From contig CANQYI010000006.1 in NCBI GenBank assembly GCA_947628005.1, forward strand, positions 1-57,972: DNA of 57,972 bases. Direction: 5' to 3'. A program made the translations under genes and the position numbers. Source of the stretch: an uncultured Clostridia bacterium (GTDB lineage: Bacteria > Bacillota > Clostridia > TANB77 > CAG-465). This document shows positions 1 through 57,972 of this stretch, piece after piece. How positions within the stretch are numbered: position 1 is the stretch's first letter; every line of letters begins with the position of its first letter. The notes below the pieces were generated by a model. That model worked only from the letters and a program-made list of their open reading frames with translations, did not search any database and was not told where the DNA came from.

Positions 1-2
1 TA

Positions 3-80
3 TTAGCAACGGAAGATTATATAAATTCTTTCGTTATTGGAAGAAAAGTTGTAGATAACTACGACACTCGCTCCATTTGA
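3..80 (+). CDS. C-terminal tail of a gene cut by the window edge
   Basis: Frame 3 is open from the first base to a TGA at 78-80 and encodes about 25 residues beginning LATEDYINSFVIGRK. The other plus-strand frames stop sooner or look less protein-like. It is followed five bases later by a strong terminator hairpin, which fits the end of a transcription unit. I do not recognise the family. The fragment is too short to be sure that it is translated. Confidence 0.35.
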   Translation, partial: LATEDYINSFVIGRKVVDNYDTRSI

Positions 81-84
81 AGAC

Positions 85-120
85 AACTTACGGACTGTAA
101 AGGTTTCGTAAGTTTTTTTT
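85..120 (+). terminator. Rho-independent terminator
   Basis: Perfect 8-bp stem AACTTACG (85-92) with CGTAAGTT (107-114), 14-base loop, followed by a T run to 120. It closes the transcription unit that enters from the left edge. Confidence 0.75.
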
Positions 121-143
121 AGAAAATAAAAATAAATCTTTAT

Positions 144-183
144 AAAAATGTTCTCTTAAATCAGAGAAAAGGAGGACATTTTT
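144..183. repeat. Nested inverted repeat holding a Shine-Dalgarno-like sequence
   Basis: Outer arms AAAAATGT (144-151) and ACATTTTT (176-183) enclose an inner hairpin TTCTCT (151-156) with AGAGAA (163-168). The interval between the inner hairpin and the outer right arm carries AAGGAGG (169-175). The ATG right after it (184) opens only a four-codon frame, MLEF then stop. It could be a leader with a sequestered ribosome binding site whose gene has been lost, or a chance AT-rich palindrome. Confidence 0.4.
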
Positions 184-222
184 ATGCTTGAATTCTAAAA
201 TTGTTGAAATGAAAAATTAAAA

Positions 223-265
223 ACAAAGGCTTCCAATTTTTATACTGGAAGTCTTTGTAATTTTT
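223..265. terminator. Strong bidirectional terminator hairpin
   Basis: 13-bp stem ACAAAGGCTTCCA (223-235) with TGGAAGTCTTTGT (246-258), one G-T pair, 10-base loop. It is flanked by A residues before and T residues after, so it can work on both strands. On the minus strand it closes the interrupted gene at 283-708. Confidence 0.75.
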
Positions 266-282
266 ACCTAAAAAAGCACAGA

Positions 283-708
283 TTATGCATTGTTACACCA
301 ATTACCATTCGGGCGAAATTGAGAAACATCTTCTCCTTTTTCTACTTTATTAAGATAATCTTTGAACTCTTTTTCAGTAAGTGTTCTCTGAAAATATTCA
401 TCCCACCAACGATACCAAGCCCAATACGAATCCGTTACTTTGGCATGTTCACCTTCAGCAGGTTCATTTATTTTTACGCCAAAACGTTAAGTGTGCATGA
501 TACAATATTCAAATGCATATTGATAAGGGGTCAGGTCTAATTTTTCTTCAACTATACCATGAGCCATATAATGATTTAATTGCCAAATCATTTCAACAAA
601 AGAATGGATATAAAAGTAAAGTTCTTGTTCGGTGCAAGTGGCTACACAAGAAGGATCTTTTAACATACCACCATCGTACTTTCCAAATTGCTTCTTTTCG
701 GTTTTCAT
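283..708 (-). pseudogene. Small accessory protein gene with one in-frame TAA
   Basis: From an ATG at 708 preceded by AAGGAGG, the frame encodes 73 residues (MKTEKKQFGKYDGG...) and meets TAA at 487-489. The same frame then continues without interruption for another 67 codons (RFGVKINEPAEGEH..., then W/Y-rich SYWAWYRWWDEYFQ) to a second TAA at 283-285, just before a strong terminator. Reading across the single stop gives one coherent acidic, aromatic-rich protein of about 140 residues. The simplest reading is a nonsense mutation, or a base error, in a once intact gene. The style is that of small proteins carried by integrative elements in Bacillota, but I cannot name the family. A truncated 73-residue product is the alternative. 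Confidence 0.65.
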
Positions 709-730
709 AAATGTAACCTCCTTAAATTTT

Positions 731-774
731 CTTGGAAGCTAGAAACCTCCAAGTAGTTGACTTATTGGTTTCTA
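731..774 (-). promoter_or_regulatory. Two mutually exclusive leader hairpins upstream of the broken gene
   Basis: CTTGGA (731-736) can pair with TCCAAG (748-753), while TAGAAACC (740-747) can pair with GGTTTCTA (767-774). Each structure uses or blocks bases of the other, in the 5' leader of the minus-strand gene that starts at 708. This looks like an attenuator-style leader, but neither hairpin is followed by a long T run, so its role is open. Confidence 0.35.
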
Positions 775-824
775 AATAATACTAACATTCATATACTACC
801 ACATTTTATATAAAATTACAAGTA

Positions 825-859
825 AAAAATCAGCAAGTTTATTATGCTTGCTGATTTTT
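825..859 (-). terminator. Terminator of the hydrolase-murF-ddl operon
   Basis: 13-bp perfect stem AAAAATCAGCAAG (825-837) with CTTGCTGATTTTT (847-859) and a 9-base loop. On the minus strand it lies 31 bases past the ddl stop and ends in a T run. It would also insulate ddl from plus-strand transcription. Confidence 0.85.
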
Positions 860-889
860 GTATCAAAATTAACAATATTATACATTCAA

Positions 890-2098
890 CTACATCTTAG
901 TAGCTTTTGCACCCTTAAATCCACCAGATGAATAACCAGATAAAATGTTACTGTCAAATGAGAAAGTAATATTTTTTTCTTCACGGTTTCTTTTTAAACT
1001 TAAGTCTATTAGCTTATCTAATAACTCTGTGTAATCTAGATTAGTCGCTCTCCATAAGTGGAATGATAGTGAACCAGGAATAGTATTTACTTCATTTACA
1101 TATATGTCATTAGTATCATTATCAATCATAAAATCTATACGAATAACACCAGAACATCCTAAAACTTTAAAAGTTTTTAATGCTAAATCTTGAATTTTAC
1201 TTTTTACGGCAGAACTAATATCTGCTGGTAATTTCAAAACTCCAGCATTCATAGATTTTGCACCGCCCATTTTTTGACCTGCTTTTACCGGCTCAGAAAT
1301 ATACTTATCATTAAAACTTAGTATTTCATCAGTTTTAACAGGCTCTTCACATTCAGAAGGCTCAGCATATTCGTAATCTCCTAAAACAGAACAGTTAACT
1401 TCTTTTAAATTTTGAATAGCTTTTTCAATAAGAATTTTGTTAGAATAAGTAAATGCATCTTCAATAGCTTTTTTTAGTTCTTCTTGAGATTTTGCAATCT
1501 GTATACCAACACTTGAACCTAAGTTTACAGGCTTTACAATTACAGGATATTCATAGTTAGCTTCTACATCTGATATTACTTTTTCAAAGTTTTCATCATA
1601 ATCTTTTAGAGAAAAACATTTGCAATCAAGTGTAGGAATACCGCTATCTTTTAATATGCATTTACATACATATTTATCCATACCACATGCAGATGAAATT
1701 ACATCACTTCCTACATAAGGGATGTTAAACATCTTTAAATAGCCCTGTATAGTTCCATCTTCTACATTTGTTCCATGAACAATTGGAAAAGCAATATCGA
1801 TATAATCGTAGATATCTTTTTCCAAGAATTTTTTATCGCAATTAAGTAATACTGTCTTATCTTTTCTTTGTGCTAAAGTTACTTGAATACTACGATCTAA
1901 TAAACTATCAATATCTTTATAATTTGTTATATTACCTATATCTTTACCACAATACATCTTGTTTTGTTTAGATATATAAATTGGTATAATATCATACTTT
2001 TCTTTGTTGAAATTTTCAACAGCTTGTAGAGCAGTGATTATTGAAACTTCATGTTCTACACTTTTTCCTCCAAAAAATACTCCAACTTTTATTTTCAT
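890..2098 (-). CDS. ddl: D-alanine--D-alanine ligase
   Basis: ATP-dependent ligase that joins two D-alanines in the cytoplasm for peptidoglycan pentapeptide synthesis. At 402 residues it is slightly longer than most Ddl proteins. The N-terminus has the GGKSVEHEVS signature with the substrate-binding Glu. The ATP-grasp domain shows VIVKPVNLGSSVG (about 186-198), RIDFMID (about 320) and NEVNTIPGS (about 335), where the metal ligands lie. The omega-loop Lys-Tyr pair (NDKY, about 263-266) is kept, which favours D-Ala over D-lactate as second substrate; VanA-type and Leuconostoc-type ligases change this position. The gene follows the MurF-like gene by 19 bases, and MurF consumes its product. It is last in a three-gene operon. 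Confidence 0.95.
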   Translation of the reverse strand: MKIKVGVFFGGKSVEHEVSIITALQAVENFNKEKYDIIPIYISKQNKMYCGKDIGNITNYKDIDSLLDRSIQVTLAQRKDKTVLLNCDKKFLEKDIYDYIDIAFPIVHGTNVEDGTIQGYLKMFNIPYVGSDVISSACGMDKYVCKCILKDSGIPTLDCKCFSLKDYDENFEKVISDVEANYEYPVIVKPVNLGSSVGIQIAKSQEELKKAIEDAFTYSNKILIEKAIQNLKEVNCSVLGDYEYAEPSECEEPVKTDEILSFNDKYISEPVKAGQKMGGAKSMNAGVLKLPADISSAVKSKIQDLALKTFKVLGCSGVIRIDFMIDNDTNDIYVNEVNTIPGSLSFHLWRATNLDYTELLDKLIDLSLKRNREEKNITFSFDSNILSGYSSGGFKGAKATKM

Positions 2099-2117
2099 TG
2101 TATATCAAATCCTTTCA

Positions 2118-3665
2118 CTATACATTGTAATTATCTGGCAAATCATTTTCAAGTAGAATTGTAACTTTTTTATTTAAAAATAATTTTGATATCTTTTCAA
2201 CAGCCTCTTGTGGAGAATTTACTGTAAATACTTTATCTTTCTTATAATTTGTTGAGTATATACCATCAAGAATATACTTAGATGATTTACTATTTACAAT
2301 AAAGATATAATCACAAGTATTGGTCATATATGTTCCAAGTTCAAAATTATATTTCTTTTCATCAGAGCCTAATTCTATTAGACCAGGAGTAACAGCAATT
2401 TTTATATCATCAAATTCTGATAAAGTGTCTAAAGCAGATTTAGAACTTACAGGATTTGAATTATATGAATCATCTATTATTGTAATATTTCCTCTAGAAA
2501 TTAGTTCTAATCTGTGCTCAACATTTTTTAATGATCTAATTCTTGAAACCATTGATTTACAAGGAACACCTAAATAACTTGCTACAGCTATAGCAGCAGT
2601 AAGATTTAAAGCGTTATGTTTTCCAATAAGTTTAGTATTAAATTCTATTTCTTCATTTGAAGTTTTATCGAAAAAACTAAAAGACAAACCTTCTTTTGAT
2701 GATTTTAAATTATAACTATAAAAATCCAAATTTTTATCTTCTATTCCATATTTAAATATCTTTCCATCAACTTTATTTGCTTTTATATAATCGTTGCTAT
2801 AATTTAAAAATGTAACGCCGTTATTTTTATTGACAGCATCAAATAATTCAAATTTAGTTTTTATTATATTATCAATACTTTTAAAACTTTGAAGATGTTG
2901 TGGACCTATAGCTGTGATAATACCTATTTTTGGATTAACAATATCACATATTTCTTTTATTTCTCCAAGTTTATAAGCTCCCATTTCACATATAAAATAT
3001 TTATGAGTAGGCTTTAAACTTTCTCTAATTGTTTTTACTACACCCATAGGAGTATTATAATTTTTTGGTGTTGTAAGAACTTCATATTTTGCAGATAATG
3101 TCTTTACAAGGTAGTTTTTTACACTTGTTTTTCCATAGCTACCTGTAATACCAATTACAGTTAAATCAGGCATACTTTTTAATATCTTTTTGGCTTGATT
3201 TATATACACTTTTTTAATTAGAATTTCAAAAGGATAATTTATAAAATTACATATAATACATAGTATTGGAGTACAAATATTTAGTATTAATGTCATTAAA
3301 AGTAAAAAGTTACACTTATAAGAAATAATAGTTAAAATTGTAATTATAAGTAACTCAGTAAAAAACATTCTACATACTCTACTTGTTATTTTCAAAGAAA
3401 TTTTAGATTTTTTCTTTGGAATATTATAGATTATTGAAATAAACAATACTAAAATTGCTAATATTGTAAATACCTTATTATTAAGATATAAAAGTATTCC
3501 AGGTATTAATATAAGCAAAGATTTAATTAGAATTTTAGTAATATTTAATTTCATCCAGTGAAAATGATTTTTATGTATATAGGAGTTTAATTGAAACATG
3601 TGCATATAAAAAACTAACAAAATTATCAAATTCGCATAATATTCTAGTAATATTAATGTTTTCAT
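2118..3665 (-). CDS. murF: MurF-like D-Ala-D-Ala-adding Mur ligase with N-terminal membrane domain
   Basis: The C-terminal two thirds is a Mur ligase: P-loop ITGSYGKTSVK (about 174-184), a TTPKNYNTPMG segment, the central HNALNLTAA and VEHRLELI motifs and a DDSYNSNP motif typical of MurF. The first 145 residues instead hold about five hydrophobic segments (roughly 5-25, 45-60, 64-82, 102-118 and 119-143), in place of the usual soluble uridine-binding domain. It is expected to add D-Ala-D-Ala to the UDP-MurNAc-tripeptide, or to act on a lipid-linked or otherwise membrane-held precursor. Position beside ddl supports the D-Ala-D-Ala role. The start has a clean AGGAGG and overlaps the hydrolase gene by 4 bases, so the two are translationally coupled. 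Confidence 0.85.
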   Translation of the reverse strand: MKTLILLEYYANLIILLVFYMHMFQLNSYIHKNHFHWMKLNITKILIKSLLILIPGILLYLNNKVFTILAILVLFISIIYNIPKKKSKISLKITSRVCRMFFTELLIITILTIISYKCNFLLLMTLILNICTPILCIICNFINYPFEILIKKVYINQAKKILKSMPDLTVIGITGSYGKTSVKNYLVKTLSAKYEVLTTPKNYNTPMGVVKTIRESLKPTHKYFICEMGAYKLGEIKEICDIVNPKIGIITAIGPQHLQSFKSIDNIIKTKFELFDAVNKNNGVTFLNYSNDYIKANKVDGKIFKYGIEDKNLDFYSYNLKSSKEGLSFSFFDKTSNEEIEFNTKLIGKHNALNLTAAIAVASYLGVPCKSMVSRIRSLKNVEHRLELISRGNITIIDDSYNSNPVSSKSALDTLSEFDDIKIAVTPGLIELGSDEKKYNFELGTYMTNTCDYIFIVNSKSSKYILDGIYSTNYKKDKVFTVNSPQEAVEKISKLFLNKKVTILLENDLPDNYNV

Positions 3666-4447
3666 GAATTACCTCCTTCTAAGTAGGTGCGTAATATTTT
3701 ATTTACGTAATTAGCTCTTTCTAAAAATACGTAATGTGAACAATTTTCAACTTCTACAAGACCTGCATCGGGAATAAGTTTTTCCATAAGTTTCGCATCT
3801 TGTATAGGGGTATCTTGATCATTTGAACCCCATATAAGTAAAGTAGGATTTTTTATATTTGGTAAAAGATTTCTAAGATCTTCGTTTATAAGTTTTACCA
3901 TAGTCTGTTTCATAATTGGGCTCGCATTTCTATAATCTTCAGAGCCAAAATTATTTTTCAATTTTTCAGATAAATTTGGGAAAATTGAATTTATTGGCTT
4001 AAATTCTAATATTTTTTTACAAACTTTAAAAGTTTTTATTTTAAATTTTTGAGATAGTGTCTTTTCGTGAACGATACCAGCACTTCCAATTAAAACTAAT
4101 TTATTAACTTTAAAGTTTAAATTTTTTTGATTTACTAATTTTATTATAATTCTACCACCATTAGAGTGACCTATAATATCTAGTTCTTTTATATTTTGAC
4201 TATTTATAAAATCTATAACAAAAGCTACAAAATCATCAACATTCCAGCTTTCTTGTGGTTCATCTGATCCACCAAATCCAGGCATATCTAAGCAATAAAC
4301 ACAAGAATAAAGACTAATAGAATCTATTAGAGTTTTATAAGTATCTATTGTAGTTCCCCAACCAGGTAAAATTAACACAGATTTTCCAGTTCCTTTTTTT
4401 ATATAATTTATATTTAATCCCTTTATTAGAATATTTATATTAATCAC
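3662..4447 (-). CDS. Alpha/beta hydrolase, first gene of the ddl operon
   Basis: A 261-residue alpha/beta hydrolase fold protein. Nucleophile elbow GHSNGG (Ser about 95), oxyanion-region LPGWG (about 27-31), acid residue in WGSNDQDTP (about 210) and catalytic His in NCSHYVF (about 240) are all present. The substrate is unknown. Its place ahead of murF and ddl suggests a link to cell-wall precursor or amino-acid ester metabolism, but that is inference. The start is odd: the only conventional candidate, GTG at 4447, overlaps the Shine-Dalgarno (GAGGTG). The codons at proper spacing are ATT and ATA, and the next GTG lies well inside the conserved fold. The N-terminus is therefore uncertain by a few residues. 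Confidence 0.85.
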   Translation of the reverse strand: MININILIKGLNINYIKKGTGKSVLILPGWGTTIDTYKTLIDSISLYSCVYCLDMPGFGGSDEPQESWNVDDFVAFVIDFINSQNIKELDIIGHSNGGRIIIKLVNQKNLNFKVNKLVLIGSAGIVHEKTLSQKFKIKTFKVCKKILEFKPINSIFPNLSEKLKNNFGSEDYRNASPIMKQTMVKLINEDLRNLLPNIKNPTLLIWGSNDQDTPIQDAKLMEKLIPDAGLVEVENCSHYVFLERANYVNKILRTYLEGGNS

Positions 4448-4491
4448 CTCTATGATAGATTCAAGCTATTATAAAAATAACTAACAGTTTG

Positions 4492-4519
4492 ATTATATCA
4501 TTTTATAATATTTTTTCAA
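4492..4519 (-). promoter_or_regulatory. Promoter of the hydrolase-murF-ddl operon
   Basis: On the minus strand, TTGAAA (4519-4514) and TATAAT (4497-4492) are separated by 16 bases and point at the hydrolase gene about 45 bases downstream. Confidence 0.6.
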
Positions 4520-4557
4520 GCAAAAATATAAAAAACACAAATTAAAACATTAATTTA

Positions 4558-5460
4558 TTAAATTATTGTACCGCCGTTAACATGTATTGTTTGACCAGTC
4601 ACATATCTAGAGTCATCACATGCAAGATAAAGGTAAGCACCTGATACTTCAAATGGCTGACCAGCTCTTTTTAGTGGAACATCTGATCCAAAGACTTCTA
4701 CATCTTTTTTAGAAAAACTTCCTGGAATTAGTGGAGTCCATATTGGGCCTGGGGCAACTTCGTTTACTCTAATACCTTGATTTGCTAGTGAACTAGACAT
4801 TGACTTTGTAAAATTTGTTATCGCACCTTTAGTAGCAGAATAATCAATTAATTTTTTGTTTCCTCTAAAAGAATTTACAGAAGAAGTATTTATGATGCAA
4901 GAATTTTCTTTTAAAAAAGGAAGAGTATGTTTAGTCATATAAAAATAAGAAAAAATATTAGTTTTAAATGTCTTTTCAAGTTGTTCATCAGAGATGTCTA
5001 AAATACTATCTTTGACATATTGAACACCGCAGTTATTTACTAATATGTCTATCTTTCCAAACATATTTATTGTTTCTGATACTACTTGCTGACATTCAGA
5101 TGAATTCGTTAAGTCTTTTTTTAGCATTAAGCATTTTACTCCATAGTCTTCTACACATTCTTTTGTAACTAGTGCATCTTGTTTTTCTAAATCGTCAAAG
5201 TATGTAAAGCATATATTTGCTCCTTCTTTTGCAAATTTAATACATACAGCTCTTCCAATTCCACTGTCACCACCAGTTATTATAGCAACCTTATTTTGCA
5301 ATTTTCCTTTATTTAAATTTTCATAAATATTATCAAATATAGGCTTTGGTTCCATTATAGCTTCAATTGCTGGCATCGTATCTTGGTGTTGGCTTGGAAA
5401 AGTTATAGGTATTTTTTCACACTCTTCTTTAAATCCTAAATAAGGAAATTCTGGATACAT
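4558..5460 (-). CDS. SDR-family oxidoreductase (general stress protein 39 / YhdF type)
   Basis: A 300-residue NAD(P)-dependent short-chain dehydrogenase with an N-terminal extension of about 50 residues before the Rossmann fold, as in the Bacillus YdaD/YhdF stress proteins. Visible motifs: cofactor loop TGGDSGIGRA (about 60), NNCG (about 139), catalytic YSATKGA (Tyr and Lys about 200), and a PGPIWTPLIPGS loop. The closing VTGQTIHVNGG matches the family. Start ATG at 5460 has GAGGTGA at good spacing. It stands alone and is divergent from the glycosylase gene. The substrate cannot be read from the sequence; sugar or aldehyde reduction under stress is typical of relatives. Confidence 0.88.
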   Translation of the reverse strand: MYPEFPYLGFKEECEKIPITFPSQHQDTMPAIEAIMEPKPIFDNIYENLNKGKLQNKVAIITGGDSGIGRAVCIKFAKEGANICFTYFDDLEKQDALVTKECVEDYGVKCLMLKKDLTNSSECQQVVSETINMFGKIDILVNNCGVQYVKDSILDISDEQLEKTFKTNIFSYFYMTKHTLPFLKENSCIINTSSVNSFRGNKKLIDYSATKGAITNFTKSMSSSLANQGIRVNEVAPGPIWTPLIPGSFSKKDVEVFGSDVPLKRAGQPFEVSGAYLYLACDDSRYVTGQTIHVNGGTII

Positions 5461-5517
5461 ATTTTAATCACCTCATTTCATTATTATGCTAAAATAAAAA
5501 TAGTTATTATAAAAATA

Positions 5518-5547
5518 TTGTCGTATATCACAAAATTATGTTATAAT
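5518..5547 (+). promoter_or_regulatory. Promoter of the ogg gene
   Basis: TTGTCG (5518-5523), an 18-base spacer and a perfect TATAAT (5542-5547), just upstream of AAGGAG and the ATG at 5566. Confidence 0.55.
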
Positions 5548-5565
5548 GTAAAAGGAGATGTTTTT

Positions 5566-6429
5566 ATGAAAAGTGAACTTATACTTAAAGTGGATTGCTT
5601 CAATCTAAAAGATACTTTAGAATGCGGTCAGTGCTTTAGATGGGAAAAAGATAATGAAGAAGATAATACTTACATCGGAGTATTAAAAGATAGAGTAATT
5701 AAAGTAAAACAGATAGAAAATAAACTTTACATAGACAGTTCTAATTATGATAATTTAGAAAGTGTGGTAAAGAAATATTTTGATTTAGACGTTGATTATT
5801 ATAAAATAGAAAAAGTTATATCAACATTTGATGAAAATATAAAAAAAGCTGTAAAAAATACTTCCGGAATTAGAATATTAAACCAGAATTTTTTTGAAAT
5901 GATAATGTCATACATTATATCTGCTAACAATAATATACCAAGAATATCTAAATCAATTAAAGATATATCACAAAAATATGGTAAAAAAGTAATTTTTGAA
6001 AATAATGAATATTACTTGTTTCCAACAGCACAAGAATTAAAAAATGTGACTGAGGAAGATTTTAAAAAATGTGGAGTAGGATTTAGAGCAAGATATCTAA
6101 AAAATACTGTAAAAGCAATTTTAGAAAATAAAATAGATTTAGAACAGATAAAGAGGTTAGATACTAAAGAGGCAAAAGAGGAATTATTAAAGTTGCAAGG
6201 TGTAGGCCCTAAAGTTGCAGATTGTATTTTGCTCTTTTCTTGCGAAAGAAGGGAAGTATTCCCAATAGATGTATGGGTTGAGAGGGTTATGCATAACTTA
6301 TATTTTAAAAATTCTACTAAGCGAATAAGAAAAAATGATATATTGGAGTATGCAAATAAGAATTTTGGGGAATATGCAGGAATTGTACAACAGCATTTAT
6401 TTCATAATATTAGAAATAATTTGATTTAG
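5566..6429 (+). CDS. ogg: 8-oxoguanine DNA glycosylase / AP lyase (OGG1-like)
   Basis: Base-excision repair enzyme that removes 8-oxoguanine and cleaves the abasic site. I place the start at the ATG at 5566 (MKSELILKV), 8 bases after AAGGAG. A longer frame from 5518 would run through the promoter. The 287-residue protein has the OGG N-terminal domain (LECGQCFRW near residue 20) and a helix-hairpin-helix LQGVGPKVADC. The hairpin Lys matches the catalytic Lys of human OGG1. It is followed by PIDVWVERVM with the conserved Asp. Residue-level similarity is to the eukaryote-like OGG family found in clostridia rather than to MutM. Confidence 0.9.
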   Translation: MKSELILKVDCFNLKDTLECGQCFRWEKDNEEDNTYIGVLKDRVIKVKQIENKLYIDSSNYDNLESVVKKYFDLDVDYYKIEKVISTFDENIKKAVKNTSGIRILNQNFFEMIMSYIISANNNIPRISKSIKDISQKYGKKVIFENNEYYLFPTAQELKNVTEEDFKKCGVGFRARYLKNTVKAILENKIDLEQIKRLDTKEAKEELLKLQGVGPKVADCILLFSCERREVFPIDVWVERVMHNLYFKNSTKRIRKNDILEYANKNFGEYAGIVQQHLFHNIRNNLI

Positions 6430-6474
6430 TTTGCTTACAATTTGTTTATATAATTTTAGTAATTAGGTGGATAT

Positions 6475-6984
6475 ATGATAATAAGTGGATATATGATAAT
6501 ATTAGGTAATATAGTAGCTTTAATTGCATCTATATTAATGGTTTATTCAGGATTATTAAAACAAAAAAGGAAAATTATATATTTTCAAACAGTGCAAATA
6601 GGTCTATCAGTTTTAAGTAATATAATTCTTGGGGGAATAACTGGAGCAATAATTAATGCTTTAAGTCTTGTTAGAAATATATTATGTTATAAAGATAAAT
6701 TAGGAATTAAAGAAAAAATAGTAATCACTGTGCTAGCAGTAACACTTTCACTACTATTTAATAATTTGGCTTTTATTGGAATTTTGCCATTAATAAGCAC
6801 AGTGGTTTATATATGGTTAATGAATATTAAAGATGTTACAAAATTTAAAATTTTAGTAATATTTACAATGGTATTGTGGTGCATATATGATTTATATATT
6901 AAGTCATATTCATCAGCTGCTTTTGATTTCTTTAATATTGTTGCTAATGTGGTTGCAATATTTAGAATAAAAAGTCATTCTTGA
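6475..6984 (+). CDS. YgjV-like multi-pass inner membrane protein
   Basis: A 169-residue, almost wholly hydrophobic protein with five or six membrane segments. The repeated pattern (LGGITGAIINALSLVRNI, then SAAFDFFNIVANVVAIFRI at the end) resembles the YgjV family of inner membrane proteins, whose function is unknown. The start lies in an 18-base tandem duplication (6467-6484 and 6485-6502), each copy carrying GTGG and an in-frame ATG (6475 and 6493). The first is preferred because AGGTGG precedes it. It sits 45 bases after ogg and may be cotranscribed. Stop is TGA. Confidence 0.7.
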   Translation: MIISGYMIILGNIVALIASILMVYSGLLKQKRKIIYFQTVQIGLSVLSNIILGGITGAIINALSLVRNILCYKDKLGIKEKIVITVLAVTLSLLFNNLAFIGILPLISTVVYIWLMNIKDVTKFKILVIFTMVLWCIYDLYIKSYSSAAFDFFNIVANVVAIFRIKSHS

Positions 6985-7089
6985 CTTTTTTTAGTTAAGT
7001 TTTTAGAGTTTAATTTTAAAAAATAAAACATGTAAATATGTTGCAACTAGCTTTACATGAAATTTATAGAAAACTTTTAGCATAAAATG

Positions 7090-7118
7090 TTGACATATAC
7101 CGTTTTTTATGGTAAAAT
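7090..7118 (+). promoter_or_regulatory. Promoter of the rpmG-secE-nusG unit
   Basis: Consensus TTGACA (7090-7095), 17-base spacer, TAAAAT (7113-7118), 44 bases before rpmG. Confidence 0.8.
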
Positions 7119-7161
7119 TGTTTAGCATACATGGTTAAATAAACGCGGAGGTGTTTTTTTT

Positions 7162-7311
7162 ATGAGAGAAAATGTTACAATGGCATGCACAGAATGCAAA
7201 CAAAGAAACTATGAAACTGAAAAAAATAAAAGGAATGATCCTGATAGAATTGAAATGAATAAATTTTGTAAATTCTGTGGTAAGCATACAGTACACAAAG
7301 AAACAAAATAA
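7162..7311 (+). CDS. rpmG: 50S ribosomal protein L33
   Basis: A 49-residue basic protein ([20 protein letters not shown]...) with two CxxC pairs, CTEC and CKFC, forming the zinc ribbon of the zinc-binding L33 type. The start ATG at 7162 follows GGAGGTG at 7147-7153. It opens the secE-nusG-L11 cluster, the usual clostridial arrangement, 18 bases before secE. The gene is short and easily missed by automatic ORF calling. Confidence 0.95.
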
Positions 7312-7329
7312 TTAAGGGAGTGAACTGAT

Positions 7330-7527
7330 ATGGCAAAGGGATTTTTTAAAGGTGTAAAGGGAGAATTAAAGAAAGTTGTATGGCCAACAAAAAAACAATT
7401 AATCAATAATACAGTTATGGTTATAGCTTTAGTTCTTGCGTTTGCTATAATTGTTTTGGGATTTGATATGATTTTAGAAAAACTTGATTCTAGTTTATGG
7501 AATTTTATCAGTAACAAAATTGGTTAA
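7330..7527 (+). CDS. secE: Preprotein translocase subunit SecE
   Basis: A 65-residue protein with a short amphipathic N-terminal helix (GFFKGVKGELKKVVWPTKK) containing the family KKVVWPTKKQ motif, and one transmembrane helix (about 29-48). SecE clamps SecY in the translocon. It is placed between rpmG and nusG as in most bacteria, and the single-helix form is typical of Gram-positive species. Confidence 0.95.
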   Translation: MAKGFFKGVKGELKKVVWPTKKQLINNTVMVIALVLAFAIIVLGFDMILEKLDSSLWNFISNKIG

Positions 7528-7554
7528 TACGAAAGAACAAAGGAGTTGATAATT

Positions 7555-8085
7555 GTGGAGGAAGGAAAACAATCTAACGTACCGCATTGGTATGTTGTAT
7601 ATACTTATTCTGGCTATGAAAACAAAGTAAAAGCAACATTAGAAAAAATTGTTGAAAATAAAGGATTACAAGACAAAATTCAAGAAATTATCATACCGAT
7701 GGAAGAAGAAATAGAAATAAAAGATGGAAAGCAAAAAACTTCTATAAAAAAAGTATTTCCAGGTTACGTTTTAGTTAAAATGATAATGGAAGATGAAACT
7801 TGGTATACTGTAAAAAATATAAAGGGAGTATTTAATTTTGTAGGTGTAGGTGATAAACCATTACCACTAACAGAAAAAGAAATGCAATCTTTAGGTATAG
7901 ATGAAATTATAAATCTTGACTTTGAAGTTGGAGATAGTGTTAGAATAACAACAGAACCTTTCTATAATTATCCTGCAGTAATTGAAGAAATTTTTAAGGA
8001 TAAGAAAAGAGTAAAAGTAAAAGTTTCAATGTTTGGTAGAGAAACAACGGTAGATCTTGAATTTAATCAAGTACAAAAAATTTAA
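7555..8085 (+). CDS. nusG: Transcription termination/antitermination factor NusG
   Basis: Binds RNA polymerase and couples transcription with translation and Rho. I take GTG at 7555 ([24 protein letters not shown]), 9 bases after AGGAG; a TTG at 7546 touches the Shine-Dalgarno directly. The 176-residue protein has the NGN domain ([29 protein letters not shown]) and a C-terminal KOW domain ([16 protein letters not shown]). The length is normal. Confidence 0.95.
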
Positions 8086-8103
8086 CTTACTATTTTGTTA
8101 AAT

Positions 8104-8122
8104 CGTATATTCTAAATATACG
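8104..8122 (+). promoter_or_regulatory. Small hairpin in the nusG-rplK leader
   Basis: 7-bp stem CGTATAT (8104-8110) with ATATACG (8116-8122), 5-base loop, followed by only three Ts. It may be a weak attenuator or a processing or stability element for the L11 operon. The T run is too short to call it a terminator. Confidence 0.4.
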
Positions 8123-8159
8123 TTTAATACCAATCCTAACTATTAAGGAGGTGAAAATG

Positions 8160-8588
8160 ATGGCAGAGAAAAAGGTAACACACGTAGTAAAATTGCAAAT
8201 ACAAGCTGGTAAAGCTAATCCAGCACCACCAGTAGGACCTGCACTTGGACCAACAGGAATAAATATTATGCAATTTTGTAAAGATTTTAATGAAAAAACT
8301 GCAAAAGATAATGGAATGGTATTTCCAGTTATACTTACAGTTTATGCTGATAAGAGTTTTGACTATGTTTTAAAAACTCCACCAGCTGCTGTTTTAATAA
8401 AACAGGCTGCAAAAATCGAAAAAGCTTCTGGAAAACCACACAAAGAAAAAGTTGGTAAAATAACAGTAGCTCAAGCAGAAGAAATTGCAAAAACTAAGAT
8501 GAAAGACCTAAACGCATCATCACTAGAGTCTGCCGTATCTATGGTTAAAGGTACAGCTAGATCAATGGGGATAGAAGTTATAGGCTAA
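8160..8588 (+). CDS. rplK: 50S ribosomal protein L11
   Basis: Stalk-base protein that binds the GTPase-associated region of 23S rRNA. Three in-frame starts lie close together (GTG 8151, ATG 8157, ATG 8160). The last gives [19 protein letters not shown], matches the family start, and lies 8 bases from the GGAGG core. Conserved [19 protein letters not shown] and the C-terminal rRNA-binding domain ([13 protein letters not shown], ending [10 protein letters not shown]) are intact. 142 residues, the normal length. Confidence 0.96.
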
Positions 8589-8640
8589 TTATGGGAGAAC
8601 TATTTTTTAAGTTCGTTAATACCAAAGGAGGGGAAAATAA

Positions 8641-9324
8641 ATGAGCAAGAGAATGAATGAAGCTAACAAGTTAGTTGAATCAGGAAAGCTTTATGAAATT
8701 AAAGAAGCTATTGATTTAGCATTAAAAATGCCTAAAGCTAAATTTGATGAAACTGTAGAAATGCACATTAAATTAGGTGTAGATTCTAAACAAGCAGATC
8801 AACAAGTTAGAGGTGTTATAGTACTTCCTAACGGAACTGGTAAAACAAAAAAAGTTTTAGTACTTGCTAAAGCTGATAAAGCTGAAGCTGCTAAAGAAGC
8901 TGGAGCAGACTATGTTGGTGATGATGACATGATTCAAAAAATCCAATCAGGATGGTTTGATTATGATACTGTAATTGCAACACCAGATATGATGGCTTCT
9001 CTAGGAAAAGTAGCAAAATTACTTGGACCAAAAGGACTTATGCCAAATCCAAAATCTGGAACTGTAACAATGGATACAGCTAAAGCAGTAAAAGAAGTTA
9101 AAGCTGGTAAAATTGAGTACAGACTTGATAAAAATAATATTATACATTGTCCTATTGGAAAAGTATCTTTTGGAGCAGATAAGTTAGTTGAAAACTATGT
9201 TACATTACTTGATGCTGTAGTTAGAGCAAAACCTGCAGCAGCAAAGGGTACTTACCTTAAATCAATCGCTATATCAACAACTATGGGCGCTGGTATAAAA
9301 GTAAATCCTGCATCTAAGATATAG
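8641..9324 (+). CDS. rplA: 50S ribosomal protein L1
   Basis: L1-stalk protein; in many bacteria it also represses its own mRNA. 227 residues, with the family hallmarks [19 protein letters not shown] near the N-terminus, [16 protein letters not shown] in the middle and [14 protein letters not shown] near the end. Preceded by a strong AAAGGAGGGG. Transcribed with rplK, 52 bases upstream. Confidence 0.97.
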
Positions 9325-9337
9325 TATAAAAAATAAA

Positions 9338-9465
9338 ATAATGACCAAAGACAGTAGGTGGACAAAGTCCATAAATCCTACCGAGGTAATAAAATAAGAA
9401 CGGAATTTAAGTTTTTGTTAGAAATTATCTTGGTAGATATTGTCTAACAAAAACTTTTTATATTT
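9338..9465 (+). promoter_or_regulatory. L10 leader RNA with attenuator (rplJL)
   Basis: The stretch 9343-9390 (ACCAAAGACAGTAGGTGG ... TCCTACCGAGGTAAT) resembles the ribosomal protein L10 leader, the L10(L12)4 binding site conserved in Bacillota. It is followed by a terminator: 14-bp stem AAGTTTTTGTTAGA (9409-9422) with TCTAACAAAAACTT (9443-9456) and a T run. The terminator loop contains CTTGGTAG (9429-9436), which can pair with CTACCGAG in the leader, so two exclusive folds exist. Established role in this family: excess L10-L12 binds the leader and favours early termination, matching stalk protein supply to rRNA. Confidence 0.88.
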
Positions 9466-9484
9466 TAAGGAGGTGTAATAAAAA

Positions 9485-9985
9485 GTGCCAAGTGAGAGAG
9501 TATTAAATCAAAAGAAAGCTCAAGTAAGTGAGTTAGCCGAAAAATTTAAAAAGGCAAAAATGGTAATCTTAGCAGAATACAGAGGAATTAATGTTGCAGA
9601 TGATGCAAAATTACGTAAAACATTAAGAGAATCTGGAAATGAATATAAGGTTATTAAAAATTCTATAATTTCATATGCAGCTAAAGAGGCAGGCATTGAA
9701 GGAATAGGAGAATTAGAAGGACCTACAGCAGTTGCTATAAGCTATGATGATTATGTAGCTCCTGCAAAGGTGTTAAATGATTATGCTAAAGATAATGAAT
9801 TTTATAAAATAAAGACAGGTATAATGGATTCAAAGGTTGTTGAAGTTTCACAAATTAAGAAACTTGCAACATTACCATCAAAAGATACATTATATACTAT
9901 GCTTGCATCTGCATTACTTGGAAATATCCGTAATCTTGCAGTTGTTCTTAATCAAGCAAAAGAAAAGAAAGAAGCAAACGCTTAA
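9485..9985 (+). CDS. rplJ: 50S ribosomal protein L10
   Basis: Anchors the L7/L12 dimers to the ribosome and, from family knowledge, regulates its own operon through the leader just upstream. 166 residues from a GTG start (MPSERVLNQKKAQVSELAEKF) 11 bases after AAGGAGG. Conserved YRGINVADDAKLRKTLRE and YKVIKNSI near the N-terminus form the rRNA-binding part. The C-terminal helix (NIRNLAVVLNQAKEKKE) is where L12 dimers dock. Confidence 0.96.
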   Translation: MPSERVLNQKKAQVSELAEKFKKAKMVILAEYRGINVADDAKLRKTLRESGNEYKVIKNSIISYAAKEAGIEGIGELEGPTAVAISYDDYVAPAKVLNDYAKDNEFYKIKTGIMDSKVVEVSQIKKLATLPSKDTLYTMLASALLGNIRNLAVVLNQAKEKKEANA

Positions 9986-10019
9986 TAAATTTTATATATT
10001 TTTTTAGGAGGAATTAAAA

Positions 10020-10394
10020 ATGGAAAAAATTGAAAAAATAATTGAAGAAATTGAAAAATTATCAGTAATTGAACTTGCTGATTTAGTAAAAGCTATAGAA
10101 GAAAAATTTGGAGTAAGCGCTGCTGCTGCTGTTGTAGCTGCTGGACCAGTTGCTGCAGGAGCTGCTGGAGCTGCTGAAGAAAAATCTGAATTTGATATAG
10201 TATTAAAAGATGCTGGAGCTAACAAAATAGCTGTAATTAAAGTAGTAAAAGAAGCTACAGGACTTGGACTTAAAGAAGCTAAAGAAATTGTTGATGCTGC
10301 TCCAAAGACAATAAAAGAAAAAGTTGCTAAAGAAGAAGCAGAAAAATTAGTTGAAGATTTAAAAGCTGCTGGTGCTTTAGCAGAAATGCAATAA
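10020..10394 (+). CDS. rplL: 50S ribosomal protein L7/L12
   Basis: Stalk protein that recruits translation GTPases. 124 residues: N-terminal dimerisation helix region ([19 protein letters not shown]), an Ala/Gly-rich hinge (about 34-54) and the globular domain with [20 protein letters not shown] and a VDAAPK motif. Start ATG after AGGAGG. The Ala-rich hinge also creates an artefactual antisense frame. A strong terminator follows at once, so rpoB is not cotranscribed from here as it is in most bacteria. Confidence 0.97.
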
Positions 10395-10398
10395 TATA

Positions 10399-10432
10399 AA
10401 AAATCTCTTAGATATACGCTAAGAGATTTTTT
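10399..10432. terminator. Bidirectional terminator after rplL
   Basis: 13-bp perfect stem AAAAATCTCTTAG (10399-10411) with CTAAGAGATTTTT (10419-10431), 7-base loop, T run on both strands. It serves rplL on the plus strand and overlaps the stop codon of the convergent minus-strand gene. Confidence 0.88.
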
Positions 10433-10910
10433 AATTTACAAGTTTTAGCAATTCTGTAGTCATATCATACAAAGTTGAATTATCAGGACAGTTAAAGATA
10501 ACGGATTTTACCATAGAAGAATATTTCCATAAAATATCATAAAATTTAAATGGATTCATTAAAAAATAATAGAATGAATCTATACACCATATACAAAATG
10601 TTATATTTACATTATCAAATTTAATATCTTTTAAAGTTGATAAATTTTTAACTACATCTTGTGTGTAAAAATTTGAAAGTTCATAAATAAAGCTACTTTT
10701 AAGTAAATTTCTCATTTGGTGTATATTTGTACATTTATCATCTTTAATTAACTTTATTATAGATAAAATTACAATAGAACAGTACCGTTTTATGGAAAGA
10801 GAATATACGCATTCGTTACAAATTTTTAGGCAAGATATCATAGAACTTAAACTTTGTATTGTAAACTCCTGAATTGCTATTTCTTTACACTTAATGTGTT
10901 TATCAGACAT
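10431..10910 (-). CDS. Hypothetical Cys-rich protein
   Basis: A 159-residue frame with a good GGAGG before its ATG at 10910, so it is probably expressed. I do not recognise the family. It is rich in Cys (CKE, KICNEC, KRYC, FCIWCID, NCPD), Ile, Ser and Phe. The middle and C-terminal parts are mildly hydrophobic, but no clear signal peptide or membrane helix stands out. It lies alone between the rplL terminator and the tmRNA gene and is convergent to rplL. A Spo0A-box-like motif lies about 100 bases upstream of its start. Unlike its ribosomal neighbours it looks lineage-specific. Confidence 0.6.
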   Translation of the reverse strand: MSDKHIKCKEIAIQEFTIQSLSSMISCLKICNECVYSLSIKRYCSIVILSIIKLIKDDKCTNIHQMRNLLKSSFIYELSNFYTQDVVKNLSTLKDIKFDNVNITFCIWCIDSFYYFLMNPFKFYDILWKYSSMVKSVIFNCPDNSTLYDMTTELLKLVN

Positions 10911-11007
10911 AAAAAAACCTCCATATTAATGTTCGTTTAAATGTGAGTACCTATACATTATATATAGTATTATTATCTCATTCCATATGTAACTATTTTT
11001 TAGTTTA

Positions 11008-11019
11008 TTTTCGACAAAA
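11008..11019. promoter_or_regulatory. Spo0A-box-like 12-mer (copy 1)
   Basis: TTTTCGACAAAA, whose reverse complement TTTTGTCGAAAA contains the 0A box TGTCGAA. It lies between the divergent 10910 gene and the tmRNA promoter. The identical 12-mer occurs at 14625-14636 in the carD promoter. Binding is inferred from sequence only. Confidence 0.4.
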
Positions 11020-11062
11020 CTAGTTAAGTTAACGCATAAATAAAAAAATGAGCCATTATTCC

Positions 11063-11091
11063 TTTAAAAATTCATATTTTTATGTTATAAT
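11063..11091 (+). promoter_or_regulatory. Promoter of the tmRNA gene
   Basis: TATAAT (11086-11091) sits 10 bases before the predicted 5' end of tmRNA at 11102. A weak TTTAAA (11063-11068) lies 17 bases upstream as a -35 candidate. Confidence 0.55.
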
Positions 11092-11101
11092 TATATTATA
11101 C

Positions 11102-11461
11102 GGGGGTGTAAGGTCTCGACGGATATTGTGAAATACGAATAGCGAGTAGTGGATGGTCGCTTTGGCCACTATAAAAAAGCGAAAAAAATATAAACGCAGA
11201 TAATAAATTTGCAATGGCTGCTTAGTTTTGTTAAGCAGCAGTCTATGTAAATTTTGCTAGAGAATTTATAATAGGCTTCGACTTATCTAGCATAACAAAT
11301 TTAGCAGTGATTGCCTGCTAAAGGGTAATTTAGCAATCTTTCTATTATACAGTTTTGTAAATGTTAGAGTATAATAGATAAAATTTAAACATTTACTGCA
11401 CTCGGAGAAGTTCGTATGGATTGATTTTCGGACGTGAGTTCAACTCTCACCACCTCCACCA
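11102..11461 (+). ncRNA. ssrA: Transfer-messenger RNA (tmRNA)
   Basis: Rescues stalled ribosomes and tags incomplete proteins for degradation. The 5' end GGGGGTGTAAGGTCTCGACGG pairs with the 3' end CACCTCC plus ACCA to form the alanyl acceptor stem (G1 at 11102, CCA encoded at 11459-11461). The T arm GTGAG-TTCAACT-CTCAC is clear at the 3' end. The internal frame reads GCA GAT AAT AAA TTT GCA ATG GCT GCT TAG (11196-11225), giving the tag ADNKFAMAA; an Asn codon just before could extend it by one. The tag resembles clostridial tags (ADDNFAIAA type), but ends in MAA instead of LAA. One-piece form; length is normal. Confidence 0.95.
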
Positions 11462-11482
11462 TTAATTATTAAGAGGTTATAT

Positions 11483-12106
11483 ATGTTAGAAAATTTAGAA
11501 GTGTTATATCATTCTTCAATAAGAATAAATGATGATATTTATTTTGATCCATTTAAGATAAATAAAAATTATAATAATGCAAGTATTATATTTATTACAC
11601 ATTCGCACTATGACCATTTATCATTAGATGATATAAAAAAAGTTTATAATGAAAATACAAAATTTGTTGTCCCAAAAGATGCACATGAAAAATTGATAAA
11701 TTTTGGAGTAAGTAATTCAAATATATTGGTTGTTAGTCCCAATAATCATTATAATGTAAATGGAATAGAGTTTGATACTGTACCTGCCTATAATAATATA
11801 AAACCTTTTCATCCAAAGCAGAATGATTGGGTAGGGTATGTAGTAAAAATAAATAATATAACTTATTATATTGCTGGAGATACTGATGAAAACAGTGATA
11901 ATATAAAAGTAAAATGTGACGTCGCTTTAGTCCCAGTAGGTGGTACTTATACCATGGATTATAATGAAGCAGCACATTTTGTAAATGCTATAAAACCTAA
12001 ATATGCTATTCCAACACATTACAATAGTATTGTAGGAAGTAGTAAAGACGGAGTAGAGTTTTCAAAACTTTTAGATAGTAATATTAAATGTAAGTTATAT
12101 TTATAG
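11483..12106 (+). CDS. MBL-fold metal-dependent hydrolase
   Basis: A 207-residue metallo-beta-lactamase-fold protein of the UlaG-like small hydrolase group. Metal ligands: THSHYDHLSLDD (about 37-48, HxHxDH), a GDTDE motif (about 133) and PTHYNSIVG (about 178). No substrate can be read from the sequence; members act on phosphodiesters, lactones or sugar lactone phosphates. It begins 22 bases after the tmRNA gene and ends 17 bases before radA, so it may be cotranscribed with both. Confidence 0.85.
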   Translation: MLENLEVLYHSSIRINDDIYFDPFKINKNYNNASIIFITHSHYDHLSLDDIKKVYNENTKFVVPKDAHEKLINFGVSNSNILVVSPNNHYNVNGIEFDTVPAYNNIKPFHPKQNDWVGYVVKINNITYYIAGDTDENSDNIKVKCDVALVPVGGTYTMDYNEAAHFVNAIKPKYAIPTHYNSIVGSSKDGVEFSKLLDSNIKCKLYL

Positions 12107-12123
12107 ATAAGGGGTAATGTTAA

Positions 12124-13497
12124 GTGGCTTCAAATACTGTATTTTTTTGTAAGGAATGTGGCTATGAGAGTTCAAAATGGCTTGGGAAATGTCCTGGATG
12201 TAATAGTTGGAATACTTTAGTTGAAGAAAAAGTTAGTAAAACTAAAAGTCCTAATAAGAAATTAGGTACAACTTTTAATAATTCTTCTGAAGTAAAAAAA
12301 CTACATGAGATAGAAATAAATGAAAGTTTAAGAATTGATACTGGCTATACAGAACTTAATAGAGTACTTGGTGGCGGAATAGTAGAGGGCTCTTTAATTT
12401 TAATTGGAGGAGAGCCGGGAATTGGTAAATCTACTCTAGTTATGCAAGTATGTAATAATATAAGTAGTAATTTAAAATTATTATATGTGTCTGGAGAAGA
12501 ATCAGATACGCAAGTAAAACTTAGAGCTGATAGACTGAAAGTTAATTCAAAAAATATTTTATTCTTAAATGAAACAAACATATCAGTGATAGAAGAAAAA
12601 ATAGAAGAAGAAAAGCCAAAGTTTTGTGTAATAGACTCAATTCAAACATTATTCGATCCAGAAATATCATCTGTTGCTGGAAGTGTATCTCAAGTAAAAG
12701 AAGTTACAGGACGTTTGATGTATCTTGCCAAAACTTGTGGTATTACAATAATTATAGTAGGACATGTAACAAAAGATGGTGTTATAGCCGGTCCAAGAAT
12801 ACTTGAACATATGGTGGACACTGTTTTGTATATTGAAGGCGAGAGATTTTTATCTCACAGAATAGTAAGAAGTGTTAAAAATAGATTTGGCTCTACAAAT
12901 GAAATTGGAATATTTGATATGCAAGATGTGGGAATGGTTGAAGTTAAAAATATGTCAGAGATATTTTTATCAGAAAATACAAATAATTTGCCAGGCTCAT
13001 CAATAATTGCAACGATAGAAGGAAATTCAACTATTGTACTTGAAGTACAAGCATTGACTTCTACTTCTTATTATAATAATCCAAGAAGAGTAGCAAATGG
13101 AATAGATTTAAACAGATTGTACATGATATTAGCAGTACTTGAGAAGAGATGTAAAATAAATTTAGGAAATTACGATGTATATGTAAATGTTATAGGTGGT
13201 ATAAGAATAGATGAGCCAGCAATAGACCTTGGAATTGCAATGGCAATTTGCTCAAGTGCAAAAAATATTCCAATAGATCAACATACGGTATTTATAGGAG
13301 AGATAGGACTTACAGGTGAAGTAAGACAAATAAATAATCCAGAAAAGAGAATAAAAGAAATAGAGAAGCTTGGTTATAAAAAAGTATATTTAAATAAAAA
13401 ACAAGCAAATAAATTAAATAAAGAACTTAAGGAATTAAATATTGAAATTATAGGAATTGACAAAATTGATGAAGCAATTTCACATATAATTAGATAG
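12124..13497 (+). CDS. radA: DNA repair protein RadA
   Basis: Branch-migration helicase that works with RecA in recombinational repair. 457 residues from a GTG start. N-terminal zinc finger CKECGYESSKWLGKCPGC (about 9-26), Walker A GGEPGIGKST (about 94), RadA KNRFG motif (about 252) and a C-terminal Lon-protease-like domain (IDLGIAMAICSS, IGEIGLTGEVR). It is followed 25 bases later by disA, an arrangement conserved in Bacillota; DisA and RadA are known to act on the same recombination intermediates in Bacillus. Confidence 0.97.
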   Translation: MASNTVFFCKECGYESSKWLGKCPGCNSWNTLVEEKVSKTKSPNKKLGTTFNNSSEVKKLHEIEINESLRIDTGYTELNRVLGGGIVEGSLILIGGEPGIGKSTLVMQVCNNISSNLKLLYVSGEESDTQVKLRADRLKVNSKNILFLNETNISVIEEKIEEEKPKFCVIDSIQTLFDPEISSVAGSVSQVKEVTGRLMYLAKTCGITIIIVGHVTKDGVIAGPRILEHMVDTVLYIEGERFLSHRIVRSVKNRFGSTNEIGIFDMQDVGMVEVKNMSEIFLSENTNNLPGSSIIATIEGNSTIVLEVQALTSTSYYNNPRRVANGIDLNRLYMILAVLEKRCKINLGNYDVYVNVIGGIRIDEPAIDLGIAMAICSSAKNIPIDQHTVFIGEIGLTGEVRQINNPEKRIKEIEKLGYKKVYLNKKQANKLNKELKELNIEIIGIDKIDEAISHIIR

Positions 13498-13522
13498 CAA
13501 TAGGTTAGGAGGTAACTTTAAT

Positions 13523-14602
13523 ATGCAACAAGATGAAGAAATGTTAGAAATATTAAAAATTCTTGCTCCAGGTACTAAACTTAGAGAAGGTCTTGATAAT
13601 ATTTTAAAAGCTAAAACAGGTGCATTAGTTGTAATATCTGAATCAGAAGAAGTTATGAAATTGATAGATGGAGGTTTTAAAATAGATCAAGAGTTTACAC
13701 CAGCAAGTATATATGAACTAGCTAAAATGGATGGAGCAATAATAGTAAGCAAAGATTTAAGAAAAATTTTAATGGCAAATGTTCAACTTGTTCCAGACCA
13801 TAAAATTAAAACTGGAGAAACTGGTACAAGGCATAGAACTGCAGAAAGAGTTGCTAAGCAAACTAATGAACTTGTTGTATGTATTTCACAGAGAAGAGGG
13901 ATAATTACTGTATTTAAAGGAGATTTTAGATATGTAATTAATGAGACATCTGACGTCGTAATGAGGGCTAATCAAACATTAGAAGCCTTAGAAAAGTATA
14001 AAACAGTTTGGGATAATATGTTAAATATATTAAGCGAACACGAATTTGATGATATTGTATCTTTAGAAACAGTTGCAAATTCTATTTATAGAAGTGAAAT
14101 GATAATGAGAATGAAACCTGAAATAGAAAGGAATATTATTGAGCTTGGAAATGAGGGTAGACTTGTTAATATGCAATTTGAACAACTGATTTCAAATGTA
14201 GAATCAGAAGAAAAGAAAATAATAAAAGATTATATGGTTATTAAAAAGAGAAGTACAAAAACAGAAGATAGTCTTTTAAATGAAATTAGAAAACTAGATA
14301 AAGCTGATTTGATGGTGGCAGAAAAAATAATTGGAATACTAGGATTTGAGACTGATAATAATAATATACTTGATCTTAATATATCTCCAAAAGGCTATAG
14401 AATTGTAAGTAAAGTTCCAAAGATGCCTATGTCTATAATAGGAAAAATGGTTGAAAGATTTGGCTCATTACAAGGAATTTGTAATGCTACAATAGAAGAG
14501 CTAGATGAAGTTGAGGGCATAGGAGAAATTAGAGCAAAAATCATATATCAATCTCTAAGAAGATTGCAGGAACAATATATATTGAGGGGTTACAACATTT
14601 AA
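13523..14602 (+). CDS. disA: DNA integrity scanning diadenylate cyclase DisA
   Basis: Makes cyclic di-AMP and scans DNA for branched structures. 359 residues. The N-terminal DAC domain has MDGAIIVSKDLRKI with the DGA motif (about 74) and TGTRHRTAERVAKQT with the RHR motif (about 107), both needed for catalysis. A helical linker follows, then a C-terminal RuvA-like helix-hairpin-helix (LDEVEGIGEIRAKII) for DNA binding. AGGAGG precedes the ATG. In operon with radA. Confidence 0.97.
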   Translation: MQQDEEMLEILKILAPGTKLREGLDNILKAKTGALVVISESEEVMKLIDGGFKIDQEFTPASIYELAKMDGAIIVSKDLRKILMANVQLVPDHKIKTGETGTRHRTAERVAKQTNELVVCISQRRGIITVFKGDFRYVINETSDVVMRANQTLEALEKYKTVWDNMLNILSEHEFDDIVSLETVANSIYRSEMIMRMKPEIERNIIELGNEGRLVNMQFEQLISNVESEEKKIIKDYMVIKKRSTKTEDSLLNEIRKLDKADLMVAEKIIGILGFETDNNNILDLNISPKGYRIVSKVPKMPMSIIGKMVERFGSLQGICNATIEELDEVEGIGEIRAKIIYQSLRRLQEQYILRGYNI

Positions 14603-14619
14603 AAATTTTTTTATTTTAC

Positions 14620-14648
14620 TTTACTTTTCGACAAAAATGTGGTATAAT
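14620..14648 (+). promoter_or_regulatory. carD promoter containing a Spo0A-box-like 12-mer (copy 2)
   Basis: TTTACT (14620-14625), 17-base spacer, TATAAT (14643-14648). TTTTCGACAAAA occupies 14625-14636, inside the spacer; it is identical to the motif at 11008-11019. If Spo0A binds here, it would compete with or contact polymerase. Confidence 0.5.
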
Positions 14649-14686
14649 ATTTATGTATTTAGAAGTTTCTTGAAGGAGGGATGACC

Positions 14687-15226
14687 ATGTTCAAAGTAGG
14701 AGACAAAGTAGTATATCCCATGCATGGAGCAGGTACTATCGAGTCAATCGAAGAAAAAGAAATGATGGGTAATGCCGAAGATTATTATATAATTAAAATG
14801 CCTGTTGGTGGAATGAAACTTATGGTTCCAACTAATAAGGTTGATGATATAGGTATAAGAGAAGTTTCAAATAAAAGTGTATCAGAAAAAGTTTTCTCAG
14901 TATTAGAGAAACCAAAAGATCCTTATGTACATGATGTTAATTGGAGTAAGAGATATAATATGAATGCTGATAGAATAAAGTCAGGAAACATATTAGAAGT
15001 TGCCGAAGTAGTAAGGGAACTATCACATAGACATATGGAAAGAGGACTTTCAATAGGAGAAAAGAAAATGCTATCAACAGCAAAAAATATTTTGCTTAGC
15101 GAAATGGTATTATCTCAAGGAGAAAGTCAAGAAGAACTAGATAATAAAATTGAAAGTATAATAAAACATTCTTATGATTTGGGAAGCATTAATGATACAA
15201 ATAATAATGATGTAACACAATTATAA
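14687..15226 (+). CDS. CarD family RNA-polymerase-binding regulator
   Basis: CarD/CdnL proteins bind the RNA polymerase beta subunit and stabilise open promoter complexes. The 179-residue protein starts at the second ATG (14687, MFKVGDKVVYPMHGAGTIE), 7 bases after AGGAGG; the first ATG at 14681 is only one base from it. The N-terminal Tudor-like RNAP-interaction domain is clear (GDKVVYPMHGAG, KMPVGGMKLMVP). The helical C-terminal part follows, with VVRELSHRHMERGLSIGEK. It has its own promoter and a strong terminator. Confidence 0.92.
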   Translation: MFKVGDKVVYPMHGAGTIESIEEKEMMGNAEDYYIIKMPVGGMKLMVPTNKVDDIGIREVSNKSVSEKVFSVLEKPKDPYVHDVNWSKRYNMNADRIKSGNILEVAEVVRELSHRHMERGLSIGEKKMLSTAKNILLSEMVLSQGESQEELDNKIESIIKHSYDLGSINDTNNNDVTQL

Positions 15227-15262
15227 AAAAGAGCCATACAATTTGTAGTATGGCTCTTTTTT
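15225..15262. terminator. Bidirectional terminator between carD and the PHP gene
   Basis: 15-bp perfect stem AAAAAAGAGCCATAC (15225-15239) with GTATGGCTCTTTTTT (15248-15262), 8-base loop. It overlaps the stop codon region of the convergent PHP gene. Confidence 0.92.
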
Positions 15263-16142
15263 ATGTCTTATTTAGTATTTTATTTTGTCTTGCTTTTAAA
15301 TTTTCTATAATGCTTTTATCAGATACTTTTAAGTTCTGGTCAATTCCTAGACCTATTTCAATGTTTTGATCCTTTCTACCGTGGTAATCACTTCCAACAG
15401 TTGTTATAAGATCAAGATCTTTAGCAATATCTAAATAACAGTTTATATGGTCTAGGTCATTATGAGGGTTATAGACTTCTAGTCCTTCGAGTCCAGCTTC
15501 TTTTAATCTCTTTAGAAATTCGTACATATCATTAAAACTTAACTTTAAACTTTTGGGATGAACTAACACGGGAACACCACAGACACTTCGAATATTTTTA
15601 ATAAGTTGTATGGGACTTTGTTTTACGCGTTCGACATAGCAAGATTTTCCTGTATCTAAAAATTCACCATAAGCAGATTGAGGATCATTTGCAAATCCTA
15701 ATTTATATAGAGCTATAGCTATATCAAACCGACCAATGCTATTTTTATTTCTAGCATATTTTTTAACTTTAGTGTATGAAATTGGAACATATTTTTTTAG
15801 CTTTTCAATAGTTCTTTTAACACATTTTTCTCTACTAATTTCGTATTCATCAAGAATTTGGCATATGTTATAATTTGGGTAATATGCTGCTAGATGACAT
15901 ACATGGTTTTTGGAATAGTCAAAATCACTAAGCGAAGCACCAATTTCAATTCCTGGTATTACTTCAATTTCACCATTTGAAGCTAGTTTTGCTCTTTTAT
16001 AAGAGCCAAGATTATAATGTTCTGTAAGAGAAATTGTACTAACTCCATTTTCCATTGCTATTTTTATTATTTCTTCAGGAGTTTTTTTACCGTCAGAAGC
16101 CTGACTATGAACGTGCAAATCAATGTATCCAGTTGTATTCAT
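15261..16142 (-). CDS. PHP-domain phosphoesterase
   Basis: A 293-residue metal-dependent PHP protein of the TrpH/YciV-like group; relatives are 5'-3' exoribonucleases or nucleotide phosphatases. Visible metal-binding motifs: DLHVHSQASDG (about 8-18), LTEHYNL (about 38-44), an HPKSL segment (about 197) and GSDYHGR near the C-terminus (about 250-256). The second motif has EH where YciV proteins usually have DHD. Start ATG with GGAGG. Single gene, convergent with carD. The exact substrate is uncertain. Confidence 0.8.
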   Translation of the reverse strand: MNTTGYIDLHVHSQASDGKKTPEEIIKIAMENGVSTISLTEHYNLGSYKRAKLASNGEIEVIPGIEIGASLSDFDYSKNHVCHLAAYYPNYNICQILDEYEISREKCVKRTIEKLKKYVPISYTKVKKYARNKNSIGRFDIAIALYKLGFANDPQSAYGEFLDTGKSCYVERVKQSPIQLIKNIRSVCGVPVLVHPKSLKLSFNDMYEFLKRLKEAGLEGLEVYNPHNDLDHINCYLDIAKDLDLITTVGSDYHGRKDQNIEIGLGIDQNLKVSDKSIIENLKARQNKILNKT

Positions 16143-16256
16143 ATATAGTTTCCTCCAATATTAATTTTTAGTAATATATAAATTTATGAAATTATATCAT
16201 ATGAGTTAATAAAAAATCAAATTTTATTAAAAGAAAAATGTAAAAATTACAATAGC

Positions 16257-16285
16257 TTGATTTTAAAAATATAATGTTATATAAT
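16257..16285 (+). promoter_or_regulatory. Promoter of the murE-ureohydrolase operon
   Basis: TTGATT (16257-16262), 17-base spacer and TATAAT (16280-16285), 20 bases before the murE-like ATG. Confidence 0.6.
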
Positions 16286-16305
16286 TTGACTGAAAGAGTG
16301 ATTGT

Positions 16306-17829
16306 ATGAAAAATTTTTGTTTAAAAGAATATATAGAAATTTTAAGAGAGCACGATAATTTAATAGATTGTTCAAAGTGTAGTGATATACTGGAAAAACA
16401 GATAAAGCTATTATCTCATAATTCTAAAGAAATTGTTGATTCTACACTATTTGTATGTAAGGGAGCAAACTTTCAAAAAAAATATCTTGAGGAAGCGATA
16501 AGAGCTGGTGCAATTGCTTATATATCCGAACAAGACTATGATGTAAATGTACCCTGTATATTAGTAAAAAATATATACTTTGCACTTTCTAGTTTGTCAA
16601 ATTTATATTTTAATTTCCCAGCTAGAGATATAAAAACTGTTGGAATTACTGGAACAAAAGGTAAATCTACAACTGCTTACTATATAAAATATATTTTGGA
16701 TGAATATATGAAGTCTTTAAATAAGCCTGAAACTGCTATAATATCTTCAATTGATACAATAGATGGGGTAATAAAAGAAGAATCACATTTAACAACACCA
16801 GAGTCTTATGATATATTCAAACATCTAAGAAATGCTGTTGACAGCAATATGGAAAATTTAGTAATGGAAGTTTCTTCACAAGCTCTAAAAATGGGCAGGG
16901 TCAATGATTTAATATTGGATGTAGGCGTATTCTTAAATATTTCTGAAGATCATATAAGTCCAATAGAACATGCAGATTTAGAAGATTATTTTACTTCTAA
17001 ATTAAAAATATTTTCACATTCTAAAACAGCTTGCGTAAATCTTGATACAGACATGGTAGATAGAGTAATAGAGAGGGCAGTAAAAGATAGCAGTAAAGTA
17101 ATTACATTTTCTACAAAAGATAGAAGTGCAGATATTTATGCCCACAATATAAAAAAGGAAGATATGGATATTAAATTTACAGTGAAAACACCTGACTATG
17201 AAGAAGAATTTATGCTTACAATGCCTGGATTATTTAATGTTGAAAATGCACTTGCTGCAATAAGTGTTTGTTACTGTTTAAATATACCAAAACAATTTAT
17301 ATATAATGGACTAAAAATAGCAAGATCTAGTGGCAGAATGGAATTATATTACACTGATGATAAAAATATTTTGGCATTAGTAGATTATGCCCATAATAAA
17401 CTTAGCTTTGAAAAGTTATTTGAATCAGTAAAGCAGGAATACAAAGATAGAAAAATTTTAATAGTATTTGGGTGTCCTGGAAAAAAAGCTCTACTAAGAA
17501 GAAGAGATTTAGGAACTATTGCAGGTAAGAATTCATATAAAGTTTATCTTACTGCTGAAGATCCGGGGGCAGAACCAGTTTTAGATATATGCAATGATAT
17601 TTCACAGTATGTTAAAAAATATACAAATAATTATGAAATAATAGAAGATAGAGAAGAGGCAATAAAAGAAGCTATTTTTAATGCACCAGATAATTCTATA
17701 ATTTTAATTACTGGAAAGGGAAACGAAACAAGACAAAAATATGGAACAGAATATGTGCCATGTTTATCTGATGTAGAATGTGTGAAAAAATACTTTGCAG
17801 AATATAATAAAAATAAAGAGAGGAAGTAA
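16306..17829 (+). CDS. murE: MurE-like UDP-MurNAc-peptide ligase, atypical substrate motif
   Basis: Cytoplasmic Mur ligase of 507 residues, expected to add the third residue of the peptidoglycan stem. P-loop VGITGTKGKSTTAYY (about 114-128), TTPESYD, MEVSSQALKMGR, NVENALAAISVC, VDYAHN and ITGKGNE are all in family order. The mDAP-specific DNPR motif is not present: the matching segment reads TAEDPGAEP. The enzyme is therefore unlikely to be a standard mDAP-adding MurE and may use Lys, ornithine or another amino acid. It is 5 bases from the following ureohydrolase gene, whose family includes ornithine-forming arginase. A second possibility is a MurE paralogue acting on another precursor. Confidence 0.8.
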   Translation: MKNFCLKEYIEILREHDNLIDCSKCSDILEKQIKLLSHNSKEIVDSTLFVCKGANFQKKYLEEAIRAGAIAYISEQDYDVNVPCILVKNIYFALSSLSNLYFNFPARDIKTVGITGTKGKSTTAYYIKYILDEYMKSLNKPETAIISSIDTIDGVIKEESHLTTPESYDIFKHLRNAVDSNMENLVMEVSSQALKMGRVNDLILDVGVFLNISEDHISPIEHADLEDYFTSKLKIFSHSKTACVNLDTDMVDRVIERAVKDSSKVITFSTKDRSADIYAHNIKKEDMDIKFTVKTPDYEEEFMLTMPGLFNVENALAAISVCYCLNIPKQFIYNGLKIARSSGRMELYYTDDKNILALVDYAHNKLSFEKLFESVKQEYKDRKILIVFGCPGKKALLRRRDLGTIAGKNSYKVYLTAEDPGAEPVLDICNDISQYVKKYTNNYEIIEDREEAIKEAIFNAPDNSIILITGKGNETRQKYGTEYVPCLSDVECVKKYFAEYNKNKERK

Positions 17830-17834
17830 AAAAA

Positions 17835-18797
17835 GTGAAATACGAAGATGATATGATACATTCAGGTATACCAACATTTGTTGCAAGTGAGTATGTAAGT
17901 TTGGATGAAGTAAAAGATTATGAAATAGCAGTAGTTGGAATGCCAGATGAAATGGGATTAACATATAGAGGAGGGGCATCTGAAGCTCCTAGAAAAATAA
18001 GAGAGTGCTCAATGTGGAAAAAAATAGATGGCATGGAATGTTATGATTATGACAATAGATGTTACGTAAAAACTAATAATTTAAAAATATGTGATGTTGG
18101 AGATATGATTGTATACCATGGGGATCAAGAAAAGACAATGGAATATATGATTGATGTAGTATCAAAAATAAGAAATACTACATTTCCAGTAATTTTAGGT
18201 GGAGATCATTCAATAACTTATGGTTCTTTTATTGGTGTAAAAAAAGGTGGAAATTATAAAAAAGTTGGTCTACTTCAGTTTGATGCTCATAATGATACAG
18301 AACCAGATACTCCATATTTTCCTAGAATAAATCATAGCAATCAATTTACAAATTTGATTAAAGAAGGCTACCTAGATGGTCACGATATGTTAACTATAGG
18401 ACTTAGAGGAATATGCAATAGAGTTTGGAATGATTTTGCTGAAGAACAGGGTATAACAATTATAACTGCAAATGAATTTAATAGTATGACATCACAAGAA
18501 GTGGCAAATATTATAAAAGAAAAATTTAAAGATTTTGATGCTGTATATGTTACATTCGATATGGATTCATTAGAACTTGCTTACAGTCAAGGTGTAGGAA
18601 CACCAAAATATAATGGAATAAACGGAATGAAAGCATTAGAGGTACTAAGAAGTTTAAAAGATATAAATACTGTGGCATTTGACTTAGTAGAACTTAGTCC
18701 ACCACATGACCCTTCAGGTGTAACTGCATTTATGGCTTGGGAAGTGTTATATAATTTCCTTGCAGTAGGGTATAATAAAGAGGAAAATAGAAAATAA
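17835..18797 (+). CDS. Ureohydrolase (arginase/agmatinase/formiminoglutamase family)
   Basis: A 320-residue di-manganese hydrolase that splits a guanidino or formimino group. All metal motifs are intact: GGDHS (about 122), FDAHND (about 144, the usual DAHxD) and TFDMDSLE (about 236, DxD). The loop YSQGVGTPKYNG and the late LVELSPPHDPSG match the family. Substrate is not decided by the sequence. The GTG start at 17835 uses GAGGAAG inside the end of murE, so translation is probably coupled. If it makes ornithine it could feed the MurE-like enzyme; making putrescine from agmatine is the main alternative. Confidence 0.85.
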   Translation: MKYEDDMIHSGIPTFVASEYVSLDEVKDYEIAVVGMPDEMGLTYRGGASEAPRKIRECSMWKKIDGMECYDYDNRCYVKTNNLKICDVGDMIVYHGDQEKTMEYMIDVVSKIRNTTFPVILGGDHSITYGSFIGVKKGGNYKKVGLLQFDAHNDTEPDTPYFPRINHSNQFTNLIKEGYLDGHDMLTIGLRGICNRVWNDFAEEQGITIITANEFNSMTSQEVANIIKEKFKDFDAVYVTFDMDSLELAYSQGVGTPKYNGINGMKALEVLRSLKDINTVAFDLVELSPPHDPSGVTAFMAWEVLYNFLAVGYNKEENRK

Positions 18798-18808
18798 GAC
18801 ACAAAAAA

Positions 18809-18845
18809 ATGAGTGAAAATTAAAATTCTCACTCATATTTTTTTA
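18809..18845. terminator. Bidirectional terminator between the ureohydrolase and lon-like genes
   Basis: Stem ATGAGTGA (18809-18816) with TCACTCAT (18829-18836), flanked by A and T runs. It sits between convergent genes. Confidence 0.75.
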
Positions 18846-21263
18846 TTTGTATTTTATGCTATTTTCAGCATATTTTTTAAGTCTTTCTTCTACAAGATAA
18901 TTTATACTATCTTTTTCAAATTGACCATTTTGAAGTCGTTTTCCTGCTTTAACACCAGTTAAAATTTCAATTCCTTCATCAATTGTAGCTACAGGATAAA
19001 TATGAAATTTGCCATTTTCAACTGCCTTTATAATTTCATCAGAAAGATTTAAGTTTTTAATATTTTGATAAGGAATAAGTACTCCATTTTCTTCATTTAA
19101 TCCATTATATTTGCAAACCTTAAAGAATCCTTCTATTTTATCAGTAACACCACCAATTGGTTGAATTTCACCTTTTTGATTAACAGATCCTGTTACAGCA
19201 AGATTTTGTTTAATAGGGACATTAGCTAGACTTGAAAGAATTGCATAAAGTTCAGTAGAAGATGCACTATCTCCATCAACTCCATTGTATAGTTGTTCAA
19301 AACATATACTTGCAGTAAGTGATAGAGGAAAATCTTGTGCATATTTTTGCCCTAAAATAGAAGATAAAATATATACACCTTTTGAATGGGTATTACCACT
19401 CATTTGAACTTCTCTTTCTATATTTATAACACCAGTTTTTCCCATGAATGTATTAGCAGTTATTTTTACTGGCTTACCAAACGAAACATCTCCAGTATTT
19501 AAAATAGTAAGACCATTTATTTGACCAACTTTAGAACAATCAGTATCGATTAAGATATCTCCATTAGTTATCATTTCATTTAGATTATCATTGTATTTTG
19601 AAAATCTACTTACTTTTGATTGTATAGCTTTTTTTACTTCTACGTCTGAAACAATCTTCTTAGAAGTTTGTTTTGCAATAAAACTTGATTCAATTACCAA
19701 ATCAGATATATCTTGCATTATAGCAGTAAGTTTTGTTTGATCGTTTGCACATTTTGAACTATATTCTACTACCTCTTTTACAGCTTTTGCGTTAAAAGGA
19801 ATTAGATTATATTTTTTACAAACAAATGCTACAAATTGAGCAAGTTTATGCACATTTTCATCAGTTCTATCATAAGTCTCATCAAAATCAGCTTTAATTT
19901 TAAATAATTTTTTAAAGTCAACATCCATAGCACATAATTGTTGATAATGTAATTCTGAACCAATAAGTATAACTTGTACATCTATTGGAATAGCTTCAGG
20001 TTTTAGACTTAAAACAGTAACAGGCTGATTGATATCTCTTGAACTGTCTATTGATAATTCTTGGTTTCTTATTACTCTTTTAAAAGCTTCCCAAGTTGGT
20101 TGACTTACAAGTAAATCACGTACATTAACTATTAAATATCCACCGTTTGCTTTATGAAATAGTCCAGGTTTTAATAATTTATAACTTGTTTTCATTCCTC
20201 CACCAAGTGAAGTTTCAAATTCTAATTTACCAAATAAATCAAAGTAATTAGGATTTTTACATAAAACAACAGGGGCATGTTTTAATTTGTCATTATCTAC
20301 TATTAAATTTACTCTATAATTTTCCCAAGGAGTTTTATCTACTTTATTTAAAAGAGGATTCATTGGAATAGGTGATTGTTTATCTAACTTTTGATTTTTT
20401 AGATTATCTTCATACATTTTGAAAAATTCAATATTTTTTATAACATCACTTTGTATAGAGTAAAAGAAATTTTGAATTTTTAAATTATTTTTATATTTTA
20501 TTTTTAAGTCTGCCATGCACTGTGTAACAGCAAAAGTTGTAAGATTAGTTTGCCATTCACTAATTACTGATTCACACTTCTTATCTAATTCATCAATTTG
20601 TTTTAAGACATTTAATGTTTGTTCTTGAATTTCTGGACTCTTTTCTTCAAAATATTTTTTTGTCTCTTCGTCCAAAGCATTAAATTCTTTTTCGCCTAAA
20701 ATTACGCCGTTAAGAACAGGAGAAAAATATATACCATTTTCTGTGTTTCTAGCTTTGAAACCTTGTTTGAAAGTATTTCTTTCAAATTCTTTCATTATAT
20801 CGTCTTTTATTTTAGCATATCTTTCTTCTATATTCTTCTTTTCTTTTTCAAACATATCACCAGTTAAATCTTTAGATAATCTAGTAAGTAAAGTCTTTAT
20901 AAATCTATTCATGTCTTGTTTAAATTCAGTTCCTTGCCCTGGCTCTAAAGATACAGCAACTGGTTCATTTGGATTATCAAAATTATATATATAACAATAA
21001 TCGTTTGGAACAGCTTGGTTTTGTGCAATAGTATTTACTACTGACATTACATAGGAAGTCTTTCCTATACCAACATTTCCGCACACGTAAAGATTAAATC
21101 CTTTTTCATGTATTTTTACAGATGTTTTTATGGCCTCTAAAGCTCTTTGTTGACCAATTATTCCATTAAAAGGCTCTAGTTCAGTAGTTTTTGAAAATGA
21201 AAAACTTTCTGTACTGCATTCCTTTTTTAATTTACTAATATCTAATTCTTTAGTTTTTTTCAT
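18843..21263 (-). CDS. Lon-like ATP-dependent protease (LonH/YcbZ-related)
   Basis: AAA-family ATPase joined to a C-terminal S16 (Lon) protease domain. 806 residues from ATG at 21263 (MKKTKELDISKLKK), with GGAGG just upstream; the longer TTG frame overlaps that site. N-terminal P-loop CGNVGIGKTSY (about 62-72), a long helical insertion (about 150-300), and the protease domain with catalytic Ser in GDSASSTELYAIL (about 670) and Lys in GGVTDKIEGFF (about 710). It belongs to the non-canonical Lon group, not LonA, since it lacks the LAN substrate domain. Substrates unknown. It has its own promoter. Confidence 0.88.
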   Translation of the reverse strand: MKKTKELDISKLKKECSTESFSFSKTTELEPFNGIIGQQRALEAIKTSVKIHEKGFNLYVCGNVGIGKTSYVMSVVNTIAQNQAVPNDYCYIYNFDNPNEPVAVSLEPGQGTEFKQDMNRFIKTLLTRLSKDLTGDMFEKEKKNIEERYAKIKDDIMKEFERNTFKQGFKARNTENGIYFSPVLNGVILGEKEFNALDEETKKYFEEKSPEIQEQTLNVLKQIDELDKKCESVISEWQTNLTTFAVTQCMADLKIKYKNNLKIQNFFYSIQSDVIKNIEFFKMYEDNLKNQKLDKQSPIPMNPLLNKVDKTPWENYRVNLIVDNDKLKHAPVVLCKNPNYFDLFGKLEFETSLGGGMKTSYKLLKPGLFHKANGGYLIVNVRDLLVSQPTWEAFKRVIRNQELSIDSSRDINQPVTVLSLKPEAIPIDVQVILIGSELHYQQLCAMDVDFKKLFKIKADFDETYDRTDENVHKLAQFVAFVCKKYNLIPFNAKAVKEVVEYSSKCANDQTKLTAIMQDISDLVIESSFIAKQTSKKIVSDVEVKKAIQSKVSRFSKYNDNLNEMITNGDILIDTDCSKVGQINGLTILNTGDVSFGKPVKITANTFMGKTGVINIEREVQMSGNTHSKGVYILSSILGQKYAQDFPLSLTASICFEQLYNGVDGDSASSTELYAILSSLANVPIKQNLAVTGSVNQKGEIQPIGGVTDKIEGFFKVCKYNGLNEENGVLIPYQNIKNLNLSDEIIKAVENGKFHIYPVATIDEGIEILTGVKAGKRLQNGQFEKDSINYLVEERLKKYAENSIKYK

Positions 21264-21297
21264 ACGTTCCTCCAAATCATTTGTAAACTATATACTT

Positions 21298-21326
21298 ATT
21301 TTATTACATATTAAAAAAATATGCAA
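21298..21326 (-). promoter_or_regulatory. Promoter of the lon-like gene
   Basis: Minus strand TTGCAT (21326-21321), 17-base spacer, TAAAAT (21303-21298), about 35 bases before the start codon. Confidence 0.55.
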
Positions 21327-21358
21327 TAAAAATATAAAAATGTAATAAATATAAGAAA

Positions 21359-21390
21359 AATCACTAATTTAGTAGTAAATATTAGTGATT
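21359..21390 (-). terminator. Terminator of the tsaE-tsaB-rimI operon
   Basis: 10-bp stem AATCACTAAT (21359-21368) with ATTAGTGATT (21381-21390), 12-base loop, T-rich tract on the minus strand. Confidence 0.75.
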
Positions 21391-21424
21391 ACAAAAAAAT
21401 AGTACACATAAAAATGACTTAAAA

Positions 21425-21874
21425 TTATAGTAGCTTTTGGTATATATATGCAGTTTCATGAGTATCTGTATAATAATTTTTTCTTTCAGATATCTTAGAA
21501 AATCCTAAAGAAGTATAGAAATTTATAGCACCTAAATTTGAAGCTCTCACTTCTAACAGTATCTTAGAGATATTATTAGCTTTAGCATAATTTGTGATAG
21601 TCATAAAAAGCAGTGTGCCAATTCCACTTCTTTGATAATTATTATTGACTACAATATATTGTAAATCTATTGTGTCTACTAAACTAGAAATGGCTATAAA
21701 TCCAACGGGAATATCATCAATATAAGCTATATAGTATAAATAAATTTTATTTAAAAGGTCTTGTTGCAAAGCTTTTTTGGAAATTAGTGGGTAGGCAAGA
21801 AAATCTTGAATTTGTAAAATTTCATCTATATTATTTACTGTAGCTTTTTTTATTAATACTTTATTTTTCTCCAT
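21425..21874 (-). CDS. rimI: GNAT acetyltransferase RimI
   Basis: Ribosomal-protein-alanine N-acetyltransferase family. The start at 21874 (MEKNKVLIKKATVNNIDEIL) gives 149 residues and a 14-base overlap with tsaB, with AGAAAGGG upstream. The acetyl-CoA loop is RSGIGTLLF (about 79-87), followed by LEVRASNLGAINFYTSLGF, the RimI-type motif. Last gene of the tsaE-tsaB-rimI operon, a common bacterial order. Its true substrate in this organism is not known. Confidence 0.9.
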   Translation of the reverse strand: MEKNKVLIKKATVNNIDEILQIQDFLAYPLISKKALQQDLLNKIYLYYIAYIDDIPVGFIAISSLVDTIDLQYIVVNNNYQRSGIGTLLFMTITNYAKANNISKILLEVRASNLGAINFYTSLGFSKISERKNYYTDTHETAYIYQKLL

Positions 21875-22583
21875 TTTTAACCCTTTCTGCCTGAGATGCT
21901 CTAGCATAAATTGCTTTTAAAGTAAATGCGTTAAATAAATATTTTTCTGTATCTTTTATTTTTATAATAACTTCTAATAGGTCGTTTGTAGTTGGATATA
22001 ATAACTTTAATTTATAATCTGATATAATATTTAATAGATTATCTTTTATATCTCCACAAAAAATTATATTAGAAGCATCAATGTTTTCTTTTTCTATTAT
22101 ATTCTTTATATTCTCGTATGCTAAATCATACAAATCGTTTTTTATTGGAAGAATGTTTGCGCTCACAATTTTTCCTTCAGATGTAGATAATTTGTAAATT
22201 GAATAATAATATCTATCATTTTTTGCATCTATCAAAGATATAATGTACTTATCATCAGTAAAATTATATTTTAGATAAGTACACATTGCAGTAAGTTCTA
22301 GCGAAGAAATAGAAAAAATATCTTTGTTAAAAACGTGTGAAAATGCTTTTATAGTGGCAAGTCCAATACGTATACCTGTAAAAGACCCCGGTCCATTTAT
22401 TATACCAAACATATCTATATTTTTAAGCATTATATCAGCATCTTTTAATGTTTTATCAATAAGTGGTAATAATTTTTCTGAATGTGTAATTTCATTATTT
22501 ATAGAATCATTATATATTTTATCTTTTACCTTTAAACTTACACATGCATTCTTTGTCGTTGTATCAACTGCAAGTATGTTCAT
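21861..22583 (-). CDS. tsaB: tRNA threonylcarbamoyladenosine synthesis protein TsaB
   Basis: Partner of TsaD and TsaE in making t6A at position 37 of ANN-decoding tRNAs. 240 residues, with the actin-fold start MNILAVDTTTKNACVSL and NGPGSFTGIRIGLATIKAFS, the most conserved TsaB motif. It shares a base with the tsaE stop and overlaps rimI, showing tight coupling. tsaD is not in this window. Confidence 0.95.
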   Translation of the reverse strand: MNILAVDTTTKNACVSLKVKDKIYNDSINNEITHSEKLLPLIDKTLKDADIMLKNIDMFGIINGPGSFTGIRIGLATIKAFSHVFNKDIFSISSLELTAMCTYLKYNFTDDKYIISLIDAKNDRYYYSIYKLSTSEGKIVSANILPIKNDLYDLAYENIKNIIEKENIDASNIIFCGDIKDNLLNIISDYKLKLLYPTTNDLLEVIIKIKDTEKYLFNAFTLKAIYARASQAERVKNGEK

Positions 22584-23026
22584 TAAACTACCTCCCTCTT
22601 TATAACGATTTTTCTAGTATTAAAGTCTAAATTATCTTTTTCAATGTTTACATATATTGTCCTCTTTGGAAGAATATCTTTAATAATATCTCCCCATTCA
22701 ATTATTGAAATGCCCTGATCAAAGTACTCAGTGCCAACTTTACTTATAAATTCATTGCTATCTTCTAGTCTGTATACATCAAAGTGGTATATAGAACTAC
22801 CATCATTTAATGTGTATTCATTTACAATAGTAAATGTTGGACTAGATATTTGATTTTCTATATTAAAATATGCTGCAATTCCTTGTACAAAAATAGTTTT
22901 TCCTGCACCAAGTTCACCATTTAATACAACTATATCATCTTTATTTAACCTTTTGGCAAAATTATAAGCTAATTTTTTTGTTTCTGTTTCAGATTTACAA
23001 ATATATTCTTCGTTAATTGTTTCCAT
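22583..23026 (-). CDS. tsaE: tRNA threonylcarbamoyladenosine synthesis ATPase TsaE
   Basis: P-loop ATPase that drives the TsaB-TsaD cycle. I choose ATG at 23026 (METINEEYICKSETE), which has AGGTG at normal spacing; the in-frame GTG at 23035 overlaps that site. 147 residues, with LNGELGAGKTIFVQGIA (Walker A, about 37), SPTFTIVNEY, HFDVYRL and IIEWGD, all signatures of the family. First gene of the operon, with its own strong promoter. Confidence 0.96.
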   Translation of the reverse strand: METINEEYICKSETETKKLAYNFAKRLNKDDIVVLNGELGAGKTIFVQGIAAYFNIENQISSPTFTIVNEYTLNDGSSIYHFDVYRLEDSNEFISKVGTEYFDQGISIIEWGDIIKDILPKRTIYVNIEKDNLDFNTRKIVIKREVV

Positions 23027-23042
23027 TTTGTTCACCTATATG

Positions 23043-23071
23043 ATTATAACAAAAAACATAAAAAAATTCAA
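23043..23071 (-). promoter_or_regulatory. Promoter of the tsaE-tsaB-rimI operon
   Basis: Minus strand TTGAAT (23071-23066), 17-base spacer, TATAAT (23048-23043). It lies back to back with the pilin promoter at 23127-23155. Confidence 0.75.
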
Positions 23072-23126
23072 ATATTAAGCTAAAAAACGAGCACAATATT
23101 AATATATATATTTTTGGGAAAAATAC

Positions 23127-23155
23127 TTGAAAAAAGTATAAAAAAAATATAAAAT
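23127..23155 (+). promoter_or_regulatory. Promoter of the pilin-like gene pair
   Basis: TTGAAA (23127-23132), 17-base spacer, TAAAAT (23150-23155), 18 bases before the ATG. The same TTGAAA...TATAAAAT pattern precedes the gene at 37459. Confidence 0.6.
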
Positions 23156-23173
23156 GTTAAATAAGGTGGTTAT

Positions 23174-24712
23174 ATGATGACGAGTGTCAGTTCTAATAAA
23201 CGAGGAATAACTCTTATAGTATTACTTATAACTATTATTGTAACTTTAATAATTTTATCAGCATCAACTATTAAAATTTTAGACGCAGCTGATAATTCTA
23301 CAATAGCTGCATTTGCCGAAGAATTAAGAAGTTTAGAAGATAGTGCAAGAGAATACTACTTACAAAATAATGTTTTACCAGTAACAGATGAAAGTAGCCC
23401 ATTAAAATTAAATGATGTTTTAAATATGAGCTCTGAAGATATACAAGATACATTTAGAAAAGCTTTATCTGAAGAATTAGAAATTAATTCTGATAATTCA
23501 GATACAACGTCATTTTATAAATTAGATTTAGCAAAATTAAGTGTATCTACAACTACTAGAGGCGCAATGGGAAAAGGTAATCCTAAAGATATATATGTTA
23601 TAGCATATCCATCTTTTAGAATTTACTATATTGATGGAGTCGAAGCTAAAAGAACTATATATTTTTCTTTAAGTAGAAAAATTCAGGCAGTAAATAATGT
23701 AAAAGTTGATATTTCTAATTTCACTAATGAAGATGTTAATACAACAAATGCCTCAGGATTAAATGTAAAAAAAGTTGAAGATGGTATCACAAATAAAATG
23801 GGTATAATAATAAGTACCAAAATTGATGATGCTAATTCAGAAAAATTATATTTGAAAGTGCCAAATGTGGAACAAAGACAAATACCTGGAACTTTTGCAG
23901 GATTTAATAGTATTAGAATAGATAATTTAAAAGATAATGAAAAAGCAGCAATTAATAGCCTTTTACCAGAAGAAAAATATGTAGATATAATAAAGAAAAA
24001 AGATAATTTAGAAATTGCTAAAGTAAGAGTAGATATATCTGATTATGATAGTACGTGCCCAGTTATTTCAGGCACTCCAATAATAAAGAAAAATAGTACA
24101 GTTAATCTTTTATACTTTGATGTTTCTGATTTACCAACAGTTAATGGAAATATCGTTCAAACAGCTACTACTAGCGGTATAAAGGAAGTAAGATACGAAT
24201 ATCTAAAAAAATATAATGAACAAAATTTTACAGAGAAAAATTATTATACAAATACTTCTGATTTTACTGATAGCTACATGAAGTCAGAGGCTAAAAAGGC
24301 AGATATATCTAGCAGTGGAACAGTGAAGATAGAACTTGAAAAAAATGTTACAAAGATAAAAATTTGCATAGTTGATAATGCACAAAATTATACTGTTTAT
24401 GAGCAAACTACAGCAGGTGGAATTAATATAGGATATAGTATTAATTCATTTAATAACAATTATTTCAATCTTGATCTAAAAATATACACTGATGAGGCAA
24501 TACAAAGTGGTCAGATTCAAATAAGTTCAGATGGCGTAAATTTTATTGAACCAAGAGACTTTTCTAATATTCCTGCTTTAAGTACACAAACAATTAATGT
24601 TGTGTATGATAACGTGATTACTTTAGAAAACTTTGCATATGTAAAAGTTATAATGAACAAGGCTTCAAATGAACAAGAAGAACAGATAATAAAAATAGAT
24701 CTTAATATGTAA
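23174..24712 (+). CDS. Type IV pilin-like surface protein (short paralogue)
   Basis: 512 residues. The N-terminus NKRGITLIVLLITIIVTLII looks like a prepilin signal: basic leader, Gly at the peptidase site, then a hydrophobic helix. The canonical Glu at mature position 5 is Val. After the helix there is an amphipathic segment (DNSTIAAFAEELRSLEDSAR) and a large exported region with Ig-like beta-rich stretches, for example ISDYDSTCPVISGTPIIK and VTKIKICIVDNAQNYT. The next gene encodes a paralogue over almost the whole length. It probably assembles on, or anchors in, the membrane and faces outward. No pilus assembly genes lie nearby. Ribosome site AAGGTGG. Confidence 0.7.
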   Translation: MMTSVSSNKRGITLIVLLITIIVTLIILSASTIKILDAADNSTIAAFAEELRSLEDSAREYYLQNNVLPVTDESSPLKLNDVLNMSSEDIQDTFRKALSEELEINSDNSDTTSFYKLDLAKLSVSTTTRGAMGKGNPKDIYVIAYPSFRIYYIDGVEAKRTIYFSLSRKIQAVNNVKVDISNFTNEDVNTTNASGLNVKKVEDGITNKMGIIISTKIDDANSEKLYLKVPNVEQRQIPGTFAGFNSIRIDNLKDNEKAAINSLLPEEKYVDIIKKKDNLEIAKVRVDISDYDSTCPVISGTPIIKKNSTVNLLYFDVSDLPTVNGNIVQTATTSGIKEVRYEYLKKYNEQNFTEKNYYTNTSDFTDSYMKSEAKKADISSSGTVKIELEKNVTKIKICIVDNAQNYTVYEQTTAGGINIGYSINSFNNNYFNLDLKIYTDEAIQSGQIQISSDGVNFIEPRDFSNIPALSTQTINVVYDNVITLENFAYVKVIMNKASNEQEEQIIKIDLNM

Positions 24713-24731
24713 TTTTATTTTGGGTGGTATA

Positions 24732-27146
24732 ATGAAAAAAAATCAAATGAAAGGTATTTCTCTAATTGCATTAGTAATTACTATACTTGTTTCATTAATA
24801 CTTGTATCAGTTGCGGTAGCTGCAACAGGTAATGCAATTGAAAATGCTAATATAACTCAGTATATAGATAATTTAACCTTAGTTAAAGATTCTGTTGAAG
24901 CATATTATATAACAAATGGAAGTTTTCCTCTTTTAGAAGAAAATTCTTATAATCAAGGAGAAATTTTAAATTTAATTGGATCAAAAAAGACTCAAGCAGA
25001 TAAAGACACATTTTTATATGATATGAGACAAAACGAAGATTATTTAGAAGATGATAAATTGGGTGATTACTATATAATTGATATAGCAAAACTTGATATA
25101 GAAAAATCTGATATTGGTAATAGAGTTAGATCAGATTTAGATGTTTTTGCTTTTTCATATCCTTCTATGAATATCTATTATTTAGAGGGAAAGAAGATAA
25201 AGGGAGATATTTATTTTTCTCTAAATAAGAGATTAACTTATATTTCAAATATAAGTAATAACATGGAAGAAAATGATGTAAGTACAGGAATAAGTGTACA
25301 AACTTTAGGAAATATAACTATAACAAAAAATAATTCTTTATGGACTAGTAATTTAGGACTTACAATTACAGGTGAAGATGTAAAGCAACAAAATGTGTCA
25401 ATAAGAATTTCTGGATCTGAAGCTTGGCATACAGTGACAAAAGAAATTTCTGCAGGCGATGCAGTTAATAAGATCATTGATTTTAACTACAATAATAAGC
25501 TAGGAACTGCTCTTTCACAATCTGAAATAAATTCTTTTAATATAACAGCTTCAACTGAAAGATATATAGAAGTAAAAACAGGGGCATCAACTTTAAAAGT
25601 AGATTTATCAAATTATGATGATAGAGCACCAGAAATTAGAACATGTACTGTGACGAATAATCCAGAGATGTCAATTGTATCGTATGGATTAGATGATTAC
25701 GATAGTGGAATAAGAGAAATAAGATATGATTATCTTACTAAATTTGATGAAAATGGAAATATAACAAATTATTATGATTTTGATATACAAAATGATGAAT
25801 ATATGTTGACTAAATCTAAAAAAGTTAGAGCTCTAGGACAAAACAATTTAAGTATAAAAATACCAAAAAATGTAAATAAAATTGTTGTTTATGTAATAGA
25901 TAATGCAGGTAATTTTATAAGAGAACATGACAGAGTTGTAAAAGCAAAATATGTGTCTATTGATGCAAAAATAAATTATTTCTACTCTGATGGCTTTAAT
26001 TTTTCACTAGATATAGTAGGAGATTATGCAAGTATTGAAACGAGTGTTATAACTGAAAAAGATAGCAATTTAGATTTTAGAACAACATTTGATGAAGTTC
26101 CAAAGGATGTAGATTATAGAGGATTTACAAATGGAATAGAGAGCATATATCTAAAAGTTAAAGTTATATCTGTAAGTAATGGAAAGCAAATGGAAACAGT
26201 TAAAAACTTCCAATTTGATCTTTTAGGTAATTATCCATATGTACCAGCAGGATTTTATTATGTAGGTGGCACAAGTGATACTGGATTTATAATATCTGAT
26301 AACGTAAACGATAAATCAAAATCTGATAGCTTTGAAATTTCTTCTAGTTTGCTTGGAAATCAATTTGTATGGATACCTGTAGATATTGATTCATCTTCTG
26401 TACAAAATTTAAAAACAAAGTGGTTTAGAACTTCTTTTGAATCAGGCTCAGAATATAATAAAACAACTACTAGATCAGTATTAGAGTCTTCTTATACTGA
26501 ACCTCTAGATTTTAATGGAATACATGCTTCTTCAAGCGAAATAAGATTATACAATGATGTTTTGGCAGGAATCCAAAAATATAAGGGATTTTATGTAGGA
26601 AGGTATGAAGCAGGTGTAGACCACGCAACATCTGCTAGAACTAAAGAAGATGTTAATAAATCTGCTAAAATTGGAATAAGAAAAGAATTATATGCTTATA
26701 ACTGGATTAATTTCTCAAATTCTGCAACTGATATAAGTTCCGGTGCAAGTTATCTTGCAAATAATATGTATAACAATAATTTTGTAGGCTCTAACCTTAT
26801 ATTTGGAATACAGTGGGATCAAGTGATGAAATTTGTAAATAAAAATGTTTCTAATAGTAGAGATTGGGGTAATTATTTGGATTCTACTGGTGAAGCAGAA
26901 GCATTTAAAGGAGCATATGATTATAAAACAGGAAGAAATAAAGAGTGGTGTGCAAATAATATATATGATTTAGCTGGTAACTTGTCAGAGTGGACAATGG
27001 AATCATATGCAAATAGTGCTAGAGTTACTCGTGGTGGAAATTATTCTCAAATGGGAACTACTAATTCTGCCGGAAGTAGACTTGCTTATGAGCCAAAAAC
27101 TGCAAGTGAATTAATAGGATTTAGAGTATGTTTATATCTAAAATAA
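24732..27146 (+). CDS. Type IV pilin-like protein fused to an FGE/SUMF1-like lectin-fold domain
   Basis: 804 residues from ATG at 24732 after GGGTGG; a TTG at 24720 is rejected because it lies inside the ribosome site. The N-terminus GISLIALVITILVSLILVSV is a prepilin-like helix with Ala, not Glu, at position 5. Residues to about 490 are paralogous to the preceding protein (IRYDYLTKF versus VRYEYLKKY; NKIVVYVIDNAGN versus TKIKICIVDNAQN). The last 300 residues add a SUMF1-type domain: FVWIPVD, GFYVGRYEAG, NNIYDLAGNLSEWT, RVTRGGNYSQ and the closing GFRVC. The two active-site cysteines of true formylglycine-generating enzyme are absent between RGGNY and GFRV, so it should bind ligand rather than catalyse. 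Confidence 0.75.
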   Translation: MKKNQMKGISLIALVITILVSLILVSVAVAATGNAIENANITQYIDNLTLVKDSVEAYYITNGSFPLLEENSYNQGEILNLIGSKKTQADKDTFLYDMRQNEDYLEDDKLGDYYIIDIAKLDIEKSDIGNRVRSDLDVFAFSYPSMNIYYLEGKKIKGDIYFSLNKRLTYISNISNNMEENDVSTGISVQTLGNITITKNNSLWTSNLGLTITGEDVKQQNVSIRISGSEAWHTVTKEISAGDAVNKIIDFNYNNKLGTALSQSEINSFNITASTERYIEVKTGASTLKVDLSNYDDRAPEIRTCTVTNNPEMSIVSYGLDDYDSGIREIRYDYLTKFDENGNITNYYDFDIQNDEYMLTKSKKVRALGQNNLSIKIPKNVNKIVVYVIDNAGNFIREHDRVVKAKYVSIDAKINYFYSDGFNFSLDIVGDYASIETSVITEKDSNLDFRTTFDEVPKDVDYRGFTNGIESIYLKVKVISVSNGKQMETVKNFQFDLLGNYPYVPAGFYYVGGTSDTGFIISDNVNDKSKSDSFEISSSLLGNQFVWIPVDIDSSSVQNLKTKWFRTSFESGSEYNKTTTRSVLESSYTEPLDFNGIHASSSEIRLYNDVLAGIQKYKGFYVGRYEAGVDHATSARTKEDVNKSAKIGIRKELYAYNWINFSNSATDISSGASYLANNMYNNNFVGSNLIFGIQWDQVMKFVNKNVSNSRDWGNYLDSTGEAEAFKGAYDYKTGRNKEWCANNIYDLAGNLSEWTMESYANSARVTRGGNYSQMGTTNSAGSRLAYEPKTASELIGFRVCLYLK

Positions 27147-27151
27147 TTTCA

Positions 27152-27184
27152 AATAAAAGGGTGTATAAAATACACTCTTTTATT
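27152..27184 (+). terminator. Hairpin after the pilin-like pair
   Basis: 14-bp stem from AATAAAAGGGTGTA (27152-27165) with TACACTCTTTTATT (27171-27184), one G-T pair. The T tract is inside the stem and what follows is mixed, so it may be a modest terminator. Confidence 0.6.
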
Positions 27185-27212
27185 GACTTTATATATAAAT
27201 GTAATATATAAT
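27183..27212 (+). promoter_or_regulatory. Promoter of addA
   Basis: TTGACT (27183-27188), 18-base spacer, TATAAT (27207-27212), 25 bases before the addA start. Confidence 0.6.
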
Positions 27213-27236
27213 ACTTGTATGTTATAGGTGATAAAA

Positions 27237-30200
27237 ATGTGGACTAAAGAACAAGAAATGGCTATAAATAAAAAAGACTCAAACATATTAGTTTCTGCCT
27301 CAGCAGGAAGTGGTAAGACTGCTGTATTAGTAGAAAGAGTAATATCAACTTGCATAGAACAAAAAGTAGATATAGATAAATTGCTTGTTGTTACATTTAC
27401 TAAAGCATCAGCCTCAGAATTAAAAGAAAAGCTGTATAATGCGATATATTCTAAATTAAAAGATAATCCAGCAGATAAATTTATAAAAAGACAATTAAGT
27501 TTAATTAGTAGATCTAATATAACAACTATGCATTCATTTTGTTTAGATTTAGTTAGATCTAATTTTTATATTTTAGATATTGATCCAAACTTTAAAATTT
27601 GTGATGAGTCGCAAGAAAAATTGTTAAAGAATAAAGCTGTACAAAAAGTTATAGAAAAATTATATCAAGAATATAATGAAAACTTGAATACAGATGATAT
27701 AAACTTATATGATGTACTTGAGTTATTTTCGCAAAAAGAGGACTTATTTATGGAAGAATTATTAAAAATATATAATTTTTCCCAAAGTTTCCCGTATCCA
27801 ATGCAGTTTTTAAAAGAAAGTATAGATGTTTATAATATAAGTAATTTAGATAGCGATTTATCGGATTTTGAATTTGGTAAAAATCAGATAGATGAGTGCC
27901 TAGGAGATTTAAATATACTAAAGAAAAGATGCGAAAAATTCATAGAAAAATTGCAGTACGATGACGATTTTTTAAGTTATATAGATGTTCTAAAAAATGA
28001 TATAAATTTCCTTGATTCAATTATTTTAAATAACAATATATCTTGGGACTTCTTATATGATAAATTAAATCCAGATTGTATTTCAAATAATCCAAGATAT
28101 AAAGGAACAAATTTACTTCTAAAAGATGAAGTAATGTATTTTAGAAATAAGGTTTTAAAAGATTCAATAAAAAAAATGAGCCAGAATATATGTAAAAGAT
28201 CTAGGGATGTTTTACTAGAAAATAAAAGGGCATACGGATACTTACAGTATATATTTGAGGCAGTAAAAAGAATAGATGAAAATTATTTAAAATTAAAGAA
28301 ATCTAAAAATTTATTAGATTTTTCAGATATTGAACACTTTGCATTAAATTTGTTAGTTGAGAGAAAAGATGAAAAAGTTAACAAAACTGATATTGCTAAG
28401 CAGTTTGAACAGGATTTTTATGAAGTGTATACAGATGAGTATCAAGATACAAGTTATGTGCAGGAGGCAATATTAAATTCTGTTTCAAAAGATAATAACA
28501 GATTTATGGTAGGCGATATAAAACAAAGTATATATAAGTTTAGACAGGCTATACCAGATATTTTTAATCAAAAATATATAGCTTACCCAATTTTAGAAAA
28601 TTTGGAAAGTGATGGCAAGAATTATAAGATTATACTTGATAAAAATTTTAGAAGTAGAAAGACAGTCTTAGACTCAATAAATTATATTTTTGAAAAAATA
28701 ATGAGTATGAAAAATGGAGATTGTGAATATTCAAATATTGAAACCTTAAAAAATGGAAATAAAGACTTTGTTGATATGGACTTGCAGGATTATAAAACTG
28801 AAATAAATATAATCAACCTAAATAAGTCTAATAAAACTTCAAGTGAAGTTGATGAATTTTTAGAAGATAATAAATCTTTTGAAATAGAAGCAATTCAAAT
28901 TGCAAATACAATAGATAAATTAAAAGAAGATTTTAAAGTTTATGATACAAAGAAAAAAGAGTTTAGAAACATAAAATATAAAGACATAGTTATATTATTA
29001 AGAAGTGCAAAAGAAAAGTCTTTAATATTAGAAAAGGTCTTAAAAGAAAGAAAAATTCCAGTTTTTTGCGATACAACTTCTAGTCTTTTAGAAAGCGATG
29101 AAGTAAAATTTGTACTATCTTTCTTAAGACTGTTAGATAATCCACTACAAGACATATACCTTGCAAGTGTGATGTACAGTATAATTGGTAATTTTACATT
29201 AGATGAATTAATTTCAATACGTAATGAAAATAAAAATGTGAACTTATTCTATAATGTATTAAGTAAAAAAAGTTCATTAGAAAGTAAGGAAAGCTTATCT
29301 AGAGAAGATGAAGTTATACTAAGTAAAATAAATGAATTTTTAGAATTACTAAATAAATTTAATGATTATAAAAATATATTAAATGTAAGTCAATTAATAA
29401 CTAGAATTTATAAAGAAACTAATCTATATTATGAATTTTCTATGGAGGAAAATTCCAATATTAGAAAAGCTAATTTAGATATGCTAGTTGATTTTGCTAT
29501 TAAATTTGAACAAAATGAAGCAAAAAATTTGGCCTCATATATAGATTATATCGACAATATGAGATCCAAAGATGATTCAACTAATTCTGCTAAAATTATA
29601 GGCGAAAACGAAGATGTAGTAAGAGTAATGACAATACATAAATCTAAAGGTTTGGAATTTCCTGTAGTTATTTTGGCAGATACTAGCAAAAGTTATAATT
29701 TCAAAGATAAATCATCAACTATACTACTTCATCATAAATTAGGAGTAGGAATAGACATAGTTGATAAAGAATACAAAATTTCTTATCCTTCAGTAATAAA
29801 GAAGGCAATATCTTCTGCTATTGATATGGAAACAAGATCTGAAGAACTTAGATTGTTGTATGTTGCAATGACTAGAGCAAAAGAAAAACTTATTATTTTT
29901 TCTACAGTAAAAGATTATTCTAAGTTTAAAGAAAAAGAATTAGTATTCTACGAAAAAGATAAAATTGATCCTTATTTGATATCAAAAAATAATTCTTATT
30001 TTGAAAATATACATATGTGTTTAGGTCAAGATAGTGCTAATCTTTTTTGTGTAAATATAATTAATGCAGCAGATGTATTAAAAAGCAGTTGTGCTATGGA
30101 AAATACAAATATATATGAAAAACTTGAAAGTATAAATCTTGATGATATAGATTTAAGTGATGTACAAAAAACTTTAAATTATGAATATCCATACAAAGAA

Positions 30201-30800
30201 TATACAGAAAGTGAAAAGAGAATTAGTGTTACAAGCTTAAAGAAAGAGAAAAATTTAGTAGCTAATATATCAAATAATATTAGTGAAAAATATTCTATAG
30301 ATGAAGTTATTAATAAAAAAATTACTCCTGAAAAGCGAGGAACTCTTACACATTTTGTATTAGAACAATTAGATTACAATATAAAATCCAGTCTTGAACT
30401 TGAAAATTATATTAATCAATTAGTAGATAAAAATATTATTTCAAACGAAGATGTAAAGAATATAAATAAAGATAGTATAATTGAGTATCTAAATTCCGAA
30501 CTTGCTGAAAAGATTAGAAAGAGTACATATGTAAGGAAAGAAGAGGAATTTATATTAAAGGATGAAAAAATATCTTTAAGTCAAATACAGGGAATAATAG
30601 ATTTATATTTTATAAACGAAAATTCAAATATTGAACTTGTCGATTTTAAAACAGATAGGCTTAATAAAGATGAAGAATTTATTGAAAATTATAAAGTTCA
30701 ACTAGATACTTATGCCTATGCCTTAGAAAAAATCACAGGGAAAAAAGTTGAACAAAAGCATATATATTCTTTATATTTAAATAAAGATATTAAATTATAG
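27237..30800 (+). CDS. addA: ATP-dependent helicase/nuclease subunit A (AddA)
   Basis: Helicase-nuclease subunit that processes double-strand breaks with AddB. 1187 residues from ATG at 27237 (MWTKEQEMAINKKDSNILVSA); the GTG at 27228 overlaps the ribosome site. SF1 motifs in order: SASAGSGKT (Walker A), TDEYQDTS (motif II), GDIKQSIYKFRQA (III), NFRSR (IV), MTIHKSKGLEFPVV (V) and LLYVAMTRAKEKL (VI). The C-terminal RecB-type nuclease shows QGIIDLYF and VDFKTDRL, with catalytic Asp and Lys present. In most Bacillota addB lies directly upstream; here the upstream genes are pilin-like and addB is not in the window. Confidence 0.95.
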   Translation: MWTKEQEMAINKKDSNILVSASAGSGKTAVLVERVISTCIEQKVDIDKLLVVTFTKASASELKEKLYNAIYSKLKDNPADKFIKRQLSLISRSNITTMHSFCLDLVRSNFYILDIDPNFKICDESQEKLLKNKAVQKVIEKLYQEYNENLNTDDINLYDVLELFSQKEDLFMEELLKIYNFSQSFPYPMQFLKESIDVYNISNLDSDLSDFEFGKNQIDECLGDLNILKKRCEKFIEKLQYDDDFLSYIDVLKNDINFLDSIILNNNISWDFLYDKLNPDCISNNPRYKGTNLLLKDEVMYFRNKVLKDSIKKMSQNICKRSRDVLLENKRAYGYLQYIFEAVKRIDENYLKLKKSKNLLDFSDIEHFALNLLVERKDEKVNKTDIAKQFEQDFYEVYTDEYQDTSYVQEAILNSVSKDNNRFMVGDIKQSIYKFRQAIPDIFNQKYIAYPILENLESDGKNYKIILDKNFRSRKTVLDSINYIFEKIMSMKNGDCEYSNIETLKNGNKDFVDMDLQDYKTEINIINLNKSNKTSSEVDEFLEDNKSFEIEAIQIANTIDKLKEDFKVYDTKKKEFRNIKYKDIVILLRSAKEKSLILEKVLKERKIPVFCDTTSSLLESDEVKFVLSFLRLLDNPLQDIYLASVMYSIIGNFTLDELISIRNENKNVNLFYNVLSKKSSLESKESLSREDEVILSKINEFLELLNKFNDYKNILNVSQLITRIYKETNLYYEFSMEENSNIRKANLDMLVDFAIKFEQNEAKNLASYIDYIDNMRSKDDSTNSAKIIGENEDVVRVMTIHKSKGLEFPVVILADTSKSYNFKDKSSTILLHHKLGVGIDIVDKEYKISYPSVIKKAISSAIDMETRSEELRLLYVAMTRAKEKLIIFSTVKDYSKFKEKELVFYEKDKIDPYLISKNNSYFENIHMCLGQDSANLFCVNIINAADVLKSSCAMENTNIYEKLESINLDDIDLSDVQKTLNYEYPYKEYTESEKRISVTSLKKEKNLVANISNNISEKYSIDEVINKKITPEKRGTLTHFVLEQLDYNIKSSLELENYINQLVDKNIISNEDVKNINKDSIIEYLNSELAEKIRKSTYVRKEEEFILKDEKISLSQIQGIIDLYFINENSNIELVDFKTDRLNKDEEFIENYKVQLDTYAYALEKITGKKVEQKHIYSLYLNKDIKL

Positions 30801-30808
30801 GAGGAATA

Positions 30809-31681
30809 ATGATATTAGATAAATATTCAGATGATATTACAACGCATTATAGCAAGAATAATATAGAATTTATTAAATTTAAGGCTTTAGAAAAATATAA
30901 TTCAAATTTAGAACATTTAATTACGCTACGTCATGGCGGAGTTAGTAAATTTCCAGTTGAGACTCTAAATTTTAGAACTGTAGGAAAAGATCCAAAGGAA
31001 AATATTTTAGAAAATTTAAGTAGAACTTGTAACAGTGTGAACATAAGCCCAGATCTTATTTATAAAGCTAAACAGGAACATACAGACAATATACTTATAA
31101 TAGATAATGATAATAAAGAAAACTTTAAGTTTACGTGTTATTCAAATGAAAATTATGACGGTTATGTAGTTTGCAAGCCAGATATTGCAACTTTAATTAC
31201 TACTGCTGATTGCAATCCAATTTTGATTTATGATCCTGAAAATAATGTATATGCAAATGTACATAGTGGGTGGAAGGGTACACTTAAAAGAATATATATA
31301 AAAGCTATTAAGATCATGCAGGAAAAATATAATTCTAACTTAAATAATTTAATTGTTTGTATAGGACCTTCTATTAGAAAATGTTGTTTCTCAACTCAAG
31401 ATATAAACTTTGTTAAAAAGTTTACACAGATATTTCAAAATGAAGAAAATTGGCTAGAATATAAAGAGTCATCTAATACTTATCATATTGATATGATAAA
31501 AATAATAACTGATGATTTAATTTCTTCTGGTATACAATATAATAATATAAATGTATCTAATATCTGTACGCACTGTAATAGCGATGATTTTTATTCATAT
31601 AGAACAGTTTCAAAGAATAAATATGAAGATTACGGAGTTATGGCAACAATTATGATGTTAAGAGATAAAAGCGACTACTAG
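30809..31681 (+). CDS. pgeF: Laccase-domain protein PgeF/YfiH (peptidoglycan editing factor)
   Basis: 290 residues. Copper/zinc-ligand motifs of the family are present: KQEHTDNI (about 91), TTADCNPILIYD (about 131), NVHSGWKGTLKRI (about 150) and a late CTHCNSDDFYSYR. Family members have been described both as multicopper-type purine-nucleoside enzymes and as factors that remove wrongly made UDP-MurNAc-L-Ser. It follows addA by 8 bases with its own GGAGG. A terminator overlaps the stop codon. Confidence 0.9.
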   Translation: MILDKYSDDITTHYSKNNIEFIKFKALEKYNSNLEHLITLRHGGVSKFPVETLNFRTVGKDPKENILENLSRTCNSVNISPDLIYKAKQEHTDNILIIDNDNKENFKFTCYSNENYDGYVVCKPDIATLITTADCNPILIYDPENNVYANVHSGWKGTLKRIYIKAIKIMQEKYNSNLNNLIVCIGPSIRKCCFSTQDINFVKKFTQIFQNEENWLEYKESSNTYHIDMIKIITDDLISSGIQYNNINVSNICTHCNSDDFYSYRTVSKNKYEDYGVMATIMMLRDKSDY

Positions 31682-31691
31682 TTGCTTTTTT
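31667..31691 (+). terminator. Terminator overlapping the pgeF stop
   Basis: 9-bp stem AAAAGCGAC (31667-31675) with GTTGCTTTT (31681-31689), one G-T pair, loop TACTA, T run to 31691. The stop codon TAG lies in the loop/stem. Confidence 0.8.
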
Positions 31692-31721
31692 AATAAATAT
31701 CAAAATTTATTAGGTTTTTAG

Positions 31722-31750
31722 TTGACAAATAATAAAAAATTTAGTATAAT
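31722..31750 (+). promoter_or_regulatory. Consensus promoter of the ylxM-ffh...rplS operon
   Basis: Perfect TTGACA (31722-31727), 17-base spacer, perfect TATAAT (31745-31750). It probably drives all seven genes through rplS. Confidence 0.85.
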
Positions 31751-31785
31751 AGTGTCAAGTTAAATAACTTTACACAGGTGATGTT

Positions 31786-32118
31786 ATGAAAGACAATGTA
31801 GAAATGGTTTTACTCTATGATATATATAAAGACTTACTTGCTACAAAGCAAAAAGAAATTTTTGAAGAATACTATCTATATAATTTATCTCTTAGAGAAA
31901 TTGCAGACAATAGAAATATTACTTATCAAGCAGTTTCAGATAGTATAAATAAAACAGAAAATTTATTATTAAATTTTGAGGCTAAAATTGGAATGAAAGA
32001 ACTAAAATACAAAGTGCACAATGTGTATAAGTTAATTAAAAAACAAGATGACTTAAATAGTATCAAAGAAAAGTTATTAAATGAACTTAAATTAGATATT
32101 AGTGAGGATGATATATAA
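31786..32118 (+). CDS. ylxM: YlxM, SRP-associated HTH protein
   Basis: 110 residues with a sigma-factor-like helix-turn-helix (KQKEIFEEYYLYNLSLREIA, ITYQAVSDSINKTENLL). The YlxM/p13 family is always found next to ffh and is reported to stimulate SRP function in streptococci. Its stop overlaps the ffh start by one base (TAATG). Confidence 0.93.
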   Translation: MKDNVEMVLLYDIYKDLLATKQKEIFEEYYLYNLSLREIADNRNITYQAVSDSINKTENLLLNFEAKIGMKELKYKVHNVYKLIKKQDDLNSIKEKLLNELKLDISEDDI

Positions 32119-33449
32119 TGTTTGATAGTTTATCTGATAAATTACAAAATATAGTAAAAAAAATAAAGGGCGAAGCAAGGATTACTGAAAAAGATTTAAA
32201 AGCTATGCTAAGGGAGATAAAACTTGCATTATTAGAAGCAGATGTAAACTATAAAGTTGTAAAAGAATTTGTTTTGGCAATTGAACAGAAGGCTTTAGGT
32301 GAGGATGTAATGAAATCCTTGACTCCTGGACAACAAATAGTAAAAATTGTAAGAGATGAACTTGTAAATTTACTTGGTAGTTCAGAATCAAAATTAAATT
32401 TTACTTCTAATCCTCCTACTGTAATAATGCTTGTTGGACTTCAAGGTAGTGGTAAAACAACACTTGCAGGAAAACTTAGCAATTATTTGAGAAAACAAGG
32501 TAAGAAACCACTTATGGTTGCTTGTGATGTATATAGACCAGCTGCTATAAAACAACTTGAAACTTTAGGTGCTAACTTAAATGTAGATGTCTATAGTGAG
32601 CCAGATACTAAAGATGTTGTTTCAATTGCAAAAAATGGTATTAAAAAGGCAGAATCTAAATTATGTGATGTGGTAATTATTGATACAGCTGGTAGAATCC
32701 AAATAGATACAGAACTTATGAATGAGTTAGTTGAACTAAAAAAAGCTATAAGGCCACATGAAATTATGCTTGTAGTTGATAGTATGACAGGACAAGAAGC
32801 AGTAAATGTTGCACAGAGTTTTAATGAACAAGTTGGAATTGATTCTATTACTATGTCAAAACTTGATTCTGATACAAGAGGCGGAGCTGCTTTATCAGTA
32901 AAAACTATAACAAACAAGCCAATTAAGTTTGCTTCAACTGGTGAAAAATTAAGCGATTTAGAACCATTTTACTCAGATAGAATAGCTTCTAGAATTTTAG
33001 GAATGGGAGATGTTTTATCTATAATAGATAAGGCAGAAGAAGCCTATTCTGAAGAACAAGCAATAAAACTAGAACAAAAAATGAGAAAATCTGAATTTAC
33101 TTTGGATGACTACCTTGACCAAATGAAAAAAATCAAAAAAATGGGCTCTTTCAAACAACTCTTAATGATGTTACCTGGAATACCAAAAGAACTTAGAGAA
33201 GCAGAAATAGATGAAGGAAAACTAGATAGAATAAATGCAATTATTACTTCGATGACTCCTTATGAGAGAAGAAATCCAAAAGTTCTTAATGCTTCTAGAA
33301 GAAAGAGAATAGCACAGGGTAGTGGAAACAAAGTTGAAGATATAAATAGATTTATGACACAGTTTGAACAGATGCAAAAGATGATGAAACAAATGATGAA
33401 TAAAAAAGGTTTAGGTAAGTTTAATATGCCTAATAACTTCAAATTTTAG
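32118..33449 (+). CDS. ffh: Signal recognition particle protein Ffh
   Basis: SRP GTPase that binds signal sequences of nascent membrane proteins. 443 residues: N-terminal four-helix bundle, G domain with GLQGSGKTTLAGKLS (about 109), DTAGR (about 188), SKLDSDTRGGAALS (about 245), and a Met-rich M domain ending with QMQKMMKQMMNKKG. The 4.5S/SRP RNA gene is not in the window. Coupled to ylxM. Confidence 0.97.
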   Translation: MFDSLSDKLQNIVKKIKGEARITEKDLKAMLREIKLALLEADVNYKVVKEFVLAIEQKALGEDVMKSLTPGQQIVKIVRDELVNLLGSSESKLNFTSNPPTVIMLVGLQGSGKTTLAGKLSNYLRKQGKKPLMVACDVYRPAAIKQLETLGANLNVDVYSEPDTKDVVSIAKNGIKKAESKLCDVVIIDTAGRIQIDTELMNELVELKKAIRPHEIMLVVDSMTGQEAVNVAQSFNEQVGIDSITMSKLDSDTRGGAALSVKTITNKPIKFASTGEKLSDLEPFYSDRIASRILGMGDVLSIIDKAEEAYSEEQAIKLEQKMRKSEFTLDDYLDQMKKIKKMGSFKQLLMMLPGIPKELREAEIDEGKLDRINAIITSMTPYERRNPKVLNASRRKRIAQGSGNKVEDINRFMTQFEQMQKMMKQMMNKKGLGKFNMPNNFKF

Positions 33450-33509
33450 AATTTTACTATAAAATAAGTTAGTTAATATATATTTTTTAAAGGAGGTGAC
33501 CTATATATT

Positions 33510-33749
33510 ATGGTAAAAATAAGATTAAGAAGAGATGGTGCTAAAAAAACTCCATACTATACCATCGTTGTAGCAGATTCAAGATTCCCAGCAGATGGTA
33601 GATTTATAGAAAAAGTAGGAACATATAATCCTATGGTAGAACCTGCTGAGTTAAAACTTGATAATGAAAAAGTAGCTGAATGGATTAAAAAAGGAGCAAA
33701 ACCTACAGATACAGTAGCAGCTCTTATAAAAAAATCAGGAGAAAAATAG
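33510..33749 (+). CDS. rpsP: 30S ribosomal protein S16
   Basis: 79 residues starting [20 protein letters not shown], with the family [21 protein letters not shown] motif region. Preceded by AAGGAGGTGA. In the standard order ffh-rpsP-khpA-rimM-trmD-rplS. Confidence 0.97.
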
Positions 33750-33768
33750 GATTTTAAGGAGGTAAAAT

Positions 33769-34008
33769 ATGTATAAAGATCTATTAGAATACATAGTAAA
33801 AAATCTTGTACAAAATCCAGATCAAGTCTCAATTGAAGAAATTGATGCGGACTCTAAAAAAGTACTAAAAATGAAAGTTTCAAAAGAAGATATGGGAAGA
33901 ATAATTGGTAAAGAAGGAAGAATAATTAGAGCAATCAGAGAAATTATTTTATCATATGGAATGAAAGATAAAGTACGTGTATCAGTTGAAGTTGAGGAAC
34001 AAAAGTAA
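33769..34008 (+). CDS. khpA: KH-domain RNA-binding protein KhpA
   Basis: 79 residues forming one KH domain with the GxxG loop in IIGKEGRIIRAIREI (about 44-58). In streptococci and lactobacilli KhpA pairs with KhpB and affects cell division and growth; here the role is inferred. It lies 19 bases after rpsP and 3 bases before rimM. Confidence 0.94.
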   Translation: MYKDLLEYIVKNLVQNPDQVSIEEIDADSKKVLKMKVSKEDMGRIIGKEGRIIRAIREIILSYGMKDKVRVSVEVEEQK

Positions 34009-34011
34009 TTT

Positions 34012-34515
34012 ATGAAGTTTTTAAAAATAGGTCAAATTGTTAATATTCATGGTATAAAAGGAGAAGTAAAAGTTTATCCATATACAGATGATATAAATAA
34101 TTTAACAAAATTAAAATATGTCTATTTAGATGAATTCGAAACTTCAAAAACTAAAGTATTAGTTTGTAGAGTTCAAAAAAATATGTTACTTTTAAAACTG
34201 GAAAATGTGGATTCTGTTGATGTGGCAAATACTTTAAGAAATAAGTATATATATATTCCTAAGGAAGATTTGAAACCTTTAGAAGAAGATAATTATTATA
34301 TAGATGATTTATTATCTATGGAAGTAGTGGATTTAAAAGATAACTCTATTTTAGGAAAAATTGTTTATGTGTTTAATACAGGCGCTAATGATATATATGA
34401 AATTGAAACAAGTAATAATGAGAAGATATATTTACCTGCAATAAAACAAGTAGTAAAAAAGGTAGATATAAAATCTAAAAAAATGTATGTTGAGCTTATG
34501 GAAGGGTTAATATGA
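34012..34515 (+). CDS. rimM: Ribosome maturation factor RimM
   Basis: 167 residues, helps mature the 30S head and binds S19. N-terminal RimM domain starts LKIGQIVNIHGIKGEVKV; the C-terminal PRC-barrel part has YYIDDLLSMEVVD and IYLPAIKQVVKKVD. It overlaps trmD by 4 bases (ATGA), a coupled junction. No Shine-Dalgarno is obvious upstream, so it likely depends on coupling with khpA. Confidence 0.95.
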   Translation: MKFLKIGQIVNIHGIKGEVKVYPYTDDINNLTKLKYVYLDEFETSKTKVLVCRVQKNMLLLKLENVDSVDVANTLRNKYIYIPKEDLKPLEEDNYYIDDLLSMEVVDLKDNSILGKIVYVFNTGANDIYEIETSNNEKIYLPAIKQVVKKVDIKSKKMYVELMEGLI

Positions 34516-35285
34516 TAAAATTTATAGTATTGTCTTTATTTCCTAATTTATTTGAAGAATTTAGAAATACTAGTATTATAAAAAATGCGACTATGAGCCA
34601 AAAAGTTTCAATTGAACTTGTTGATATAAGAGACTTTTCTACAGATAAACACAATAGAGTAGATTTTCCACCATTTGGTGGTGGGGCAGGTATGGTAATT
34701 TCTGCTGAACCACTTTCGAGAGCAATAGAATTTGCTTTTGAAAAATTATCAGAAGATAATAAAAATATAGAAGTTATTTATTTATCTCCTAGAGGAAGCG
34801 TTTTAAATTATGATAAAAGTTTAGAATTTGCTAATAGTAATTCAAATTATATATTGATATGTGGTCACTATGAAGGCATAGATGAAAGAATAATAGAAGA
34901 GTATGACGTTAAAGAAATATCAATTGGAGATTATGTACTAACTGGTGGTGAATTACCGGCGATGGTGCTAATGGATTCCATTATAAGACTCATACCTGGA
35001 GTAATATCAAAAGATTCTTTGCTTGAAGAATCACATACAAATTTTTTACTAGAATATCCACAGTATACAAAACCGTTATATTTTAAGTCAAAAAAAGTAC
35101 CAGATGTCTTAACAACAGGACATCATAAGAATATTAATGATTATAGAGAAACAGAAGCTATTAAAATAACTTTAAAAAATAGACCTGATTTGATTCAAGA
35201 TGCACTAGATAGTAAAAAGCTATCAAAAGAACTATTAAAAAAAATAATTGATATTAAAGGAGGCGAAAATAATGGACATAATTAA
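34512..35285 (+). CDS. trmD: tRNA (guanine-37-N1)-methyltransferase TrmD
   Basis: Methylates G37 of tRNAs with S-adenosylmethionine to prevent frameshifts. 257 residues. SPOUT-fold knot motifs are present: [17 protein letters not shown] (about 55), [10 protein letters not shown] (about 118) and [16 protein letters not shown] (about 137). Its end contains the rplS ribosome site (GGAGGC). Confidence 0.97.
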
Positions 35286-35610
35286 ATCTATAGAAAAAGA
35301 TTATATAAAAGAAGAAAAACCTACATATAGTATTGGTGATACAGTAAATGTACACGTTAAAATTAAAGAAGGAAACAGAGAAAGAATTCAGATATTTACA
35401 GGTACTGTTATAAAAGAACAAAACTCTGGACTTAATAAAACTTTTACAGTAAGAAAGATATCTAATGGTGTTGGTGTGGAAAGAACATTTCCAGTAAATT
35501 CACCAAAAATAGAAAAAATTGAAGTTGTAAGAGAAGGTAAAGTTAGACGTGCTAAATTATACTATTTAAGAGATAGAGTAGGAAAAGCAGCTAAGACAAA
35601 GGAAAAATAA
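35272..35610 (+). CDS. rplS: 50S ribosomal protein L19
   Basis: 112 residues from ATG at 35272 ([19 protein letters not shown]), 6 bases after GGAGGC inside trmD; the upstream in-frame ATG at 35248 has no ribosome site. Motifs [34 protein letters not shown] and [18 protein letters not shown] are diagnostic. Last gene before a strong terminator. Confidence 0.96.
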
Positions 35611-35637
35611 AAAAAACCGCAAATAGCGGTTTTTTTA
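35611..35637. terminator. Bidirectional terminator after rplS
   Basis: 10-bp stem AAAAAACCGC (35611-35620) with GCGGTTTTTT (35626-35635), loop AAATA, T run on both strands. It separates rplS from the convergent gene at 35661. Confidence 0.9.
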
Positions 35638-35660
35638 TTTGTGTATTATTCATTGTTATA

Positions 35661-37316
35661 TTATTCATATTCATAATATTGATCGGCAGAAATTAAATCT
35701 TTACCACAAATTAATTCATATATTTTCTTATGGACACTATTTGAAAGATCAAGGTGCAATTTAATTGCATTGACTATATAATTGAAATTAATAGATTTTA
35801 CTTCTCGATAATTTATATCAAATCTTATATTTATATAGTTAATCCAAATCGATATAGTGCAATAATGTACATTTACATCAATTTTAAGTAATTTTATAAA
35901 AGTATTAGTATCACTTTTTATTCCAAATACAATGTTTTTATGATTAAAGAGCATATTATTTAAAGATAAAAATGGAAGTTTTTTAAATAAACCAACATCC
36001 TTTTTTGACATCCAATTACTATCACGCGAGTATATAGAAATAACACTATTAAATATTTTTTTGCTCACATTATCTAAAGCTAAGTCACATATATTAAAAT
36101 CATTTGAAACCATTATTACAAATTTTTTATATGGAATTAATTTATATGAATTAAATTCATATATGTACGTAGGATAGCTAAATTCATTCTTTTGGAATTT
36201 TATCGCATTTTTAAAGTTTACGTCTGCATCATCTAAAGGTATTTTTCCAATATCATTTATATAAATAAATTTTGAAGTAATAAATGCTTCAGAGTTAATC
36301 GATTTCAACAGAATTATTTTCTTATTGCTAATGTATTGAATAGTTTTTTTATCACCTGAAAAATTTAAAATATAAGATGATGTGGTATAAATTTTATCTG
36401 GTGAAGACCGACCTTTAGGGGTAATAAAGCTAGTGCCGTCATCAAACTTGAAAATGTATGAATTCTTACCAAATAGTGAAGAAAAATTAAATATAATTTC
36501 TTCGTCTAGTGGCTCATAAGATACGAGGTGTGAACCAATCTTATTAAATCTTGTATCATAAAAATACAGATTTTTAACGGCCTTTCTTTCCAATATTAAG
36601 TAGAGTTTATTATCTGATTCTAACAAAGAAAAACTATTAAAACTCATAGGACTTAAGAAAGTATAACAATTCATAGACATTGAAATATAATTTATATTTT
36701 TGTTATTGAAAGTTAATATAGGTATGGTATCTATTATACCTACATTTAGAACGCAAAGTTTAGTAATTCTTTCATATATTTTAAAATCAGTACTGAAGTC
36801 ATTTACATCAAAAAGGGTCATATTATCTTTATAATAGAAGCATATAAGACTAGTTTCCTTCATAAAGGATGAACTTTTTCCTACAAGAATTATTTCTTGT
36901 GGGCAGTTAACGAATTTGCTCATTTTAATAGTGTATTCTTGTATACCAGGAAGGTATTTAAAACCTAATATAGCAAATCTATTTTTCTTAGATTTAACTA
37001 AAAAATAATTACACATCTCAGAAACATATAGTAAATACAGACCACAAATTTCTTCGCTAATGTGAATGCTGTTGTTTTCTAAATTAATGGTTGAATCATG
37101 TTGAAAAATTACAGATGAATAACCATTTTGGTTAGTAGCTATATAATATGAATTAATCATTGAAAAATTAATAGAATTACAGTTTATTTGGGTTATACCA
37201 ACTGCTTTATCAAAAATAAATTGACCAGATTTTAGATTGTTGATATCAAAATAACTAATTTTCCGATTATTTGACATATCGGCACAGTTAAATGTAAGTA
37301 CTCCAAGTTTATCCAT
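35661..37316 (-). CDS. Large hypothetical cytoplasmic protein, beta-rich
   Basis: I do not recognise this 551-residue protein. The start is ATG at 37316 (MDKLGVLTFNCADMSNNRK), 8 bases after AAGGAGG; the longer frame from 37367 would begin at the -10 box. There is no signal peptide and no convincing membrane helix. The sequence is rich in Phe, Ile, Asn and Ser, with short repeating beta-strand-like units (IKFQKNEFSYPTYIYEFNS and similar), which could fit a beta-propeller, but no clear blade motif is seen. The C-terminus is more helical (VNAIKLHLDLSNSVHKKIYEL). It has its own strong promoter and terminator and stands alone. Confidence 0.7.
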   Translation of the reverse strand: MDKLGVLTFNCADMSNNRKISYFDINNLKSGQFIFDKAVGITQINCNSINFSMINSYYIATNQNGYSSVIFQHDSTINLENNSIHISEEICGLYLLYVSEMCNYFLVKSKKNRFAILGFKYLPGIQEYTIKMSKFVNCPQEIILVGKSSSFMKETSLICFYYKDNMTLFDVNDFSTDFKIYERITKLCVLNVGIIDTIPILTFNNKNINYISMSMNCYTFLSPMSFNSFSLLESDNKLYLILERKAVKNLYFYDTRFNKIGSHLVSYEPLDEEIIFNFSSLFGKNSYIFKFDDGTSFITPKGRSSPDKIYTTSSYILNFSGDKKTIQYISNKKIILLKSINSEAFITSKFIYINDIGKIPLDDADVNFKNAIKFQKNEFSYPTYIYEFNSYKLIPYKKFVIMVSNDFNICDLALDNVSKKIFNSVISIYSRDSNWMSKKDVGLFKKLPFLSLNNMLFNHKNIVFGIKSDTNTFIKLLKIDVNVHYCTISIWINYINIRFDINYREVKSINFNYIVNAIKLHLDLSNSVHKKIYELICGKDLISADQYYEYE

Positions 37317-37365
37317 GTCGTTTTCCTCCTTAATAGTTATAAGAAATAAAGTTAATAGTGAGAAC

Positions 37366-37394
37366 ATTTTAGCACATTATAAGATAAAAGTCAA
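37366..37394 (-). promoter_or_regulatory. Promoter of the 35661-37316 gene
   Basis: Minus strand TTGACT (37394-37389), 17-base spacer, TAAAAT (37371-37366). It fixes the gene start downstream of 37366. Confidence 0.7.
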
Positions 37395-37411
37395 AAAGTT
37401 TATTAAAAGTG

Positions 37412-37440
37412 TTGAAAAAACTTTTATTTTAATATAAAAT
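37412..37440 (+). promoter_or_regulatory. Promoter of the 37459 gene
   Basis: TTGAAA (37412-37417), 17-base spacer, TAAAAT (37435-37440). Back to back with the minus-strand promoter 18 bases away. Confidence 0.6.
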
Positions 37441-37458
37441 ATTTTTGAGGTTAGTATT

Positions 37459-38346
37459 ATGAAAGAACAAAAGAAAAGTAATAGAAAATCAGTTATATCT
37501 ATGGGATTAATTATACTTGTAGGAATATTTGTATTTTTACTTATAATTTTTGTATGTGTAAAGTTAGATATAATAAATTTGAATGATGTTATAAAAGTTG
37601 AAACTAAAGAAAAACAAGAAAATGTAACGGATGGAGAAATTTTAGGCGTAAGTAATATAGTAAATGTATCTTCTTACGTTTTTAATGCTAAAAAAGAAGG
37701 AAATACTACTGGTTATTTTACAAATTTAACAAATTCAAGCAATAAACAATCTTACGTAAGTTTAGTTTTAGAAGAAGATAAACTTTTAGGATTTAATGCA
37801 AGTACTTTAAATAAGTTTATTATAACTGTATTTGATACAGAGATTTTAGAAACTTTTACAGGAATATATGAAAAAGATGGAGATAATATAGTTCTAAAAT
37901 TTATGACAAATATGTATAATAATTATGAATTGCCAAAAGATATTAAGATATTTTTAGATCAAGATCAAGCAATACTTGACGGAAATAAACTAACTAAGGT
38001 AGAAAATATTACTAAAGCATATAGTAATGATACACTGTCAGCTTTGCCAGGCGTATTTGGTACTTCAAATATAAATTTTGCTTCAGTATTATTTGTTAAA
38101 GATGATTTATCTGATTTTGGAGTAGCAAGCCAAACAAAATTTTTAATAACTGGATTTAATGTAGATAATTGGGACTTTTATGTTGGTGAAGCTTATGAAA
38201 ATGATGCAGTAATAGATTTAAAAATGAAAAATTATGGACTAAATGATCTAAATGATATTATGCCAAAAGAGGCTAAAGCAAGTATCAATAGTGAAGGAAT
38301 AGTAATTGATAATATTCAGTTTAAAGAAACAATAAAAAGCAAGTAA
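37459..38346 (+). CDS. Membrane-anchored hypothetical protein with internal duplication
   Basis: 295 residues. A basic N-terminus is followed by one transmembrane helix (about 15-37), so the rest should face outward as an anchored or secreted domain. The outer part seems duplicated: residues about 85-170 (SYVSLVLEEDKLLGFNASTLNKFIITVF...) resemble about 200-280 (NFASVLFVKDDLSDFGVASQTKFLITGF...), with the same order of strands and a matching LPKDIKIFL / MPKEAKASI end. No known family is recognised. A terminator overlaps its end and it is convergent to the glycosyltransferase pair. It may be linked to the envelope locus next door, but that is only position. Confidence 0.7.
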   Translation: MKEQKKSNRKSVISMGLIILVGIFVFLLIIFVCVKLDIINLNDVIKVETKEKQENVTDGEILGVSNIVNVSSYVFNAKKEGNTTGYFTNLTNSSNKQSYVSLVLEEDKLLGFNASTLNKFIITVFDTEILETFTGIYEKDGDNIVLKFMTNMYNNYELPKDIKIFLDQDQAILDGNKLTKVENITKAYSNDTLSALPGVFGTSNINFASVLFVKDDLSDFGVASQTKFLITGFNVDNWDFYVGEAYENDAVIDLKMKNYGLNDLNDIMPKEAKASINSEGIVIDNIQFKETIKSK

Positions 38347-38358
38347 TACTTGCTTTTT
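38334..38358. terminator. Bidirectional terminator between 37459 gene and glycosyltransferases
   Basis: 11-bp stem AAAAAGCAAGT (38334-38344) with ACTTGCTTTTT (38348-38358), 3-base loop (opening to 5 or more in solution). It overlaps the plus-strand stop and reaches the minus-strand stop. Confidence 0.8.
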
Positions 38359-39409
38359 ATTGCTTTTTCATTAATTTTAAAATATTTTTTTTCATAGTAT
38401 AAAGTTTATCTTTAAATTTTATTTTTTTATTGTATGTACTAATTGTCTTAGAAATATTTTCATATTCATTATTTTTTATTTGATCAAGAAGTTTTTCTAA
38501 CTTTATATTGTGCATATGTTCAAGTACATATTTATTTGTAAACAAATCATTACCTATATCATTTAATAGTTCACAAATTTCTTTTATAAGAGGCATTCTT
38601 GTCTCATCATGTATATCGTTTATAGGGTACAATAGTAATACTAACATCTGTTGAATGTACAAAGTTCCTTTTAACTCTTCTTGGTACTCTTCACTTAATT
38701 CCTTTGCTCTCTCAATGCATAGTTTAGATGTTTTAAAAGTTGAAAATCTCTTATTGCTGAAAGTGCTATTTTGTATAGAGCCAGCCCTTTGAACATACTT
38801 ATAATATGGTTTATTTATTTTTAAAATTTTATTTGCTCTTCCTAGCAAAATAGGAGTAACTGCAACATCTTCATTGTTTAAGCCTACAGGATAGTCAATT
38901 CCATCGAATAATTCTCTCTTTGCCATCTTATTCCAAGATGCTGCCATTAAAGATGTATCTATTGCTTTAAAAAAATCATTTGGTCTACTATCATTGGTAC
39001 AATTACTAATTATTTTGTGCCCATCACTTTCATACACTAATTCTACATCACAATAGACAACATCAGCATCTTCTTTAATAGCAAGGTTAAGCATGTCTTT
39101 GTGCATATTTTCATCTACATAATCATCAGAATCCACAAATGTAATATATTTACCGTGAGCTTTTGATAAGCCATAATTTTTAGTGTGGGATAGACCACCG
39201 TTTTCTTTTTTGTAATAAGCTATTATATCTTTATATTTTTGAACAAATTCTAATATAATTGTTTCTGAATTATCTTTTGTTCCGTCATTAATTATTATAA
39301 CTTCTGTATTATCTGGTAAATTTTTAAAGACAGAATCTAAACATTTACGTATATATTTTTCTACCCCATATACAGGTATTATAATTGATAAATCAATGCT
39401 ATTTTGCAT
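38357..39409 (-). CDS. Family 2 glycosyltransferase
   Basis: 350 residues. GT-A fold: LSIIIPVYGVEKYIRKCLDS (about 7-26), INDGTKDNS, the acceptor-side KENGGLSHTKNYG, and the metal-binding SDDYVDENM (DD pair, about 98). The C-terminal third is helical, with YVQRAGSIQNSTFS. It is a close relative of the N-terminal half of the 654-residue protein at 47136-49100 (same YVQR-GSIQNS motif). Its start overlaps the end of the upstream glycosyltransferase by 11 bases. Cytoplasmic, likely extends an envelope glycan; sugar unknown. Confidence 0.9.
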   Translation of the reverse strand: MQNSIDLSIIIPVYGVEKYIRKCLDSVFKNLPDNTEVIIINDGTKDNSETIILEFVQKYKDIIAYYKKENGGLSHTKNYGLSKAHGKYITFVDSDDYVDENMHKDMLNLAIKEDADVVYCDVELVYESDGHKIISNCTNDSRPNDFFKAIDTSLMAASWNKMAKRELFDGIDYPVGLNNEDVAVTPILLGRANKILKINKPYYKYVQRAGSIQNSTFSNKRFSTFKTSKLCIERAKELSEEYQEELKGTLYIQQMLVLLLYPINDIHDETRMPLIKEICELLNDIGNDLFTNKYVLEHMHNIKLEKLLDQIKNNEYENISKTISTYNKKIKFKDKLYTMKKNILKLMKKQ

Positions 39410-40337
39410 GTAGTCTCTCCTTTACACCATTTCTTCTTTTTAATACTTTTTCTCTAGTCTCATCTGATAATTGTACACGTGACATTATATCATCTTGCAT
39501 TTTTACTATTTCATCATATTCTTTTTGACCAGATGTAGTTAAAGTTATAGATTTTGATTGCATTCTATGATAATTAAGCGAATCTCTAAAATAAGCTACT
39601 TTACCATTTTCAATAACTTTGCTATAAAAATACCAATCTCCTGCAAGTCTATAAGTTTGAGATTCTTTTAACCAATTTTTATAATCTAGGCCATCATATT
39701 TTTTAAATACAACACTAGAAGCATTAGCTATGGTATTATTTATACACATAGTCGAAGTTAGTTCTTCTTTTCCAGTAATTATATAGTTGTTATTCCATTT
39801 ACCAGTATTAAATATATCAATCCATTCACGTAGGTCTTTCATTAAAATTATATTATTTTCGTCCATCGTTAAAGATTCGCAATATGAAAGTACTGTATCT
39901 TGATCATCGAATCCTTTAATAACTGTTTCTAAAAAGTTATTTGCACATGAATCATCTGCTTCACATATCCAAAGATAATCCCCACTAGATTCCTCAAAAG
40001 CTCTTTGCCATCCACAAAAAACGTTACCGCTATTTTTTTCATTTTTTATAAATTTTACTTTTAAATTAGGGTATTGATTTTTAATTTTTTCTACTTTTTT
40101 TGATATTATATTAACACTATTATCAGTTGAACAATCATCTATTATTACTAATTCATAAATTGGATAAGTTTGAAGTAAAATAGAATCTATTCTTTCAATA
40201 ATATAGTTTTCGTAATTGTAATTTGGTATAACGGCAGAAACCTTTTTAGGATTTTCTATATCTAACTTCCTACCATTTTCTTTATATATATTTATTTTTT
40301 CTTTTCCTATATTTTTTATTCTATCTATTATATGCAT
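39399..40337 (-). CDS. Family 2 glycosyltransferase
   Basis: 312 residues. VSAVIPNYNYENYIIERIDS (about 33-52), IDDCSTDNS, KNSGNVFCGW and the donor/metal motif CEADDSCANNF. The C-terminal part has NTIANASSVVFKK and AGDWYFYSKVIENGKVAYF. It is homologous to the C-terminal half of the protein at 47136-49100. First gene of a two-gene minus operon, divergent from the main polysaccharide operon with back-to-back promoters. Confidence 0.9.
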   Translation of the reverse strand: MHIIDRIKNIGKEKINIYKENGRKLDIENPKKVSAVIPNYNYENYIIERIDSILLQTYPIYELVIIDDCSTDNSVNIISKKVEKIKNQYPNLKVKFIKNEKNSGNVFCGWQRAFEESSGDYLWICEADDSCANNFLETVIKGFDDQDTVLSYCESLTMDENNIILMKDLREWIDIFNTGKWNNNYIITGKEELTSTMCINNTIANASSVVFKKYDGLDYKNWLKESQTYRLAGDWYFYSKVIENGKVAYFRDSLNYHRMQSKSITLTTSGQKEYDEIVKMQDDIMSRVQLSDETREKVLKRRNGVKERLHAK

Positions 40338-40363
40338 AAAATATAATCCTCCTATATTTTTTC

Positions 40364-40392
40364 ATTATATCATATAGGATAATAATTGTAAA
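40364..40392 (-). promoter_or_regulatory. Promoter of the minus-strand glycosyltransferase pair
   Basis: Minus strand TTTACA (40392-40387), 17-base spacer, TATAAT (40369-40364). Confidence 0.7.
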
Positions 40393-40428
40393 TTATAATG
40401 ATTTATTTTTTATTTAATGCTTATTTTA

Positions 40429-40457
40429 TTGAAATTTGATAGTATTAATGATATAAT
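40429..40457 (+). promoter_or_regulatory. Promoter of the polysaccharide operon
   Basis: TTGAAA (40429-40434), 17-base spacer, TATAAT (40452-40457), 27 bases before the permease ATG. No other clear promoter is seen before 54664. Confidence 0.8.
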
Positions 40458-40484
40458 CTTTTCATACAAAATGAGGAGATGTGA

Positions 40485-41279
40485 ATGGAATTTATTAAAG
40501 AAATAATTAAAAATAGAAAAATGATAATAAGACTTGGAAAAAGTGACTTTAAAAATAGATTTGCTGGAACTAGTCTTGGAGCTATATGGGGATTTATACA
40601 ACCATTCATTTTTATGGCAATGTATGTAATTGTATTTCAATATATTTTGAAAACTAAGAGTGCTGGAGACGACCCTTTTATAGTTTGGTATTTACCTGGT
40701 ATGGCAATGTGGACTTTCTTAAATGATGCTATACTCACAGCTAGTAGTTCAATAAGAACATATTCATATCTGGTTAAAAAAGTTGTTTTTCCAGTTGATA
40801 TAATACCTGTTATATCTTTATCTTCATCAAGTATAATCGGAATATTTTTATTTTTAGTTGCAGCAGTAGTATGTGCAGCATTTGGATATATAGGTAATTT
40901 TTTACAAGTAATTTATATGGCTTTATGTGCAATAATTTTTATTGTGGCTATTTCTAGATTAACTTCTGCACTAGCTACACTTATACCAGATGTTGTACAA
41001 TTACTTAGTGTAATAATGCAACTGTTTTTCTGGCTTACACCAGTAATTTGGAATTTAAATATGTTAGGTGGTCATAATACTTTGCTAATTATTTCAAAAT
41101 GCTTGCCTTTTACATATCTTGTAACTGGACTTAGGGATTCTTTCATATTTAATTCTAATATTGTTACAGAGTCAAATGCTATATATACTATAGCGTTTTG
41201 GTGTATTACATTACTTATATTTATTTGGGGAAATGCAGTGTTCAAAAAATCTAAAAAGGACTTTCCTGATGTGTTATAA
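40485..41279 (+). CDS. ABC-2 polysaccharide export permease (Wzm/TagG-like)
   Basis: 264 residues with six membrane segments and an amphipathic N-terminal interface helix (IRLGKSDFKNRFAGTSLG), typical of polysaccharide exporters. The motif LGAIWGFIQPFIFMAMYVIV is the family signature. It pairs with the ATPase encoded two genes downstream and should move a lipid-linked glycan across the membrane. First gene of the ten-gene operon; GAGGAG site. Confidence 0.93.
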   Translation: MEFIKEIIKNRKMIIRLGKSDFKNRFAGTSLGAIWGFIQPFIFMAMYVIVFQYILKTKSAGDDPFIVWYLPGMAMWTFLNDAILTASSSIRTYSYLVKKVVFPVDIIPVISLSSSSIIGIFLFLVAAVVCAAFGYIGNFLQVIYMALCAIIFIVAISRLTSALATLIPDVVQLLSVIMQLFFWLTPVIWNLNMLGGHNTLLIISKCLPFTYLVTGLRDSFIFNSNIVTESNAIYTIAFWCITLLIFIWGNAVFKKSKKDFPDVL

Positions 41280-41290
41280 AGGAGGCTTCT

Positions 41291-42262
41291 ATGGACAAGA
41301 AAGTAGATATACTTCTTGCTACATATAATGGCGAAAAATATTTAAGGGAGCAGCTTGATTCAATACTTGCTCAAGATTATAATGATTTTAATTTAATTAT
41401 TTCAGATGATTGTTCAACTGATTCTACTAGAAAGATATTAGAAGATTATGAAAAAAAAGATGATAGAATAAAAGTTATATATCAACAAAATAATATGGGG
41501 TCTAATAAAAACTTTGAATTTTTATTATCTCAAGTAAGTAGTAAGTATTATATGTTCTCAGATCAAGATGATGTTTGGAATAAAGATAAAGTAAAATTAA
41601 GTCTTGAAGCGATAGAAAAAAATGATTTAGACTTAGTTTATACGGATTTAGAAGTGGTAAATGAAGATTTAGTAACTGTAAATAAGTCATTTAATAAAAA
41701 AATGAAATTAATCAGAAAACAAAGAAAATTTAATGATTTTAGATTGGAGTACTTATATAACTGTGTAACTGGTTGCACAATGATTTGTAAATCTGAAAAT
41801 CTTAAATATATTTTACCATTTCCTGAAACAAAAAATATTTTACATGATTATTGGATAGCGTTAATAACTTCAATTAATGGAAAAATTTATTATTTAGATG
41901 TTCCAACTTTAAAGTATAGACAACATGTAAATAATCAAGTTGGAACAAGTAGATATACACAAAGATATAAAACGTTTGACGAAAAAAGAGATTATATTAT
42001 AGACTTAAAAATAGATAAATTTACGACTTATTTAGAAAGAAAAAATTGCTTTAATACTGAACTAAATGAATTAAGCAAACAGGGATTAAGCTATTTTCAA
42101 AGAGTTAAGAATGTAAGAAATATAAATTTTAAGGACTTAAATATTTATTTTAAAATATTTAAGTATGAAACTTTTTCATATAAGACCTTTTATTTTTTCT
42201 TTTACAATTTACCAATTCTATACAGAATAGGTTATAATATTTATCGTATATTTAAAAAATAA
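41291..42262 (+). CDS. Family 2 glycosyltransferase (rhamnosyltransferase-like)
   Basis: 323 residues. VDILLATYNGEKYLREQLDS (about 4-23), SDDCSTDST, NNMGSNKNFEFLL and FSDQDDVWNKDK (DQDD, about 94). This pattern is typical of alpha-rhamnosyltransferases of the RgpB type in streptococcal rhamnan loci, so rhamnose is a reasonable but unproven donor. No dTDP-rhamnose synthesis genes are in the window. It is inserted between the permease and ATPase genes. Confidence 0.88.
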   Translation: MDKKVDILLATYNGEKYLREQLDSILAQDYNDFNLIISDDCSTDSTRKILEDYEKKDDRIKVIYQQNNMGSNKNFEFLLSQVSSKYYMFSDQDDVWNKDKVKLSLEAIEKNDLDLVYTDLEVVNEDLVTVNKSFNKKMKLIRKQRKFNDFRLEYLYNCVTGCTMICKSENLKYILPFPETKNILHDYWIALITSINGKIYYLDVPTLKYRQHVNNQVGTSRYTQRYKTFDEKRDYIIDLKIDKFTTYLERKNCFNTELNELSKQGLSYFQRVKNVRNINFKDLNIYFKIFKYETFSYKTFYFFFYNLPILYRIGYNIYRIFKK

Positions 42263-42277
42263 GGATGTGCTAATTTA

Positions 42278-43612
42278 ATGAGTAAAGATAATGATAATGT
42301 AATAGTTGTCGAAAATTTAGTTAAGGAATATAAAATGTTTAATAGTAAAAAAGATAGACTATTAGAAAGTTTGATTCCAAAATATAAAAAGCATGGTACT
42401 TTTAGGGCTATGAATGATGTATCATTTACTGTAAAAAAAGGCGAAATATTGGGAGTACTTGGTAAGAATGGTGCTGGTAAATCAACACTATTAAAGATGA
42501 TTACAGGAGTTGTAACACCAACTAGTGGTAGCCTTAAAGTTAATGGTAAAATAAGTTCACTCTTAGAACTAGGAGCTGCCTTTAATCCAGAACTTACCGG
42601 ATATGAAAATATATATCAACATGGTCAAGTAATGGGATTAACAGATGCCGAAATAAAAGAAAAAGAAAATGAAATTATAGAGTTTGCAGATATAGGTGAA
42701 CATCTAAGTCAGCCTGTAAAAACTTATTCTTCAGGTATGTTTGCAAGACTTGCATTTGCATGTGCAATTAATGTAGAACCAGATATATTGATAGTAGATG
42801 AAGTTCTATCTGTTGGTGATATGGCATTCCAATTAAAATGCTTTAAAAAATTTGATGAATTCAAGAAAAAAGGGAAGACTATATTGTTTGTTACTCACAA
42901 CATTTCTGATATTTTAAGAAATTGTACTAGAACAATAATAATTGATGCAGGTACTAAAATATTTGATGGAAGTGTTAAAGATGGAGTAGAACTCTATAAA
43001 AAAATTATAGTTGGTTTAAATCCAACGGAAATAAGAAAACAAAATAAAATTGAAAAAGAGGCTGAAAAACTGACAGAAGATACACAGTTAAAAGATAGTC
43101 AATTTAGAATTATAGATGATCCCGACAATGAAACTTGGAAAGAGCACATGATTCAAAATGATAAACTTATAACTTATGGAAATGGAAAAGCTGAAGTTTT
43201 TGATTATGGTATTTTTGATGATAAAGGAAACTATATTTCCTCAATTGAAAATGATAAGACAGTGTACTTAAAGTCTAGAATAAAGTTTAATGATGATGTA
43301 GACTCTCCAGTATTTACAATGACAATAAAGGATTTTAAAGGGTTAGAAATGTGTGGAACAAATACACTCATTGAAAATATAGACACAGGAAACTGCAAAA
43401 AGGGAGATATTGTAGAGGTAACATTTAAACAGAGAATAAATCTTGGACCAGGAAAATATACTTTGTCATTTAGCTGTACTCATATAAATACAAATGGTGA
43501 ACTTGAAGTTTTAAATAGAAAATATGACGCTCTGCTAGTTGAAATATTATCTACTAAGGAAGTAGTAGGCTTTATAAGACTAGATTCTGAAATTTCATGT
43601 TCAAAAAAATAA
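42278..43612 (+). CDS. ABC exporter ATPase with C-terminal Wzt-type substrate domain
   Basis: 444 residues. The N-terminal ATPase has Walker A LGKNGAGKSTLLKM (about 65), signature YSSGMFARLAFA (about 151) and Walker B ILIVDEVLSVGD (about 170). The C-terminal 160 residues (about 285-444) form a beta-rich Wzt_C-like domain (GNGKAEVFDYGIFDDKGNYI, SRIKFNDDVDSP, INLGPGKYTLSFSC). In E. coli O8/O9a that domain recognises the capped non-reducing end of the finished chain. It is followed by a WbdD-like protein, which could make that cap. Confidence 0.92.
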   Translation: MSKDNDNVIVVENLVKEYKMFNSKKDRLLESLIPKYKKHGTFRAMNDVSFTVKKGEILGVLGKNGAGKSTLLKMITGVVTPTSGSLKVNGKISSLLELGAAFNPELTGYENIYQHGQVMGLTDAEIKEKENEIIEFADIGEHLSQPVKTYSSGMFARLAFACAINVEPDILIVDEVLSVGDMAFQLKCFKKFDEFKKKGKTILFVTHNISDILRNCTRTIIIDAGTKIFDGSVKDGVELYKKIIVGLNPTEIRKQNKIEKEAEKLTEDTQLKDSQFRIIDDPDNETWKEHMIQNDKLITYGNGKAEVFDYGIFDDKGNYISSIENDKTVYLKSRIKFNDDVDSPVFTMTIKDFKGLEMCGTNTLIENIDTGNCKKGDIVEVTFKQRINLGPGKYTLSFSCTHINTNGELEVLNRKYDALLVEILSTKEVVGFIRLDSEISCSKK

Positions 43613-43633
43613 AAATTATTTGGGAGGTATTTT

Positions 43634-45307
43634 ATGCCTGATGATAAAAAAGTAGATTTTGAAAATTTTATCATGAATAGTGATATTAGAGAAAATCTAT
43701 TAAATTGGTACGATATAAGACCTAAATCTAAAATATTATTCATTGGAAATGATATATATAAATCATGCTTAAAGAATGAAAATAAAGTAATTATGCTAAC
43801 ATTAGATAAGTTAGATGCTCCAACTAGTGAAGTTACAGTATATAATGAGACTTTATTGCAATTTGAAAAGAGAGAAGAAAAAGTAGATTATATAATTGTT
43901 ATAAATGAAATGAAAAACATCTCTAAATATGTTGAAAATGATGAGAATACTTTAAATGAGCTAATAAAAATTTCCAATAGATTATTAAATGAAGATGGAG
44001 TTTTACTTGTTGCACTTAATAATAAATTTTCAATAAGAAATTTTGCTGGTGAAACAAAAAATGGGTCTAATCCATTTGATGTAATTTTAGGAAAAGAAAA
44101 GGATGGCTCAATATATTCTAAAAATGAACTAGAAAGTATAGTAAAAAATTCTGAACTTAAATACTATAAAGTTTATTATCCATTTCCAGATTACAAGCTA
44201 CCTAGTATTATTTATTCTGATGATTATCTACCAAATGAAAATGATAGCAAACTTAATTATTTAGTTTATTATAACTTAGATGATAAATTAGTTTTTAGTG
44301 AACTTGAAGCAGTGCGTGAATTAGCTAAAGATAAAATGCTTGATTATTTTTCTAATTCTTTCTTTGTTGAATTTACAAGTAAAGAGGAAAATTTATCAGA
44401 AGTAAAATTTGTAAGTTATAATAATTTTAGGAAACCTGAAAACAGGTTAATTACTAAAATGTATAAAGATTACGTTCAAAAAGAGCCTCTATCAAATGAA
44501 AGTAAAAGTCATATAGAGAACATAAAAAATAACATAGAAATACTAAAAAAGTGTAGTATTGATACGTCTGATGAAGTCAAAGATTTTAAGTTAATAAGTA
44601 AATATCAGAGGCTTAAAACGTTTAGCGAATATATTGGAGACTTAATATTAGATAATAAAATTGATACAGCTAAAGAGTTAATCAAAAAATGGTATGAAAA
44701 GCTATATACTAATTTTATGTGTATATCTTGTACAAATCAAGAAAAAAATCCAGATGTATTTGAAAAATATGGAATAACAGTAGAAAGTGATATAAAAAAT
44801 AAGATGCATTTTATAAAGGATTGCCTTTTTGATTTGATATTTGAAAATGTATTTGTTGAAATTAATGATCAAAAAGAATTTACTAAATTTATAGTTTATG
44901 ACCAAGAGTGGAGTGAAAAAAATGCACCAATTGAGTTTATCTTATATAGATCTATTGACTTATTGTTCAAGAATAACTCGAAGCTATCTAAATATTTAAA
45001 TAAAGATGATTTATTCACTGAATTTGGAATAAATGAGTTCGTTAGTTACTTTTTTAAACTAGATAGTATAATTCAAGAAAATCTTTTGGACAAGCAAGTG
45101 GCAAAAGCATATGAATCAACTTACTCTGCATTAACTACAATAGGTGGCTTGTCGCAAGAAATAAAACTAGAACAAGAAAAATTTGAACGTTTAAAAAATG
45201 ATGTGGAAAGAACTAATGATGAATGGCAAAAAAAAGTTGAGAGTCTTGAAAGAGAAATTGAAGATTATAAAAATATGAGTATTGTAAAAAAACTATTTAA
45301 AAAGTAA
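43634..45307 (+). CDS. WbdD-like protein: methyltransferase fold, kinase-like domain, coiled coil
   Basis: 557 residues. About 25-195 resembles the SAM methyltransferases of capsule loci (LLVALNNKFSIRNFAG, then YYPFPDYKLPSIIYSDDYLP), but the SAM glycine motif is degenerate: SKILFIGNDIYKSC. About 215-470 reads as a small-molecule-kinase-like domain. Lys275 in LITKMYKD could be the beta-3 lysine, DLIFEN (400-405) matches the catalytic-loop DxxxxN, and Asp423 in VYDQEW the metal Asp. About 500-548 is a charged coiled coil (KLEQEKFERLKNDVERTNDE) and the protein ends in a basic KKLFKK. This order matches E. coli WbdD, which terminates O-antigen chains by phosphorylation and methylation. Domain calls are by eye. 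Confidence 0.6.
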   Translation: MPDDKKVDFENFIMNSDIRENLLNWYDIRPKSKILFIGNDIYKSCLKNENKVIMLTLDKLDAPTSEVTVYNETLLQFEKREEKVDYIIVINEMKNISKYVENDENTLNELIKISNRLLNEDGVLLVALNNKFSIRNFAGETKNGSNPFDVILGKEKDGSIYSKNELESIVKNSELKYYKVYYPFPDYKLPSIIYSDDYLPNENDSKLNYLVYYNLDDKLVFSELEAVRELAKDKMLDYFSNSFFVEFTSKEENLSEVKFVSYNNFRKPENRLITKMYKDYVQKEPLSNESKSHIENIKNNIEILKKCSIDTSDEVKDFKLISKYQRLKTFSEYIGDLILDNKIDTAKELIKKWYEKLYTNFMCISCTNQEKNPDVFEKYGITVESDIKNKMHFIKDCLFDLIFENVFVEINDQKEFTKFIVYDQEWSEKNAPIEFILYRSIDLLFKNNSKLSKYLNKDDLFTEFGINEFVSYFFKLDSIIQENLLDKQVAKAYESTYSALTTIGGLSQEIKLEQEKFERLKNDVERTNDEWQKKVESLEREIEDYKNMSIVKKLFKK

Positions 45308-45321
45308 TAGAGGAGACCAGT

Positions 45322-47133
45322 ATGATCAGTAGAAGGTTAAAAGCTGCTTATAATTATCTTAAAAAAAATGGACTAAAAAAGTCTGTAAATAAATTATATA
45401 TGAGACATTTAAATAAAAAACAAATGAAGAACATTTCAGATAATTATGAGGATTATATAAAAAATAATGAACCAACATTTGAAGAACTTGAAAATCAAAA
45501 GTTAGAAAATTTTGAATATGCTCCATTAATTAGCATTGTAATTCCAATGTATAATACTCAAGAAGTTTTTTTTAATGAACTAATTGATTCAATACTTAAT
45601 CAGACATATAGTAATTGGCAACTATGTTTAGCTGATGGAAGTAAAGAGACGTTAAAATATATAGAAGATAGATTAAAAAGCTTAAATGACAGTAGAATAT
45701 TATATAAACATTTGGAATCTAATGATGGAATATCTGAAAATACTAACGAAGCTATAAAAATGGCAACAGGAGATTACATTGCCTTTTGCGATCATGATGA
45801 TGTTTTATCTAGTAATGCTTTATATGAAGTAGTAAAGCTAATAAATAAAAATAGAAAAATAGATTTTTTATATACTGATGAAGATATATTACTTAATAAT
45901 GTAAGGAAAAATCCACACTTTAAACCGGATTTTTCTATAGATTTATTGAGAAGTTATAATTATATATGTCACTTTGTTGTTGTAGATAAAAAACTAATTG
46001 ACGAAGTTGGAATGTTAAGAAAAGAATATGATGGGGCACAAGATTATGATTTTGTGTTAAGGGCAACAAACAAAGCAACTTGCATAGCACATATTCCAAA
46101 AATATTATATCATTGGAGAGCTCATGTGAATTCTACTGCAGGAGCATCTGATTCAAAGACTTATGTCTTCGAAGCCGGAAAGAGAGCTATCGAAAATAAT
46201 TTAAAAGAAAATAATATTGACGGAAAAGTTACTATATTAGAAAATGAACCAGGTAGATATAGAGTAGATTATGCTATAAAATCAAATCCAAAAGTAAGTA
46301 TAATAATACCAAATAAGGATGCAAAGGCAGATTTAAAAAAGTGTATAGATTCAATATTTAAATCAACATATACAAATTATGAAATAATTATTGTTGAAAA
46401 TAATAGTGTTAAAGAGGAAACTTTTAAATACTATGATTTGCTTCAAAAAGAACATAAAAATGTATTGGTTAAAAAGATTGAAATAAATGAATTTAATTTT
46501 TCTAAAATAAATAATTTTGGAGAAAAATATGCAACAGGTGAGTACATTATACTACTAAATAATGATGTAAAAGTTATAACACCTGATTGGATTGAAAATA
46601 TGTTAGGAGTTTGCCAAAGAGATGATGTTGGAATAGTAGGTGCCAAATTGTTGTATGAAGATAACACTACTCAACATGTTGGCGTAGTAGTTGGAATTGG
46701 CGGAGTAGCAGGACATGTAAATACTAATTTGAAAGCAAACGATCCCGGTTACTTTTCAAGAGCTACAGTTATTAATAATTTTTCAGCAGTAACAGCAGCC
46801 TGTTTAATGGTAAAGAAAAATATATATGAAGAAGTAAATGGACTTACTGAAGAATTTAAGGTCGCATTTAATGACATAGATTTTTGTTTAAAAGTAAGAG
46901 AAAAGGGCTATTTAGTTGTACTAAATCCATTTGCTGTGTTAACACACTATGAATCTAAAACTAGAGGTTTAGAAGATACTAAAGAAAAAATAGCAAGATT
47001 TGAGTCTGAAATTGATTTATTTAAATTAAAATGGAACGAAATTTTAGAAAAAGGAGATCCATATTATAATATCAATTTTAGATTAGATAAAAATAATTTT
47101 TATATAAATACAAATAAGATAGCAAGGAGGTAA
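45322..47133 (+). CDS. Two-domain family 2 glycosyltransferase
   Basis: 603 residues with two GT-A domains. Domain 1 (about 70-270): LISIVIPMYNTQEVFF, a DHDDVLSSNAL metal motif and the acceptor-side GAQDYDFVLRA. Domain 2 (about 325-580): KVSIIIPNKDAKADLKKCI, LLNNDVKVITPDWIENML and FNDIDFCLKVREKGY. The two halves are different subfamilies, so it may add two different sugars or make two linkages in turn, as bifunctional rhamnan or galactan polymerases do. An N-terminal basic stretch precedes domain 1. GAGGAG site. Confidence 0.9.
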   Translation: MISRRLKAAYNYLKKNGLKKSVNKLYMRHLNKKQMKNISDNYEDYIKNNEPTFEELENQKLENFEYAPLISIVIPMYNTQEVFFNELIDSILNQTYSNWQLCLADGSKETLKYIEDRLKSLNDSRILYKHLESNDGISENTNEAIKMATGDYIAFCDHDDVLSSNALYEVVKLINKNRKIDFLYTDEDILLNNVRKNPHFKPDFSIDLLRSYNYICHFVVVDKKLIDEVGMLRKEYDGAQDYDFVLRATNKATCIAHIPKILYHWRAHVNSTAGASDSKTYVFEAGKRAIENNLKENNIDGKVTILENEPGRYRVDYAIKSNPKVSIIIPNKDAKADLKKCIDSIFKSTYTNYEIIIVENNSVKEETFKYYDLLQKEHKNVLVKKIEINEFNFSKINNFGEKYATGEYIILLNNDVKVITPDWIENMLGVCQRDDVGIVGAKLLYEDNTTQHVGVVVGIGGVAGHVNTNLKANDPGYFSRATVINNFSAVTAACLMVKKNIYEEVNGLTEEFKVAFNDIDFCLKVREKGYLVVLNPFAVLTHYESKTRGLEDTKEKIARFESEIDLFKLKWNEILEKGDPYYNINFRLDKNNFYINTNKIARR

Positions 47134-47135
47134 AA

Positions 47136-49100
47136 ATGACAATTAACGAAAAAATATCTGTAATTATACCATGTTATAACGTTGAAAATTTCGTAGAAAA
47201 ATGCGTAAATTCTATTATCAATCAAACATATAAAAATCTTGAAATAATAGTTATAGATGATAAATCAACAGATAATACTTACGAAATATTGCAAAATTTA
47301 TATAAAAAAAATGAAAATAAATTTATTTTACTTCAAAACGAAAAAAATGGTGGACTTGCCTATACTAGAAATAGAGGAGTAAAAATTGCAACAGGAAAGT
47401 ATATAGGATTCATTGATTCAGATGATTATGTTGACAAAAATTACTACAAAAAGCTAGTAGAAAAAATGGTTCAAGATGATGCTGATTTTATTGTAAATGA
47501 CATACAATTAGTTGACGAAGAAGGGAAAAATATAGTTCCAGTCAAAAAAGCATGTATTGGTGAAGTTAATAAACTAAATATAGTCGATAATGGACTTGCT
47601 GCATCAGCCTGTAATAAGATAATTAGAAAAGATTTGCTTGAAAAGTACCCATTTTATGAAGGTAAAATAAATGAAGATATAGCATCAGTTCTTCCAGCAG
47701 TAGTTCATAGTAAAAAGGTAACATATACAGATAAAGTAGTATATAATTATGTTCAAAGAAAAGGCTCTATTCAAAATTCTGAATTTACTGAGAAAAGATA
47801 TGATGCATTTGAGACAGTTAGATTATGCTTAGATAGAATAAAGAATGAAAAAGAATTTAAAAAATATAAGGATGCTATAATTTTACATCAAATATTAGAA
47901 ATATACATTTATATAATTATTGAAATAGAAGATGAAGAAAAAAGGCTTCATTTGATAGAAAAATTTATAGAAAAAATAGATGAATATAACTTTGAAATAT
48001 GGAAAATATCTAACTTTAGAAAATTCATTAAGAGACATAGAAGAAATATTAGATGGTATTATTTTCTAGTATCAAAATTATTGATGTTTAGGAATGCTAA
48101 AACAGTTAATAATTTGATTAGTTTTAGAAAGAACTTTAAAACTAATTTAAAAAAGCTAATAGGCAAAAATAAAGAAAATGGAAAATATACTATTCAACAA
48201 TTAGTAAAATTAGCTAAAAAGCAAAATAAACTAAAAGATGAAAAAATAAAAGTATCAGTAGTAATTCCTAATTACAACTATGAAAAATTCTTAATTAGAA
48301 GAATATATAGCGTTTTAAATCAGACTTCAAAAATATATGAAATTATCATTTTAGATGATTGTTCTACTGATAGTAGCATACAGCTAATAGATAGTATTTG
48401 TGATGAACTTAAGGATTTAATAAAAATAAAGAAAATATATAATAAAGAAAATTCTGGAAGCGCTTTTTCTCAGTGGGCAAAAGGAATTGAAAATGCAGAT
48501 GGAGATTATATTTGGATTGCTGAAGCAGATGATTACTGCAATAAAAACATGATAAAAGTATTGTTAAAAAAGGTAGAAATTCAAAGAGATATTTCCATAG
48601 CATATGTGGACAGTGCTTTTACAGATGTTAAAGGTAATATATTTTTAAAAACAATAAAACCTGAAATTGATATAATGAAGACTGGACATTGGAATTCAGA
48701 TTTTATTGATGATGGTATTTATGAAATTAAAAATTATGCTTTTTTAAATAATATAATTGCAAATGTTTCATCTTGTATTATAAAGAATGATGACTATAGT
48801 AATATTTACGATGAAATTAAAAAATATAAACAGTCAGGTGATTGGGTATTTTATCTAGAGGTTATGTCTAGAGGGAAAATAGCCTATGTAAATAAAGCAT
48901 TTAATTATTATAGAGTTCATCAAACTCAAATAACATCCAATATGAAAAAAGAAAAGCATTTAAAAGAAATAATTGATATATATGATATGATATCAAAAAA
49001 ATACGGTACAAATAAATTTCAAAAAGAACAAAGAAAGAAAAGAATTAAGGTCTTAGAGAAAGCATGGAATATTTCAAAGGGGGAAGTAAAAAATGTCTAA
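47136..49100 (+). CDS. Two-domain family 2 glycosyltransferase, fusion counterpart of the minus-strand pair
   Basis: 654 residues. Domain 1 (about 5-240): ISVIIPCYNVENFVEKCVNS, NEKNGGLAYTRNRG, DSDDYVDKNYY, and YVQRKGSIQNSEF. A linker of about 130 residues follows. Domain 2 (about 370-640): VSVVIPNYNYEKFLIRRI, LDDCSTDSSI, NSGSAFSQWAKGI and AEADDYCNKN. Domain 1 is homologous to the 38357-39409 protein and domain 2 to the 39399-40337 protein. It starts 3 bases after the previous stop and overlaps the next gene by 8 bases. Confidence 0.92.
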   Translation: MTINEKISVIIPCYNVENFVEKCVNSIINQTYKNLEIIVIDDKSTDNTYEILQNLYKKNENKFILLQNEKNGGLAYTRNRGVKIATGKYIGFIDSDDYVDKNYYKKLVEKMVQDDADFIVNDIQLVDEEGKNIVPVKKACIGEVNKLNIVDNGLAASACNKIIRKDLLEKYPFYEGKINEDIASVLPAVVHSKKVTYTDKVVYNYVQRKGSIQNSEFTEKRYDAFETVRLCLDRIKNEKEFKKYKDAIILHQILEIYIYIIIEIEDEEKRLHLIEKFIEKIDEYNFEIWKISNFRKFIKRHRRNIRWYYFLVSKLLMFRNAKTVNNLISFRKNFKTNLKKLIGKNKENGKYTIQQLVKLAKKQNKLKDEKIKVSVVIPNYNYEKFLIRRIYSVLNQTSKIYEIIILDDCSTDSSIQLIDSICDELKDLIKIKKIYNKENSGSAFSQWAKGIENADGDYIWIAEADDYCNKNMIKVLLKKVEIQRDISIAYVDSAFTDVKGNIFLKTIKPEIDIMKTGHWNSDFIDDGIYEIKNYAFLNNIIANVSSCIIKNDDYSNIYDEIKKYKQSGDWVFYLEVMSRGKIAYVNKAFNYYRVHQTQITSNMKKEKHLKEIIDIYDMISKKYGTNKFQKEQRKKRIKVLEKAWNISKGEVKNV

Positions 49101-50067
49101 AATATTATATGTAGTAGTGCCTTGTTATAATGAGGAAGAAGTATTAGAATTAACAACAAATAAATTAACAGAAAAATTAAAAAACATGATAAAAGATGGA
49201 ATAATTGATAAAGAAAGTAAAATAATGTATGTTAATGATGGATCTAAAGATAAAACTTGGGAATTAATTGAAAAATATAATAAAGAAAATAAGTTTGTAA
49301 CAGGGGTCTGTCTGTCACGTAATAGAGGACATCAAAATGCTTTACTCGCTGGTTTAATGACAGCAAAAGAATATGCTGATATCGTAATTAGTATGGATGC
49401 TGATTTACAAGATGATATTGATGCAATGGACAAATTTATTGAAGAATATAATAATGGTTGCGATATAGTGTACGGAGTTAGAAGCTCAAGAGAAAAAGAT
49501 ACATGGTTTAAGAAAAATACAGCGCTAGCTTTTTATAAAATAATGAATAAATTAGGTGCAGAAGTTGTATACAATCATGCAGATTATAGACTTATGAGTA
49601 AGAGAGCTTTAAATGAACTTGAAAATTATGAAGAAGTTAATTTATTCTTAAGAGGTATTATACCTTTAATTGGATTTAAAACAGCTAATGTTGAATACGT
49701 AAGAGCAGAAAGAGCTGCAGGTGAATCCAAGTATCCTTTAAAGAAGATGATAAATTTCGCAATTGAAGGTATACTATCTTTTAGTGTTAAACCTATAAGA
49801 ATAATAACATCTACAGGATTTTGTATATCAGCACTTAGCTTTATATATTTAATATATGTTATAATAAGCCATATAGTAAATAATGCTACTGAACCTGGAT
49901 GGACAACAATAATTGCTCTTATATGTCTATTTGGTGGATTCCAAATACTTTGTATTGGAATAATTGGCGAATATATAGGAAAAATTTATAGTGAAACAAA
50001 GAGAAGACCTAGATTTATAATTGAAAAAACAATATTGCAAGATGGAGGAAAAGATGGAAAAAAGTAA
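49093..50067 (+). CDS. GtrB/DPM1-like polyprenyl-phosphate glycosyltransferase
   Basis: 324 residues. Cytoplasmic GT2 domain with VVVPCYNEEEVLEL (about 7-20), VNDGSKDKT, SRNRGHQNALLAG, SMDADLQDD and RAERAAGESKYPLKKM, then two transmembrane helices (about 235-258 and 270-295). This layout is that of GtrB, CsbB and YkcC, which load a sugar onto undecaprenyl phosphate for use outside the membrane. Partners would be the GtrA-domain protein at 51877 and a membrane glycosyltransferase (50054 or 53120). Confidence 0.93.
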   Translation: MSKILYVVVPCYNEEEVLELTTNKLTEKLKNMIKDGIIDKESKIMYVNDGSKDKTWELIEKYNKENKFVTGVCLSRNRGHQNALLAGLMTAKEYADIVISMDADLQDDIDAMDKFIEEYNNGCDIVYGVRSSREKDTWFKKNTALAFYKIMNKLGAEVVYNHADYRLMSKRALNELENYEEVNLFLRGIIPLIGFKTANVEYVRAERAAGESKYPLKKMINFAIEGILSFSVKPIRIITSTGFCISALSFIYLIYVIISHIVNNATEPGWTTIIALICLFGGFQILCIGIIGEYIGKIYSETKRRPRFIIEKTILQDGGKDGKK

Positions 50068-51850
50068 AATTAATGAGTCTTTAGATAAAGTAGATAAAAA
50101 ATTTTCAAAAGCATACAGTTTGTTATTTGAAAAAAAATTCGGAAAGATTTTATTCTATGCTCTAGGAATAACTTTAATTTTAATATATTTATTGTTATTC
50201 TTCTTTAAAGAGCCTATTATTGATGAGGAAGTGCAAACAGGCTCTATGAATAATCTCATTCCATGGGAAATTCATGATGGTGAAAATATTTTAAATGTTT
50301 TTACTAAAGCATTCGATTTAAAAATAACTGAACTTGGTCAGTATAGACCTAGATATTTAGCTTTTTTAATACAAGGCATAGAAGAAAATATTTTCTTTAG
50401 ACTAACTAGAGCATGGCCTGCTTGGGGAAATAGAAATCCTTTTTATCCAATAGCAGCGATTTTACTTGTAATCTCAGTGGCATACTTTATAAGAGCTGTC
50501 TGGAAAAAATGTCCTAGAAGTTTTGCCTTCTTCATAGGTGCGTGTATACCACTATATCAATCTTTCCAAGTAGCAACATATTTAAGAGCTAGATCTGCAA
50601 AATTATTTGTTGCTGCAACAGTTGTTTTTTTAATGGGATACTTTTTTAAACACCTTAGTGAAGTCTTTGAAAAAAATAAATGGTATAAATTATTAATTGC
50701 AATTCCTATTTTTGTATTAATGACATTAGATGAACAGGTACTAGCTTTAGTAGCTGCACTAGCAGCATTAGGAATACTTATAAGTATAATTAATAAAAAG
50801 ATAAATCTAAATTCTATTATATTTTCTATTTCAACTGTAATATATGCTTCTTACCACTTGTTTTGGGGCAAGATGTTATTTAGACATTTTACAGGGGAAT
50901 TAGCAAAACATGGACATGCAATAGATACAACTTTAGAAACTGTTAGTTTTTCATATATACTACACGGTTTTCAAATTTTATTCCAAAATGTAATTGGAAA
51001 AGTAATATTTATATCTGGAATAGTATTTATAATTATATGGTTAATTTTCTTTTTTATGATAAAGAAAGAAAAATCAAGGAAATCAGTTGAACATCATATT
51101 GTTGCCATATGCTTATTATTGTTACCAGTTGCAATAATGACTTTACTTATTTGCTCAAATAATGCAATATGGAAATTACCTTGCTTAAGGACTTCAGTTT
51201 ATTCAATGTGTATGGGAATATTACTATTTTGCTCATTTATATATGTAATAGGTAAATCAGAGACTAAAATTGAAAGAATAAAATTTTTTGTAGTTTTAAT
51301 TGGAATAGTTACGGCACTTACTTATAATTTATTCCATATTAATGAATATTATCTAAATTATTTAGATGAAACAGGTGGATTTTTTGTATATACATCTGAT
51401 ATGGATATAACAAATGAATACACATTTATAGATTATGTACCAGAGGTTACAATGCAATATTCTAATGATTCTATAATATCTAGTATGGCAACATTCTTTA
51501 CAGGCTATGATTTTAAAGATGCTAAAATTTCAAAAGGAAACTTGATAAAGGATGAAGCAGGAAACTATTATATAACAGATGAATTTTCATGTTATTTAAT
51601 AACTGGTCACAATAGAAAATTAAATATTAATGCAGTAGTAGAAAATCCTGAACTATATACTTCATTATCTGTTTATATTAACAAATTAGAAGTAGCAAGT
51701 TATAATATAAATGATAAAAATATAAACTTAGAAGTAGATGTTAGATCAGAAAGAAATAGAGCTGGAAAAGTTACTTTAGTTTTCCACAAAAAAATAGTTG
51801 ATTATGATAAAAAAATGAATATAAATTTAAAAGAATTATATATGAATTAA
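50054..51850 (+). CDS. Multi-pass membrane protein, probable GtrII-like or GT-C glycosyltransferase
   Basis: 598 residues from ATG at 50054 (MEKSKINESLDKVDKKF), 5 bases after GGAGG; the longer frame from 50021 has no site. It overlaps gtrB by 14 bases. About ten hydrophobic segments from residue 40 to 430, with an early extracytoplasmic loop rich in acidic and aromatic residues (FFKEPIIDEEVQTG, IPWEIHDGENIL), then a C-terminal exported domain of about 140 residues. No exact family is recognised, but the layout and neighbours fit an enzyme that transfers polyprenyl-linked sugar outside the cell. Confidence 0.65.
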   Translation: MEKSKINESLDKVDKKFSKAYSLLFEKKFGKILFYALGITLILIYLLLFFFKEPIIDEEVQTGSMNNLIPWEIHDGENILNVFTKAFDLKITELGQYRPRYLAFLIQGIEENIFFRLTRAWPAWGNRNPFYPIAAILLVISVAYFIRAVWKKCPRSFAFFIGACIPLYQSFQVATYLRARSAKLFVAATVVFLMGYFFKHLSEVFEKNKWYKLLIAIPIFVLMTLDEQVLALVAALAALGILISIINKKINLNSIIFSISTVIYASYHLFWGKMLFRHFTGELAKHGHAIDTTLETVSFSYILHGFQILFQNVIGKVIFISGIVFIIIWLIFFFMIKKEKSRKSVEHHIVAICLLLLPVAIMTLLICSNNAIWKLPCLRTSVYSMCMGILLFCSFIYVIGKSETKIERIKFFVVLIGIVTALTYNLFHINEYYLNYLDETGGFFVYTSDMDITNEYTFIDYVPEVTMQYSNDSIISSMATFFTGYDFKDAKISKGNLIKDEAGNYYITDEFSCYLITGHNRKLNINAVVENPELYTSLSVYINKLEVASYNINDKNINLEVDVRSERNRAGKVTLVFHKKIVDYDKKMNINLKELYMN

Positions 51851-51876
51851 AATTTCAAAATTTACGGAGGATAAAG

Positions 51877-53106
51877 ATGCGTTTTAAAAGGAATGAAGGA
51901 GAAAGCCTGAAAGATTTTGTTATGAGTTTTATAAAATTTGGAATTGTGGGGGTAATTAATACTTTCATATCATATGCAATAGTTAATACGTCGTATTATG
52001 TTTTTAATATACCTCTACAAATTTCAAATATTTTAGCGTTTGTGTTATCTGTTTTATGCTCATTTTTATTGAATGGATTATTTGTTTTTAAGAAAAAATA
52101 TGAGTCAATAAAAGATGTTTTGCATACTTTGTTCAAAACTTATTTAACATATTCATTCACAGGTTTAATACTTACTGTAATACTTACTGAAATTGAATGT
52201 AATAGACTTGGAATACCACTGTATATAGCAAGTCTTGCAAATTTAGTTGTAACAGTGCCTATTAATTTCTTATTAAATAAATTTTGGGCTTTTAGAAAAG
52301 AAAAGGTATTAAGTGATGAAGAAATTGAAGAAATGGCAAAAATTCATACGTTTGCTATCTGTGCATATAAAGAATCAGAATATTTAGAAGAATGCGTAAA
52401 ATCTGTTATTAACCAAGAAGTACCAACAAATTATCTTATTGCTACTTCTACGCCAAACGATAAAATTAAATCTATAGCAGAAAAGTATAATATACCATAT
52501 TTTGTTAGGGATGGAGCCTCAGATATACAAGATGATTGGAATTTTGCATATTCAAATGCTAAAACTGAACTTGTAACTATAGCTCATCAAGATGATATAT
52601 ATGAACCAAACTATTCAAAAGAGATATTAAAAAATTATAGTGCAGATACACTCATGTATAATACAAATTATAATCCTTATCATAATGGAAAAGTAACTCC
52701 TGATAAAAATAGTAAAATAAAGGAAATATTGAAAGTATTTACAAAAAACAAGACACTTTCTAAATTAAAATTTTTTAAAGTGGCTTCACTTGCTTTTGGA
52801 AATACAATTAACTGCCCATCTGTTGCATATAATAAAAAATTATTAGGTGATAAAATATTTACTTCTGATCTAAAGTTTGCCCTAGATTGGGACACTTTCT
52901 TAAAGATTGCAAAAATGAAAGGTAGATCATTATATATACCTAAAAAATTAATCAATTACAGAATACACGATGGTGCAACAACTAAGCAATTTATAGTTGA
53001 TAATAAGAGAAAATCTGAAGATATTATAATGTTCAATAAATTTTGGCCAAAATGGATTACAAATATTATAATGAAATTCTACGTAAAGTCATATGACGTA
53101 TATTAA
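51877..53106 (+). CDS. GtrA-like membrane domain fused to a family 2 glycosyltransferase
   Basis: 409 residues. About 12-140 is a GtrA domain with four membrane helices and the motifs FIKFGIVGVINTFISYAIVN, SFLLNGLFVFKK and VPINFLLNKFWAFRK. From about 150 a GT2-like domain follows (IHTFAICAYKESEYLEECVK, ATSTPNDKIKSIA, AHQDDIYEPNYSKE, LDWDTFLKIAKMKG). GtrA proteins are usually stand-alone flippase candidates for polyprenyl-linked sugar. Here one polypeptide may combine that with a cytoplasmic transferase. The DxD-type site appears as HQDD, so activity is plausible. Confidence 0.88.
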   Translation: MRFKRNEGESLKDFVMSFIKFGIVGVINTFISYAIVNTSYYVFNIPLQISNILAFVLSVLCSFLLNGLFVFKKKYESIKDVLHTLFKTYLTYSFTGLILTVILTEIECNRLGIPLYIASLANLVVTVPINFLLNKFWAFRKEKVLSDEEIEEMAKIHTFAICAYKESEYLEECVKSVINQEVPTNYLIATSTPNDKIKSIAEKYNIPYFVRDGASDIQDDWNFAYSNAKTELVTIAHQDDIYEPNYSKEILKNYSADTLMYNTNYNPYHNGKVTPDKNSKIKEILKVFTKNKTLSKLKFFKVASLAFGNTINCPSVAYNKKLLGDKIFTSDLKFALDWDTFLKIAKMKGRSLYIPKKLINYRIHDGATTKQFIVDNKRKSEDIIMFNKFWPKWITNIIMKFYVKSYDVY

Positions 53107-53119
53107 TTTGGAGGTATAA

Positions 53120-54664
53120 ATGGGCTTGTCAAAGGAGAAAGTAAAAAATTTATTTATATTTTTAATACTAACTGCATTGATTTTTATATGTAGTAAATGG
53201 TTACTTACATCAGATAATTTTTTTGTATTTGATGATTATCATAATTTAGTTGATTTACCGCATACACCATATTCTAATTATTTTCAAATAATACCTGATA
53301 CCACATATTGTTCTAGGCCAACGGGTTGGATAATAGTTAAAATATTATTAGATATTTTTGGACTAAATTATTTTGGACATTTAATTGTGCTATTACTCAT
53401 TCATTCGTTAAATAGCTTTCTTGTATATCTTTGTGCAAAGAGGTTCTTTGAAAATATAAAAAATAAAAGCATAGTTGCTTTTGTCAGTAGTTTAATTTTT
53501 GCTATTTATCCAGTTTCTGTAATGCCATCATTTTGGGAATCAGCAATTTTTGATTTATTTGGAACAACTACAATGCTTTTGTGTGTATTATTGAATTTTT
53601 ATTTAATTGACATAGATAAAAAAGAATATACTAAAAAGAAAAAAATATTGCTTTATATAATAACAAGTGCTTTATTAATAATAATTTACTATATTGGACT
53701 AAGAAGTAAAGAGATGTTTATATTAGTACCAATGGGAATATTTTTGTATAATTTATTACAACAGTTTAATAAAGATTGTTTTTCAACTGAAAAAAAATTT
53801 CAGATTAGAAAATTTAATTTAAAACAGTTTTTAAAAAATAATATATGTATATTTATACTGATTATTATAATGTTTGCTTATTTTGGATTGACTCAATATT
53901 TGAATTCAAGTAACAAATATACTACAAATGTAAATGACGCATATTATTATACTTTTGATGTAGTGGGTATTGCAAAAAATTATTTTAATTATATTTATTA
54001 TTATTTTGATTTAAAAAGCTTAGTTTATGCTGATATACCAGCTGTAATACCAACAAATAAAACAGTTCTGATAGAAATAATTGTAATTACTTTAGCTTTT
54101 TTAGGCTTATCAATATTTAATGTATTTAGAAAAAAGAATATTAACCTTGTATTATTAGCTTTTTATTCTTTTATAATAATGCCGGTATTACCAATGCCAA
54201 ATCTTCATGCAACATGGTATTTGTATGCTCCATCTGTGTTTATGGCTATGATTGTTGCAAAGATATTGTACGATATTCTTAATCTTATTACTTCAAAGAA
54301 AGAAATAAAAAGCTTAAAATATATTTTGTGCATACTTGTATTAGCTAGTCTCTTATTAATGAATGTTAATGAAAATATAAGAAACTTTAGACATTGGTGG
54401 ATGGGATTTGCTAAGAATTATAAATATACTTACGAATATTTCTTAAATTTAAAGGAAGAACATCCAGAATATGATACTATATACATTATTAACGTACCAG
54501 ATGAATATACTACATTATATATAGAACATGGTGGAGTTGTTAAAGTAGCATATGATATGAATGTTGATCTATATTTAAACGATGAATCATATAAAACAAC
54601 TGAAAAAAAATATATTTTAGTTGATTATAATAACTGTGATTTTAAAGTACTAAATGAAATATAA
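53120..54664 (+). CDS. Multi-pass membrane glycosyltransferase-like protein (GT-C type)
   Basis: 514 residues with about ten membrane segments. The first loop has FVFDDYHNLVDLPHTPYSNYF, with an Asp-Asp pair where GT-C enzymes carry their catalytic acid, followed by RPTGWIIVK. An extracytoplasmic C-terminal tail of about 85 residues ends the protein. No firm family can be named; protein-O-mannosyltransferase-like or similar GT-C is the best reading. Last gene of the operon, with no clear terminator directly after it. Confidence 0.65.
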   Translation: MGLSKEKVKNLFIFLILTALIFICSKWLLTSDNFFVFDDYHNLVDLPHTPYSNYFQIIPDTTYCSRPTGWIIVKILLDIFGLNYFGHLIVLLLIHSLNSFLVYLCAKRFFENIKNKSIVAFVSSLIFAIYPVSVMPSFWESAIFDLFGTTTMLLCVLLNFYLIDIDKKEYTKKKKILLYIITSALLIIIYYIGLRSKEMFILVPMGIFLYNLLQQFNKDCFSTEKKFQIRKFNLKQFLKNNICIFILIIIMFAYFGLTQYLNSSNKYTTNVNDAYYYTFDVVGIAKNYFNYIYYYFDLKSLVYADIPAVIPTNKTVLIEIIVITLAFLGLSIFNVFRKKNINLVLLAFYSFIIMPVLPMPNLHATWYLYAPSVFMAMIVAKILYDILNLITSKKEIKSLKYILCILVLASLLLMNVNENIRNFRHWWMGFAKNYKYTYEYFLNLKEEHPEYDTIYIINVPDEYTTLYIEHGGVVKVAYDMNVDLYLNDESYKTTEKKYILVDYNNCDFKVLNEI

Positions 54665-54736
54665 GATTAGATATATATATAGACTGTAAAAAATTTCTTT
54701 GTAGCGAATGGAAAAAATATCATGGAATAAAATTTG

Positions 54737-54764
54737 TTGATTTTTTTGTTTATTTGTGATAAAT
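54737..54764 (+). promoter_or_regulatory. Possible promoter upstream of the 54877 gene
   Basis: TTGATT (54737-54742) and TGTGATAAAT (54755-54764) about 16 bases apart. The match is moderate. An imperfect palindrome TTAAGTA/TACTTAA (54783-54799) lies downstream and could be an operator. Confidence 0.35.
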
Positions 54765-54824
54765 TGTAAGTGTTAAATGTTGTTAAGTAATGTACTTAAT
54801 GATATTAAAATTATTGAGTAAAAT

Positions 54825-54859
54825 AAAAATGTTTATATAATTTATATAAATACATTTTT
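54825..54859 (+). promoter_or_regulatory. Long AT-rich hairpin in the 54877 leader
   Basis: Left arm AAAAATGTTTATATAA and right arm TTATATAAATACATTTTT pair with a two-base bulge. The structure ends about 4 bases before the ribosome site AAGAAAGGGG. It may stabilise the mRNA or affect initiation. It shares its outer arms with the palindrome at 144-183. Confidence 0.45.
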
Positions 54860-54876
54860 AAGAAAGGGGAAAAAAT

Positions 54877-55200
54877 ATGAGTGAAAAAGGTAAGGCAATT
54901 TTAGCCTACATATTTACGTGGGTTGGTGGACTAATTGTTTTATTTGGAATGAAAGATAATACTAGAAATACAAAAATTCATGCAGCACAAGCAATAGTTA
55001 TAGGAATTGGGTATATGATAATATATGCAATATACAGATTTATTCCTGTATATATTCCATTCTTCTCAACAATAATATATGCATTATATGTAGTTTTAGT
55101 AATTATTGGTATTATCAAAGCTAGCAAAGAAGACGATCCAGAATTACCAGTTGTTGGTAAAATAGCAATGTCTATATTTAGTAAAAAAATAGATGGTTAA
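54877..55200 (+). CDS. Small DUF4870/Tic20-like membrane protein
   Basis: 107 residues with three hydrophobic helices (about 8-24, 37-55, 60-80). N-terminal KGKAILAYIFTWVGGLIVLF and the RNTKIHAAQAIVIG motif (basic residues with HxxQ) match the DUF4870/Tic20-like group of small bacterial membrane proteins, function unknown. The unit is monocistronic: long leader with hairpin upstream and strong terminator downstream. Confidence 0.75.
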   Translation: MSEKGKAILAYIFTWVGGLIVLFGMKDNTRNTKIHAAQAIVIGIGYMIIYAIYRFIPVYIPFFSTIIYALYVVLVIIGIIKASKEDDPELPVVGKIAMSIFSKKIDG

Positions 55201-55221
55201 AAATTAATTTTGTAATTTTTT

Positions 55222-55246
55222 AAGCAAGCGTTAGCTTGCTTTTTTT
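55222..55246 (+). terminator. Terminator after the 54877 gene
   Basis: 8-bp perfect stem AAGCAAGC (55222-55229) with GCTTGCTT (55234-55241), tetraloop GTTA, seven Ts. Confidence 0.88.
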
Positions 55247-55305
55247 CTTGAATGAAAAGAAATAATATGATATAATTTGATTTAGTGCTAGGGAGACGTG
55301 ATAAT

Positions 55306-55911
55306 ATGAAAAAAATATTATTTGCTACTGGAAATGAAAGTAAGGCAAAAAGATTTAAAAAACAACTTTTAGAAAATAATATAGAATTGATTACAATAAA
55401 TGATATAGAACAAAAAATAGATGTGGCAGAAAATGGAAAAGATGCAATAGAAAATGCCCTTATAAAGGCAAGAGCATATGCAAATATCTCTAAATTTCCT
55501 ATACTAGCTATGGATGATAATTTATATATTGATAATGTACCAGCTGATAAACAACCGGGAATGTTTGTTAGAAGAGTTAATGGTAAAAGGCTTTCAGATG
55601 AAGAAATGATAGAATACTATTCCAATTTAGCACGTGTTTATGGCGATGATGGAAGATTGACTTGTAGATGGGTTTATGGTATGGCTCTAATATGTAATGG
55701 AGTAGAGAAAACTTATACTTGGAGTAAAGAAGATTTTTATATTGTAGATAAACCTTCAAATAAGATAAATCCAGGATATCCACTAAATTCAATATCAATT
55801 AATAAAAAATTAAATAAATATTTTACAGATATTACAGATGATGATAGAAAATCGTTAAAAGAAGATGAAAGTCATGTTATTGAGTTTATAATTAATGGCA
55901 TAAATGGCTAA
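55306..55911 (+). CDS. Divergent RdgB/HAM1-type non-canonical purine NTP pyrophosphatase
   Basis: 201 residues from ATG at 55306 (MKKILFATGNESKAKRFKKQ) after GGGAG. The N-terminal TGNxxK substrate motif and ENALIKARAYA are present, as in enzymes that clear ITP and XTP. The usual ADDSGL catalytic motif is changed to AMDDNLYID, and the PGVYSARY motif to PGMFVRRVNG. The acidic pair DD is kept. It may therefore be a distinct subfamily with altered substrate. Next to cardiolipin synthase, 41 bases downstream. Confidence 0.75.
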   Translation: MKKILFATGNESKAKRFKKQLLENNIELITINDIEQKIDVAENGKDAIENALIKARAYANISKFPILAMDDNLYIDNVPADKQPGMFVRRVNGKRLSDEEMIEYYSNLARVYGDDGRLTCRWVYGMALICNGVEKTYTWSKEDFYIVDKPSNKINPGYPLNSISINKKLNKYFTDITDDDRKSLKEDESHVIEFIINGING

Positions 55912-55952
55912 TAGAATCTGTAGCATATGGAATAATTAAAAGGAGAAAAAAT

Positions 55953-57458
55953 ATGTTAAATGCGATAAAAAGAGTTCTAATAGTTGCAATAGGGGTTATA
56001 TTACAATTTGGATTTGCTATTGTTATAAGGCTATTTTTTTATAAATATCTTGGAATCATTACTTTAATTTATACTATTCTAAGTATTTTAATTGTCCTTG
56101 GAATATTAAAAGAAAGTACAAGGCTTTCTAATGATTTACCATGGGTTATATTAATTTTAATCTTCCCAATATTTGGAACAATTTTATTAATTACTCTGGG
56201 AAGGAACTATTCTAAAAATAAATTATTAAAGAATATATTTTTATACGAAAAAAAATATAGTGATTATTTAGTACAAGATGAAAAAATTAAAGAGGATGTA
56301 GAAAATAAAAAATTAGATAATATCACATATTTAATAAATAGAACAAATTACTTTGTAAGTACAAACAATGACATTACATATTACAATTTTGGCGAAAAAT
56401 TTTATCCTGAATTATTAAAGGAGTTAAAAAAAGCTGAAAAATTCATATTTATGGAATATTTCATAATTAATGAAGGCGTTATGTGGAATGGAATTTTAGA
56501 CATATTAAAAGATAAAGCGGCAAAAGGTGTAGAAGTTAGAGTATTATATGATGATATGGGAAGTATTGCGATGCTTTCAACTAACTATTCAAAGAAGTTA
56601 GCAGAATTTGGAATAAAATGCATTCCGTTTAATAAATTAAGTCCATTTAGAGGAATATTTATGAATAATAGAGATCATAGAAAAATTACTATTATAGATG
56701 GAAAGGTAGCTTTCTCAGGTGGCGTTAATTTAAGTGATGAATATATAAATGTTAATAGCAAATTAGGTGTATGGAAAGATAATGGAATAAAAATTGTTGG
56801 TGACGCAATTTGGAATTTAACAGTTATGTTTTTAAATTTATGGAATGCAAATGTAAATGAAGATAAAGATATTACTATATTTAAACATAACTTTAATAAT
56901 AAAAACGATAATAAAGGTTATGTTATTCCTTATGGAGTTGCCCCACTTCATAAAGATTTAATAGGTGAAGATGTATATATTAATATGATAAATAGTGCTA
57001 AAGAGTACTTATATATAATGACACCATATTTAATAATTGATACTGATATTGTTAATTCACTTTGTAGAGCAGCCAAAAGAGGGGTAGATGTAAGAATAAT
57101 TGTACCGGGTATTCCAGATAAAAAAATAGTATATACACAAACAACATCATTTTTTAAGGTATTATACGATAATGGAGTAAAAATATATAAATTTACAAAA
57201 GGTTTTGTTCATTCAAAAGTATTTTTATCAGACAATATTAGAGCAGTAGTTGGAACAATAAATATGGATTATAGAAGTTTATATCTTCATTTTGAAAATG
57301 GAATTTATATGGAAGAAGTTAGTCAAATATATGAAATATATAAAGACTTTGAAAATACTTTTAAAGACTGTAAAAAATTAAATGAAAAAGATGTAAAAGC
57401 AGGATTTATAAAATCTTTGTGGCAATCAATTTTAAGGCTATTTGCGCCATTATTTTAG
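55953..57458 (+). CDS. cls: Cardiolipin synthase (phospholipase D family)
   Basis: 501 residues; condenses two phosphatidylglycerols into cardiolipin at the membrane. Two N-terminal transmembrane helices (about 8-28 and 33-90 in two parts), then two PLD half-domains with HKD motifs: DHRKITIIDGKVAFSGG (about 235) and VHSKVFLSDNIRAVVGTINM (about 415). The order and length are typical. GGAGA site. Confidence 0.94.
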   Translation: MLNAIKRVLIVAIGVILQFGFAIVIRLFFYKYLGIITLIYTILSILIVLGILKESTRLSNDLPWVILILIFPIFGTILLITLGRNYSKNKLLKNIFLYEKKYSDYLVQDEKIKEDVENKKLDNITYLINRTNYFVSTNNDITYYNFGEKFYPELLKELKKAEKFIFMEYFIINEGVMWNGILDILKDKAAKGVEVRVLYDDMGSIAMLSTNYSKKLAEFGIKCIPFNKLSPFRGIFMNNRDHRKITIIDGKVAFSGGVNLSDEYINVNSKLGVWKDNGIKIVGDAIWNLTVMFLNLWNANVNEDKDITIFKHNFNNKNDNKGYVIPYGVAPLHKDLIGEDVYINMINSAKEYLYIMTPYLIIDTDIVNSLCRAAKRGVDVRIIVPGIPDKKIVYTQTTSFFKVLYDNGVKIYKFTKGFVHSKVFLSDNIRAVVGTINMDYRSLYLHFENGIYMEEVSQIYEIYKDFENTFKDCKKLNEKDVKAGFIKSLWQSILRLFAPLF

Positions 57459-57504
57459 ATATAAATTTAAATAAAACGCAATATTTCTGATTGGGGGAAT
57501 AGAT

Positions 57505-57819
57505 ATGGATAAATATATAATAGTTACAACATTGTGTGACAAAGAAAAAGTGGCAACCAAGATAATAGATACATTACTTGAAAAAAGATTAGTAGCTGGC
57601 AGTCAAATTATTAAAGTTAATTCTAAATATTGGTGGAATAATAAATTAGAAGAATGTAGCGAATATAAATTAGAGTTTAGGACAAAAGAAAGCAAATTTA
57701 TAGAAATTGAAAATGAAATAAAAAAAATACACAACTATGAGGTTGCTGAAATTTCAAGTATTGAAATAAAAGATGCAAGTAAAGAATTTTTAGATTGGAT
57801 AGATGAAAATATAAAATAA
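57505..57819 (+). CDS. cutA: CutA family divalent-cation tolerance protein
   Basis: 104 residues. VTTLCDKEKVATKIIDTLLEKRLVAG near the N-terminus, YWWNNKLEECSEYKLEFRTK in the middle and YEVAEISSIEI near the end match CutA1. It forms trimers in known structures; the physiological role is unclear despite the metal-tolerance name. The HPYE-like motif is changed to NYEVAE. GGGGGAA site before ATG. Confidence 0.92.
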   Translation: MDKYIIVTTLCDKEKVATKIIDTLLEKRLVAGSQIIKVNSKYWWNNKLEECSEYKLEFRTKESKFIEIENEIKKIHNYEVAEISSIEIKDASKEFLDWIDENIK

Positions 57820-57944
57820 GAGCAAACAAAAAAATTATATTCTAATGTTAAATGAAATTAATAGTTATTACCAGACGAATAATATAAAATATTTAAATTA
57901 TTTTTACTATAAAAAATTGGTAAAAAAAGAAAGAGAGCGTAAAA

Positions 57945-57972
57945 ATGGATAATATAAAGGAATTTTTAATAG
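57945..57972 (+). CDS. Start of a gene cut by the right edge
   Basis: ATG at 57945 opens a frame MDNIKEFLI that runs to the end. A weak AAGAGAG lies upstream. The interval 57820-57944 is AT-rich and shows no clear terminator. Too short to identify. Confidence 0.45.

Follow-up and report, generated by a model that had tools for sequence, protein, structure and literature searches.

A modular pilin-like gene at a conserved locus

The window, a 57,972-nucleotide stretch of DNA from an uncultured Clostridia bacterium, carries on its forward strand a gene (24732..27146; ATG at 24732, stop at 27146) for an 804-residue modular pilin-like protein with a C-terminal domain of the C-type lectin/formylglycine-generating enzyme (CLec/FGE) fold. 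A ribosome-binding-like GGGTGG sequence (24722..24727, + strand) lies 4 bp 5′ of the ATG. The upstream partner gene (23174..24712, + strand) stops 19 bp short of it on the same strand and encodes a 512-residue prepilin-leader protein (KRG/ITLIVLLITIIV) which has the same N-terminal and middle region and is devoid of the CLec domain. The two proteins are 28% identical (E 4e-33) over residues 8–451 of the 808-residue translation; the shared stretch of about 440 residues is close to the 480 that had been estimated from the sequence alone.

The gene pair is flanked by a tsaE homologue on the left (22583..23035, − strand; 51–64% identity in relatives) and an addA-type helicase homologue on the right (27228..30800, + strand; 47–53% identity in relatives). 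One or both of these neighbors adjoin a homologous locus in six relatives (G008, G026, G030, G031, G035 and G043). The locus homologues themselves are about 30% identical, as against 42–68% for the neighboring genes in the same relatives; judged by these comparisons, this is a conserved, fast-evolving locus for a putative surface protein. Full-length homologues are also present in G009, G011 and G037, which were compared without flanking sequence. Viral contigs held only four relatives.

Prepilin-like N-terminus and pilus machinery

The protein begins with a prepilin-type leader, MKKNQMKG (24732..24755, + strand), and reads MKKNQMKG/ISLIALVITILVSLI, the slash marking the predicted cleavage after Gly8. 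This glycine is invariant in alignment A1, and the +5 residue is Ala, in agreement with the Glu5-lacking prepilin-type N-terminus described in the original prediction. A hydrophobic, α1-like helix spans residues 9–62 (24756..24917, + strand), with residues 11–62 helical in a low-confidence model. A profile built from the N-terminal ~185 residues matches the solved pilins geopilin (E 0.0011) and Streptococcus sanguinis PilE1 (E 0.0054), and the GspG model is matched weakly, under its curated cut-off, by nine of ten members (best E 6.9e-6). A prepilin leader ending in Gly and then a hydrophobic helix, the hallmarks of a type IV pilin, are both present, at scores that stay below the curated family cut-offs. 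Residues 63–503 (24918..26240, + strand) constitute a pilin head-like and β-rich middle that is common with the upstream partner to about residue 450. Because the full-length structure model is poor (pLDDT 45), with the pilin globular head not resolved in it, the middle region is left without an assigned fold.

Both a prepilin peptidase and an assembly machinery are encoded in the window genome (1.2 Mb, 98.4% complete, 16 contigs). An A24 prepilin peptidase with a GMGFGD (GxGD) motif is found on contig C2, and one operon on contig C1 encodes PilB, PilT, PilC and PilN-domain homologues; the search for PilD, PilB and PilC homologues proposed at the outset thus located all three, plus PilT. The pilin within the C1 operon has the leader KQG/ISLIVLVITIVV, likewise without Glu5, as do nearly all prepilin-type leaders of this genome; one was found with Glu5, KKKG/VFLVELLAAV. 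The absent Glu5 is therefore no special clue, and the idea that it marks a tip subunit was dropped on the same ground. The prepilin peptidase of this genome is itself split (L021:13584-14402 and L022:7237-7980): a minor pilin of the pilus operon, one that has Glu5, is joined to the A24 N-terminal domain, and the catalytic A24 domain is encoded separately at another site. The same kind of Glu5-less prepilin-type leader also heads a protein exceeding 4,880 residues, truncated at the contig edge (L023; G000:C3:1-14646). A second CLec protein of the window genome possesses a plain N-terminal transmembrane segment and no prepilin motif, and seven sortase-domain matches indicate that other display routes exist in this genome.

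A non-catalytic CLec/FGE-fold domain

The AlphaFold2 model, the PDB matches and the alignment assign residues 504–804 (26241..27143, + strand; 301 residues) to a non-catalytic CLec/FGE-fold domain. AlphaFold2 modeled the domain from 49 sequences with a pLDDT of 91.4 and a pTM of 0.91. Comparison of the model to the PDB with VIA-align gave Z values of 13–16 over 157–204 residues, the best matches being the diversity-generating retroelement (DGR) variable proteins TaqVP (Z 15.8, 204 residues) and TvpA (Z 15.2), followed by PvdO (Z 14.5), Mtd (Z 14.1), CalU17 (Z 14.1) and FGE (Z 13.8). As these values lie close together, they indicate a common fold and not a function. The Pfam family PF03781 scores 22.9 bits on the full protein, just below its gathering score of 23.3, and covers only the last ~80 residues; the domain alone passes at 26.3 bits.

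The segment RGGNYSQMGTTNSAGSR is the window counterpart of the FGE catalytic-cysteine segment, a correspondence drawn from the established FGE catalytic residues. It contains no cysteine; the catalytic pair of the RGGSxxCxxxxC segment is absent, and FGE-type enzymatic activity is thus unlikely. The cysteines near the C-terminal motif sit in EWCANN and FRVCLY, and no Cys or His is invariant in the 49-member domain alignment. The open reading frame, the leader, the homology and the domain fold are all far beyond chance. The leader, the pilin profiles, the confident domain model and the PF03781 match bear out the original prediction of a pilin-type N-terminus fused to a non-catalytic SUMF1/FGE domain; the absence of the FGE active-site cysteines and the outcome of the structure prediction, which it had put forward as a check, were likewise as anticipated.

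Homologous domains are diversified in relatives

Of 95 genomes from the window's genus, family and order, 59 contain the domain, at up to 25 matches per genome. Many of these relatives' domain proteins are 400–450 residues long with a prepilin-type leader, and in several relatives a ~340-residue reverse transcriptase (RT) adjoins such a gene. We queried the loci around RTs for pairs of a template repeat (TR) and a variable region (VR), that is, repeats whose mismatches sit on template adenines, and 15 of the 20 loci contained such a pair. Mismatches fell at TR adenines in 20 of 20 cases in G053, 23 of 23 in G078, 17 of 17 in G050 and 13 of 13 in G040. The VR is the end of the CLec domain of a prepilin-leader protein in G078, G053, G084, G040, G083, G011, G079 and G009; the window domain has direct homologues in the targets of G053 (E 1.1e-35) and G078 (E 2.6e-27), and G009 and G011 belong to the window's genus. 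By these sequence signatures, DGRs target homologous CLec proteins with a prepilin leader at all three levels, genus, family and order. Several DGRs in the same genomes (L095, L096 and L098–L100) are directed at other targets and were left out of the comparison.

Two loci, L101 from another family (G079:C77) and L102 from the window's genus (G009:C107), have a 4,033-bp DGR locus in common, with 18 differences, 15 of which lie inside the 109-bp VR. Their TR/VR mismatches (15 and 8) are all at template adenines. A recent transfer, or an error in binning, may account for the presence of this contig in two families; the hypervariation holds in either case, and the pair provides a natural snapshot of hypermutation in a prepilin-leader protein. 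A conserved 23-nucleotide element, AGATTATRTATTTTAMGGAATAT, is positioned just 3′ of the TR (L239–L248 and others). It occurs once each in 17 of 95 genomes, its reversed sequence having no match in the 95, and may serve DGRs of this type as a structural or priming element.

The window copy looks fixed

The VR-equivalent segment of the window gene (RGGNYS...GFRVCLYLK; 27030..27143, + strand), aligned with the VR proteins of the homologous DGR targets, bears no sign of diversification. The 98.4% complete window genome yields zero RVT_1 matches and lacks both the 23-nucleotide cassette tag and a TR-like repeat of the gene end, for which a 61-bp, 80% match to the second CLec gene was the only return. 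Codons ending in C or T (NNY) make up 54% of the VR-equivalent and Q/M/K/E/W residues 19%, close to the 50% and 17% of the whole gene; in true VRs, by comparison, these values are 87% and 0.7%. The NNY-rich footprint that DGRs leave in variable codons is thus absent, by a test that covers a small sample of 26 codons and agrees with the RT, TR and tag searches. The window CLec domain looks fixed rather than diversified, and no DGR was detected in the window genome. Of the DGR link in the original prediction, the family-level part is real, given the DGR-targeted CLec homologues with prepilin leaders at the genus, family and order level; for the window gene itself hypervariability was not supported, as neither the suggested RT nor a template repeat matching the gene end was found in its genome.

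A model for the window protein

We assign a probability of about 0.7 to the reading that the window gene encodes a modular pilin-like adhesin whose binding domain is fixed and whose relatives in the same lineage diversify theirs. The N-terminal helix would insert the protein in the membrane, the prepilin peptidase would cut the leader, and the C-terminal CLec/FGE-fold domain would be displayed at the exterior, where it would bind a ligand; the genome's type IV pilus machine may polymerize the protein as a minor subunit. The CLec family is large in this Clostridia order and its last ~40 residues are the DGR variable region in some members; in the window genome, the domain would be inherited as a fixed binding specificity. 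The window domain sits on a long branch and is not securely placed in the domain tree, so that an origin from a diversified ancestor is no more than putative. The poor full-length structure model and the weak, sub-cut-off matches to N-terminal pilin models also weigh against this reading.

At 804 residues, the protein is very large for a pilus subunit, which counts against this model and would suit a monomeric, membrane-anchored surface protein whose prepilin-like segment is an anchor only and never enters a pilus. The missing Glu5, the second CLec protein with its plain transmembrane segment, and the prepilin-like leaders on very large proteins, one beyond 4,880 residues, point the same way. 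Against a mere anchor, the pilin of the pilus operon carries the same Glu5-less leader, so that the machinery coexists with such leaders, and the leader glycine is invariant across relatives; we regard the anchor as possible, if somewhat doubtful. A domain that is diversified at present would need a DGR that the assembly lacks or that works in trans. The assembly, 98.4% complete in 16 contigs, could have missed a small cassette, and DGRs do occur in the same genus, yet the genome lacks an RVT_1 match, a TR-like repeat and the cassette tag, and the VR-equivalent codons resemble the rest of the gene, unlike those of true VRs; this reading is very unlikely. The FGE-family Pfam match and the resemblance to PvdO and FGE (Z 13–14.5) would befit an enzyme of the FGE, PvdO or sulfoxide-synthase kind, which is rendered highly improbable by the cysteine-free catalytic segment, the lack of invariant Cys or His in the alignment, and the service of the family as a DGR variable domain in relatives.

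Relation to known systems

The C-terminal domain of the window protein has its closest structural matches among DGR variable proteins: TvpA of Treponema denticola (2y3c), TaqVP (5vf4) and Mtd (1yu0–1yu4) possess the same fold (Z 14–16), and the homologues of the window domain likewise carry their VR at the C-terminal end. The window gene differs in that no DGR was found for it and in its pilin-like N-terminus. With FGE/SUMF1 (PF03781) the domain has the fold and the C-terminal motif (GN..EWT, RGG, GFR) in common, and it departs from them in lacking the catalytic cysteines; SUMF2, which is without these cysteines, is alike in this respect.

In the available parts of the sources, modular pilins are described as known and diverse (PMC8179133), and in S. 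sanguinis PilB (vWA) and PilC (ConA-like lectin), as in the window protein, a prepilin leader and N-terminal helix precede a large binding module at the C-terminus, both hosts being monoderms equipped with type IV pilus machinery (PMC8179133, PMC9934059). Compared with the modular pilins as portrayed there, the window protein has a module of the CLec/FGE fold, which those parts of the two papers do not name for modular pilins, a long β-rich middle and a leader without Glu5, and its place in a pilus is putative. According to Roux et al. 2021 (PMC8144416), most cellular DGR targets are anchored in the membrane and end in a CLec variable region, and pilin-linked DUF1566 targets have been mentioned earlier (PMC6642488). 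The proteins described here resemble the targets of Roux et al. in joining an N-terminal transmembrane segment to a C-terminal CLec variable domain; they differ from both sets in the FGE-type CLec, the uncultured Clostridia host and the many dispersed copies per genome, and the window copy differs further in showing no diversification. A literature search that covered few subscription journals returned no paper joining ‘diversity-generating retroelement’ with ‘prepilin’. For many cellular DGR targets, the display context is, to our knowledge, not known; the repeated joining of a variable CLec domain to a prepilin-type N-terminus, with a type IV pilus machine present, suggests a concrete and testable display route.

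Dispersed copies and decayed DGRs across the order

In G036, one TR resembles ~10 dispersed VRs, and the RT ahead of it has lost its YMDD motif (L106:802-1000, bases lost). Between this TR and the VRs, 18–34 of 43–70 template adenines differ, as do 8–21 of 76–121 other bases; the drift at other bases fits a DGR that has stopped. In G011 and G040 each TR corresponds to the neighboring VR alone, so that one template for every dispersed copy is not the general arrangement. A second RT is broken at the same catalytic motif in G059 (L256; G059:C25) by an insertion that, by our reading of the sequence, starts like a group II intron, and split RT fragments are found in G048, G067, G080, G081, G092 and G094 as well. 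G037 harbors 24 CLec-pilin copies with DGR-like variable codons (L077, L078, L079, L141 and L145), an indirect sign of a DGR; the genome has no RT match, and a TR for these copies was not found in it. The domain tree groups largely by genome, some copies from the full-length locus included, which suggests exchange or homogenization inside genomes.

For the order as a whole we tentatively propose, at somewhat less than even odds, that type IV pili or pilin-anchored proteins carry up to ~25 CLec-tipped subunits per genome which are diversified by DGRs, that a single template would serve ~10 dispersed genes in at least one genome, and that DGR loss in window-like lineages would freeze the repertoire. 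One lineage presents DGRs in three states, apparently active (G079/G009), broken (G036, G059) and absent (window), and the effects of gaining and losing hypermutation of a surface adhesin can therefore be compared within it.

Where the VR starts, a +1 frameshift recurs immediately behind the RGG motif (CGT GGY C GG) in L187, L176, L189, L196 and L226. Of ~129 domain ends, 10 were scored as +1 and none as −1; the cause may lie in the assembly, in broken copies or in recoding. In L187, the extra base is present in the TR as well.
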